NCBI GenBank assembly: GCA_012727815.1
Contig: JAAYGI010000070.1
Span: 1 to 45,790 of the forward strand
DNA length: 45,790 nt
Direction: 5' to 3'
Origin: Erysipelothrix sp.
GTDB taxonomy: Bacteria; Bacillota_I; Bacilli_A; Erysipelotrichales; Erysipelotrichaceae
Part shown: piece after piece, positions 1 through 45,790 of the stretch
How positions within the stretch are numbered: the stretch's first letter is position 1
Layout of the letters: each line of letters begins with the position of its first letter
Made by a program: the position numbers and the translations under genes
The notes under the pieces: generated by a model
What the model saw: only the letters and a program-made list of their open reading frames with translations
Database searches by the model: none
Told to the model about the DNA's origin: nothing

Positions 1-1373
1 GTATAGAAGAAGCGTGCTCCCTCACCTGGTGTACTTTCAACCCCATAATCAGATCCTGTTGCATCACAAATTGCCGATACAATGGATAGTCCCAGACCAC
101 TTGAACTTGTTTTACGTGTATGATGTTTGTTAATTTGAGTATAACGATCCCATATATGTTTTTGATCGCTTAGAGAAATACCATCTCCATAGTCTTGAAC
201 ACTCACAGTAACAACACCACGGTTTGTTTTGGCAGATATTTTTACTTTATCAGCCTTGTTTGAGTGCTTAATTGCATTGTTAACAAAGTTGAAGAGCACC
301 TGTCCCATTTTGATTTCATCAGCACTTACAAATACTTTTGGACTGACATCTACCTCGAAACTAGTATCAACACCTTGAAACAGGTTCAATGTATTGTCAA
401 TGTGTTCTTTTAGATTAAAGACACTTTCATTAATTTCAAGTACCTTGGATTCAAATTGAGATAAAGAAAGCATGTCATTAACAAGTTTCTCTAAATGATT
501 TGATTCATCTAGAATTACCTTTAAGTGGGCATTACGTGTCACTTCATCATTACCTGATATATCTACAATCATCTCAGCATATGCCTTAATCATTGTTAGG
601 GGTGTTTTGATATCATGGGATACGTTTGCAACAAGATCTCTTCTCAGTTCATCAGTTTTACTGAATTCTAATGTTGCATAGTTTAGTGTATTAGAAAGTT
701 CAATGGCCTCCATATACCCTTCACCCACAAACTTAACATTAAAGTCCCCTTTAGCAAGTTTTTTAGCTGATTCATTCATGGCATGGATTGGGTATGCTAA
801 CTTTCTAGCTAATAGAATGGCAACTGTTGTACCAATTCCAAGTATAAAGATGGTTACCATCATAAATTGATTCTTTAAGACTTCTAGTGTTGAATCCAGG
901 AGTTTCATAGGTGTATTGATAAATATATAGTGTGGTTCTTCGTTAATCATAATTTCTTTACCATGAAAACCCATGGCTTGGTCAAAATATTCATTTCTAA
1001 ATGGTACATCGATTTCTTTCTTGTTGGAACTTTTAACAATATCAATATACTCTTGTTTAGATTGGTGGCTTAAGTCATCAAGATAACAGTTAGGTCCAAT
1101 TATATCAACTGCAATCTCCATGACCTCGATCCCTTGCTCATTATAGACAATGGCACACATATTTTCACGTGCAAAAAGAAGTCGTAATTTAGACTTCGTA
1201 TCATTATCAGACTTATCTTGCATTAAGCGTTGAACTTCACTGATTGAGAATGTTACATTTTTAGTTCGACTGGCTCTATAATAAGGTTCTAAGAATGTTA
1301 TTTGTAACATCCATAAGAGTATGAGCATCAGTCCTATAAACACAAGGAAGTATGACCATACTCTAAAAGCCAT
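1..1373 (-). CDS. Sensor histidine kinase, C-terminus cut by window edge
   Basis: Membrane sensor kinase that should phosphorylate the response regulator encoded just upstream in the operon. I translated the minus strand from ATG at 1373; the frame stays open to base 1, giving 457 residues without a stop. Visible order: TM helix about 7-28, an extracytoplasmic stretch of about 135 residues that I do not recognise, TM helix about 168-188, a HAMP-like linker to about 240, an H-box NVSHDIKTPL with the phospho-accepting His near 253, an N-box NFVNNAIKHS, G1 DYGDGI and G2 GLGL. Only the last part of the ATPase domain is missing. The start lies 1 nt after the regulator stop codon (TGA-C-ATG) and I see no strong ribosome binding site, so translational coupling is likely. 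The sensed signal cannot be read from the sequence. Confidence 0.93.
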   Translation of the reverse strand, partial: MAFRVWSYFLVFIGLMLILLWMLQITFLEPYYRASRTKNVTFSISEVQRLMQDKSDNDTKSKLRLLFARENMCAIVYNEQGIEVMEIAVDIIGPNCYLDDLSHQSKQEYIDIVKSSNKKEIDVPFRNEYFDQAMGFHGKEIMINEEPHYIFINTPMKLLDSTLEVLKNQFMMVTIFILGIGTTVAILLARKLAYPIHAMNESAKKLAKGDFNVKFVGEGYMEAIELSNTLNYATLEFSKTDELRRDLVANVSHDIKTPLTMIKAYAEMIVDISGNDEVTRNAHLKVILDESNHLEKLVNDMLSLSQFESKVLEINESVFNLKEHIDNTLNLFQGVDTSFEVDVSPKVFVSADEIKMGQVLFNFVNNAIKHSNKADKVKISAKTNRGVVTVSVQDYGDGISLSDQKHIWDRYTQINKHHTRKTSSSGLGLSIVSAICDATGSDYGVESTPGEGARFFY

Positions 1374-1374
1374 G

Positions 1375-2046
1375 TCATTGAACGTTGACTTCAAATTTGT
1401 AACCTGTTCCTCTCACTGTCTTAATATAGTCTCTATAAGGTCCAAGATTTTGTCTTAGCATCTTAATGTGTGTATCGACAGTTCTATAATCACCATAGTA
1501 ATTATAATTCCAAACTTTATCTAACAAGATATCTCTTGATAAGGCTTGGTTTTCATGAATTACTAAGAATACCAGTAAATCAAATTCTTTAGGTGTTAAA
1601 TTCACCCTAACATCATCAATACTTACAGTACGCCCCGTAACATCAATATCCAGTCCTGAAAAACTATATTTAGTATGTACCTTAGTTTTTCTACGTTCAT
1701 GTACAACCTTAATACGTGCCATTAACTCTTTTGGTGAAAATGGTTTTGTAACATAATCATCAATACCTAGATCAAATCCCAACAATTTATCAAACTCATC
1801 AGTTCTTGCTGACAGCATAATAATTGGAACGTCTTTAATAGCTTTTATCTCTTTACTTGCTGAGAAGCCATCTAGATTTGGCATCATTACATCCATGATT
1901 ACAACATCATAATCATTTGCTTTGATACATTCAATCGCTTCAAGTCCATCTGCTGCTTCATCACATTCAAATCCTGATACTTTTGCATATTCTTTAACAA
2001 CAGCTCTAATTTTAGCTTCATCATCTACTACTAATATTTTTATCAT
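1375..2046 (-). CDS. OmpR/PhoB-family response regulator
   Basis: DNA-binding response regulator of 223 residues, partner of the adjacent kinase. The receiver domain (about 1-115) has the acidic pair D8/D9, phospho-acceptor D52 in VIMDVMMPNLDG, and the conserved Lys in YVTKPFSP. The C-terminal part (about 125-220) is a winged helix of the OmpR type, with LTPKEFDLLVFL and TVDTHIKMLR typical of the family, ending in VRGTGYKFE. The start ATG at 2046 has a strong ribosome binding site (GGGAGG, 8 nt upstream). Regulator-then-kinase order is the usual arrangement in low-GC Gram-positives. I cannot assign it to PhoP, WalR or another named regulator from sequence alone. Confidence 0.95.
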   Translation of the reverse strand: MIKILVVDDEAKIRAVVKEYAKVSGFECDEAADGLEAIECIKANDYDVVIMDVMMPNLDGFSASKEIKAIKDVPIIMLSARTDEFDKLLGFDLGIDDYVTKPFSPKELMARIKVVHERRKTKVHTKYSFSGLDIDVTGRTVSIDDVRVNLTPKEFDLLVFLVIHENQALSRDILLDKVWNYNYYGDYRTVDTHIKMLRQNLGPYRDYIKTVRGTGYKFEVNVQ

Positions 2047-2105
2047 ATGTAAGCCTCCCGTTTCTTATTCATATTTTAACTTATTACTGTGAACTGTAGG
2101 TGAAA

Positions 2106-5100
2106 TCAAGTTTCAAATATATGGAAATCTTTTATTATTATAGAACCTTCTTCTTTTACTTGCCCCTTTATCAGTGCAATATCATCCAGTTCTATTTTCC
2201 CTCTAAAGTGTTCATAGACATTATTAAACATTACAGCATCCATAGACCCTGTTTCATCGCTAATTTGTAAGAATGCCATTGTACGCCCGTCTTTGGCTAG
2301 ATGTTCTCTAATGCGGTCTATCTTAACAATGACACGGTATGCAGCATACTGCGGAACCAAGTGATAAAGTGATGTTGTTTTATATTTTGTTCTGAATGAT
2401 TTTGTTGGATAATCACTTAAGTACATTCCCAGCGCTTCAAATTCAAATTTAAGGGAATCTTTTGCTAAGTGATCCAAGATTTCAATTTGCGGCTCTGATA
2501 CCAGTGCATAATTGAATATTGTATTATTGTTAGTATCTTGTATTGTTATTAGATTTGCATAAAGTAAGACTTCATCAAGATTGGATCGCATTGTGTTTCT
2601 ATTTAAACCAAAGATATCAAAGGTTCCAGCATCAATTAGAGCTTCTAATTGTTTTAAGTTAATTTTTAATGAAGTGAGTCTTACAACTGCATTTACAAAT
2701 GATTTATAGATTCCATTTTCTATACGATCATTAACGATTACTTCAGAAATATTTTTACTGATACCTTTAATTATTGTTAGAGGCATACGAATCAAGTTTT
2801 CATGTATTTCGTAAACAACAGCACTTGTGTTGAGTCCAGGTACTTCAAGCTTTACACCCAACCTTTGACACTCATCAATATACATCTTAGTTCTGTGTTC
2901 ATCACCAATAACAGAATTTAAGAGTTCTGTATAGAAAAACTCTGAGTAGTTTGCTTTTAAGTATGACAATTGATATGCCACAAGGCCATATGCAACCGAG
3001 TGTGATTTATTAAAACCGTAGTTTGCAAACTTAAATATTAATTTGAATATAAAGGTTGCAAGTTTCTCTGTATAACCCTTTGAAATAGCGCCTTCTTTAA
3101 ATTCAACTTCTAAAGATTGTAGTATTTCTGCATCTTTACTACTCATAGCACGTCTTAAAATATCCGCTTTAGCCAGTGTAAAACCAGCAAACTTTTGAGC
3201 CACAGCCATTATTTGCTCTTGATATACAAGAATACCAAATGTATCTAAGGTAATTTCTTTTAAATCATCATGATAGTAATCTATCTTCTGTGGGTTTTTA
3301 CGGTTTTCTAAGTACTGTGGAATGTTTTCCATGGGACCTGGTCGATAAAGTGCTATGGTATCGACAATATCGAGGAATCTACTTGGATTCATCTTTTTTA
3401 ATAGAGACTTCATTCCGGATGATTCCAGTTGGAAAATACCAATGGTCTCCCCTTTTCCGATTAACTCAAATGTCTTCATATCATCAAGTGGGATTTTATG
3501 GATCTGAAAGTCTGGTTCTGTTTGTCTAATTACTTTTGAAATTCTATCAATGATTGATAGGTTACGTAAACCTAGAAAGTCTATTTTGATAAGTCCAATA
3601 CTTTCAAGGTGTGTCATATCATATTGAGTTGCATTGATTGTTGGATCAATTGCAACAATCGGAGCGACATCAAGGAGTTTCTTACTACTGGCTACGATAC
3701 CTGCAGCATGTTGTGTTATATGACGTGGGGTTCCTTCTATCTTTAAAGCCAGTTCAAAACATTCTTTTAATTGCTTGTCAGAATTGATCATGACAGAGAA
3801 TCTTTTGTTCTTTTTATAGGTATCTTCTAATCCATTTGGATTAATTAGCTTGGAAGCATTGTTAATTTTATAGATTGATATGTTTAAAATACGACCACAA
3901 TCCCTAAAGCTTTGTCTTCCTCGTAAAGTTCCGAAAGCAACAATATGTGCAACATGGTCATTACCATATTTTGAAATAGCATATTCAACCACTTCATCTC
4001 TTCTATCATCTGGAAAATCTATATCAATATCGGGCATTGTAGCACGTTCTGGATTTAGAAATCTTTCAAACATCAATTTATATTCAATGGGATCAACATC
4101 TGTAATCCCTAATGAGTATGCAATTAAACTTCCGGCAGAACTCCCCCTACCTGGTCCAACATTAATACCCTTTTGTTTTGCAAAACGAATTACATCGTAT
4201 ACAATTAGAAAATAGTTTGTAAAACCCATTGAATTTATAACATCAAGTTCATAGTTTAATCTATCAATATAGACCTTACTGACATTACCATCCAGTCGTT
4301 TTTCAATACCTGCCATACTTAAGTTTGTTAAGAATGTTTCATTGGGTACATCTCGACTGTTGATATAGTTTGGTAAATCTGTCTTAAGCGCCAGTAAGTC
4401 GATATTACACTCATTTGCAAGTGAATTGGCTTTATCTATCCATTCTTTTTCATAGAGTTCATAAAGTTGTTTCACATCTAAAAAGTTTCTGTCTGGGGCA
4501 AATGTCAATGATGTATCACTCATAAGTTTCTGTGTATCAATTGCACGAAGTGCTCTGAATGCATGATGATCTGTTACATCTTTATAGAATGTTTTATTTA
4601 AAGCTAATGATTCAATGTCATGTCTTTTCGCAATATTTGAAAGATGAACATTCATCCCTTGAAAAAACTTAGCTTCTTGATGGGTAATACCTATATAAAA
4701 ATTATCCATCTTAAGTTTTAACTCAAGCATCTTCATATTAATATGGCTCAAGTTCTTTTGGTAAATAGCCGCTTCAAAAGGACCATCCTCTGATGGTGCA
4801 ATAATTATTAAATCAGCTTGATTATTGATGAAATCAGCATACTCAACTGTTTTATGAACTGATAGCTTATAGCTGAGTCTGTGTAATGTTTTGAGACCTT
4901 CATTATTTTTAGCAATTAAAACCAATCGATAGTCTTCAATATCTATTTCTAAACCAATCAGTGGTTTTATGTCGTGTTTAGGTGCTTTTAAAAAGAAATC
5001 AAGTGCTCCATGCATCACGCGGTAATCAGTGAGCGCTACAGATGTAAACCCTTTTTCTTTGGCACTAAAAAGAATGTCATCTATAGACATTAACCCATTC

Positions 5101-5141
5101 AATAAAGAATAATGACTTCGCATAAACAATTGAGCACTCAA
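2106..5141 (-). CDS. dnaE: DNA polymerase III subunit alpha, DnaE type
   Basis: Replicative DNA polymerase of the C family, 1011 residues, shorter than the roughly 1100-1160 usual for DnaE. Order: N-terminal PHP domain (1 to about 200), palm/fingers core with GPGRGSSAGSLIAY and the catalytic PDIDIDF near 370, the QHAAGIVASS motif, the NKSHSVAYGLVAYQL helix-hairpin region, and a C-terminal OB fold (about 900-990, RVIVKIDRIREH). The PHP metal ligands look lost: the usual HxH before YSLLDG reads FMR, and TDH reads TDY, so proofreading by this domain is unlikely. I chose the TTG start at 5141 because AGAGGTGAT sits at the right distance upstream; the first in-frame ATG (5123) is too far from it. 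Firmicutes-type bacteria usually pair DnaE with PolC, which is not in this window. Confidence 0.96.
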   Translation of the reverse strand: MSAQLFMRSHYSLLNGLMSIDDILFSAKEKGFTSVALTDYRVMHGALDFFLKAPKHDIKPLIGLEIDIEDYRLVLIAKNNEGLKTLHRLSYKLSVHKTVEYADFINNQADLIIIAPSEDGPFEAAIYQKNLSHINMKMLELKLKMDNFYIGITHQEAKFFQGMNVHLSNIAKRHDIESLALNKTFYKDVTDHHAFRALRAIDTQKLMSDTSLTFAPDRNFLDVKQLYELYEKEWIDKANSLANECNIDLLALKTDLPNYINSRDVPNETFLTNLSMAGIEKRLDGNVSKVYIDRLNYELDVINSMGFTNYFLIVYDVIRFAKQKGINVGPGRGSSAGSLIAYSLGITDVDPIEYKLMFERFLNPERATMPDIDIDFPDDRRDEVVEYAISKYGNDHVAHIVAFGTLRGRQSFRDCGRILNISIYKINNASKLINPNGLEDTYKKNKRFSVMINSDKQLKECFELALKIEGTPRHITQHAAGIVASSKKLLDVAPIVAIDPTINATQYDMTHLESIGLIKIDFLGLRNLSIIDRISKVIRQTEPDFQIHKIPLDDMKTFELIGKGETIGIFQLESSGMKSLLKKMNPSRFLDIVDTIALYRPGPMENIPQYLENRKNPQKIDYYHDDLKEITLDTFGILVYQEQIMAVAQKFAGFTLAKADILRRAMSSKDAEILQSLEVEFKEGAISKGYTEKLATFIFKLIFKFANYGFNKSHSVAYGLVAYQLSYLKANYSEFFYTELLNSVIGDEHRTKMYIDECQRLGVKLEVPGLNTSAVVYEIHENLIRMPLTIIKGISKNISEVIVNDRIENGIYKSFVNAVVRLTSLKINLKQLEALIDAGTFDIFGLNRNTMRSNLDEVLLYANLITIQDTNNNTIFNYALVSEPQIEILDHLAKDSLKFEFEALGMYLSDYPTKSFRTKYKTTSLYHLVPQYAAYRVIVKIDRIREHLAKDGRTMAFLQISDETGSMDAVMFNNVYEHFRGKIELDDIALIKGQVKEEGSIIIKDFHIFET

Positions 5142-5162
5142 ATCTAATCACCTCTTGTTTTT

Positions 5163-5191
5163 ATTATACCTTATATCCTGTGTTTTATTAA
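5163..5191 (-). promoter_or_regulatory. Putative dnaE promoter
   Basis: Minus strand: -35 TTAATA (5186-5191), 17 bp spacer, -10 TATAAT (5163-5168), with the TTG start of dnaE about 22 nt downstream. The -10 is a perfect consensus; the -35 matches 4 of 6 bases. It lies after the terminator of the upstream operon, so dnaE is probably transcribed separately from nrnA. Confidence 0.6.
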
Positions 5192-5241
5192 GAAGAAAAT
5201 CAAGCTTATGATACTTCTGCACTTAATATGTTTTAAAATAG

Positions 5242-5270
5242 AAAAAAGATATGGATTAACCATATCTTTT
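5242..5270 (-). terminator. Rho-independent terminator after nrnA
   Basis: Perfect 11-bp inverted repeat (arms 5244-5254 and 5260-5270, 5-nt loop), followed on the minus strand by six T. It ends the smc-ftsY-ylxM-ackA-nrnA operon. Confidence 0.85.
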
Positions 5271-5276
5271 GAATGC

Positions 5277-6203
5277 TTATTTTGATTCTTTTATACGAGC
5301 CAGTAATTCTTTTTTCATATCATTGACCTCGAATTTATCGCATGCTTTAAATCCTGCTGCTAAGCGATGTCCGCCTCCATGATATTTTGCAGCTATATCA
5401 TTTACAGTGATTTCCTTAGATCTAAGAGACCCAATATAACCACCATCATCTGATTCTACAAATATAACATTGATTTGGAATTCTTTAACATCGTACATAA
5501 CACTTGCATATTCTTTAGCTTCACGATCACTTAAGTTTAATTCTTGGCGTTTTTCGTTTGATATGATAAGACTAGCCAGTCCATCTTCAAATTCAACATC
5601 TTTTGCAAATATACGCTCATAGTTGAATTTCTCGTACTTCTTATTAAAGAAAATACGACTTAATTTAGAAATGTTTGCACCTTTTTCCATAAGGTTTGCT
5701 GCCACTCTTAAAGTATCAGGTAGTGTATTCTCAATGCTAAAGCGAACTGTATCACTGAGTATTCCTGATAGTAAGTATGCTGCACATACTTCTGAGACAA
5801 TATCTCCTTCAAGTAAAAGTTCTGCAACAATCTCACAGGTACTTGATCTTTTAGGATCAACTACATACTGATCACCATAAGGTTGTTCAGTTGGATGATG
5901 GTCTATATTTAAAAGTCCTTTTGTATGGATATATGCGCCATCAATTCTTACTTTAGTTGCACTATCTAAGACAATTGCATATGCATCTTTCAATGCTTCA
6001 TCACTAACCTCTGTTTCATCATGCGGGAAGAAATCGAGTTCGTCGTTTCTTTTCCCCATGATGAAAACAGTTTTTTCAGGATAGTTATCTTTTATGTATT
6101 GTGCAATACCATATTGAGAGCCAAGTGCATCTCCATCTGGATTAACATGTCTAAATAGTGCGATAATATCTTCATTTTTAATTGTTTCTAATAATTTATT
6201 CAT
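5277..6203 (-). CDS. nrnA: DHH/DHHA1 phosphoesterase, NrnA-like
   Basis: Member of the DHH family of nano-RNase / phosphoadenosine-phosphate (pAp) phosphatases, which finish RNA decay and recycle pAp. 308 residues, close to the roughly 310 of Bacillus NrnA. Motifs: HVNPDGDALGSQ (metal-binding DHH motif I, about 21-32), VLDSAT, NIDHHPTEQPYGD (the DHH signature), and the DHHA1 substrate motif GGGHRLAAGF near the C-terminus. I chose ATG 6203 over upstream TTG/ATG codons because the family begins just before the first beta strand; it overlaps the ackA stop by 8 bp (ATGAATAA) and lacks its own ribosome binding site, suggesting translational coupling. Related DisA/GdpP-type cyclic-di-AMP hydrolases are larger, so NrnA fits best. 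Confidence 0.88.
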   Translation of the reverse strand: MNKLLETIKNEDIIALFRHVNPDGDALGSQYGIAQYIKDNYPEKTVFIMGKRNDELDFFPHDETEVSDEALKDAYAIVLDSATKVRIDGAYIHTKGLLNIDHHPTEQPYGDQYVVDPKRSSTCEIVAELLLEGDIVSEVCAAYLLSGILSDTVRFSIENTLPDTLRVAANLMEKGANISKLSRIFFNKKYEKFNYERIFAKDVEFEDGLASLIISNEKRQELNLSDREAKEYASVMYDVKEFQINVIFVESDDGGYIGSLRSKEITVNDIAAKYHGGGHRLAAGFKACDKFEVNDMKKELLARIKESK

Positions 6204-7392
6204 TGTGTAGTTTGAAAGCGTCGCGTGATAGTACAAGCTCTTCATCCGTTGGTACAACCCATACTTGGACTTTTGAGTCTTCAGTTGAGATTAGTTGCTC
6301 TTTACCGCGTGTTTTACCATTTAGTGGTGCATCATAATTTAATGATAGCCCCTCTTTTAATGTATCTAGGATTGCTGCACGCATACCTGTATCATTTTCA
6401 CCAAGTCCTGCTGTAAATACAATCGCATCAACATGACCCAATTGCATTGCAAATCCACCAACAACGTGACGTACACGTTCAGCATAGATTTTACGTGTTA
6501 ATACTGCACGTTCATTTCCTTCTTCAATTGCATCTTCAACTTCACGTGCATCTGATGATACACCTGAAATTCCTAGCATACCTGATTTCTTGTTGAATAC
6601 TTCAAGAATTTCATGTGCTGATTTGTCTAGTTTTTCCATTAAGTAAGTAACGATAGCTGGGTCAACATCTCCGGTTCTTGTTCCCATCATAATACCTGAT
6701 AGTGGTGTGAATCCCATTGATGTATTGATAACTTTGCCATCTTTAACAGCAGTGATTGAAGCACCATTACCTAAGTGTAGTGTAATTACATTCAATCCTT
6801 CTTCTTCACGCCCCATAAGCTCTGCTACACGGTGTGAAACATATTGGTGTGATGTTCCATGCATACCATAACGTCTAACTTTTAGATCTGTATAGTATTC
6901 GTATGGTAGTGGGTAAACAAATACCTCAGGTGGCATTGTTTGGTGGAAAGCTGTATCAAATGAGAATGTATGTGTTGCATTTTCAAGTGCTTTTTTAAAT
7001 GAACGGTAACCAATTAGGTTTGCTGGGTTGTGTAGTGGTGCTAAGTCATTTAACTCCTCTACAAGTGCAATGTTTCCAGGTGTTGCAAGTACTGTTTCTG
7101 TAAAGTACTCACCACCGTGAACAATTCTGTGTCCAACAGCAATAATTTCGTCTAATTCTTCTACAATTTTCTTATCAACAAGAGCATTTAAAACAAGTTC
7201 TGCTGCTACGTTGTGATTTGGAATGTCTAATACTTCTTTGTCTTTTTTCCCATTATATTTAATTGAGAATATTCCATCTGTTAAACCAATTCTTTCAATT
7301 ACACCTGAACATAATACTGTCTCACTTGGCATTGAAAATAATTGAAATTTTAATGAGCTACTTCCTGCGTTTACTGCTAATACTTTATTCAT
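6196..7392 (-). CDS. ackA: Acetate kinase
   Basis: Converts acetyl phosphate and ADP to acetate and ATP, the energy-yielding end of acetate fermentation. 398 residues, the family length. The N-terminus VLAVNAGSSSLKFQLF is the acetate kinase signature; HRIVHGGEYF, FDTAFHQTMP, YGMHGTSHQYV, HLGNGASITAV and DTSMGFTPL-type motifs (here NTSMGFTPLSG) all follow in order, and GLGEND lies near the C-terminus. A perfect ribosome binding site (GGAGG) precedes the ATG. The start overlaps ylxM by 8 bp. No phosphotransacetylase (pta) gene is adjacent, so its source of acetyl phosphate must be encoded elsewhere. Insertion of ackA into the ftsY operon is unusual compared with Bacillus. Confidence 0.97.
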   Translation of the reverse strand: MNKVLAVNAGSSSLKFQLFSMPSETVLCSGVIERIGLTDGIFSIKYNGKKDKEVLDIPNHNVAAELVLNALVDKKIVEELDEIIAVGHRIVHGGEYFTETVLATPGNIALVEELNDLAPLHNPANLIGYRSFKKALENATHTFSFDTAFHQTMPPEVFVYPLPYEYYTDLKVRRYGMHGTSHQYVSHRVAELMGREEEGLNVITLHLGNGASITAVKDGKVINTSMGFTPLSGIMMGTRTGDVDPAIVTYLMEKLDKSAHEILEVFNKKSGMLGISGVSSDAREVEDAIEEGNERAVLTRKIYAERVRHVVGGFAMQLGHVDAIVFTAGLGENDTGMRAAILDTLKEGLSLNYDAPLNGKTRGKEQLISTEDSKVQVWVVPTDEELVLSRDAFKLHNE

Positions 7393-7702
7393 AATTTCCT
7401 CCTCTTTGAAATTTTATAATAATTTCATTTATTTTTGGATCATCTAAGTCCTTTAATTCTGTAATTAATACATTTAATCTTTTGACAAATCCAAGTTTCT
7501 CTTCTGTTTCATAAAGAACATCTCGTGTTCTTTTTAAAGCATCATAGACCCCTGCTCGTGATATTTCTAAGATATCTGCTATTTCTTGATGAGATAAATC
7601 ATCATGATAGTAGTATCTAAATACCTCTTGTTGTCGTTTTGTCAATAATGATTCATAAGCATCAAATAAATTGTTTAAGTATACAATTGTATCTAAACTC
7701 AT
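7385..7702 (-). CDS. ylxM: YlxM/P13-like helix-turn-helix protein (UPF0122)
   Basis: Small protein of 105 residues with a sigma-factor region-4-like helix-turn-helix: LTKRQQEVFRYYYHDDLSHQ followed by EIADILEISRAGVYDALKR (about 18-58). The family is associated with the signal recognition particle; in streptococci YlxM binds the SRP GTPase machinery and modulates its activity. It is usually encoded next to ffh, but here it directly follows ftsY (4-bp ATGA overlap), and no ffh is nearby. A function in SRP targeting is therefore supported by family and by neighbourhood, though direct DNA binding cannot be excluded. Confidence 0.9.
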   Translation of the reverse strand: MSLDTIVYLNNLFDAYESLLTKRQQEVFRYYYHDDLSHQEIADILEISRAGVYDALKRTRDVLYETEEKLGFVKRLNVLITELKDLDDPKINEIIIKFQRGGNYE

Positions 7703-8631
7703 AATGAGATTAGGCTTGCAAGATAACTGTCTATGTTAAATGGACGTAAATCTTCAAGACCTTCTCCTAAACCAATATAACTGACTTTGAGATTTAATTC
7801 ATCTTTAATACTCAGAAGTACCCCACCTTTTGGTGAACCATCAAGTTTTGTAACAATTAATGAGTCAACAGGTGTTACTTCAGTAAAGTTTTTTGCTTGT
7901 GAAATACCATTTTGTCCGGTGTTTCCATCAAGTACTAGATATGTATGGTCAATATTTCCTGCTTCTTTAAGTAGTACGCGTCTCATTTTATCAAGTTCCG
8001 CCATTAGGTTTACTTTATTTTGAAGACGTCCGGCACTATCACAAATTACTAAATCATAACCATTTTCTTTTGCATACCTCACACCACCAACATAAACAGA
8101 TGCTGGATCTTCGTTCTCTTTTCCGCCAAAGAATGAAACCCCAATTTTATCTGCCCATACTTTTAGTTGTGAACTACCAGCAGCTCTAAATGTATCGCCA
8201 CCAATCAGTAGTACTTTTTTATCTTGAGCATGGTAGATTGATGCCAATTTGGCACAAGTAGTTGTTTTACCACTACCATTAACACCTACAACCAAGAAGA
8301 GATTTAATCTGTCTTCTAGTTGGTAAGGTTCAATGTTATCTCCATATTGTCTTTTAATGATATCACTTAAAAGTGTCAGAGCAAGCTCTTCATCTTTAAT
8401 GTTTTTCATTTCTTTTCTCAAAGTACGGATGATCTTTTGAGCACTTTTAACCGAAACATCTGCTTGAATTAAAAGAGCCAGTAAATCATCATACCAGTGA
8501 TTGTCAAATTGACTGTTTTTCTTAAATAAATTACTGATTTTGTCACCAAATGTCTGGCGAGTATTCTCAAACCCTACCTTGTAGAGTTCTTCATCCTTTT
8601 TACTTTTAAATAGTTTCTTGAAAAATGTCAT
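7699..8631 (-). CDS. ftsY: Signal recognition particle receptor FtsY
   Basis: SRP receptor GTPase, 310 residues, which docks ribosome-SRP complexes at the membrane. The short charged A region (about 1-20) is followed by the N domain, then the NG GTPase core: G1 GVNGSGKTTTCAKLA (about 113-127), GGDTFRAAGSSQLKVWA, G3 DSAGRL, G4 TKLDGSPKGG and the closing GLGEGLEDLRPF. Absence of the long acidic domain seen in E. coli is normal for Gram-positives and Mollicutes. The start overlaps the smc stop (ATGA). It is co-transcribed with smc, the standard smc-ftsY pair of Firmicutes. Confidence 0.97.
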   Translation of the reverse strand: MTFFKKLFKSKKDEELYKVGFENTRQTFGDKISNLFKKNSQFDNHWYDDLLALLIQADVSVKSAQKIIRTLRKEMKNIKDEELALTLLSDIIKRQYGDNIEPYQLEDRLNLFLVVGVNGSGKTTTCAKLASIYHAQDKKVLLIGGDTFRAAGSSQLKVWADKIGVSFFGGKENEDPASVYVGGVRYAKENGYDLVICDSAGRLQNKVNLMAELDKMRRVLLKEAGNIDHTYLVLDGNTGQNGISQAKNFTEVTPVDSLIVTKLDGSPKGGVLLSIKDELNLKVSYIGLGEGLEDLRPFNIDSYLASLISL

Positions 8632-11561
8632 GAAAGTGGTACCTCCTCTTTCAATTGAATTGCTTCATCTAATTTAACACTTAGTAGTGATGAGACACCT
8701 TTTGTAGGCATGGTTACACCGTATAAGATATCACACTTAGCCATTGTTCCAGGTCTGTGTGTAATTAGAATGAATTGTGTATCATCATTTGATAATTCTT
8801 TAATATAATTTGCAAGACGATCAACATTTACCGCATCCAGTGCTGCTTCTACCTCATCAAAGATACAAAGTGGCACAGTTCTTGCTTTTATAATTGCAAA
8901 GAGTACTGATATAGCAATGAGCGATTTCTCTCCACCTGAGAACAGTCTAATATTTTGAACTGATTTCCCCGGAGGTTGAACATCAATATCAATTCCTGTA
9001 TTTAGTAAATCATTTGGGTCTTCAAGTACAAGCCTTGCACGTCCACCATTAAACAATTTAGCAAATACATCTTGAAGTTCATTGTTGATTTTATCAAACA
9101 TTTCTTTGAATTGAACTTCCATAATTTCATCCAACTCACTGATTACATTCAGAAGTAGTTCTCTACTTTCAACAAGTTCATTTAATTGTTTACTTAAGAA
9201 TTCAAATCTTTCATTTACTTCTTGGTACTCAGCAGGTGCATCTAAGTTAACATTACCAAGTTTTTGAATCTCGGTACGAAGTCTTAGTACATCTTCTTTT
9301 TGTTTTGCTTTTTCTTCATTGAATATGTTTTCAAGTGCATATTCGAATGTCATTTGATACTCAGATGACAAACGCGCATGGGCGTTATCTCTGTTTGTTT
9401 CAAAGCGTGTATTTTTTAGATTTAATTCATTTAATTTTGCACTTGATTCTCTGTCTTGTTTACGTAATTCTCTTATTTCTAATTCTTTACGTTGTAATTC
9501 TTGTGAGATACTCAAGCGACGTTCACGTGCAAGTGATAAACCGGATGTTAATTCATCACGTTCCATCAATGCTTTGTTTAATTCAGATACAACCTCATCT
9601 ACAATGTCCTCATGGCCACTCTTATCTGTTTCCAGTGAATCATAATCTGATTGTAAACTTTCGTATGCTGCACGTTTAACATCTAATAGAGGTTCAATTT
9701 GTGCAAGTGCAATACGTTTTTGCATTAAGGTTTCATTATCTTGACGATATTTCTTACTTGATGTTTCTAAGTTTAATTGAGCTTCATCAATTTGAACATC
9801 ATAACGTAAGTTTTGTTTCTCAATATTTTCTACTTCTATACGTAGTGATCGTGTTGAGTTGTTTGAATTACTCACACCACCTCCGGTCATACGTCCTCCA
9901 GTATGGATGACATCCCCTTCAAGTGTTACAATACGATAATTGTAATTTAATCTTTTAGATAGTACGTTTGCATTTTCAATTGAATCTACAATCACTACAT
10001 TTCCTAAAAGACTGTCTCTTAGGTCGAAGTATTTTTCATCACTTTCGACAAAATCACTTGCAAGTCCTAAGAATCCTTTAGCATGTTCACATACTGTCAG
10101 TGCATCTCTATTAACATAACGTGGTTTTACAACGTTTAATGGAATAAATGTTGCACGTCCTGATCTATTACGTTTAAGGAAATTAATGGCACTTACAGCT
10201 GCCTGTGAGTCTTGTGTAACAATATGCATGTTAGCACCAGCAAGTGTTGTATTAATCGCCACATCATAGTCTTTAAGTGGAACGAATAGGTTTGAGATAA
10301 CATCATGAATTCCAAAGATAGTATCTTTATTGTTCATAATCGTTTGAACACCAATATTAGCTTCAAATGGTTTGGATAATCTATGGTTAAGAATATTTAA
10401 ACGATCATTCAGCTTTGATTTTTGTTCTTCTATGAATCGAATGCTTTGTTGTTGCTGTGATATGACACGACTTGTATCTTGTGTACTTTGAAGTAGAAAC
10501 TCAGTTTCTGCTTTAAGTTCAGCATGACGTTTTTGTCTGTCTTCATATTCAAGTTTAGCTTGGTTCAATTGTGCAACGACTTCTTTAGCCTTCTCTTCAA
10601 CATTACCCACTTCAATTGTATATTTACGTTTCTCATCAATTTCAATTTTTCTTGTTTCTAAGATTCCTATTTCTCTAACAAGTTGCATCATCTTCTCTTG
10701 AGATTTATTAATCTCTTGATCTAACTTAAATTCATCTTGTCTTTTTGTTTCTAATTCGTGTTCATAAACTGATACACGTGTCTCAACATTTGCAAGTGTT
10801 GCTTCATAGGAATAAATCTCTTGATTGTTTTCATGGATTGAAGCATCGTATGTTTGAATTTCATCAACAAGTACAGAAACTTCAACTTGCTCAAGTGCAG
10901 CTCTTTTTTCATTATAAGATTCAGCCTTGAGTGCTGCTCTTTTTAAAGGCGCAACTTGTTTTCCAATCTCTTCTGTAATATCTTGCATACGTTCAACATT
11001 TTCTTGTGTACGTTCTAATTTACGAATAGATTCAACTTTACGTCTTTTATATTTAGCAACCCCTGCTGCTTCTTCGAATATAACACGTCTATCAATTGGA
11101 CGTGCTTCAGCAAAAAAGCTAATGGAACCTTGAGAGATAATACTTAATGAATCTCTACCAAGACCTGTATCTAATACTAAATCGTGAATATCTCTAAGTC
11201 TACAAGCGACTTTATTAATAAAGTATTCTGATTCTCTTGTATCTCTATATAACTTACGAGTTACTTCAACTTCTTCATAGTCACTGTTTAGAAATTTGTT
11301 TTCATTATTAAATACAAGTGTTACTGCAGCGATGTTAACTTTTTTTCTTGTTTCTGATCCGTTAAAAATAACATCTGTCATACTGCTACCACGCATTGAT
11401 TTTACGGACTGTTCTCCTAAAACCCATCGTATAGCGTCACTGATGTTACTCTTCCCACAACCATTGGGACCTACAACTCCTGTAACAGAGTCATCGAAAC
11501 TAATAACAACTTTATCTGCGAAGGATTTAAATCCCTGCATTTCTATCTTTTTGAGGAACAT
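8628..11561 (-). CDS. smc: Chromosome segregation ATPase SMC (short form)
   Basis: Condensin-like SMC protein that organises and segregates the chromosome. 977 residues. Walker A GPNGCGKSNISDAIRWVLGE lies near residue 32; two long coiled-coil arms flank a hinge (about 410-540, including RSGRATFIPL and HTGGRMTGGG); the C-terminal head carries the signature LFSGGEKSLIAISVLFAI and Walker B PLCIFDEVEAALD. The arms are shortened: Bacillus SMC is near 1186 residues, while Mollicutes P115-type SMCs are about 980. I chose ATG 11561 because AAGGAGG precedes it and the protein then begins MFLKKIEMQGFKSFAD; the upstream extension contains the promoter -10. No rnc gene precedes it, unlike the common rnc-smc-ftsY order. 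Confidence 0.97.
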   Translation of the reverse strand: MFLKKIEMQGFKSFADKVVISFDDSVTGVVGPNGCGKSNISDAIRWVLGEQSVKSMRGSSMTDVIFNGSETRKKVNIAAVTLVFNNENKFLNSDYEEVEVTRKLYRDTRESEYFINKVACRLRDIHDLVLDTGLGRDSLSIISQGSISFFAEARPIDRRVIFEEAAGVAKYKRRKVESIRKLERTQENVERMQDITEEIGKQVAPLKRAALKAESYNEKRAALEQVEVSVLVDEIQTYDASIHENNQEIYSYEATLANVETRVSVYEHELETKRQDEFKLDQEINKSQEKMMQLVREIGILETRKIEIDEKRKYTIEVGNVEEKAKEVVAQLNQAKLEYEDRQKRHAELKAETEFLLQSTQDTSRVISQQQQSIRFIEEQKSKLNDRLNILNHRLSKPFEANIGVQTIMNNKDTIFGIHDVISNLFVPLKDYDVAINTTLAGANMHIVTQDSQAAVSAINFLKRNRSGRATFIPLNVVKPRYVNRDALTVCEHAKGFLGLASDFVESDEKYFDLRDSLLGNVVIVDSIENANVLSKRLNYNYRIVTLEGDVIHTGGRMTGGGVSNSNNSTRSLRIEVENIEKQNLRYDVQIDEAQLNLETSSKKYRQDNETLMQKRIALAQIEPLLDVKRAAYESLQSDYDSLETDKSGHEDIVDEVVSELNKALMERDELTSGLSLARERRLSISQELQRKELEIRELRKQDRESSAKLNELNLKNTRFETNRDNAHARLSSEYQMTFEYALENIFNEEKAKQKEDVLRLRTEIQKLGNVNLDAPAEYQEVNERFEFLSKQLNELVESRELLLNVISELDEIMEVQFKEMFDKINNELQDVFAKLFNGGRARLVLEDPNDLLNTGIDIDVQPPGKSVQNIRLFSGGEKSLIAISVLFAIIKARTVPLCIFDEVEAALDAVNVDRLANYIKELSNDDTQFILITHRPGTMAKCDILYGVTMPTKGVSSLLSVKLDEAIQLKEEVPLS

Positions 11562-11585
11562 AGTACCCTCCTTTATATCCTTACT

Positions 11586-11614
11586 ATTATATCTTATTTC
11601 AAGCATAAATTGAA
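11586..11614 (-). promoter_or_regulatory. Putative smc operon promoter
   Basis: Minus strand: -10 TATAAT at 11586-11591, 17-bp spacer, weak -35 TTCAAT at 11609-11614. The smc ATG lies 25 nt below the -10. The perfect -10 makes this plausible; the -35 is poor. Confidence 0.5.
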
Positions 11615-11756
11615 GACATGGCACGTATTCTTAGTCTTATTTACATATGCAATTCGTTTTCATATTCACAAGCTAAACGATTTTACATGAACTTTTAATG
11701 AAATGCTACATTTACTATAAAAAATAATGTATAGTATGTATTATTGAGGTGAATAA

Positions 11757-12272
11757 ATGAATAAAAAAATTATAGGCATCATCGTAGTAAGTCTAATTGT
11801 ACTTATACTACCCCTTGCACTATACAGATACTTTAAACCTAAAGATGCCAACCCATTACAATTATCACAGATTATTAATGATACAATTCAGTATAATGAA
11901 TTTATTGATAACACTAAAGATTTTTCAGGTGAACATTTATTTTTAGTTACAAGTAATAAAGAGGATTCAGATTATATAGAATCCGCATTGGTAAGATCAC
12001 TCATTCAAGAAAATGAAAAAGATAACTTTGTACTACCACTAGAGAAACTAGAAACTGGTAATGCTAAGGACCTTACAGTTACTCAATTAAAAGATAAATT
12101 ACACATTGAAAACTCCCCGGCATTTGTTTATCTATTTGTTGATGACAAGGGCACAATTGATATTAAATCTACTTTTGAATATTATGAGTCTAATCCATTT
12201 ACTAAAGAAGAATTAAAGCAATGGCTTTATGCAAACGATTTATGGGTTGGCCCCATGCCTGATGAAAATTAA
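11757..12272 (+). CDS. Membrane-anchored protein of unknown function
   Basis: I do not recognise this 171-residue protein. It has a Lys-rich start (MNKKIIG) and one hydrophobic helix (about 5-24, IIGIIVVSLIVLILPLALY) with no lipobox Cys, so it is probably a membrane-anchored protein with the rest outside the cell. The outer part is acidic. The stretch around residues 110-135 (HIENSPAFVYLFVDDKGTI) resembles the cis-proline strand of thioredoxin-like folds, but no CxxC is present; that resemblance is only a guess. A ribosome binding site (TGAGGTGA) lies 6 nt before the ATG. It is a single-gene plus-strand unit between two minus-strand operons and ends at a strong terminator. Confidence 0.8.
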   Translation: MNKKIIGIIVVSLIVLILPLALYRYFKPKDANPLQLSQIINDTIQYNEFIDNTKDFSGEHLFLVTSNKEDSDYIESALVRSLIQENEKDNFVLPLEKLETGNAKDLTVTQLKDKLHIENSPAFVYLFVDDKGTIDIKSTFEYYESNPFTKEELKQWLYANDLWVGPMPDEN

Positions 12273-12299
12273 AATCACATCCTAGATGTGATTTTTTTT
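12272..12299. terminator. Bidirectional terminator between the 171-aa gene and mtnN
   Basis: Perfect 10-bp stem (12272-12281 with 12285-12294) and a 3-nt loop, followed by eight T on the plus strand and a TTTTAATTTT tract on the minus strand. The loop is exactly the mtnN stop codon (TAG) and the last mtnN codons form one arm, so it can serve both converging genes. Confidence 0.88.
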
Positions 12300-12974
12300 A
12301 TACTCATTTACAAATGCTTGTGTAATATTAGCACTGTTTTTACTTGCTAATAAAAGATACTTTTCAAATTCTACCTCGTTACCATCTTTAATAGGAACAT
12401 CAGAGATAGACCTAATAATTACAAATGGGATCTCTAAGCGTGATGCTACAGCACCTATTGCACTTGCTTCCATTTCAACACAGATTGCATCAGGATGTAT
12501 TTCTTTAATACGCTTATATGCGTAGGATTCAAATGTTACAAATTGATCTCCTGATACTATTTTCCCGCGGTGCACATTGTTTTTCAGTGAACGTACTGTT
12601 TTTTCAGTTAAATCTACAATGTCACTGTGTGTATGGTAAATAAACCTTGGGTCTTTGTGTGTATCTTCACCAATATCAAAATCATGACTTAAGACAAGAT
12701 CAGCGATTACAATATCTCCAACCTTTTGAATGTCTTGTAAGCCCCCTGCACTTCCAATATTGATAATAAGTTTTGGTTCAAAGTGTAAACTTAGGATAGA
12801 TGTTGTATAAGATGCATTGATCTTACCTACACCTGATTGACAAAGGATGACATCTTTTCCAGAAAGCATCATTTTTACAATTCTAATATCTTTGTATAAA
12901 GTATCTTCTACATTACTACCCAATGCTTTTAAAGCATCAAGTTCTTCTTGCATTGCTGCGATTATTAATATCAT
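12282..12974 (-). CDS. mtnN: 5'-methylthioadenosine/S-adenosylhomocysteine nucleosidase
   Basis: Cleaves adenine from methylthioadenosine and S-adenosylhomocysteine, removing the inhibitory by-products of SAM-dependent reactions. 230 residues, matching the family (about 230). Motifs: MILIIAAMQEELDAL at the N-terminus, QSGVGKINA, INIGSAGGL, GDIVIADLVLSHDFD, SGDQFV, CVEMEASAIGAVASR (catalytic Glu) and VIIRSISDVP (catalytic Asp). I chose ATG 12974 because AAGGAGC precedes it at proper spacing and it overlaps the methyltransferase stop as ATGA; an upstream extension has no ribosome binding site. Its place after a SAM-dependent methyltransferase fits recycling of the SAH that enzyme releases. Confidence 0.95.
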   Translation of the reverse strand: MILIIAAMQEELDALKALGSNVEDTLYKDIRIVKMMLSGKDVILCQSGVGKINASYTTSILSLHFEPKLIINIGSAGGLQDIQKVGDIVIADLVLSHDFDIGEDTHKDPRFIYHTHSDIVDLTEKTVRSLKNNVHRGKIVSGDQFVTFESYAYKRIKEIHPDAICVEMEASAIGAVASRLEIPFVIIRSISDVPIKDGNEVEFEKYLLLASKNSANITQAFVNEYKKNHI

Positions 12975-13642
12975 GTAAGCTCCTTTTTGAATATGCACAT
13001 TACTTTTTCTGCTTCTTCGATAATACCAGGTTGATCAAAATCTGAAAAGATAAGACTTGTATATCCTTTAGCTTCAAATCTTTGAATGATATCTTTGGGT
13101 TTAAATACCCATTGTAATACATTCTCATAAGTTCCATTTAGATAATTTATTGTATGAACCAATCTATCATCACTGACCTCTATCATGTATGAGTAATCAA
13201 AAGTATCATGAGACCCTTCCTCAAAATAACCCTCTTCAAATTCAATCAAGCGATAAGGATGGTGGAAATCGACAATAATAGTATCAGATAAAGATACTGC
13301 TGTTTCAACGAATTGATCCAAATCGTCTAAATTATCCATATAGTTCAAACTATCTCCAACACATATCAAAGTATCATATCTGTTTTCTTCTCTATAATCT
13401 AAGAAGTTACCGACTTTTATCTTACCTTTGAGCTTTGGATATTTTTCAAGTGCTGTATCAATCATTTTTGGATCGATATCAAGTCCCAGTACATTATAAT
13501 CTTGATCTAAAAGATTCAGTAAATCTGATGTACCACATGCAAATTCTAATATATTTTTTCCAGATATATGCTTTTTTAAGAATTCAAGATACATGTGTGT
13601 GCCTTCTATATCTGAAAAAAGCGCATCATATCTATTATCCAC
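12971..13642 (-). CDS. Class I SAM-dependent methyltransferase (YqeM-like)
   Basis: Predicted methyltransferase of 223 residues. The SAM-binding motif I is ILEFACGTSDLLNLL (about 31-45), motif II the acidic strand end in VLGLDIDPKMID, then TLICVGDSLNYM as motif III/IV. Substrate is unknown. It occupies the position of Bacillus yqeM, the last gene of the yqeH-yqeI-nadD-yqeK-yqeL-yqeM cluster, so it is probably the same family. I chose GTG 13642 because AAGGAA lies 7 nt upstream and it overlaps the rsfS stop as GTGGATAA; an earlier TTG (13669) would give a longer overlap with no ribosome binding site. Followed by mtnN with a 4-bp overlap. Confidence 0.85.
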   Translation of the reverse strand: MDNRYDALFSDIEGTHMYLEFLKKHISGKNILEFACGTSDLLNLLDQDYNVLGLDIDPKMIDTALEKYPKLKGKIKVGNFLDYREENRYDTLICVGDSLNYMDNLDDLDQFVETAVSLSDTIIVDFHHPYRLIEFEEGYFEEGSHDTFDYSYMIEVSDDRLVHTINYLNGTYENVLQWVFKPKDIIQRFEAKGYTSLIFSDFDQPGIIEEAEKVMCIFKKELT

Positions 13643-13958
13643 GGATAAATTCCTTGTATAGTTTGTCAATATCGTAGTGTGCGCGTTCTTCTGATGAGAA
13701 TACGTGTGCTACAACATCAATTGCATCAATAATTACCCAAGATTCTTCCCCTGCTTTACCTTGTTGTTTGATTTTGTATCCAGCTTCTAAAACAGCCTTT
13801 TCAACCGCATCAGCGATTGCTTTAACTTGTCTTGAACTTTGTGCTTCACATACAACAAATGCATCACAGATTGGACTTGTGTTCTTAAAGTCATAAACCT
13901 TAATGTCTTCTGCCTTTAAATCTTCCATTTTATCTATAATTAAGTCTAATAATTTCAT
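13635..13958 (-). CDS. rsfS: Ribosomal silencing factor RsfS
   Basis: Iojap/YbeB family protein of 107 residues that binds ribosomal protein L14 (uL14) and blocks subunit joining during starvation. Family features are visible: LKAEDIKVYDFKNTSPICDA near 14-33, FVVCEAQSSRQVKAIADAV, and the WVIIDAIDVVAHVF strand with ERAHYDIDKLY at the C-terminus. A good ribosome binding site (AAGGAG) precedes ATG 13958, which overlaps the nadD-yqeK stop as ATGA. The gene order matches the conserved nadD-yqeK-rsfS block. Confidence 0.95.
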   Translation of the reverse strand: MKLLDLIIDKMEDLKAEDIKVYDFKNTSPICDAFVVCEAQSSRQVKAIADAVEKAVLEAGYKIKQQGKAGEESWVIIDAIDVVAHVFSSEERAHYDIDKLYKEFIRG

Positions 13959-14965
13959 AGTGTCTCCTTCAAATATTTTTCGTTTAATGCTTTAACTGCT
14001 TTAAATCCTTTTCTTAGATCCCTTAGTGCCATATCTACATAAGGTTTTGTATTGTACTTTCTTTCTGGTTCACATTTATCAGCAATATACAGTGCCATTG
14101 CATAGGGGTTTGTACTTTGACCATTTACATGGCTTCTAATTGCAGATAAGATTTCTTTATCTTTGATATTATAATGTTTACTCAAAACAGCACTTCCACA
14201 AAAGCCATGATAGAAAGCAGGTGGCAGATCTAAGTGTTGGGGGTATAAACTTGCCATTAAGTTTTTTAACTCTTCTTTAGGCCACTCTTTGCACCAATCA
14301 TGAGTCATCGCGATAAGACGCATCTTATCTTCATCAAGATTGTGTTGTTTGGCTAATTGAATTGCTAAATCTGTAACCCTTAGGGTATGTTGATACCTTT
14401 TATCACTCATTTTATTTTCTGTTAAAGGATTTAGATATAAACCTTTTAACATCATGTATCTAAGAATACTTTTTTTAGTATTGGTAGATTGTCCGTTTCT
14501 AATATCGGTAGATGATACATCTACACTGCTTCCCTTGATAGTTTTATAGGTATGATCATGATGATAGCCACTACGATCATAGACAATAAATTCAACCAGG
14601 GCATTTAACTTTTCAAATTTATACCATTTATCTAAATGTTCAATTTGATCTGATCCTATTAGCCATGAAAATTTCACATCTTTGTTTATACTTAGTAAAT
14701 GTTTTACTGTGTCATAAGAATATGATGGTATCGGTAAGTCTTTTTCAACTGTAGATAGTTTCATCTTCTTAAAGGGTTGAATCATAAGTTCAATCATTTT
14801 TTGTCGGTCTTCAAATGCTGTTCCCGCTTCTTTGAAGGGATTTATAGCAGCTAAAAGAAACCAAAGTTCATCTGCTTTAGTTTCTTTGAGTGCTGCTTTT
14901 GCAATTTGTAAATGTCCCGTATGAATTGGGTCAAAAGATCCGCCAAATAATATGATATGTCTCAA
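13955..14965 (-). CDS. nadD: Fused nicotinate-nucleotide adenylyltransferase / HD-domain YqeK protein
   Basis: Bifunctional fusion of 336 residues. N-terminal part (1 to about 185) is NadD, which makes deamido-NAD from nicotinate mononucleotide and ATP: FGGSFDPIHTGHLQIA carries the HxGH nucleotidyl-transfer motif, and VSSTDIRNG is the ISSTxIR-type motif. The C-terminal part (about 190-336) is a YqeK HD hydrolase, a family shown elsewhere to cleave Ap4A: RYQHTLRV, MTHDWCKE, IRSHVNG and LYIADKCEP supply the His/Asp ligands. In Bacillus these are two adjacent genes; the fusion is known in Mollicutes. Translation must begin at TTG 14965, because the family motif starts 5 residues later and there is no earlier in-frame start in the yhbY overlap; GGGAGG lies 11 nt upstream. 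Confidence 0.93.
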   Translation of the reverse strand: MRHIILFGGSFDPIHTGHLQIAKAALKETKADELWFLLAAINPFKEAGTAFEDRQKMIELMIQPFKKMKLSTVEKDLPIPSYSYDTVKHLLSINKDVKFSWLIGSDQIEHLDKWYKFEKLNALVEFIVYDRSGYHHDHTYKTIKGSSVDVSSTDIRNGQSTNTKKSILRYMMLKGLYLNPLTENKMSDKRYQHTLRVTDLAIQLAKQHNLDEDKMRLIAMTHDWCKEWPKEELKNLMASLYPQHLDLPPAFYHGFCGSAVLSKHYNIKDKEILSAIRSHVNGQSTNPYAMALYIADKCEPERKYNTKPYVDMALRDLRKGFKAVKALNEKYLKETL

Positions 14966-15246
14966 ACTACGATTCGACCTCCCTTATTGTATCTATAGAC
15001 TACAATAACTCTACCCACAATACTTACAACATCACATGAGAAATCTTCAGATAATTTATCTGCAACCTCTTGTGCTGTTATAGGTGCTGTTTTTTGTAGA
15101 CTTACCTTTACCAGGTTGTGTTTTAATAAAGCATTTTCAAAACTTTCAAGTACAGTATCTGTAATACCGTGCTTTCCAATTTGTACGATTGCTTTTTCAT
15201 CGTGTGCTAAACTTCTTAATTGTTTCTTTTTATCATTTGATAACAT
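14962..15246 (-). CDS. yhbY: CRM-domain RNA-binding protein YhbY/YqeI
   Basis: Small ribosome-associated RNA-binding protein, 94 residues, made of a single CRM (CRS1-YhbY) domain. LSNDKKKQLRSLAHDEKAIV opens the domain, IGKHGITDTVLESFENAL contains the family GxxG loop, and VVSIVGRVIVVYRY closes it. The family binds pre-50S particles. The start codon shares one base with the yqeH stop (TAATG), and the stop overlaps the nadD start (TTGA). It is in the same position as in the Bacillus yqeH cluster, although aroE (aroD), which lies between the two in Bacillus, is missing here. Confidence 0.94.
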   Translation of the reverse strand: MLSNDKKKQLRSLAHDEKAIVQIGKHGITDTVLESFENALLKHNLVKVSLQKTAPITAQEVADKLSEDFSCDVVSIVGRVIVVYRYNKGGRIVV

Positions 15247-16268
15247 TAAATGATCGCCTTTCTGAGGATTACTTCTGCTGAAGTATCCATTACTGTTTCT
15301 AAACTTTTTAGTTTACCCTGTATTGTAATAAATCCAACATCAAATACTTCTAAATCTACACGATCCATTTGTGTTGGCCATGTACGTTTTCTGTATTCTG
15401 TGTCTTTAATCATAAATTCATGCTCTAAACCTAAGTTCACTTCTGCTCTTTCAGGTTTCACACGTTTTACTTTAAATGGTAAATAACTTACAAGGTTGAT
15501 TGTTTTAACTGGGTCTACAACAATGTATCCCAAGTTACCAATCATAATTGCTTGTTTTTCATATATTTGAATAACCATTGGCTTAATACCTTTGGTAGGT
15601 GCAAGCATTAAAAGGTTTTCATCTGTAAATTTATTAACAAGATTACTCTCTTGAATAAATCCTGGTGTATCATAAACATCAAATGATTCATTTTCAATAT
15701 GAATAATACCAGCTGTTGTTGATGATACCGGTGATACAGAGAGTTGGTCATCTTTTAACAGTGTGTTAAGTAAAGAAGACTTCCCTGCATTAATACATCC
15801 TACAAATGCAACAGGTGCATCATCTAGGTATGGCATTAATGGTTCAAGTGTCGCATATTTTTTAGCTGATACAAAGATTACTTCCATAATTGATATGTTG
15901 TATTCTTTTAACAATCTCATAATCGATTGTTTTAATTTATTATCAGATACTGAACGTGGCAGTAAGTCGCGTTTATTAACGACAAGTACGACATCTTTAT
16001 TATGAAGTGCTCTGATAAGACCACTGTGTAAGGATTGGTTTAAATGCATAATATCTACAATCCAGAAGATATGTCCATCAAATCCTTCAATAAATTGTGC
16101 TGTTTCAGCACTGTCTACATCTGCTTTAACACGTTTAAAATCTCTATAATGGCGTAAGCGGAAGCATGATTGACAGATATGGTGATCTAATGATCTAACA
16201 TATCCTTGTCCATCTTTGTCTTCTGTTTGAAGTATTGCACCGCATGCCATACATTTTCTTTCTGTCAT
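15246..16268 (-). CDS. yqeH: Ribosome biogenesis GTPase YqeH
   Basis: Circularly permuted GTPase needed for 30S subunit assembly, 340 residues. An N-terminal zinc finger is visible (CMACGA at 6-11 and CQSC at 33-36). The GTP-binding motifs come in permuted order: G4 VNKRDLLP, G5 region IFVSAKK, then G1 GCINAGKSSLLNTLL and G3 DTPGF. The C-terminal domain after about 220 is the YqeH-specific RNA-binding region. The start overlaps the purB stop as ATGA; the ribosome binding site is weak (TAGGA), so coupling with purB translation is likely. Confidence 0.96.
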   Translation of the reverse strand: MTERKCMACGAILQTEDKDGQGYVRSLDHHICQSCFRLRHYRDFKRVKADVDSAETAQFIEGFDGHIFWIVDIMHLNQSLHSGLIRALHNKDVVLVVNKRDLLPRSVSDNKLKQSIMRLLKEYNISIMEVIFVSAKKYATLEPLMPYLDDAPVAFVGCINAGKSSLLNTLLKDDQLSVSPVSSTTAGIIHIENESFDVYDTPGFIQESNLVNKFTDENLLMLAPTKGIKPMVIQIYEKQAIMIGNLGYIVVDPVKTINLVSYLPFKVKRVKPERAEVNLGLEHEFMIKDTEYRKRTWPTQMDRVDLEVFDVGFITIQGKLKSLETVMDTSAEVILRKAII

Positions 16269-17566
16269 TCTATAAGTCCTACTCTTCTATATATTGTATC
16301 AACCTCTTGTAAAAAGAATCCAAGTTCAAAGCATTGCTCGATTTCATCTTTATTCAAGTATCTTAATACATTTTCATTTTCCATCAATAGTTTCTTGAAC
16401 TCTGTTTTAGTTTCATAAGACTGCATTGCAATGGGTTGTACTAAATCATAAGCACTTTCTCTACTTATGGTATGTTTTGCTAAGATAACATTCATGACTC
16501 TTTGTGCAAATATTACACCATGAGTGATACCAATGTTTTCAAGCATTTTATCTGGATAGACTAATAAGTTATCCAATACATTTGTAAATCTATTTAACAT
16601 ATAATCTAAAAGTATTAAGGCATCTGGGAAAATAATACGCTCAGCACTGGAGTGTGAGATATCGCGTTCATGCCAAAGTGCAATATTTTCATATGCACTG
16701 AGCATATAGCCTCTAATAACACGTGCACCACCTGTGATGTTTTCACTTGATATAGGATTACGTTTATGTGGCATAGCAGAACTACCTTTTTGTCCTTTTC
16801 TAAAGAATTCTTCAGCTTCTGAAACTTCTGTTCTTTGTAAGTGACGTACTTCAATTGCCATCTTCTCAAGAAAACTTGCAATCAGCGCCAATACTGACAT
16901 GAAATGCGCATGGCGATCTCTTTGGAGTACTTGTGTTGAGATATTTGTTGATTCAAGACCCAGTTTATTACATACAAAGTCTTGAATAAATGGTTTAGTA
17001 TTTGCAAAGTTACCTACTGCACCACTAATTTTTCCTGCTTCAACATCTCTTCTTGCAAGTTGGAATCTATCAATATGACGATTCAATTCATCATACCAAA
17101 GTGCAAACTTAAGACCAAAACTGGTAATGTCCGCATGGATACCATGGGTTCTTCCAATTGAGGGTGTATCTTTAAACTCTAAAGCTCTTTTCTTAAGTAC
17201 TTCTTTAAGCTTTAATAAATCATCATAGATTATATCATTGGCTTGTTTGTAAATATAACCATAAGCCGTATCTACAACGTCTGTACTTGTTAAGCCATAA
17301 TGAATCCATCTTTTTTCTTCACCCAATGTCTCACTGACACTGCGTGTGAATGCTACAACATCATGGAAAGTCTCTTTTTCAATCTCATAGATACGTTCAA
17401 TGTCAAAACTTGCATCTTTTCTAAGTTTTAGGATGTCTTCTTTTGGAATGACACCCATTTCACTGAAAGCTTCCGCCACACACAGCTCAATCTCAAGCCA
17501 AGCTTGGAATCTGTTTTCATCTTCAAATAAATTACGCATTACTTCTCTAGAATACCTTTGAATCAT
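16265..17566 (-). CDS. purB: Adenylosuccinate lyase
   Basis: Fumarase-superfamily enzyme of 433 residues that releases fumarate from adenylosuccinate (giving AMP) and, where the de novo pathway exists, from SAICAR. Signature GSSAMPHKRNPI near 262-273 supplies the flexible catalytic loop; IGRTHGIHADITSFGLK has the catalytic His; TSTDVVDTA is the N-terminal substrate motif. Other purine genes are absent here, so salvage may be its main role, which is inference. AGGAGA precedes the ATG. An extended -10 element lies just upstream, so it likely heads the purB-yqeH-...-mtnN operon, which is not the usual Bacillus arrangement. Confidence 0.96.
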   Translation of the reverse strand: MIQRYSREVMRNLFEDENRFQAWLEIELCVAEAFSEMGVIPKEDILKLRKDASFDIERIYEIEKETFHDVVAFTRSVSETLGEEKRWIHYGLTSTDVVDTAYGYIYKQANDIIYDDLLKLKEVLKKRALEFKDTPSIGRTHGIHADITSFGLKFALWYDELNRHIDRFQLARRDVEAGKISGAVGNFANTKPFIQDFVCNKLGLESTNISTQVLQRDRHAHFMSVLALIASFLEKMAIEVRHLQRTEVSEAEEFFRKGQKGSSAMPHKRNPISSENITGGARVIRGYMLSAYENIALWHERDISHSSAERIIFPDALILLDYMLNRFTNVLDNLLVYPDKMLENIGITHGVIFAQRVMNVILAKHTISRESAYDLVQPIAMQSYETKTEFKKLLMENENVLRYLNKDEIEQCFELGFFLQEVDTIYRRVGLIE

Positions 17567-17600
17567 ATTATCTCCTGTTTTATATGTTTAAATCATGCTT

Positions 17601-17609
17601 ATTATAACA
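17601..17609 (-). promoter_or_regulatory. Extended -10 promoter of the purB operon
   Basis: Minus strand TGTTATAAT (TGn followed by TATAAT at 17601-17606), about 34 nt above the purB start. No good -35 is seen; the TGn extension can compensate. It overlaps the end of parC. Confidence 0.5.
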
Positions 17610-20075
17610 TTAAATCTCTAGTTTTAAAGTTTCAACCTTTTCTTTAGTCTCCTGCTTTGGTGCACTTACATGTTCTGTGTACTTTAAGGGCGAAACTATG
17701 TAGAAATCTTCTTCCTTAATTACTTGTGAATAGGTTGAATCAAATCCCATAAGAGGAATATCTTTGATATCCATAATGGTGAGCGACTCTTTATAAAGTG
17801 TAATATGGTCTTGTATGTTACCTACGCCTATATATTTAATATGGTGTGGGTTACTCTTAACCTTACGTGCTACTGAAACACCCATTGTGTTTCTATTGTT
17901 AACATTAATATCAGATGCTTTGACGCGTTTAAACTGATATCTATCTGTTAAGAAGTATACTTCACTTTGATCCGATAATATATTTGTATGTGCTACAAAG
18001 TCACCTTCTCTAAGTTTCAGTGCAATCATACCTTTAGCACGTAATCCTTGTGGGTTAATATCTTCTAGTTCTAATCTTAAGAATTGCCCATCATGTGACC
18101 CAATTAATACATCATCTGTATCTTTTGCTAAGTGTGCACCAATGAGTTTATCATTTTTATCAAGATTCATAATATCGAATAAACGATTATTACGTTTAAC
18201 TTCAAGTAAATTAAGTGCTGTTTTCTTAATCATACCTTCTTGTGATGTTGTTACAACAAACATATGTGTTTCAAAATCATTGACCATAAATGCTGAGATT
18301 ATTTTCTCATCTGGGTCCATTTTTACATATTGGTTGAGGTGTGATCCAATATCACGCCAGCGCGCTTCTTCTATGTCGTGGACAAGAATATATCCATATC
18401 TTGCTTTAGATGTCATAAAGAGCACTTGGTCTAATGTATTTACTTGACCTATTAATACTGGTTTATCTTCATCATTAAGACTTACCTTGTCTTGTTGACT
18501 TGAATTATAAGAACGCATTCCTACCTTCTTAATGTATCCTTCATATGACAAGGTAATGATTACCTCTTCATTAGCGATCAGATTCAAGTGATCAATTTCT
18601 AATTCACTGATATCTTTCTCGATAACAGATTTACGTGGTGTATCAAATTCACTCATTACATCATAGAACTCTTGAATCATAACGCCATTGAGTATTTCAC
18701 GGTTATTGATGATACCTTCAAGTTCACTGATTTCTAAGCTTAATTTTTTGAATTCTTCTTTTAAACTTACAATGTCTGTAGAACTTAATCTATAAAGTTG
18801 TAAGTCTACAATTGCACTGGCTTGCTCATGAGTGAAACCATATTTTGCAATTAAGTTATCACGTGAGTCACCCCTATTTTTAGATGCTCTAATTGTTGCA
18901 ATTATCTCATCTAAGATGCTGACGGCTTTAATTAAACCTTCAATAATATGAATTCTTTTTTGTCTTTGTGATAAACGGTAGTGTGATCTTTTTAAAATTA
19001 CATCTTGTCTGAAATGAATATATGCTTTTAATATATCTACAATTCCAGTAAGTTGAGGTCTTTGGTCAATGATCGATACCATGTTGGCATTATAGTATAC
19101 TTGTAAATCTGTTTCTTTAAACAATAAGTTTAGAATACTGTTTGTATCTGAATCTTTTTTACAGTCAACTACGATTTTTAAACCATTTCTATCTGATTCA
19201 TCCCTAACATCCATTACATCGCTTAACTCATTAACAGCTTTTTCAAAGCGTAATTCGTCAATCTTACGTACAACATTAGATTTGATAACTTCATATGGTA
19301 ATTCAGTTGCTACAATTTGCACCATACCACGTTTTTCAATGATTTCAGTTTTAGCACGTATTACAATACGGCCTCTACCTGTTCTCATCATATTATCAAT
19401 ACCATCTTGTCCTTGAATGATTGCTGCTGTTGGAAAGTCAGGTCCTTTAATAAACTCACTTAAATCTTCTATTGTAGATTCTGGGTTCATTACAAGGTGA
19501 ATCGTTGCATTTAAGATCTCTTCTAGATTAAAAGGTGGGATGTTTGTTGCATACCCTGCTGCAATACCTGTTGCACCATTAACAATTAAGTTTGGAAATC
19601 TTGCAGGTAGTATTGAAGGTTCAGTATGTTCATCATCATAAGTTAGTACAAACGGTACAACTTCTTCATCAATGTTTTCTAGTAATGAGTGTGATAATTT
19701 AGAAAGTCTTGCTTCTGTATAACGCATTGCAGCAGCTGGGTCATCATCAATAGAACCATTGTTACCTTGCATGTCAATCAGTGGCATGTTAACTTTCCAT
19801 GATTGTGATAACCTTACCATTGCCTCATATACTGATGAGTCACCGTGAGGGTGATAGTTACCAATAACAATACCAACAGTCTTTGCTGACTTACGGTATG
19901 GTTTATCATGATTATTTCTTTCTTGATGCATTGCAAAAAGAATACGTCTTTGTACTGGTTTTAAACCATCTCGTACATCAGGTAGTGCCCTTTCCTGAAT
20001 AATATATTTTGAATAACGACCAAAGCGTTCTCCAACGATATCTTCAAGTGGCATCTTTATTACATCATGTGACAT
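17610..20075 (-). CDS. parC: DNA topoisomerase IV subunit A
   Basis: DNA-cleaving subunit of the type II topoisomerase that unlinks daughter chromosomes. 821 residues. The N-terminal run GERFGRYSKYIIQERALPDV is typical of Gram-positive ParC, and DGLKPVQRRILFAMH follows. The active-site Tyr lies in AAAMRYTEARLSKL. The quinolone-determining region HPHGDSSVYEAMVRLSQ keeps the Ser and Glu of the sensitive form. The C-terminal domain (from about 490) has beta-pinwheel repeats, and I see no GyrA-box (QRRGGKG), which with the partner favours ParC over GyrA. The ATG has a strong ribosome binding site (GGAGGAGG) and overlaps parE by 11 bp. Confidence 0.95.
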   Translation of the reverse strand: MSHDVIKMPLEDIVGERFGRYSKYIIQERALPDVRDGLKPVQRRILFAMHQERNNHDKPYRKSAKTVGIVIGNYHPHGDSSVYEAMVRLSQSWKVNMPLIDMQGNNGSIDDDPAAAMRYTEARLSKLSHSLLENIDEEVVPFVLTYDDEHTEPSILPARFPNLIVNGATGIAAGYATNIPPFNLEEILNATIHLVMNPESTIEDLSEFIKGPDFPTAAIIQGQDGIDNMMRTGRGRIVIRAKTEIIEKRGMVQIVATELPYEVIKSNVVRKIDELRFEKAVNELSDVMDVRDESDRNGLKIVVDCKKDSDTNSILNLLFKETDLQVYYNANMVSIIDQRPQLTGIVDILKAYIHFRQDVILKRSHYRLSQRQKRIHIIEGLIKAVSILDEIIATIRASKNRGDSRDNLIAKYGFTHEQASAIVDLQLYRLSSTDIVSLKEEFKKLSLEISELEGIINNREILNGVMIQEFYDVMSEFDTPRKSVIEKDISELEIDHLNLIANEEVIITLSYEGYIKKVGMRSYNSSQQDKVSLNDEDKPVLIGQVNTLDQVLFMTSKARYGYILVHDIEEARWRDIGSHLNQYVKMDPDEKIISAFMVNDFETHMFVVTTSQEGMIKKTALNLLEVKRNNRLFDIMNLDKNDKLIGAHLAKDTDDVLIGSHDGQFLRLELEDINPQGLRAKGMIALKLREGDFVAHTNILSDQSEVYFLTDRYQFKRVKASDINVNNRNTMGVSVARKVKSNPHHIKYIGVGNIQDHITLYKESLTIMDIKDIPLMGFDSTYSQVIKEEDFYIVSPLKYTEHVSAPKQETKEKVETLKLEI

Positions 20076-21975
20076 CGATATCCTCCTCCAATGTAAATGC
20101 TACGTTGGATTCAATCCATTCACGTCTAATATCTACTTTATCTCCCATTAGGGTTGTTACGCGTCTATCCGCTTTATAAAAGTCATCAATTTGAACTTGG
20201 ATAAGTGTACGTTTTTGTGGATCCATGGTTGTTTCCCATAACTGATCCGCATTCATCTCACCAAGACCTTTATATCTTTGAATTTCTAATTTACCATATT
20301 TTTCTCTTAACTCATTTAATTCTTCATCTGTATAAAGATAGAAGTGTTCTTTTTTAACCTGTACACGATATAGTGGGGGTTGTGCTAAGTATACAAGGCC
20401 TTGTTCAACAAGGGGGCGCATGTATCTGAAGAAAAATGTCAGTAACAATACTTGAATATGGGCTCCATCTGTATCGGCGTCCGTCATAATTATAACTTTA
20501 TTATAATTTGAGTCTTTAACTTCGAAATCATTTCCGAATCCTGCTCCTACTGTATGAATGATTGTATTCAATTCTTCGTTTTTAATAATATCTTCAAGTT
20601 TTGACTTTTCAGTATTTAAAACCTTACCTCGTAGGGGTAGTATGGCTTGAAAAGAGGAATCTCTTCCTTGTTTTGCACTTCCACCCGCTGAATCCCCTTC
20701 TACTAGAAACAATTCATTTTTTGCTTTGTTTTTAGTTTGGGCATTGGCTAGTTTTCCTGAAAGGAGTCTTTCCATCTTGGAAGTTTTCCCTTTACGAGCA
20801 GAGTCACGTGCTTTACGTGCTGCCTGTCTTGCGTGTGCTGATTTTTGAATCTTACCTAAGATTACCATTGACTCTTCATGGTGAAGGTCTAAATAACGTG
20901 GTAACTGTTCAATGATTATATTCTCTACAACAGCCTTTGCTTGTGGTGTTCCAAGCCTACCTTTTGTTTGTCCTTCAAATTGAAGTATGTTTTCTGGTAT
21001 AGATACCGATACAATTGCTGAGAGTCCTTCTCTTATATCTGCACCTTCAAAGTTCTTATCTTTTTCTTTAAGAACATTTTGCTTACGTGCATACTCATTA
21101 ATAACCTTTGTTAATCCAGAACGATAACCAACAACGTGGCTACCACCATCTGATGTTCTAACAAGGTTTACGTATGAATAAACATTCTCTGAATATCCTG
21201 TATCATATTGAAATGCTATTTTAACTTCAATATCTTGTGATTCACCATTGAGTAGAATTGTTTTATTCAATGTTTCAGTATCCTCATGGATGTATTCCAT
21301 AAATGCACTTAAACCATCTTCATATTTATAAACAATAGACTCTTCTGTTCTTCTATCTTCTACAATGAATTCAATCCCTTGTAATAAGAATGCAGATTCT
21401 TGAACTCTTTCACATATGGTATCGTAGTTGAATTTTGAAGATTTAAAAATTTGAGCATCTGCTTTAAATCGTACAAAAGAACCTGTCTTTTGTTTATCTT
21501 CTTTAAAGTCCAGTTTGCTTATCTTTTTACCACCTTGATCAAATCTCATTGAATAGGTACCTTTTGGTTTATAAACTTCTACCTCTAATGACTCACTCAA
21601 TGCATTAACTACTGAGGCACCAACACCGTGGAGTCCTCCACTTGTCTTATACCCTGCTTCGGATGAAAATTTACCACCCGCATGCAGCACAGTAAAAATA
21701 ACCTGTAATGCAGATATACCACTTTGATGTTTCTCAACTGGCATCCCACGTCCGTAGTCACGAATAGAGATGGTCAAATCATCTTCTATTACAAGCTTAA
21801 TTGTTTCACCATATCCGTTTAGCGCCTCATCGATAGCATTATCCATGATCTCCCAAACTAAATGGTGTAATCCTCTTTGGTCAGTTGACCCAATATACAT
21901 ACCGGGTCTTTTTCTGACGGCATCTAGACCTTCTAATATCTCTATACTAGATGCTGAATAGTTAGTTTCTTTCAC
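20065..21975 (-). CDS. parE: DNA topoisomerase IV subunit B
   Basis: ATPase subunit of topoisomerase IV, 636 residues. GHKL ATPase motifs are clear: EIMDNAIDEALNG, DYGRGMPVEKH, and GGLHGVGASVVNALS; then the transducer, the TOPRIM domain with LVEGDSAGGSAKQGRD and IIMTDADTDGAHI, and the C-terminal IQRYKGLGEMN. I chose GTG 21975 (protein begins MKETNYSASSIEILEGL) because AGAGGGG sits 8 nt upstream; an in-frame GTG 18 nt earlier overlaps that site. The extended -10 TGCTATAAT is at 22000-22008. ParE rather than GyrB is supported by the ParC-type partner and the parE-plsY divergent neighbourhood seen in Firmicutes. Confidence 0.95.
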   Translation of the reverse strand: MKETNYSASSIEILEGLDAVRKRPGMYIGSTDQRGLHHLVWEIMDNAIDEALNGYGETIKLVIEDDLTISIRDYGRGMPVEKHQSGISALQVIFTVLHAGGKFSSEAGYKTSGGLHGVGASVVNALSESLEVEVYKPKGTYSMRFDQGGKKISKLDFKEDKQKTGSFVRFKADAQIFKSSKFNYDTICERVQESAFLLQGIEFIVEDRRTEESIVYKYEDGLSAFMEYIHEDTETLNKTILLNGESQDIEVKIAFQYDTGYSENVYSYVNLVRTSDGGSHVVGYRSGLTKVINEYARKQNVLKEKDKNFEGADIREGLSAIVSVSIPENILQFEGQTKGRLGTPQAKAVVENIIIEQLPRYLDLHHEESMVILGKIQKSAHARQAARKARDSARKGKTSKMERLLSGKLANAQTKNKAKNELFLVEGDSAGGSAKQGRDSSFQAILPLRGKVLNTEKSKLEDIIKNEELNTIIHTVGAGFGNDFEVKDSNYNKVIIMTDADTDGAHIQVLLLTFFFRYMRPLVEQGLVYLAQPPLYRVQVKKEHFYLYTDEELNELREKYGKLEIQRYKGLGEMNADQLWETTMDPQKRTLIQVQIDDFYKADRRVTTLMGDKVDIRREWIESNVAFTLEEDIDVT

Positions 21976-21999
21976 TATAAAAACCCCTCTCACTGTATC

Positions 22000-22054
22000 A
22001 TTATAGCAAAAATAACATTAAAAGATGTTATTGTTAATAAAATAATGATAAAAT
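22000..22054. promoter_or_regulatory. Divergent parE/plsY promoter region with palindrome
   Basis: Minus-strand extended -10 TGCTATAAT (22000-22008) belongs to parE. An inverted repeat AATAACAT-6 nt-ATGTTATT (22011-22032) covers the position where the parE -35 should be. On the plus strand TAAAAT at 22049-22054 could be the plsY -10. The palindrome may be an operator; no regulator is identified. Confidence 0.5.
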
Positions 22055-22071
22055 AGTGAAGAGGTGGCATT

Positions 22072-22674
22072 ATGTATATACTAATTGCATCACTTATTGG
22101 CTATTTAATTGGATCTATTCCTTTCGCATTAGTAGTTGGTAAAGTGTTTTATAAAACGGATATCAGAGAATTAGGTTCTGGTAACCTTGGTGGAACCAAT
22201 GCTGGAAGAACTCTTGGCGCAAAAGCTGGAGTTGCTGTAGCAATTGGAGATGTATTGAAAGCTTTTATTGCAATGACGATTGTAACCTTCATTGCACCGA
22301 ATTACATTATATTTGCTGGTTTCTTTGCTACAATTGGTCATTGCTACCCTATCTTTGCTAATTTCAAAGGTGGTAAAGCTGTTTCAACAGCTGCAGGTTT
22401 CTTGCTTGCAATATCAATTCTAATTACTAAAAGACCGGTTGTTCACTTTTTATTACCGGTAGCATTATTCTTTCTAATGTTATATTTAACTAAGATGGTA
22501 TCACTATCAGCAATGATCATGCTTGTTATTGCAACACTTATTCTATTCTTTACCAGTGTTGGTCTCAATATTAGCTTAACATTTGCTATTATTACACTCA
22601 TTGTTATTTACAGACACCGTACAAATATTCAACGAATACTCAATGGTGAGGAAAGAAAAATTACTTGGATGTAA
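22072..22674 (+). CDS. plsY: Acyl-phosphate:glycerol-3-phosphate acyltransferase
   Basis: Integral membrane enzyme that starts phospholipid synthesis by moving an acyl group from acyl phosphate to glycerol 3-phosphate, giving lysophosphatidate. 200 residues with about five hydrophobic segments. The three family motifs are present: GSIPFALVVGK followed by ELGSGNLGGTNAGRTLG, GHCYPIFANFKGGKAVSTAAG, and a C-terminal IVIYRHRTNIQRILNGEE. GAGGTGG precedes the ATG. Its product route continues to CdsA, also encoded in this window (40862-41623). A terminator follows immediately. Confidence 0.96.
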   Translation: MYILIASLIGYLIGSIPFALVVGKVFYKTDIRELGSGNLGGTNAGRTLGAKAGVAVAIGDVLKAFIAMTIVTFIAPNYIIFAGFFATIGHCYPIFANFKGGKAVSTAAGFLLAISILITKRPVVHFLLPVALFFLMLYLTKMVSLSAMIMLVIATLILFFTSVGLNISLTFAIITLIVIYRHRTNIQRILNGEERKITWM

Positions 22675-22681
22675 CATATTA

Positions 22682-22718
22682 AATGAATCTTATATATTAA
22701 TAGGGTTCATTTTTTTTA
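22682..22718 (+). terminator. Terminator after plsY
   Basis: Ten-base arms (22682-22691 and 22702-22711, including G-U pairs) followed by a run of T to 22717. Confidence 0.75.
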
Positions 22719-22761
22719 TTGACTTTTAACAGTATTTGTCGTACTTTATTACTATAAAGTA
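22719..22761 (+). promoter_or_regulatory. ABC exporter promoter and candidate operator
   Basis: -35 TTGACT at 22719-22724; 17 bp on, a weak -10 TACTTT (22742-22747). An 8-bp perfect inverted repeat TACTTTAT-TACT-ATAAAGTA (22742-22761) overlaps the -10 and ends just before the ribosome binding site AAAGGAG. This is a good place for a repressor; no regulator gene is adjacent. Confidence 0.45.
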
Positions 22762-22773
22762 AAGGAGCATTAT

Positions 22774-23493
22774 ATGATAGAAATTAAAAATATAAGCAAG
22801 ACTTATAACAAAACATTTGTGGCAGTTGATGATATCTCAATGGAGATATCAAGCGGATCAATTGTTGGTTTTATCGGACCAAACGGTGCAGGTAAAACAA
22901 CAACACTCAACATGATTACAGGTATCTTAGAACAAGATTCTGGAACCATAAAAATCAATGGGTTTGATACTCTGGAAAACCCTACAGAGGCAAAAAAAGA
23001 ATTTGGGTTTGTATCTGACAGTCCAAATTCTTTTCTAAGTTTAAAAGGTATTGAATATCTAAACTTTATTGCAGATGTTTATGGCATTGATAAAGAAACA
23101 CGCAATAAGCGTATCAAGCATTATTCAAAAGAGTTGGCACTTGAAGATGCATTAGGAGATAAAATATCATCCTACTCTCACGGTATGAGACAAAAGATAA
23201 TGGTCATTGGAACCTTAATTCACGACCCTAACGTATTAATATTAGATGAACCCCTAACTGGTCTTGATCCTCAATCTTCTTTTGTATTAAAAGAAATCAT
23301 GAAGGATAGAGCAAAGGATGGTAAAGCTGTTCTCTTTTCAACCCACGTACTAGAAGTAGCTGAAAAATTATGTGACCAAATCGTTATTATTAGTCATGGT
23401 CATATACTCTTTACAGGAACACTCCATGATTTAAAATCTAAATACGAAGATTTATCTCTGGAGGAAATATTCTTGGAGGTTACTAAAAAATGA
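22774..23493 (+). CDS. ABC transporter ATP-binding protein
   Basis: Nucleotide-binding subunit of an ABC-2-type exporter, 239 residues. Walker A GPNGAGKTT (about 33-41), Q-loop region EFGFVSDSPNSF (atypical, with D instead of the usual Gln nearby), signature SYSHGMRQK in place of LSGGQ, Walker B VLILDEPLTGLD, and switch His in FSTHVLEVAE. The SHGMRQK signature is common in exporters of the multidrug, bacteriocin or peptide type. AAAGGAG precedes the ATG. Overlaps the permease gene by 4 bp (ATGA). Substrate is unknown. Confidence 0.93.
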   Translation: MIEIKNISKTYNKTFVAVDDISMEISSGSIVGFIGPNGAGKTTTLNMITGILEQDSGTIKINGFDTLENPTEAKKEFGFVSDSPNSFLSLKGIEYLNFIADVYGIDKETRNKRIKHYSKELALEDALGDKISSYSHGMRQKIMVIGTLIHDPNVLILDEPLTGLDPQSSFVLKEIMKDRAKDGKAVLFSTHVLEVAEKLCDQIVIISHGHILFTGTLHDLKSKYEDLSLEEIFLEVTKK

Positions 23494-25196
23494 AAAGAAT
23501 ACTCGCTCTTACAAAGGTAGTATTCAAAGTAAGTCTGCAAAGTATGGGATTTGAACAATTATTTGGTAATAACAAAGGTAAAAGTAAAACTAAGAAAATA
23601 CTACAAAAACTTTTAGGAGTTTTTCTATTACTTTACCTCCTTGCCATATTATTTATACCTACCAACTTTGCAATAAGAGAACTTAATAATATAGGACAAG
23701 TGAGTTTATCACTTAACCTACTATTCACTGTTGCACCGGCATTAATATTGTTTTTTACAATACTTAGTGTGCCTGGTGTTCTCTATTTTGCAAAAGATAT
23801 AGAATCTTATTTACCCTTGCCTTTTGAGGCTTGGGAGATTACATTTGCAAAGTTTGTGACTTCATATCTTCAAAGTTTAATGACTGTATTCTTTTTCTTT
23901 ATACCTGTCTTCATAAACTATATGATCATCGCAAAACCTGCCATATTATTCATATTCTTTGCTATCTTAGCAAGCCTTATTATTCCTATGATTCCCTTAG
24001 CAATTGCATTTCTAGTAATTGTTATCATTATGAGATTTGTTCCTTTTCTTAGAAACAAAGACTTATTCATATATATTAGTACAGGGCTTGTTTTTATCCC
24101 TATCTTTATAATTATATTCTTTGCAAATGGTAGCGATTTTGACTCAACAACTGTTAAAAGAGTTGTTGAATCTCTGCTTGCAATGGATGACAACACATTT
24201 AGAAGTTTTTCACTATTTCTTCCAACTTCACGTTGGTTAAGCATTGCAGAAGTTGATAGTAACTTCTTATATATCTTGCTCTCGCTTGGTGTTTCATTAA
24301 TTACATGTGCGCTTGCTATCTTTATAGCACAGCCCTTATATTTTGCAGGAGCAATAGGTTTGAACGAACAATCAAGTAAGAAAAGGTCTTTAAGATTAAA
24401 TGAACTTGATAAAGAAACTAAAGTTAAATCATTTTCGAAAAGTTTCTTAGTATATGATTTAAAACATATACTACGTACCCCTACATTTGCAATAAACTAC
24501 CTAAGTACCATTGTAATCATTCCATTAATGATGGCACTACCTGCATTAATGAAGCTTGATATTATTTCCTTGATTCAAAATGATCTCGGTATTGTTAGAA
24601 CTACCTTTAACGTATATTTCAATTCAATAGAATTCTTTGATCAAGTAGCAATTACGATTTTAGTTGCTATGACTGTTGGTATCTATGCCTCAAACTTTGA
24701 AGCATCAAGCTCTACAGCAATATCACGCGAAGGTAAGGACTTAAAAACATACCTCACATTCCCTATCAAGTTTAGTGAGATTGTCCATGCTAAGGCTAAA
24801 TTATCCTTAATACTGGCATCAATCATACCAGTAGTGATTACATTGACTGCTATTGTAGTATTAGGACCTAACCTCCTAACATTGTTTATATTCCTTGTAT
24901 TCTTAATCTTATCAATGATACTTACAACCTATGTTTCATTGCTAATGGATATCATGTATCCTAAGTTAGAATGGAATACTGAACAAGAGGCTGTTAAAGG
25001 TAACTTCATTCAGATAATGGTAATACTTCCATTTATGTTTGTACCTATATTACTAATCTTGTTATACTCTACCTTACCAGCTATTGTTTCAAGTATTATA
25101 TTTATTGTAGCAATACCTGCATTGGTATATTTCCTAATTAAACTTACAACATCTCTTGCTAATACAAGACTTGTTAAAAAAGTTCAAAATTTATAA
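23490..25196 (+). CDS. ABC transporter permease, multi-spanning
   Basis: Membrane partner of the preceding ATPase, 568 residues with about 10-12 hydrophobic segments spread along the length (for example LLLYLLAILFIPTNFAI, ALILFFTILSVPGVLYFA, FIPIFIIIFF and FIFLVFLILSMIL). The soluble region around 300-320 is Lys/Arg-rich and acidic, probably cytoplasmic. It resembles long ABC-2-type permeases found in Firmicutes, of unassigned substrate. The ATG follows GGAGG inside the end of the ATPase gene. A terminator comes directly after. Confidence 0.87.
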   Translation: MKRILALTKVVFKVSLQSMGFEQLFGNNKGKSKTKKILQKLLGVFLLLYLLAILFIPTNFAIRELNNIGQVSLSLNLLFTVAPALILFFTILSVPGVLYFAKDIESYLPLPFEAWEITFAKFVTSYLQSLMTVFFFFIPVFINYMIIAKPAILFIFFAILASLIIPMIPLAIAFLVIVIIMRFVPFLRNKDLFIYISTGLVFIPIFIIIFFANGSDFDSTTVKRVVESLLAMDDNTFRSFSLFLPTSRWLSIAEVDSNFLYILLSLGVSLITCALAIFIAQPLYFAGAIGLNEQSSKKRSLRLNELDKETKVKSFSKSFLVYDLKHILRTPTFAINYLSTIVIIPLMMALPALMKLDIISLIQNDLGIVRTTFNVYFNSIEFFDQVAITILVAMTVGIYASNFEASSSTAISREGKDLKTYLTFPIKFSEIVHAKAKLSLILASIIPVVITLTAIVVLGPNLLTLFIFLVFLILSMILTTYVSLLMDIMYPKLEWNTEQEAVKGNFIQIMVILPFMFVPILLILLYSTLPAIVSSIIFIVAIPALVYFLIKLTTSLANTRLVKKVQNL

Positions 25197-25211
25197 GTTT
25201 AATTCAATATC

Positions 25212-25250
25212 AAATACGTCTTTCTGAATATAGAGAAAGGCGTATTTTTT
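25212..25250 (+). terminator. Terminator after the ABC permease
   Basis: Thirteen-base stem with two G-U pairs around AATACG...CGTATT, followed by six T on the plus strand. Confidence 0.85.
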
Positions 25251-25263
25251 ATCTTAAGAGCAA

Positions 25264-25304
25264 TAAAAAAACGTTGCCATCTGTTAACCAGAGGACAACG
25301 TTTT
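25264..25304 (-). terminator. Terminator after gdhA
   Basis: Minus-strand stem of about 14 pairs with one mismatch (AACGTTG...CAACGTT at the base), followed by seven T. Together with the preceding element it separates the converging ABC and gdhA units. Confidence 0.85.
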
Positions 25305-25307
25305 ATT

Positions 25308-26606
25308 TTAAACTGAACCTTGAAGTTTTATTGCTTCCTTAACACGTTCATAACCTGCTAAGTTCGCGCCTACTACAAAGTTGTATGGTTTCCCTACTTC
25401 TTCAGCTTTGTCTTTAATTGTTTTATAGATGCTTGCCATTATAACTTTTAGTCTTGCATCTACTTGATCAAATGCATATACATCCATTTGAGCATTTTGC
25501 ATCATTTCAATTCCTGATGTTGCTACACCCCCAGCATTTGCTGCTTTCCCGGGAATATAGTAGAGATCAGATGCTTGAACAAGTTCAACCGCATCGTGAT
25601 CTAATGGTTTATTAGCACCTTCAATAAGATACTTTGTTCCATTATCTATCAGTTTCTGTAAGTTAGCTCCAGATAACTCATTTTGTGTTGCACAAGGCAG
25701 TGCAATATCACATTTAACATTCCAGATATGTGATGGATCATAGAGTTCAATCTTATGATTTTCTGCATATTCTTTTAGTAATCCCATATTATCAATCTTA
25801 ATAGCGATGATTTCATCAACATTAAGACCATTTTCATCAACGATTGTACCACTGATATCATTCATAGAGACAACTTTTGCACCCATATCGTATGCTTTTT
25901 TAGCAGCATATGCCCCTACCTTACCAGATCCTGTTACAATTACGGATTTACCCTTAATTGAATCATTTAAATCTGTTAGGAGTTCATTAACAATATAGAT
26001 TACACCGTATCCTGTTGCTTCAGAACGTCCTGCAGCACCACCTAATACAAGTGGTTTACCAGTAAATACACCTTCATAAGACATGGTAAGTTTCTTATAT
26101 TGGCCATACATATAACCAATTTCTCTATGTCCTACACCAATATCTCCGGCAGGTACATCTTTAGTTGCACCAATATAACGGTATAATTCACTCATGAAAC
26201 TTTGGCAAAATGACATGATTTCTCTGTCAGATTTACCTGTTGGATCGAAATCTGCACCACCTTTTGCTCCACCTAATGGCAGACCAGTTAGTGCATTTTT
26301 AAATGTTTGTTCAAAAGCTAGGAACTTCATAACATCAAGTGTTACTGAAGGATGGAAGCGAATGCCTCCTTTATAAGGTCCTAGGGCACTTGAGTGTTGT
26401 ACTCTGTAGCCGTAGTTAACTTGTAGTTTACCACTATCATCAACCCATGGCACTCTGAATGTAATGATACGTTCAGCATGAAGCACCATATTTAAAGTTT
26501 CTTCATCTAGATATTCATAGATTGAATCTACAAATTCTTTAGTAGTATTTTGATACATAAGCTCATCTGGATATTTTGCATGAAATTCTTTTAATAAGTT
26601 GTACAT
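25308..26606 (-). CDS. gdhA: NAD(P)-dependent glutamate dehydrogenase
   Basis: Interconverts glutamate with 2-oxoglutarate and ammonia. 432 residues, close to the small hexameric class (about 420-450). Motifs: SALGPYKGGIRFHPSV (glutamate-binding Lys), GLPLGGAKGGADFDP (catalytic Lys), VPAGDIGVGHREIGYMYGQY, and a dinucleotide fold with VTGSGKVGAYAAKKA, where the serine after the Rossmann glycines leaves cofactor choice open. AAGGAG precedes the ATG. It lies 16 nt after the yebC-family gene and is probably co-transcribed with it. Confidence 0.95.
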   Translation of the reverse strand: MYNLLKEFHAKYPDELMYQNTTKEFVDSIYEYLDEETLNMVLHAERIITFRVPWVDDSGKLQVNYGYRVQHSSALGPYKGGIRFHPSVTLDVMKFLAFEQTFKNALTGLPLGGAKGGADFDPTGKSDREIMSFCQSFMSELYRYIGATKDVPAGDIGVGHREIGYMYGQYKKLTMSYEGVFTGKPLVLGGAAGRSEATGYGVIYIVNELLTDLNDSIKGKSVIVTGSGKVGAYAAKKAYDMGAKVVSMNDISGTIVDENGLNVDEIIAIKIDNMGLLKEYAENHKIELYDPSHIWNVKCDIALPCATQNELSGANLQKLIDNGTKYLIEGANKPLDHDAVELVQASDLYYIPGKAANAGGVATSGIEMMQNAQMDVYAFDQVDARLKVIMASIYKTIKDKAEEVGKPYNFVVGANLAGYERVKEAIKLQGSV

Positions 26607-26622
26607 AGTGGTCTCCTTTTAA

Positions 26623-27339
26623 TTAAACGATGTTATGGTAAACATCTTGAACATCTTCACACTCATCTAGCATTGATGTTAGTTTTTCAAACATCTTTTT
26701 ATCATCATCAGTTGATAAAGTTACTGTATCGTGTGGTATATATGTTAACTCACATACTTCAAATTTTATATCACCAAGTGCTTCTTCAATTGCTTCTTTG
26801 GCTTTATATAAATCAGCAATCTCTACAAGAACACTCATTGAGCCTTCTTCGACTTCTATTTCTTGTAGTTCCACTTCTTTATCAAATAGTATTTCTAGTA
26901 TTTCTTCTTCATCAGTATAATCAAATCCCAGTACTCCAACATGGTCATAGCCATGCATTACTGAACCTGCTACACCAAGCTTACTGTTGGATTTAGTGAA
27001 AGCATTACGCACCTCACCAATTGTTCTGTTGTCATTGTCTGTTAGACACTCGACAATGAAACTTGAACCACCTGGTCCAAAGCCTTCGTATCGTACTGCG
27101 TGATAATCCTCACCTGCACCACCTTTAGCTTTTTCAATTGCACGCTCAATAACATCTCTTGGAACTTGATCTTGTCTTGCACGTTCGATAATACGTTTCA
27201 ATCCAGCATTCATTTCTGGATTGGGTTCACCATTTTTGGCTTCCATGTAAATTTCTTTACCGTATTTCGAATATACTTTAGCTTTTGCTGCAGCAGTCTT
27301 TAAGATTGCTGATTTTCTTACTTCAAATGCGCGTCCCAT
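26623..27339 (-). CDS. YebC/TACO1-family protein (YeeI/YeeN subgroup)
   Basis: 238 residues. The N-terminal MGRAFEVRKSAILKTAAAKA and YSKYGKEIYMEAKNGEPNPE match the family, as do VPRDVIERAIEKAKGG and YEGFGPGGSSFIVECLTDN. The MGR start and the spacing match the YeeI/YeeN branch rather than the classical YebC (which begins MAGHSKW). The family was long annotated as transcriptional regulators, but members including mitochondrial TACO1 act in translation. The start ATG has AGAGG upstream. A perfect -10 (TATAAT at 27363-27368) lies just before, so yebC-gdhA probably forms its own transcript. Confidence 0.9.
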   Translation of the reverse strand: MGRAFEVRKSAILKTAAAKAKVYSKYGKEIYMEAKNGEPNPEMNAGLKRIIERARQDQVPRDVIERAIEKAKGGAGEDYHAVRYEGFGPGGSSFIVECLTDNDNRTIGEVRNAFTKSNSKLGVAGSVMHGYDHVGVLGFDYTDEEEILEILFDKEVELQEIEVEEGSMSVLVEIADLYKAKEAIEEALGDIKFEVCELTYIPHDTVTLSTDDDKKMFEKLTSMLDECEDVQDVYHNIV

Positions 27340-27362
27340 AAAAACCTCTTTTCTTATTTCTT

Positions 27363-27368
27363 ATTATA
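27363..27368 (-). promoter_or_regulatory. -10 element of the yebC-gdhA unit
   Basis: Perfect TATAAT on the minus strand, 24 nt above the yebC start. No convincing -35 is seen, so this is a single-element call. Confidence 0.4.
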
Positions 27369-27375
27369 CACCTAT

Positions 27376-29748
27376 TTAGCGTATTATTACACCATGTTTA
27401 TCTATTAAATCTTGGGTAATTTTATCCATTACTTCTTGAATTTCTTTATCTTTTAAAGTCGTATCTTTTCCGAAAGTTACTTCAATAGCAATTGATTTTT
27501 TGCCATCTAGTTTGTCAGATGTAAAGACATCAAATACATTTTGTTCTTTTAGAAGTCTTGAACCTTGTTTTTCAATTGTCTGTAATAAATCCTTAGTTTG
27601 GATTTTCTCGTCACATAAGATTGAAAGGTCACGTGTTACTGTTGGATAAGGACTAATATTTACTGATTTAATTGCTGCTTTTTTCTTTGTTAGAATATCG
27701 CTAATGTCAATTTCTAGTACTGTAGTGTCTTTTAGACCTAAATCATGCGCTACTGTTGGATGTATATGTCCTAGTACTCCGATTCGTTTTCTGTCTACTG
27801 TAATACTTGCACTCTTATATTGGTGGTACATTTCTGTATCAAAACCATCTGCAACAAAATCAATACGTCTTTCAGTAATACCAAGTTGGTCCATAAGTTC
27901 AATAAACATACCTTTAAGTGCAAAGAAATCTAGTTTTGTTGTTTCTTTTAACCAGTTTGCTTTAGGTTGTTTACCCATACCAAGGATGATAAGTTTCTCA
28001 GTTGTAACATCTTTTGTATAGATTTTACTAATTTCAAAGTATAAACCATCTTCAACACGTCTTGCTGCATTATAGCTTGCAATTTCAAGAAGTGATGGTG
28101 TTAGTTGCGTTCTTAGGTAAGCACGTTTATCACTCATTGGGCTTAAGAGTTTGATTGGGTTATCTAAACCTTCAGCACCTTTTGTAAATGCTTCGCTAAC
28201 AAGTGTATAGCTCAGTGTTTGGTATCCACCAAATCCTAACATTATTTTTTCTATTTGACTGATAACTTTTTGACGTGGATCAAGTGACCCCATTGTCAAG
28301 TCTAGTTTTGGTAGTGTTTCTTCTAATATATCGTAGCCTACCATACGGATGACTTCTTCAATTAAATCAACATCTAATAATAAGTCTTTTCTAAATGATG
28401 GAATAGTACATGTGATATTTCCATCCTTAACTACTGGTTCTAAATGTAATCTTGTAAATACATCTACAACTGTATCAAGTGATAAGTCTGTTCCTAAGTA
28501 TGCGTTGATTTTTTCAAAGTTAACACTTACTTGAATATCTTCATATGATGCTTGACCATAGACTGCTGTTTCTTCAATTAATTTTGCATCTGCATACTCA
28601 ATTAATAGGTCCACTGCTCTATCCATTGCTTTGATTGGTGCTAGATTGTCCATTGGTTTAGAAAATCTTTGTGAACTTTCTGTACTTAGACCTAGTTTTG
28701 ACGCTGTTTTTCTAACACTTACCATGTCGAAACTTGCTACTTCAATAATCAAGCCTTTAGTATCTTCTTTAATCATTGAGTTACCAAGACCCATGATTCC
28801 AGCAATACCAACAGGTGTATCTTGATTCATGATTAACATATCACCTTTATTTATTACATATTCTTTGTCATCAAGACCCTTAACTGTAATATCTAAATCA
28901 TTTCTAACACTTAGATCTTGTACTTCTAAGAAATCAATATCATAGAAGTGAATTGGTTGCCCAGTTTCAAGCATTACTAAGTTAGAAATATCTACAACGT
29001 TATTAATTGTATTAATACCTGATCCAATTAATGCTTCTTTAATCCATGCTGGTGATTCTTTAATTGTAACTTCATTAATAACTTTCCCTGAAAAATATGA
29101 TGATTTTTCTGTGTCAGAGTTAACTTTTAAAGCTGTTTTAGAACCCGTATTGGATGCTTTATCAAATTCTGGTAGTGTTAGGTCTCTATTGAAGATTGCA
29201 CTTACCTCGTATGCGACTGCATGCATTGATAAGAAGTCAGATCTATTAGGAGTTTGTGAAACATCGATGATTTGATCATCTAGTCCTAAAGCTTGAATTG
29301 CTTCATCTCCGACATTACCTGATTTTAATACTACGATTCCCTCTTTTTCTTCTTCAGTCATATACTTTTCAGCAACGCCTAATTCTTTTAAAGAGCAAAT
29401 CATTCCATTAGAAGCAACGCCTCTAATTTCAGTTGGCTTGATTGTTAAACCTGGTAATTCTGCTCCATTTTTAGCAACCACAACAAGTTGTCCTGCTGCT
29501 ACGTTTTGAGCACCACATACAATTTGTTCAACACTGTCTTTTAAATCAACCATACAAACGGATAGATTATCGCTGTCTGGGTGTTTTTCTAATGACTTAA
29601 CATATCCAACTACAAGTCCATTACCTTTTGCTAAAGTTTCAATTCCTTCAACCTCATGTCCTGCATTTGTCAGTCTATCAGCCAATTCATCTGTTGAGAT
29701 ATCTTGGATATCTACATATCTATTTAATAATTTTCTACTAATTAACAT
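27376..29748 (-). CDS. pheT: Phenylalanyl-tRNA synthetase beta subunit
   Basis: Beta subunit of the (alpha-beta)2 PheRS, 790 residues. Order: N-terminal tRNA-binding OB fold (about 40-150, HPDSDNLSVCMVDL and VCGAQNVAAGQ), B3/B4 editing region (about 200-390), B5 domain (about 400-470, VNFEKINAYLGTDLSL), catalytic-like core, and the C-terminal ferredoxin-type anticodon-binding domain (NISPYPTVTRDLSILCDE to the end). I chose ATG 29748 because GGAGG is right upstream; the four codons before it would cover that site. It lies 12 nt after the pheS stop, in the same T-box-controlled transcript. Confidence 0.97.
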   Translation of the reverse strand: MLISRKLLNRYVDIQDISTDELADRLTNAGHEVEGIETLAKGNGLVVGYVKSLEKHPDSDNLSVCMVDLKDSVEQIVCGAQNVAAGQLVVVAKNGAELPGLTIKPTEIRGVASNGMICSLKELGVAEKYMTEEEKEGIVVLKSGNVGDEAIQALGLDDQIIDVSQTPNRSDFLSMHAVAYEVSAIFNRDLTLPEFDKASNTGSKTALKVNSDTEKSSYFSGKVINEVTIKESPAWIKEALIGSGINTINNVVDISNLVMLETGQPIHFYDIDFLEVQDLSVRNDLDITVKGLDDKEYVINKGDMLIMNQDTPVGIAGIMGLGNSMIKEDTKGLIIEVASFDMVSVRKTASKLGLSTESSQRFSKPMDNLAPIKAMDRAVDLLIEYADAKLIEETAVYGQASYEDIQVSVNFEKINAYLGTDLSLDTVVDVFTRLHLEPVVKDGNITCTIPSFRKDLLLDVDLIEEVIRMVGYDILEETLPKLDLTMGSLDPRQKVISQIEKIMLGFGGYQTLSYTLVSEAFTKGAEGLDNPIKLLSPMSDKRAYLRTQLTPSLLEIASYNAARRVEDGLYFEISKIYTKDVTTEKLIILGMGKQPKANWLKETTKLDFFALKGMFIELMDQLGITERRIDFVADGFDTEMYHQYKSASITVDRKRIGVLGHIHPTVAHDLGLKDTTVLEIDISDILTKKKAAIKSVNISPYPTVTRDLSILCDEKIQTKDLLQTIEKQGSRLLKEQNVFDVFTSDKLDGKKSIAIEVTFGKDTTLKDKEIQEVMDKITQDLIDKHGVIIR

Positions 29749-29760
29749 ATTTTCCTCCAA

Positions 29761-30792
29761 TTACTCAAAACGTTTGAACTGCTCTATAAAGCGTTTGTCA
29801 TTGATATAGAATGAACGAATATCTTCGATTCCATATTTCAACATTGTTATACGTTCAACACCGATACCAAATGCAAATCCAGTTAGTGTTTCATCTTCAT
29901 ATCCTGCACTCTTAAATACAGTTGGGTGAACCATACCTGCACCTAATATTTCAATCCAACCTGATTGTTTACAGATTGAACATCCATTTCCATCACAGAA
30001 AGGACAAGATACGTCAACCTCTACACTGGGTTCAGTAAACTGAAAGTATGAAGGTCTAAAACGAATTGTTCTTGTTCCACCAAACATTTTTTTAGCAAAA
30101 AGTCCAAGTGTTCCTTTTAAATCACTTAGCGTAATACCATGACCTACAACAAGTCCTTCCATTTGGAAGAATTGGTGTGAGTGTGTTGCATCATCGTCAT
30201 CTCTTCTATATACCTTACCTGGGCATACAACTTTTACTGGAACCTGCGGTGCATGTTCTTCTAAAGTTCTTGTTTGAATTGCTGATGTATGTGTTCTTAA
30301 TAATAAGTGTTCATCGATGTAAAATGTGTCCTGCATTTCACGTGCTGGGTGATCCTGAGGTATATTTGCTCTTTCAAAGTTATATAGATCAAGTTCTACT
30401 TCATCACCTTCGATAATTTCATAACCCATTTCTCTAAATGTTTCTTCGATTTCTCTTTGAACCATGATTAAAGGGTTTTGAGCTCCTACTACAAAGTTAT
30501 TACCTGGTAGTGAGATATCAATTGCTTCTTCTTCCATCAACTTTGAAAGTCTAACAGCGTTTAACTCTGTTTTCTTCTCTTCTAAAATTGATTCTATTTG
30601 CGATTTAACATCATTTAAGTGCTTACCAAAAAGTGGTCTTTCCTCAGCTGGTAAATCTTTCATTTTCTTCATAGCATCTGTAAGTAAACCTTTTTTACTC
30701 ATATATTTAATACGTAGTTCATCCAGTGTCTTTAAATCTTCACTATCAAGAACTTCAACCAGTGCTTGTTTTAATATATCTTTTAATTCCAT
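29761..30792 (-). CDS. pheS: Phenylalanyl-tRNA synthetase alpha subunit
   Basis: Catalytic alpha subunit of PheRS, 343 residues. The N-terminal coiled coil (about 1-85) is followed by class II aminoacylation motifs: motif 2 RPSYFQFTEPSVEVDVSC and motif 3 AFGIGVERITMLKYGI. A Cys-rich insertion CPFCDGNGCSICKQSGW is normal for this family in many bacteria. The upstream reading-frame extension overlaps the riboswitch terminator, so I chose ATG 30792, which has GGAGGAG at good spacing. Controlled by the Phe T-box at about 30800-31022. Confidence 0.97.
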   Translation of the reverse strand: MELKDILKQALVEVLDSEDLKTLDELRIKYMSKKGLLTDAMKKMKDLPAEERPLFGKHLNDVKSQIESILEEKKTELNAVRLSKLMEEEAIDISLPGNNFVVGAQNPLIMVQREIEETFREMGYEIIEGDEVELDLYNFERANIPQDHPAREMQDTFYIDEHLLLRTHTSAIQTRTLEEHAPQVPVKVVCPGKVYRRDDDDATHSHQFFQMEGLVVGHGITLSDLKGTLGLFAKKMFGGTRTIRFRPSYFQFTEPSVEVDVSCPFCDGNGCSICKQSGWIEILGAGMVHPTVFKSAGYEDETLTGFAFGIGVERITMLKYGIEDIRSFYINDKRFIEQFKRFE

Positions 30793-31022
30793 ATGTCTCC
30801 TCCTAAATAAAAAGTACCACACTTGCCAGGAACGTCAAGCGCGGTACCATCCTGTTTTATTTTGTATAACCAAAATACTCTTTATGTTTATAACGTAACT
30901 ACACGGAAGTGATTAGCTTCTCTCAGAGGTGAATTCATTAAGCTTCATATAGGGTTTGCACCAACCACCCTTATCTCTTGTAATATGAAGTTATTAACTA
31001 CTATGTCTCATCATCGATATAC
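30793..31022 (-). promoter_or_regulatory. Phe-specific T-box riboswitch leader of pheST
   Basis: Between the promoter and the pheS start, the minus strand carries a T-box leader, which reads tRNA-Phe charging and lets transcription continue when uncharged tRNA binds. Seen: a Stem I with base arms CTTCATAT and ATATGAAG, the AG-bulge region AAGAGATAA, the apical GTTGGTGCAAACC motif, and a specifier codon TTC (30931-30933) in GAATTCACC, matching Phe. Then the T-box motif AGGATGGTACCGCG (30840-30853), in which TGGT can pair with the tRNA acceptor end, and the terminator that competes with it. The rest of this gene-free stretch (31023-31164) holds the promoter and otherwise nothing I can assign. 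Confidence 0.95.
30807..30847 (-). terminator. T-box regulatory terminator
   Basis: Twelve-pair stem formed by GTACCGCGCTTG and its partner CAAGTGTGGTAC (with G-U pairs), followed by five T. One arm is the 3' half of the T-box motif, so the terminator and antiterminator exclude each other. Confidence 0.92.
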
Positions 31023-31028
31023 CTATAT

Positions 31029-31057
31029 ATTATACGCAATATTATCAATTTTAGCAA
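31029..31057 (-). promoter_or_regulatory. pheST promoter
   Basis: -35 TTGCTA (31052-31057), 17-bp spacer, perfect -10 TATAAT (31029-31034), placing the transcription start near 31022 at the 5' end of the T-box leader. Confidence 0.75.
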
Positions 31058-31164
31058 TGATATCAACTAAAACAGTATTCATAATCTGTATAATCTATCT
31101 ATTTAATGGTAATCGTCTTTATTAATATAATCTTGTTTGATTTATCTATTAATTACTCTAAGTA

Positions 31165-31980
31165 TTAGTGTCTTATTTTATGTTTAAATGATTTAATTAT
31201 TAATACTACAACTAAGATTGCTGTAGAGGACAATACGATTGATCCACCCGGTTTTATACCAATAGGTATTAAGTATGCTATGAATAGACCCATCCACACT
31301 GATAACACTGAAAATATGATGCTCAACTTTAAGGTGCTTCTATATGATTTACAAACTTGTAATGCTGCAGCTACAGGTATAATCATCAATGAGGATACAA
31401 TAAGTGCCCCCACGATTCTTGATGTTATCGATACAGTTATAGCAGTAAGTATAATAAATAAGATATTATATCTTTGAACATTAATACCTGATAAAGAGGC
31501 TCCTTCTGTATCAAAACTGATCATGAAAAACTGTCTATAGAAAACAATTGATACAACAATTACAAACAATCCAAGTATAAAAGCAATCATCGCTTCTTGT
31601 CTTGATATTGTTAGGATGCTTCCAAAAAGAAAACTATCAAAATTTGCACCAGAATTAGAAAATCCTAAAAGAATTCCTGATAAACCAATCCCTACTGATG
31701 TAATAACAGTAAGTGCAAGTTCATCATAACCTCTAAGATTTTTTCTAATTAACTCAATTGATAAAGCTGCAACAAGTGTCATCATTACAGCACCAATAAT
31801 AGGATCAATGTTGAGTATTAAACCTAATATTACCCCTGCCAGTGAAATATGAGAAAGTGCTTCTCCAATCATGGACATACGTTTAAATATCATGATAGAT
31901 CCAATAAAAGGGACAACAAGGGCAACCAGTGTTCCTACAAGTATTGCAATCATCATGAATTCATATTTGAATATATTCAC
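31165..31980 (-). CDS. znuB: Metal ABC transporter permease (ZnuB/MntB family)
   Basis: Membrane subunit of an ABC-3-type metal importer, 271 residues with about eight or nine hydrophobic segments. Family motifs include FIGSIMIFKRMSMIGEALSH near residue 25-45 and LIVSSLMIIPVAAALQV in the C-terminal half. The protein ends in a Lys/His-rich tail (IIKSFKHKIRH). The start is GTG 31980, which overlaps the znuC stop as GTGA and has GAGGTGA upstream. The last gene of the operon; I see no clear terminator after it, so read-through towards the pheST promoter region is possible. Confidence 0.92.
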   Translation of the reverse strand: MNIFKYEFMMIAILVGTLVALVVPFIGSIMIFKRMSMIGEALSHISLAGVILGLILNIDPIIGAVMMTLVAALSIELIRKNLRGYDELALTVITSVGIGLSGILLGFSNSGANFDSFLFGSILTISRQEAMIAFILGLFVIVVSIVFYRQFFMISFDTEGASLSGINVQRYNILFIILTAITVSITSRIVGALIVSSLMIIPVAAALQVCKSYRSTLKLSIIFSVLSVWMGLFIAYLIPIGIKPGGSIVLSSTAILVVVLIIKSFKHKIRH

Positions 31981-32621
31981 ACTTTCACCTCACTAATATG
32001 TTTGTTCTTAAGTTCGTAGATTTTCCCTACATTTGATTTTATATCCTCTATATGATGACTTACCATACCAATTGTCAAACCTTTTTGATTTAATTTCGTG
32101 AGTAGTTCCATTAAACTTTTGATACTTTTTTGATCCAATCCATTGGTTGGCTCATCCAGCAATAATAACTCCAAGTCCCCTACAAGTTCACGTGCTATTA
32201 AAACGCGTTGCAACTGACCGCCACTTAAATCAGATATTCTTTTATTCTTTAAGTCTTCTATTTCTACAAGTTTTAAGGCATCGCAAACTTTACTGCTAAT
32301 TTTACTTGAATTAATATTAAAGAAATTAACTTCTTTCAAGCGCATTGCAATAACTTCATATACACTTGCTGGAAAGTCTTTTAACTTTGTTAAACCTTCT
32401 TGTGAGATATAGCCTATATGTTTTGTATTTAAATGTATTCTACCAATGTTTGCATCTAAAAATCCTAGAATTAATTTCAAGAGTGTTGATTTTCCAGAAC
32501 CATTATCTCCACTTAAAACAAAGAAGTCATTCTTTTCAATTTCTAGATTGATTGAACACAATACTTCCTTGTTGTTATATGCAAAGTGTAGTTCTTCAAT
32601 TGTTAGTATTTTATGCTCCAT
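31977..32621 (-). CDS. znuC: Metal ABC transporter ATP-binding protein (ZnuC family)
   Basis: ATPase of the same importer, 214 residues, a little shorter than typical (about 230-250). Walker A GDNGSGKSTLLKLI (about 38-51), Q-loop IGYISQEG, signature DLSGGQLQRVLIAREL, Walker B LLLLDEPTNGLD and switch His in GMVSHHIED. The ATG has AAAGGTGG upstream and overlaps the end of znuA by 11 bp. Zinc is the likely substrate from operon context, but manganese cannot be excluded. Confidence 0.93.
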   Translation of the reverse strand: MEHKILTIEELHFAYNNKEVLCSINLEIEKNDFFVLSGDNGSGKSTLLKLILGFLDANIGRIHLNTKHIGYISQEGLTKLKDFPASVYEVIAMRLKEVNFFNINSSKISSKVCDALKLVEIEDLKNKRISDLSGGQLQRVLIARELVGDLELLLLDEPTNGLDQKSIKSLMELLTKLNQKGLTIGMVSHHIEDIKSNVGKIYELKNKHISEVKV

Positions 32622-33471
32622 TGAGTGCCACCTTTAAACTGTTTAAGTTTTCTTTCATTATTTTAAAGTAGTCAAAGTTTTCAGTGCCCACTTCCATTGC
32701 ATTCACCATTAATATATTAACATTTGTTTCTTTCTTCAATGTTTCTATAACCTTTGGTGAACTGTCTTCTGTAAGCAGTAGGTACTGAATATTTTCTTTT
32801 TCTATGTATTCTATAATATTTGTAAGTTGCGTAAATGATGGTTCATGATCGGGTATAAAGCCAGACACACTTACTTGTTCAAAACCATATCGACTGGCTG
32901 TGTATGAGAAAATATCATGTTCTAGAACAATCGCTTTAGAATTTACTTCTTTGAATGCTTCATCATAGTGTTTTTGTAATTCTATGAATTTATTAGATAA
33001 TTCTTTATAGTTCTCCTGATATATTGCTTCTTTTTCAGGAGTCTTCTCAATCATAGCATCTAGAACATTAGCTGCTTGTATATGAGCAGTAAAAGGATCT
33101 AACCATATATGTGGATCTGGGTGTTCTCCATTAAGTATAGGATTTACACCATCACTTGCATCTTTCATTAACAATGAATCACTCTTAACAGAAGCAAGTG
33201 TCTTTTCGACCCAATGTTCTAAATCAAATCCATTATAAATAAATAATTTTGAATCTTCTATTTTGATTCTATCTTGGATTGATGGTTCAAAAGTATGGGC
33301 ATCGCCACCTTTTGACATTACATTAAAGACCTCTACATCATCGCCTCCTATACTTCTTACAAAGTACTCTAAAGGAAATGTTGTAACTGAGACATCTGGT
33401 ATTTTATTGTTGTTTTTACTGGTACATGCTGTTAATAAAACTAAGCATAGTACAAGATATATCTTCTTCAT
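32611..33471 (-). CDS. znuA: Metal-binding lipoprotein (ZnuA-like)
   Basis: Substrate-binding protein of the cluster A-I family, 286 residues. The signal peptide ends in a lipobox, LLTAC (Cys16), so it should be a membrane-anchored lipoprotein, as expected in a cell without an outer membrane. Likely metal ligands: His in GGDAHTFEPS (near 60), His in HPDPHIWLDP (near 121), His in VLEHDIFSY (near 188), and the acidic residue in LLTEDSSPKV (near 257). The HTFEPS form resembles zinc rather than manganese receptors, but the metal is not proven. No His-rich loop typical of many ZnuA proteins is present. GGAGG precedes the ATG. Confidence 0.92.
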   Translation of the reverse strand: MKKIYLVLCLVLLTACTSKNNNKIPDVSVTTFPLEYFVRSIGGDDVEVFNVMSKGGDAHTFEPSIQDRIKIEDSKLFIYNGFDLEHWVEKTLASVKSDSLLMKDASDGVNPILNGEHPDPHIWLDPFTAHIQAANVLDAMIEKTPEKEAIYQENYKELSNKFIELQKHYDEAFKEVNSKAIVLEHDIFSYTASRYGFEQVSVSGFIPDHEPSFTQLTNIIEYIEKENIQYLLLTEDSSPKVIETLKKETNVNILMVNAMEVGTENFDYFKIMKENLNSLKVALNGA

Positions 33472-33504
33472 ATTGCCTCCTGTTTGGTCTTGAACGACTT
33501 TTTA

Positions 33505-33541
33505 ATGATAGACCTATTAAACTACTATTACAAGTGTTTAA
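33505..33541 (-). promoter_or_regulatory. znuABC promoter with candidate operator
   Basis: -35 TTGTAA (33528-33533), 17-bp spacer, -10 TATCAT (33505-33510). Inverted repeat arms TTAAAC (33517-33522) and GTTTAA (33536-33541), 13 nt apart, bracket the -35. This is where a Zur-, AdcR- or MntR-type repressor would bind, but the sequence is not a clean match to any of those boxes. Confidence 0.65.
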
Positions 33542-33554
33542 CAAGATATATTGT

Positions 33555-33582
33555 CTAAAAGGACCCAGCTTTCGCTAGATCC
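33555..33582 (-). terminator. Terminator after the histidine phosphatase gene
   Basis: Nine-pair stem with a GAAA tetraloop (arms 33561-33569 and 33574-33582, two G-U pairs), followed on the minus strand by TTTTA. It separates this operon from znuABC. Confidence 0.82.
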
Positions 33583-33590
33583 AAATTTAA

Positions 33591-34250
33591 TTAGAATTCA
33601 CCTGTTCTTTGTCCTACATATTGTATTTGGAATTTATCATTTTCATATGTAAACTTTGTTACAGATGAATTTTGAATAATGCCATTGAATGCGTATGAAT
33701 TATCTAGTAGTTGGATAAGCCCATGTACAACTATTCCATGTGCTACAACTAGAACATTTTTATGTCCTTTTTCTTTAGCCTCTGCTATAACTTCATTCAT
33801 TCCTTTAATCAATCTTGCTTTGAAATCTTCAGCACGTTCGGCTGTTGGGTTATCATTTTCATGATATAAGTAATCATATTTTGCTAAGAAGTCTTCTTTT
33901 TCCATCGCACTAAAGTCTATGCCATATTTCTCAGATATCTTCTCCCAGAAATTGATACCCGAATCCCCTTCATATTCGCCAAAGTTATATTCTCCAAATT
34001 GTGGGTCTATAAGTCTTGGTGTTTCTTTGTTCTTATTGTGATCTAAAATGATGTCACGTGTTGTTACTGCACGTCTTAGGTTACTTGATACTGCCACACA
34101 AAATTCAATATCTTGTAATTCCTTTCCTAAATCAACTGCGCCTTGATGTCCATTCACCGTAAGTGGTGCATCCGATTGCCCTTGGATATACTCTTTTTTG
34201 TTAAAAATTGTCTCTCCATGTCGTGCTACAAATATATTAATTTTACTCAT
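33591..34250 (-). CDS. Histidine phosphatase family protein
   Basis: Phosphoglycerate-mutase-like enzyme, 219 residues. The catalytic His lies in VARHGETIFN (about 8-17), followed by GQSDAPLT, the Arg of SSNLRRAVTT, and the second His in LVVAHGIVVHGLI near 165. Cofactor-dependent mutases of glycolysis are about 230-250 residues and have a different loop; this shorter form is more likely a broad phosphatase of the PhoE/GpmB type. Start ATG 34250 is favoured because the family begins just before the RHG strand; GGAGG is 11 nt upstream, a long but usable spacing. An earlier ATG (34268) overlaps that site. Confidence 0.85.
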   Translation of the reverse strand: MSKINIFVARHGETIFNKKEYIQGQSDAPLTVNGHQGAVDLGKELQDIEFCVAVSSNLRRAVTTRDIILDHNKNKETPRLIDPQFGEYNFGEYEGDSGINFWEKISEKYGIDFSAMEKEDFLAKYDYLYHENDNPTAERAEDFKARLIKGMNEVIAEAKEKGHKNVLVVAHGIVVHGLIQLLDNSYAFNGIIQNSSVTKFTYENDKFQIQYVGQRTGEF

Positions 34251-34290
34251 AAATACATCTACCTCCATCTTTATCTTATGAATTTAAAGC

Positions 34291-34668
34291 TTACTTGTCA
34301 ATATTATACATTGTATAAGTACCTTTAGTATAAATAGTACCATTTTCATCTCGAGTATACACATCAATTACACATGTTTTATTTGATTTAGAAATCAATC
34401 TTGCATCTACAAATAAGTTTCCATCTTGAAAACCTTTAATATAATTGATGTTACCACTTAAGGTAACCCATTTTCCATCTAATTCACTTACTACAAAGCC
34501 ACATGCAGCATCACTTAAACTATAGTAGACACCGCCATGGACATAGTTATATATATTCTTATGTTTGTTTTGAATGCTGCATACCAGTAATGCAGATTGT
34601 TTATCAAACTTTATATATTCATAATCTAATAAAGAATCAAAACCATCCATTGTTAAACTATTTTTCAT
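34291..34668 (-). CDS. Hotdog-fold thioesterase, PaaI-like
   Basis: Small acyl-CoA-type thioesterase of 125 residues. The motif YVHGGVYYSLSDAACGFVV (about 42-60) matches the PaaI/YdiI group, with the HGG turn and the acidic residue (SDAA) that act in catalysis; the C-terminal strands (YIKGFQDGNLFVDARLIS and CVIDVYT) complete the fold. The start codon shares one base with the UPF0210 stop (TAATG), and no ribosome binding site is seen, so it is probably translated by reinitiation. Substrate is unknown. Confidence 0.85.
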   Translation of the reverse strand: MKNSLTMDGFDSLLDYEYIKFDKQSALLVCSIQNKHKNIYNYVHGGVYYSLSDAACGFVVSELDGKWVTLSGNINYIKGFQDGNLFVDARLISKSNKTCVIDVYTRDENGTIYTKGTYTMYNIDK

Positions 34669-36026
34669 TAGTTTTTAAAGCTGTGGATCGGTGCTGGAAT
34701 ACGTCCACCCCTGTTGATGAAATCATCATTTGAGAAGTTATTTACTGGCATAACTGGTGCATAGCCAAGTAATCCTCCAAACTCAACAATATCGCCAATC
34801 TTCTTACCGTGTACTGGTATAATTCTAACCGCAGTTGTTTTTTGATTGATCATCCCAATCGCTGATTCATCTGCTATAATACCTGATATTGTACTTGCCT
34901 TTGTATCTCCAGGTATTGCAACCATATCAAGTCCAACTGAACAAACACATGTCATAGCCTCTAATTTTTCAAGTGTTAAAGCACCACGTTGTACTGCTTC
35001 AATCATTCCTTTATCCTCACTTACTGGAATAAAAGCTCCACTTAGACCACCAACGTAGGATGAAGCCATAACGCCACCCTTTTTAACATTATCATTTAAT
35101 AAAGCCAGTGCTGCTGTTGTACCAGGTGCACCTGCCTCTTCAAGACCCATTTCTCTGAATATATCAGCAATACTATCTCCAACTGCTGGAGTTGGTGCAA
35201 GTGATAAATCAATAATTCCAAAAGGTACATCAAGTCGTGATGATGCTTCTTGTGCGACAAGTTGTCCTACTCTCGTAATTTTAAAAGCTGTCTTTTTAAT
35301 CATTTCACAAAGGGTTTCAAAGTCTTTTCCTCTAACTGATTTTAAAGCACTACGAATAACACCAGGTCCACTGATTCCAACGTTGATAACAACATCACCC
35401 TCACCTACACCATGGTATGCTCCTGCCATAAAAGGATTGTCTTCAACTGAGTTACAAAAAACTACCAGTTTAGCACATCCAATACTTTCTCTATCTTTTG
35501 TATAGCGTGCACAATCTAATATGATTTGACCCATATCTTTAATAACGTCCATGTTCATACCATTTTTAGTAGAACCAACATTAACACTTGCGCATACTTT
35601 ATCAGTAACACTTAGTGCTTCTGCTAAAGAGTTCATTAATATTACATCTGCTGGTGTTGCACCTTTTTGAACAAGTGCACTAAAACCACCTATAAAATCA
35701 ACACCTACATCTTTTGCTGCACGATCCAGTGTTTGAGCGATTGATACATAGGAGTCTGTTTTACAAGCTGCCGCTGCAATCGCAATGGGTGTCACAGATA
35801 TTCTTTTATTAACAATTGGTATCCCTAATTCTTTTTCAAGCTCAGACCCAACTTTAACAAGGTTTTTAGCCTTAGATACTATTTTATTATATATATTCTC
35901 ATTAAATACATCTACATCTGGATGGGCACAATCAAGTAAACTAATTCCCATTGTAATGGTTCTAACATCCAGTTGTTGTTCTTGAATCATTCTATTGGTT
36001 TCTAATATTTCTAGTTTGTTTATCAT
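34668..36026 (-). CDS. UPF0210 (DUF711/PFL-like) protein
   Basis: 452-residue member of a conserved family of unknown function with a fold like the pyruvate formate-lyase/anaerobic ribonucleotide reductase barrel but without the glycyl-radical motif. Visible family blocks: [82 protein letters not shown], and a Cys-containing [17 protein letters not shown]. The gene follows the ACT-domain protein by 8 nt, a pairing widely seen in bacteria. AAGGAG precedes the ATG. No reaction can be assigned. Confidence 0.92.
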
Positions 36027-36034
36027 AAAGCTCC

Positions 36035-36304
36035 TTATATACGGTGCATGCTTTTAAAGATGCTTTCCTGTTGTATTTGAATCTTAACATTCAATGTTTT
36101 TTCAAGTGAAGTCAATGCTTCATTTAAAGTTTCAAAATCTAAGTCTGAATCTTCTATGTCTACTATCATAATCATATTAAAAAATTCATCAAGGATCGTT
36201 TGATTTATATCTAAAACATTAACTTTATGTTTTGCTAGTAAATTACATACCCCTGCTATAATACCAACTTGATCTAATCCTACTACTGTAATAATCGTTT
36301 TCAT
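36035..36304 (-). CDS. ACT-domain protein (UPF0237)
   Basis: 89 residues, essentially one ACT domain, the small-molecule (often amino acid) sensing fold: [20 protein letters not shown] with the glycine turn between the first strand and helix, then NVLDINQTI and [10 protein letters not shown] chose ATG 36304 because GGAGGTAA precedes it and the domain starts right there; an upstream extension has no ribosome binding site. It is placed to sense a ligand for the adjacent UPF0210 protein; that link is genomic context only. Confidence 0.9.
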
Positions 36305-36360
36305 ATCATTACCTCCATTTAAGTAACACTTTATCACACTTAAGTATGATTACCAAGAAG

Positions 36361-36393
36361 AAAAAAGATGTTTCATATTATTTGAAACATCTT
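36361..36393 (-). terminator. Terminator after gdpD
   Basis: Perfect 11-bp stem (36365-36375 and 36383-36393, 7-nt loop), followed on the minus strand by TTTTTTC. It ends the hflX-dagK-gdpD unit; the gdpD stop codon falls at its edge. Confidence 0.88.
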
Positions 36394-37087
36394 AGATACT
36401 TTCTTTTATTATTAAACTAACATCTTGTGAAAAGTGATGCGCTTCATCAGGTTTTAGTGTCCATACTGCTATATGACCAGCTATATGAGAATAGATAAAA
36501 CGGGTGAATTTATTGCGACCCATTTTCTTTTCATAACTATAAAATGTTGGTTTTGTAAATAGATGAAGTATGAATGTATGCATGAATATTCCAACAACCA
36601 TATAGCCTTACCTATTTATAGGCATTAGCAGTTGTCCTCTTAAAGTATTGGGTGTAAATCTTTTAAACCATGTTAGGACAAAAGGATTAAAGGATTGAAT
36701 CGCATACTCACCTTTATAATCACTCAATAATTCATATATATACATACATGCTTCTTTATTATTGGTCATATACTTAACTTCTATCAATAAAGGGACACGT
36801 CCCCTTACAAGTGATAAGAGTTCACTAAACATTGGTATTACATCTCCATTTTCAAATGGATACTGTTTTAGTTCTTCATAGGTTAAGGATGCTATATTTA
36901 GTTTCGAACCATTCAATCTTTTTAGATCCGCATCATGTGCTACTACAATTATCTTGTCTTTAGTAATCCGTAGGTCTAACTCGATTGCCATATTTCTGTT
37001 AATTGCATTTTCAAAAGCACTGAGTGTATTTTCAAATACTGTCTTATTATCATAAATTCCTCTATGTGCATATTTGGATGCTAACAT
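36392..37087 (-). pseudogene. Glycerophosphodiester phosphodiesterase gene interrupted by an in-frame TAA
   Basis: Read as one frame this would be a GDPD protein of about 231 residues, the enzyme that releases glycerol 3-phosphate from glycerophosphodiesters. Codons 1-159 carry all the usual catalytic motifs: AHRGIYDN and FENT, AIELDLRITKD, VVAHDADLKRLNG and LLIEVKYM, then AIQSFNPFVLTWF. Codon 160 is TAA (36608-36610). The same frame continues after it with the C-terminal barrel: LFTKPTFYSYE, then HIAVWTLKPDE near the end, which is what intact GDPDs have. No frameshift is involved. Two codons after the TAA comes an ATG (36599-36601), preceded by GGTAAGG, so two polypeptides of 159 and 69 residues could be made. 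The ATG at 37087 is favoured by AAGGTG upstream; the junction with dagK is TAGTATG. Confidence 0.82.
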
Positions 37088-37088
37088 A

Positions 37089-37970
37089 CTATACAAGCAC
37101 CTTAAGTTTTTTCTTTAATACTTTAATTTCATTAATCTCTGCTCTGACACCTTTTTCACCATCTATATTCCAAGTATAAGTTTTTCCTTGTGATATAAAT
37201 TTGATATGGTCAGTTTTACCAACAATAAAATTCTCACCTGAATACTCATTACCTAACATGTGTTGAACAAGTTGGATGAAATCTCTAACTTTTTTAGGTT
37301 TCTTAACCAGTAGAACTTCAAAGAGTCCATCTTCAATATCAAGTTCATCTTCTTTATATTTAAATACGCGTCCAAATTGAGATGCATTGGATATTAAACC
37401 AAATAAAAATGTTTCATTGTATGTCTGATTGTTAAAGTTTACTTCGTAGTTATAATTCTTAACAGTATGTAATTTAACTGCACCATAAATCCAATATGCG
37501 AAGTGTCCTAGAATGTTTTTCCATTTCTGGGGTGTATCGTAGGATGCTGATGTGAAGTTTCCAAATGCCGCTACATAAGTAAAATGTACATCATTTAAGA
37601 TACCAACATCAACATGTCTTACTTGGCCTTCTGTAATCAGAGCAAGGCTTGCTTTGATACTTTCAAAATTAACCCCTAGTGTTTGTGCATATTCATTGGT
37701 TGAACCTGTAGGTATGATTACAAGACGTGCTTGTAATTCTCTTTTAAGAATGGCATCAACTGTTTTACTAACAGTACCATCCCCACCAATTGCAACAATA
37801 ACATCATACACTACTTCAGTTTCCATTAAATAATCATAGCCACCATAACCTGGTTCTACTTCGAAAAAATCACAATCTGCATCACTTTGTGCTATGTAAT
37901 CTAAGTATTTACTTTTATGATCTTCGAGTTTTTGACCCGAACTTGGATTGTAAATAAATAATACTCTCAT
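37089..37970 (-). CDS. dagK: Diacylglycerol/lipid kinase family protein
   Basis: Lipid kinase of 293 residues, likely returning diacylglycerol to phosphatidate for the CdsA route. The nucleotide-binding motifs are IYNPSSGQ (about 6-13), VAIGGDGTVSKTVDAIL (GGDGT near 59-63) and IPTGSTNEYAQTLG. ISNASQFGRVFKYKEDELDIEDG lies in the C-terminal half, as in DagK/YegS. GGGAGG precedes the ATG, which falls 1 nt after the hflX stop (TAGTATG). Other lipid kinases of this superfamily (sphingosine-like) cannot be ruled out. Confidence 0.9.
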   Translation of the reverse strand: MRVLFIYNPSSGQKLEDHKSKYLDYIAQSDADCDFFEVEPGYGGYDYLMETEVVYDVIVAIGGDGTVSKTVDAILKRELQARLVIIPTGSTNEYAQTLGVNFESIKASLALITEGQVRHVDVGILNDVHFTYVAAFGNFTSASYDTPQKWKNILGHFAYWIYGAVKLHTVKNYNYEVNFNNQTYNETFLFGLISNASQFGRVFKYKEDELDIEDGLFEVLLVKKPKKVRDFIQLVQHMLGNEYSGENFIVGKTDHIKFISQGKTYTWNIDGEKGVRAEINEIKVLKKKLKVLV

Positions 37971-37971
37971 A

Positions 37972-39222
37972 CTACCTCCCATTTACTAAGTACGCACTAT
38001 ACATCTTTTTCAAGTGTACCTTAGCATTAACCTTAATATAAACACCATCATCAAGATGTTCTGACTCTACTATATTATAATTGCTTAGAACTTGTTCTAC
38101 GAGATTCATTTTTGAATAAGGGAATAAAAACTCCATCTCTTCTTCATCTTGCCATAGTATTTCTTCGATTCGTTTGATTAAAGCTTCAATTCCTAAGTTT
38201 TCTTTTATTGAAATATAGGCAGTATCCGTGTTTACCAAGGGTTCTACATTATCAAGTAAATCAATTTTATTAAATACGGTTAGAATAGGTGTCTCTGCTA
38301 TTTCAAGTGTTTCTAAAGTATCATTAATCGTTTCAATATGGGATTCATAATTTGGATTAGATAAATCTACCAGGTGAATTAGCATATTAGATGTTTCAAT
38401 CTCTTCAAGTGTAGCATGAAATGCTGGTACTAGATCATGAGGTAAATCGTTAATAAATCCAACGGTATCATTTAATATAAATGATCTATTGTTTTCTAAA
38501 GTGATCTTGCGACTGTATGTTTCTAAACTGGCAAAAAGCATATCTTTAACGAATACATGTTTATCTAGTTCTTGCGCAAGTAACATGTTCATGAATGAAG
38601 ATTTACCAGCATTGGTATAACCTACAAGTGATACCAGTGGCAGCGCACCAGATGTCTTTTGAGCACGTGTAATCTCACGTGTCTTTTCATTTTCTTTTAA
38701 TACTTTTTCTAAATATCTAATTCTTTGACCTACATTACGTCTGTCTAGTTCAAGTTTCGTTTCACCCAGCCCTTTATTCTTTGTACCAGATGCTCCTCCC
38801 TGTCTTCCAAGGTGAGCATATGATCCAATCATACGAGGAAATACATATTTAAGTTGCGCAATTTCTACTTGTGCTTTTGATATTGGTGTGACTGCACGTC
38901 GTGAAAATATTTCAAGAACTAACATATTCTTATCAACAATCTCAACACCAATCTCTTCTTCTAAGTTTCTAATTTGGGAGGGAGTTAAACCAATGTTAAA
39001 AATCACAAGATCTGCTTCTTGTGCTTCTGCTGCATTTTTTAATTCTTCAACCTTCCCTTTACCTATATAAAATGCGTTGCTTTTTTTCTTGATGTTTTGT
39101 GTAACAACATCAACAGTTTCCATTTCACATGCCAAGGCTAGGTTTTTTAATTCTTCTATATTTTCATTCAATTGAAAATCACTTAAATCTTCAATTGCCA
39201 TCATTATTAATGCTTTATCCAT
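37972..39222 (-). CDS. hflX: Ribosome-associated GTPase HflX
   Basis: GTPase that binds the 50S subunit and rescues or splits stalled ribosomes under stress. 416 residues. N-terminal nucleotide-like domain (about 1-120, including LVIFNIGLTPSQIRNLEEEI), a helical linker with GRQGGASGTKNKGLGETKLE, then G1 VGYTNAGKSSFMNML, G2/switch region ASLETYSRKITL, G3 DTVGFINDLPH and G4 VFNKIDLL. AAGGAG is upstream of the ATG, but an intrinsic terminator ends about 20 nt above the start, so this gene depends on read-through or on a promoter I cannot see. Confidence 0.96.
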   Translation of the reverse strand: MDKALIMMAIEDLSDFQLNENIEELKNLALACEMETVDVVTQNIKKKSNAFYIGKGKVEELKNAAEAQEADLVIFNIGLTPSQIRNLEEEIGVEIVDKNMLVLEIFSRRAVTPISKAQVEIAQLKYVFPRMIGSYAHLGRQGGASGTKNKGLGETKLELDRRNVGQRIRYLEKVLKENEKTREITRAQKTSGALPLVSLVGYTNAGKSSFMNMLLAQELDKHVFVKDMLFASLETYSRKITLENNRSFILNDTVGFINDLPHDLVPAFHATLEEIETSNMLIHLVDLSNPNYESHIETINDTLETLEIAETPILTVFNKIDLLDNVEPLVNTDTAYISIKENLGIEALIKRIEEILWQDEEEMEFLFPYSKMNLVEQVLSNYNIVESEHLDDGVYIKVNAKVHLKKMYSAYLVNGR

Positions 39223-39245
39223 TGGTTCTCCTTAATAAATTGAAA

Positions 39246-39273
39246 GAAAAAGACAATTTCATTGAAATTGTCA
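39246..39273 (-). terminator. Terminator between the GyrI-like gene and hflX
   Basis: Nine-pair perfect stem (39252-39260 and 39264-39272, 3-nt loop), followed on the minus strand by TTTTTC. The hflX ribosome binding site starts within about 15 nt, which leaves no room for a separate promoter between them. Confidence 0.82.
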
Positions 39274-39281
39274 CTTTCTCT

Positions 39282-39728
39282 TTAATCTTCTGCTGGTTTA
39301 ACAGGACAATCATAAATGAAGTTTGAACCTTCATGAATTATTGTTCTTAATCCACCATCTGCAACATAATCATGGTCATGCATCCATTCAGCAAGACCAA
39401 TATGTATCTCTTCAAAATCATCTGCTTCGATACGTATTAGTGTTTCAACTTCGGGTAGGTCATGGAAGTGAATCATTTCTGAATCATTTCCTGCTGATGA
39501 AACCCCTACATTGATTTCAATGTCGATAACTTCTAGTCTGTTTGAAGAATCATACGAAACTAAGAAATTATACTCTGGGCTTAAGGATTTGATTCCCTTA
39601 CTTTCCAGCTCTTTTTTCATCGTTCTAACCGCTCTTATAGCAAGGTCAGTTGAATAGTCTGGTATGGTCATTTTCATTGTTGCAACCGTAAACGGTTTAT
39701 TATCTAAAATTCTAACTTTATAGCTCAT
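39282..39728 (-). CDS. Stand-alone GyrI-like effector-binding domain protein
   Basis: 148-residue protein resembling the GyrI-like/SOUL-type effector-binding domain found at the C-terminus of AraC- and MerR-type regulators: KVRILDNKPFTVATMKM at the start, a central DIEINVGV strand, and AEWMHDHDYVADGGLRTIIH in place of the usual GLY-type helix near the C-terminus. No DNA-binding domain is attached, so it may bind a small molecule directly or a partner. I chose ATG 39728, which has AAAGGAG upstream; the longer in-frame start has none. Lies alone after rseP with its own terminator. Assignment is by fold resemblance only. Confidence 0.6.
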   Translation of the reverse strand: MSYKVRILDNKPFTVATMKMTIPDYSTDLAIRAVRTMKKELESKGIKSLSPEYNFLVSYDSSNRLEVIDIEINVGVSSAGNDSEMIHFHDLPEVETLIRIEADDFEEIHIGLAEWMHDHDYVADGGLRTIIHEGSNFIYDCPVKPAED

Positions 39729-39778
39729 GTAATTCTCCTTTGAATTATTATAACATAAATCCATCCTATTTTAATGAA

Positions 39779-40852
39779 TTAAAGTCTCTTTAAGTCATTA
39801 AACACGAAGAATACCATCAGTAACATTAGAAATACGAAACTCAATATCATGATAAAGTTTTCAAACTTTTCAGGGATTGGTTTTCCGATGATCATTTCAA
39901 CAAGTGTAATAAGGGCTCTACCACCATCTAAAGCAGGTATGGGTAATAAGTTCATAACAGCAAGAGAGATGGATAAGGATCCTATCAGGTTCCAAAAATA
40001 TATGAAATCAAATCCTGATGCGGATACTTGAGATGTTGCTTGAAATATTGCAATGGGTCCACCAACATTGTTGAGTCCCACGCCTCTTACAAGCCATTTC
40101 AAAATTGTAAATATTTGTAAAATCATATTCCCTATAAATGCTATTGTATAAGCCATCGTTTTAGGAATATTTCTATGTTCAAGTGTACCTGGACCTGATT
40201 GGATACCCAATACATAAGTTCCAGAATTTGCATCTTTAATCGGTCTTACTTTAAGTTCTACTTTTTCATTATCTCTTAAAACCTCAATTGAAATCTCTTG
40301 TCCTTCAAATGACACAATACCAATTGAAGCATCACTAAATTTCTCTGGAGTAATAACTGTTCCATCTTCAAATGTCATTTTTTGAATTAGGTCTCCAGCT
40401 TGGAATCCAGCCTTCTCAGCAGGATATCCTTCTACTACTGCATGGATAATAGGTGCAGGTTCATTCACTATCCCTTTAATCTGAAAGATCATAAAGAAGA
40501 CTAGAAATGCAAGAACAAGGTTCATAAAGACCCCTGCAAGCATTACAATCAGTCTTTTCCATGGTTTTATACCATTAATTGTTCTTTCATATGGAATGTT
40601 TTCAACTTCTGCTTCACCAGGTTCTCCTGCCATTGCAACAAAACCACCAATTGGTAAAACACGTAAACTATAAGCAGTCTCTGATTTTTTACTTTGATAA
40701 GAGTATATTTTCGGTCCCATTCCAACTGCGAATTCTTTACAGTAAACACCAAAAGATTTAGCAGCTAGTAAGTGGCCAAGTTCATGCACAATTACAATAA
40801 CACTCATAACTGTTGCAAAGACTAATATATTAATAATAAGTTTAACTATCAT
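39779..40852 (-). CDS. rseP: Site-2 metalloprotease RseP
   Basis: Intramembrane zinc protease of the RIP family, 357 residues. The first transmembrane segment contains the catalytic HELGH (about 24-28) and ends before FGVYCKEFAVGMGP; a single PDZ domain lies about 130-210 (GYPAEKAGFQAGDLI); the C-terminal membrane segment carries NLLPIPALDGGR with the third zinc ligand Asp. GGGGAT precedes the ATG. The usual dxr neighbour between cdsA and rseP is missing: cdsA ends only 9 nt upstream. Its substrate here is unknown. Confidence 0.95.
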   Translation of the reverse strand: MIVKLIINILVFATVMSVIVIVHELGHLLAAKSFGVYCKEFAVGMGPKIYSYQSKKSETAYSLRVLPIGGFVAMAGEPGEAEVENIPYERTINGIKPWKRLIVMLAGVFMNLVLAFLVFFMIFQIKGIVNEPAPIIHAVVEGYPAEKAGFQAGDLIQKMTFEDGTVITPEKFSDASIGIVSFEGQEISIEVLRDNEKVELKVRPIKDANSGTYVLGIQSGPGTLEHRNIPKTMAYTIAFIGNMILQIFTILKWLVRGVGLNNVGGPIAIFQATSQVSASGFDFIYFWNLIGSLSISLAVMNLLPIPALDGGRALITLVEMIIGKPIPEKFENFIMILSFVFLMLLMVFFVFNDLKRL

Positions 40853-40861
40853 TTTAATCCC

Positions 40862-41623
40862 CTATCCCAGTAATGTCAGTATTACATTAAATACTAACAA
40901 ACTGAATACTATACTGTCTATTCTATCCAGAACACCACCATGTCCTGGTAGGATGAATCCAAAGTCTTTAATACCATATGTACGTTTTACCATACTAAAT
41001 GTTAAATCACCAATTTGTGATACAATCGGTATTACAAATGAAGATACCAATATGATTGATAAATTCAGATCTACAAAAAACTTTGCAAACACTAGGGATA
41101 ATATTACAGATGCAATATATCCAATCACTGCACCTTCAATCGTTTTATTAGGTGAAATTCTTTCGATAAGCTTATGTTTACCAAATAAACTTCCTCCTAA
41201 ATAAGCAAAGGTATCCGTTACAAAGGTTGCAATAATAATATATGCAAAGACTGTTAATTTAAAAGTCATTACTTCTTTAATTGACATCAATGCTAACGAT
41301 AATACAAATAGCATAAAGAATACAAATAGTGCGTCTTCTAATGAAAATTTAACACTCACAATAGAAGCAAATAGCGTTGTAATCAACATTATAGATAGAA
41401 ATGGTAATACAAGATTTGGTGCTACAAAATTCGCACTAAAGAGTATTACAAGTATCATTATTAATATTGGAAAAGGCCATTTGTCTTTTTTAACTGTATA
41501 AACTTCATACCCTGCAATTAAGATAATTCCCTGTATTAAGAAAGTTAATGCACTGTTACCTATCATAAATGCTGTAGCAAAAACAATAATTAATGCTAAG
41601 GCTGTAATTGTTCTTTTAATCAT
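40862..41623 (-). CDS. cdsA: Phosphatidate cytidylyltransferase
   Basis: Integral membrane enzyme making CDP-diacylglycerol from phosphatidate and CTP. 253 residues with about seven hydrophobic segments. The family signature SMVKRTYGIKDFG followed by LPGHGGVLDRIDS sits near 210-235. The start overlaps the uppS stop by 8 bp (ATGATTAA), with GGAGG upstream. Works downstream of PlsY and DagK, both encoded in this window. Confidence 0.96.
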   Translation of the reverse strand: MIKRTITALALIIVFATAFMIGNSALTFLIQGIILIAGYEVYTVKKDKWPFPILIMILVILFSANFVAPNLVLPFLSIMLITTLFASIVSVKFSLEDALFVFFMLFVLSLALMSIKEVMTFKLTVFAYIIIATFVTDTFAYLGGSLFGKHKLIERISPNKTIEGAVIGYIASVILSLVFAKFFVDLNLSIILVSSFVIPIVSQIGDLTFSMVKRTYGIKDFGFILPGHGGVLDRIDSIVFSLLVFNVILTLLG

Positions 41624-42305
41624 TGTTTAATCCTCCAAATCGACGGTCTTTTGAATGAAATTCATGAACACATTTCAAAAACTCATCTTTTGTAAACTCT
41701 GGCCAAGGCATATCTAAGAACATAAGTTCTGCATAAGCCAGTTGCCATAGAAGATAGTTTGAGATTCTTCTATCTCCACCGGTTCTAATCAGTAAATCTA
41801 CATCATCAAGACCGTGTGTATCTAAATAAGACTCAAAGGTCTCTTCTGTTATGTTTGTTTCACCTGATTGAATCACTTTGTTTACAGCACGGGTTATTTC
41901 ATCGCGTGAACCATAGTTCAATGCAAAGTTTAAAGTAAGCTTTGTATTGTTTTGGGTCTTTTCAACAGCATCATTCATAACTTTTCGTGTCTTTTCAGGA
42001 ATTTTTGAGAGGTCTCCGATTGTTGTAATACGGATCCCTTTCTCATTAAGTTCTTTTAAGAACTTTTTGAAAAAGATCGCAGGTAGATTCATTAAATAAT
42101 CTATTTCTTCCTGTGGTCTTTTCCAATTTTCTGTTGAGAAAGCATAAAGAGTGAGTGTATTCACACCCAACTCTAATGCACTAAGTGCTATTTCTCTAAC
42201 ATTTTCTGATCCATAATAGTGGCCAAATGAACGAGACTTCTTTTGTTTTGTAGCCCAACGTCCATTTCCATCCATTATAATCGCAATATGTTTAAGCTCA
42301 GACAT
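41616..42305 (-). CDS. uppS: Isoprenyl (undecaprenyl) diphosphate synthase
   Basis: Cis-prenyltransferase making the C55 lipid carrier, 229 residues. Motifs: IAIIMDGNGRWATKQKKSR (catalytic Asp in DGNGR), LYAFSTENWKRPQEEI, and RTGGDRRISNYLLWQLAYAE near the C-terminus, ending LDMPWPEFT. One nucleotide separates its start from the frr stop (TAATATG). In a wall-less lineage this lipid would serve glycan or glycolipid export rather than peptidoglycan; that is inference, as wall genes cannot be checked here. Confidence 0.96.
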   Translation of the reverse strand: MSELKHIAIIMDGNGRWATKQKKSRSFGHYYGSENVREIALSALELGVNTLTLYAFSTENWKRPQEEIDYLMNLPAIFFKKFLKELNEKGIRITTIGDLSKIPEKTRKVMNDAVEKTQNNTKLTLNFALNYGSRDEITRAVNKVIQSGETNITEETFESYLDTHGLDDVDLLIRTGGDRRISNYLLWQLAYAELMFLDMPWPEFTKDEFLKCVHEFHSKDRRFGGLNND

Positions 42306-42306
42306 A

Positions 42307-42852
42307 TTAAACTGTCATGATCTCTTCTGTTTTTGTTTTAAGAATGTCCTCAATGTTTTTGATGTATTCATCTGTTAATTTTTGAATGTCATCCATTAAA
42401 CGTTTTTGGTCATCTTCTCTAAGTTCTTTATCAGCTTTAACTTCATCATTTAAATCACGACGTACGTTTCTGATTTGTACTTTTGAGTCTTCTGCTAACT
42501 TACTTGCTTCTTTTACAACACCACGACGTGTTTCTTCAGTAAGTTGTGGTACATTAATTCTAATAAGTGTACCATCATTGCTGATTGGTAGATTTAAATG
42601 AGATTCATTAAGTGCTCTTTCCACATCTTTTAAAATTGATGGGTCAAATAATTTAACAACGAGTTGTGTCCCTTCGGATACTGATATTTGTCCCATTTGT
42701 TCTAAAGGTGTTGGTGTTCCGTAATATTCAACTTGAATTCCTTTAAGTATTGATGCGTTTGCGCGTCCTGAACGAAGTGTTCCAAGTTTATCCTGGTATG
42801 ATTCAATCTCTGCATTCATCAATTCACGGCCATCTTGTAGTAATGTATTCAT
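42307..42852 (-). CDS. frr: Ribosome recycling factor
   Basis: Splits the post-termination ribosome together with EF-G. 181 residues, slightly shorter than the usual 185. LRSGRANASILKGIQVEYYG, then SVSEGTQLVVKLFDPSILK, then the C-terminal RRDLNDEVKADKEL and LTDEYIKNIEDILKTKT complete the three-helix bundle. GGAGG precedes the ATG. In the conserved pyrH-frr-uppS-cdsA order. Confidence 0.97.
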   Translation of the reverse strand: MNTLLQDGRELMNAEIESYQDKLGTLRSGRANASILKGIQVEYYGTPTPLEQMGQISVSEGTQLVVKLFDPSILKDVERALNESHLNLPISNDGTLIRINVPQLTEETRRGVVKEASKLAEDSKVQIRNVRRDLNDEVKADKELREDDQKRLMDDIQKLTDEYIKNIEDILKTKTEEIMTV

Positions 42853-42861
42853 AATATCCTC

Positions 42862-43566
42862 CTATGTAGTTACTCTGGTACCTTTTGAGTTACCTTCTAC
42901 TGCTTTTATTATATTATCTTTTTCATTCATATTAAAGACTATTAGTTCAATATCGTTATCCATGCACATTGAAGTTGCTGTGGAATCCATAACTTGCAGT
43001 TGTTCTTGTAATACTTGCATGTATGTTAGTGAGTCATATTTAACAGCCTTTGGATCTATTTTAGGATCCGCATTATAAACACCATCAACACCATTTTTAG
43101 CCATTAAAATAACATCTGCGTCAATTTCTGATGCACGAAGTGCAGCTGTTGTATCAGTTGAGAAGAAAGCTGAACCAGTCCCTGCTCCGAAAATTACAAC
43201 ACGTCCCTTTTCCAAGTGTCTGATTGCTCTTCTTGGAATAAAAGGTTCTGCTATTTTTGACATTTCAATTGCGGATTGAACGCGTGTTTCAACACCAATG
43301 TTTTCAAGAGACCCTTGAATTGCTAAAGCATTGATAACTGTTCCTAACATACCCATTGAATCCACTTGTGCGCGTTCAATTCCAATTTCTTCAGCCATTT
43401 TACCTCTAATGAAGTTACCGCCGCCTACTACAATTGCAATTTCTACACCCATTTCTTGAATAACTTTTATTTGACGTGCTAGATCATCAAGAACATCTTT
43501 ATCAAAGATATTATTAGCACTTGATAATGCTTCACCACTTAATTTTAGTAATACTCTTTTATACAT
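42862..43566 (-). CDS. pyrH: Uridylate kinase
   Basis: Makes UDP from UMP and ATP, 234 residues, with the bacterial UMP kinase fold: LLKLSGEAL at the N-terminus, [13 protein letters not shown] (about 44-56), [17 protein letters not shown]-type region (here [18 protein letters not shown]) and [20 protein letters not shown] precedes the ATG. It lies behind an intrinsic terminator that follows tsf, so its expression needs read-through. Confidence 0.97.
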
Positions 43567-43583
43567 AATAGTCTCCTTCTTTT

Positions 43584-43607
43584 AAAAAAGGACACAAAGT
43601 GTCCTTT
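43584..43607 (-). terminator. Intercistronic terminator between tsf and pyrH
   Basis: Perfect 9-pair stem (43587-43595 and 43599-43607, 3-nt loop), followed on the minus strand by six T, about 20 nt above the pyrH ATG. It can act as an attenuator that lowers pyrH-frr-uppS-cdsA expression relative to rpsB-tsf. Confidence 0.8.
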
Positions 43608-43611
43608 AGAT

Positions 43612-44502
43612 TTAAATTTTCGAAGCTTTAGCAACTTCTTCTGCGAAGTCTTCTTCACGCTTCTCAATTCCTTCACCAACTTGGTAACGAACAAAGCTAA
43701 TTACACTTGTATTTGCTTGTTTAAGAACTTGAGATACTTTTGAACTACCATCTTTAAAGAAAATTTGGTCATTTAAAGAAACGTCTTGTAATGTTTTACT
43801 TACGCGTCCTCTAATAATTCCTTCAATAACTTTTTCTGGTTTTGTTGAAAGTTCAGCATCGTTTTTAACGATTTCTACTTGGACATCAGTTTCTTTTTGA
43901 ACGATATCTGCTGGTACATCTTTCATTGAGATGTATGTAGGGTTCATTGATGCAATTTGCATTGCAATGTCTTTTGCAAGTTCTGCATTGTCTGTTTCTA
44001 GAACAACTACAGCTGAGATCAGACCACCATTGTGTTTGTAAACACCAAATGATTGTGAATCTTCTTTTGTTAATACTGCAAAACGACGGAATGTAATTTT
44101 TTCACCAATTGTTGATGTTGCATTAACAATTAGCGATTCTAATGTTTCACCATTAACTTCTAGTGCTAATGCTTCTTCATTTGTTGTTACATCGTTTTCT
44201 AAAATTGTATTTCCGATTGTGTCAATTAAATTTAAGAATTGTTCGTTTTTAGCAACGAAGTCTGTTTCTGAGTTAACCTCAATTAGAACAGCTTTGTTAC
44301 CTGATACAAAAATGTTTGAAAGACCTTCAGCAGCAATACGTCCAGCTTTCTTTTGTGCACTTGCAATTCCTTTTTCGCGTAACCAAGTTACAGCAGCATC
44401 TACATTACCTTCAGTAGCTTCAAGAGCTTTTTTACAATCAAGCATTCCTGCCCCTGTACGATCGCGTAATTCTTTAACTAATTTTGCTGTAATAGCAGCC
44501 AT
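43612..44502 (-). CDS. tsf: Translation elongation factor Ts
   Basis: Guanine nucleotide exchange factor for EF-Tu, 296 residues. The N-terminal UBA-like segment VKELRDRTGAGMLDCKKALE (about 9-28) is the family signature, followed by VNSETDFVAKNEQF, which contacts EF-Tu. The C-terminal core domain is normal in length. It starts 1 nt after the rpsB stop (TAATATG). Confidence 0.97.
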   Translation of the reverse strand: MAAITAKLVKELRDRTGAGMLDCKKALEATEGNVDAAVTWLREKGIASAQKKAGRIAAEGLSNIFVSGNKAVLIEVNSETDFVAKNEQFLNLIDTIGNTILENDVTTNEEALALEVNGETLESLIVNATSTIGEKITFRRFAVLTKEDSQSFGVYKHNGGLISAVVVLETDNAELAKDIAMQIASMNPTYISMKDVPADIVQKETDVQVEIVKNDAELSTKPEKVIEGIIRGRVSKTLQDVSLNDQIFFKDGSSKVSQVLKQANTSVISFVRYQVGEGIEKREEDFAEEVAKASKI

Positions 44503-44503
44503 A

Positions 44504-45409
44504 TTATTCTACACCTTTCTCTGTTTTAACTTCTTCTGTTTTAGCAGTTGTTTCAGTTCTTGGAGTGAATCGACGTTGGCGACGACGGTCATCACGACGA
44601 CGACGCTCATCATTACGTTGACGACGACGACGCTCATTTTCAGCAGCTTGTCTTTCAACATTAACGATTACATCTTCCATTGAAATGTCTTGCTCTTCTT
44701 TATCTTGGTAAGCAGCAGCCATAACGCCACCTTTTGGCTCAACCATAGCATCTGCCATTAATTGAGTAATAAGACGGATTGAACGTACTGCATCGTCGTT
44801 TCCTGGGATTGCATAGTCTACAACTGATGGATCACAGTTTGTGTCAACGATTCCGAATACTGGAATACCTAATTTTTTAGCTTCCGCTACAGCGTTGTGG
44901 TCTTCGATTGGATCGATTACGAACATTGCATCTGGAAGTTTTCTCATTTCTTTGATTCCACCTAAGAAGTTTTGTAGACGTTCTTTTTCTTTAATTAAAA
45001 GTGCTACTTCTTTCTTTGGATAGATATTGATTGCGCCTGAGTTTTCCATCTCTTCGATTTCAACTAAACGACGAATACTTTTTTGAATTGTTCTAAAGTT
45101 TGTAAGTGTTCCACCTAACCAACGTTGGTTCATGAAGAATGATCCACTTCTTAGTGCCTCTTCAACAACGATTGTTTGTGATTGTTTCTTTGTACCTACA
45201 ATCAATAATTTACCATTTTTCTCTGCAATGTCTCTAAGTGCTGTATAAGCCTCTTCGATTTTTGCTTGTGTTTTGTTTAAATCAATGATATAAACACGGT
45301 TTTTCGCTCCATAAATAAATGGTTTCATGCGTGGGTCCCAACGACGTGTCTGGTGACCGTAGTGAACCGCTCCTTCTAGTAATTGTCTTACTGATACTAT
45401 ATTTGACAT
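44504..45409 (-). CDS. rpsB: 30S ribosomal protein S2 with Arg-rich C-terminal tail
   Basis: Ribosomal protein S2 (uS2), 301 residues. The body is normal: LLEGAVHYGHQTRRWDPRM, FFMNQRWLGGTLTNF, LPDAMFVIDP and IPGNDDAVRSIRLI are the family blocks. Bacillus S2 is about 246 residues; here about 50 more residues follow near position 250, with alternating Arg, Asp, Glu, Gln and Asn (for example ERRRRQRNDERRRRDDRRR), then a Thr/Glu/Lys stretch. The start ATG is 45409, preceded by AAAGGTAGG at about 7 nt. Promoter and a structured leader lie upstream. Confidence 0.97.
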   Translation of the reverse strand: MSNIVSVRQLLEGAVHYGHQTRRWDPRMKPFIYGAKNRVYIIDLNKTQAKIEEAYTALRDIAEKNGKLLIVGTKKQSQTIVVEEALRSGSFFMNQRWLGGTLTNFRTIQKSIRRLVEIEEMENSGAINIYPKKEVALLIKEKERLQNFLGGIKEMRKLPDAMFVIDPIEDHNAVAEAKKLGIPVFGIVDTNCDPSVVDYAIPGNDDAVRSIRLITQLMADAMVEPKGGVMAAAYQDKEEQDISMEDVIVNVERQAAENERRRRQRNDERRRRDDRRRQRRFTPRTETTAKTEEVKTEKGVE

Positions 45410-45415
45410 ATAAAT

Positions 45416-45515
45416 GCCTACCTTTCCGTTTTTCCGCCACTGCTTCTAATAACAACAACTCAGTATTGAGCACGGGTTGTTAAATTCACAGTGTGAGAAT
45501 GGGCTTTTTTGCCAC
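45416..45515 (-). promoter_or_regulatory. Structured 5' leader of rpsB (putative autoregulatory RNA)
   Basis: The leader from the promoter to the ribosome binding site is about 105 nt. On the minus strand it contains a compact hairpin: AACAAC (pairing with GTTGTT) enclosing CTCA-ATAC-TGAG, about 45447-45483, and a second element TTCTCACAC/TGTGAA nearby. Ribosomal protein mRNAs often carry leaders bound by their product; S2 regulation is known in other bacteria, but I do not match this to a named Rfam family. Confidence 0.45.
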
Positions 45516-45520
45516 TTCTA

Positions 45521-45549
45521 ATATTATCATGAATCATAAGAAAGTTCAA
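45521..45549 (-). promoter_or_regulatory. rpsB-tsf promoter
   Basis: -35 TTGAAC (45544-45549), 17-bp spacer, extended -10 TGATAATAT with hexamer TAATAT at 45521-45526. The -35 lies at the edge of a long palindrome (45546-45597). Confidence 0.72.
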
Positions 45550-45597
45550 GTGTTTATGCTTTTCATAAATTTTATGAAATTATAGATAAACACTTGA
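45546..45597. repeat. Nested inverted repeat over the rpsB promoter
   Basis: Outer arms TCAAGTGTTTAT (45546-45557) and ATAAACACTTGA (45586-45597), 12 bp, perfect; inside them a second palindrome TTTCATAAA-T-TTTATGAAA (45561-45579), perfect 9-1-9. The structure can form one long hairpin downstream of the UvrA-like gene, but no T-run follows on either strand, and its inner edge overlaps the rpsB -35. Confidence 0.75.
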
Positions 45598-45615
45598 TAA
45601 ATTCATATATAAAAT

Positions 45616-45790
45616 TTAATCATATTTATTAAACACATATTGTGCTGTTAAAGAGTTTTCTTTTCCTTTTAACTTACTTGGAATACCTGTATAGATAACT
45701 TCCCCACCCAAACGACCTGCACCTGGCCCCATATCTATAATATAGTCTGCTTGACGCATGACTTCGACATTATGTTCTACAAGAATTACA
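45616..45790 (-). CDS. UvrA-family ABC ATPase, C-terminal end only
   Basis: The minus strand holds an open frame from the window edge to TAA at 45616-45618, with about 57 residues visible: VEHNVEVMRQADYIIDMGPG, then GRLGGEVIYTGIP, then ENSLTAQYVFNKYD. The EHN switch region, IDMGPGAG and GGE blocks are the C-terminal ABC head of UvrA proteins. Because only the tail is visible I cannot tell true UvrA from UvrA-like ATPases. The gene begins outside the window. It sits directly upstream of the rpsB promoter. Confidence 0.85.
   Translation of the reverse strand, partial: VILVEHNVEVMRQADYIIDMGPGAGRLGGEVIYTGIPSKLKGKENSLTAQYVFNKYD

Follow-up and report, generated by a model that had tools for sequence, protein, structure and literature searches.

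An accessory GDPD gene in the hflX-dagK operon of Erysipelothrix sp., probably interrupted by a point nonsense mutation

Results

Organisation of the GDPD locus

The DNA analysed here, referred to as the window, is one entire contig of 45,790 nucleotides with a G+C content of 33.5%. It belongs to an assembly of an Erysipelothrix sp. (G000) which comprises 1.45 Mb in 123 contigs and is 84% complete. On its minus strand a GDPD (glycerophosphodiester phosphodiesterase) frame starts with the ATG at 37087 and runs in a single frame to its natural end, the TAA at 36394-36392. As the preliminary description had it, this frame is split by one additional in-frame TAA (36608..36610) into an N-terminal part of 159 sense codons (36611..37087) and a C-terminal part of 71 codons (36395..36607). 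The premature TAA is accompanied by no indel, lies in no long homopolymer and has intact codons on either side. A frameshift instead of a point change was considered and ruled out, since both the frame and its alignment with the seven nearest relatives are free of gaps, which also confirms that no base has been gained or lost. The ATG that had been pointed out two codons past the TAA is present as well (36599..36601), 6 nt beyond the stop and preceded by GGTAAGG.

Directly upstream, on the same strand and recognised by Pfam, lie the genes for the GTPase HflX (hflX, 37972..39222) and for a lipid kinase (dagK, 37089..37982), the latter ending 1 nt before the GDPD ATG. Downstream follow genes for an ACT-domain protein (36035..36337) and a DUF711 protein (34668..36026), both on the minus strand, identified by Pfam and syntenic in another genome of the genus, G011. 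Between the GDPD frame and the ACT-domain gene an intrinsic terminator with an 11-pair stem (36365..36393, minus strand) starts one base into the final stop codon; its z-score is -3.76 and only 1 of 200 shuffled sequences was as good. The proposed place of the gene in the hflX-dagK operon, with a terminator of its own, is thereby corroborated. With the terminator placed where the frame naturally ends, the transcription unit appears designed for the whole frame.

DUF711 served as the marker for finding relatives among named genomes. A DUF711 protein 65% identical to that of the window was also met on a contig labelled Methanosarcinaceae archaeon (L103), where misbinning or transfer is possible. 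Elsewhere in the window, a T-box leader (30825-31023, minus strand; Rfam RF00230, 101.6 bits) precedes a phenylalanyl-tRNA synthetase-like gene pair; such a leader is usual for operons of this kind.

Both parts of the frame belong to one GDPD gene

The N-terminal part matches Pfam PF03009 (E-value 7e-18) with 66.0 bits, compared to a gathering cut-off of 23.6. The motifs HR, E-x-D, H and E-x-K are all present. The preliminary description had placed every catalytic motif in the N-terminal half; this holds for the catalytic and metal-binding residues H8, R9, E36, D38, H51, E103 and K105, but the conserved W209 is located behind the stop. We assume that the N-terminal part corresponds approximately to barrel strands 1 to 6 and the C-terminal part to strands 7 and 8. 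GDPD enzymes are eight-stranded barrels (PMC10404611). A complete barrel of this type is not encoded in one open frame in the window, where the frame ends at residue 159 and the last part is found in the other 71 codons.

Taken alone, the C-terminal part has no match in Pfam or NCBIfam; the Pfam match to the intact relative L003 likewise stops at residue 163 of 250. With tblastn (E<=1e-4) its sole match among the loci compared is the syntenic copy of G011, with 34% identity over 59 aa and an E-value of about 1e-11, a hit returned by both of two overlapping loci. Within the whole frame, the C-terminal part aligns with the relatives through to the end and carries P180, F182, W209 and E229, which are invariant in the aligned group of eight. 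Three GDPD sequences of known structure (4oec, 7e0v and 7e2a) are matched by the profile of this group, and the matches extend into the C-terminal part. When the single sequence of the window was used, 15 PDB sequences were found whose matches reach no further than residue 155, which presumably lies near strand 6 of the fold. The claim that the C-terminal barrel continues past the stop is thus backed by the whole-frame alignment and the profile, though not by family models for this part alone. Judged by these alignments, the sequence behind the stop is part of the same GDPD gene. A structure model from the single sequence, made with no alignment, had a mean pLDDT of 47 and was too poor for use.

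The copies of the window and of G011 begin at the HRG region, directly behind the upstream gene. Both lack the N-terminal hydrophobic stretch that visual inspection shows in most of the group's other copies (37060-37096 in the window).

The stop codon is not shared by relatives

The preliminary description had proposed to compare codon 160 with that of orthologues, and had named orthologues split at the same place among the observations that would contradict it. Among the fetched loci that passed E<=1e-15, 33 relatives were aligned, and in every one of them the stop column is occupied by a sense codon. In seven of them (L002, L003, L004, L005, L009, L034 and L037) this codon encodes Tyr in an alignment ungapped relative to the window. 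These seven nearest relatives are all four same-genus copies (G005, G006, G011 and G012) and the copies of G020, G173 and G200 from other genera; the remaining 26 show a different gap pattern just before the stop column, which makes the column less certain for them. At the family level, 97 of 272 genomes, G000 included, contain a match at E<=1e-15, and of the 101 matches, 12 of which end before residue 160, only that of G000 has an internal stop. None of the relatives examined, whether aligned or found at the family level, is split at this place, and the syntenic orthologue of G011 is open at the stop position.

A premature stop that is absent from orthologues, as in a nonsense pseudogene, was accordingly found, and a stop conserved among orthologues, as in programmed read-through, was not found among the 33 aligned relatives and the 101 family matches. 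The preliminary description had listed nonsense mutation, programmed read-through, reinitiation and base-call error and preferred none of them. Sense codons at position 160 and unsplit genes in the relatives examined favour an error or a nonsense mutation specific to this lineage, and count against a conserved programmed stop. The stop itself is seen in one assembled consensus only, 84% complete and in 123 contigs. A search for another copy of the same species gave no match in viral contigs (the stop codon being left open) or in plasmids, two sets in which the genome's own records are possibly not included.

The GDPD gene is accessory in the genus

A tree was calculated from 33 sequences, with L010 dropped and the two pieces of the G011 gene joined in one row. 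In this tree the window and G011 are united with an ultrafast bootstrap of 99. The gene order in G011 is hflX-dagK-MFS-GDPD on one contig, and the remainder of GDPD followed by the ACT-domain and DUF711 genes on another. By tree and gene order, the G011 gene is a clear orthologue of the GDPD gene in the window. The G011 assembly breaks inside the GDPD gene, whose parts lie at two contig ends (L056:1 and L055:10370).

Eight of the 12 other genomes of the genus contain no GDPD match at E<=1e-15, and on this distribution the gene is accessory in the genus. A different short GDPD occurs in two of these eight (G004 and G008), and a long GDPD of 589-605 aa is present in ten of the 12. G001, which is closest by DUF711 among the genomes compared (85%), has neither a GDPD nor a dagK match and is 88% complete. 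An MFS transporter gene is found in three of the 13 genus genomes (G006, G011 and G012), ahead of GDPD in all three, and, judged by the first residues alone, apparently also ahead of GDPD in G020. No match to the MFS gene was obtained in G005, a genome with GDPD, so the pairing is not universal. In the 84% complete assembly G000 the MFS gene was not found; in particular, it does not lie between dagK and GDPD (37085-37095). Nor was a second GDPD copy able to replace the gene detected in this incomplete genome at E<=0.001.

Constraint before and behind the stop

On one topology, separate branch lengths were fitted to the N-terminal and the C-terminal part. The terminal branch of the window measures 0.646 before and 1.021 after the stop, a C/N ratio of 1.58, compared to 1.62 for the whole tree; the window ranks 14th of 33. 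By branch lengths there is no particular speed-up behind the stop relative to the tree average. Relative-rate counts for the window and G011 show no significant difference (N-terminal part 17:14, p 0.72; C-terminal part 8:4, p 0.39), and with six single outgroups p ranges from 0.08 to 1.0.

Two other measures hint at some relaxation behind the stop. The C/N identity ratio of the window (0.401), a cruder measure than branch lengths, is the lowest of the 33 sequences, the next being 0.461. Of the group-conserved residues the window keeps 37 of 52 in the N-terminal and 6 of 10 in the C-terminal part, the smallest share in both halves; the other seven sequences keep 83-95% and 78-100%, respectively, in an uneven comparison, since the window branches outside the other six. 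Only 25 of the 639 possible single changes in the C-terminal part would create a stop, so that finding no second one there argues only weakly for a young age. With a C/N branch ratio close to the tree average the codons past the stop are still coding-like, which suggests that the stop is probably recent and that the gene is perhaps under slightly relaxed constraint.

Alternative explanations

The TAA might be a consensus error, or the assembler may have taken this base from a minor strain, with the gene of the species intact. Such an origin would agree with the finding of one affected codon in one fragmented assembly, with the intact codons flanking it on both sides and with a constraint behind the stop which, by branch lengths, is at the tree average. 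Against it stand the absence of an indel and the position outside long homopolymers, and a simple gap check that revealed no other broken gene in the window. This check considered gaps >120 bp between the 42 listed genes and met five. Three of them are accounted for, by a histidine kinase frame that extends beyond the window, by the T-box leader and by the C-terminal part of GDPD; the other two measure 132 and 135 bp. The result applies to the three gaps accounted for and to the window ahead of 45410-45790, and a split called as two genes would escape it. All in all, we consider an error unlikely.

Even lower is the probability we assign to the synthesis of two proteins, in which translation would end at the TAA and begin anew at the ATG 6 nt further on, the fragments assembling into a split barrel. 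In its favour, the ATG follows the stop closely. In E. coli, short distances permit coupling, with an efficiency that drops fast with distance: in three gene pairs (PMC10666635), restart fell by 5, 20 and 70% at a distance of 2 nt and by 40 to 80% at 14 nt. On these E. coli data some restart at 36601 is possible. The preliminary description had further argued that the GGTAAGG before the ATG would favour two fragments, and this we could not support. The Shine-Dalgarno energy at this site is a weak -4.5 kcal/mol, a value that 39 of the 42 gene starts match or better, as do 58 of the 298 in-frame ATGs inside the window genes; the median for genes is -9.95, although the gene values are biased in their favour, the best start within the first 40 codons having been taken. 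The restart site is therefore possible but weak, and none of the relatives examined is split.

Least probable of the three is a stop that is read through to yield low amounts of full-length enzyme. The C-terminal half is still coding-like, and PMC7918605 reports from many bacteria in-frame stops within genes whose dN/dS is below 1. On the other side, the stop is not common to relatives and the RNA around it is not unusually structured (z -0.52). TAA is moreover the commonest stop in the window, where it ends 25 of the 41 other genes, the stop in question left out. No UAA-reading tRNA was present at the 21 tRNA places of G000, an incomplete genome in whose list Tyr, Lys and Met tRNAs are absent too.

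The related proposal of a naturally split barrel formed by stop and restart, or of a rare read-through form, with both halves selected and the stop setting the enzyme dose, likewise has a very slim chance of being correct.

A deviant genetic code with reassigned UAA finds no support, given the same use of TAA in the window and the same 21 tRNA places; the absence of in-frame TGA in the listed genes arises by construction and proves nothing.

Discussion

We consider it probable that a point change has introduced a nonsense codon, either fixed or still segregating, into this accessory GDPD gene. A change of one base would have turned a sense codon, Tyr in the nearest relatives, into TAA in an otherwise intact gene; we infer a single substitution, and a stop that has reached fixation and no longer segregates. 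The operon gene would then be translated for 159 residues only, which leaves its eight-stranded barrel open by about two strands. With the barrel cut in this way, the 159-residue product, devoid of the last two strands and of W209, would presumably fail to fold and is probably inactive. Since the gene is accessory, and the MFS transporter gene ahead of it in three of the four same-genus genomes with GDPD was not found in G000, loss of the GDPD would be tolerated. Ordinary recent gene loss is the most likely account of the case and an assembly error a less likely one; both are preferred to a novel mode of translation.

As such, it would be a clean but ordinary example of apparent gene loss, in which an accessory operon enzyme is struck by one stop codon. 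It mainly calls for caution in annotation, where an automated procedure would turn the locus into two short genes or into a pseudogene. Only if both halves were indeed made and used would the locus be of wider interest, as a natural split barrel enzyme.

Among known systems, the window gene belongs with the GDPD / GlpQ family (PF03009), of which Staphylococcus LpgD is a characterised member (PMC10404611); the N-terminal part of the window gene has HR, E-x-D, H and E-x-K in common with the family, and the C-terminal part the late Trp. The LpgD model is the best NCBIfam model for the N-terminal part, but with 37.4 of 450 bits the match remains far under the cut-off. The window copy further differs from the family in being cut by a stop and in lacking the hydrophobic N-terminal stretch of most of the group. 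As to the stop itself, the closest comparison is with the in-frame stop polymorphisms and nonsense pseudogenes of bacteria (PMC7918605). From those stops the window case differs in being known from one genome. It resembles them in having one stop, a gene that is still coding-like and a sense codon in relatives. In that study, in-frame stops are found to last mostly for about as long as polymorphisms within populations do, and the GDPD gene of the window fits this picture of short-lived in-frame stops.
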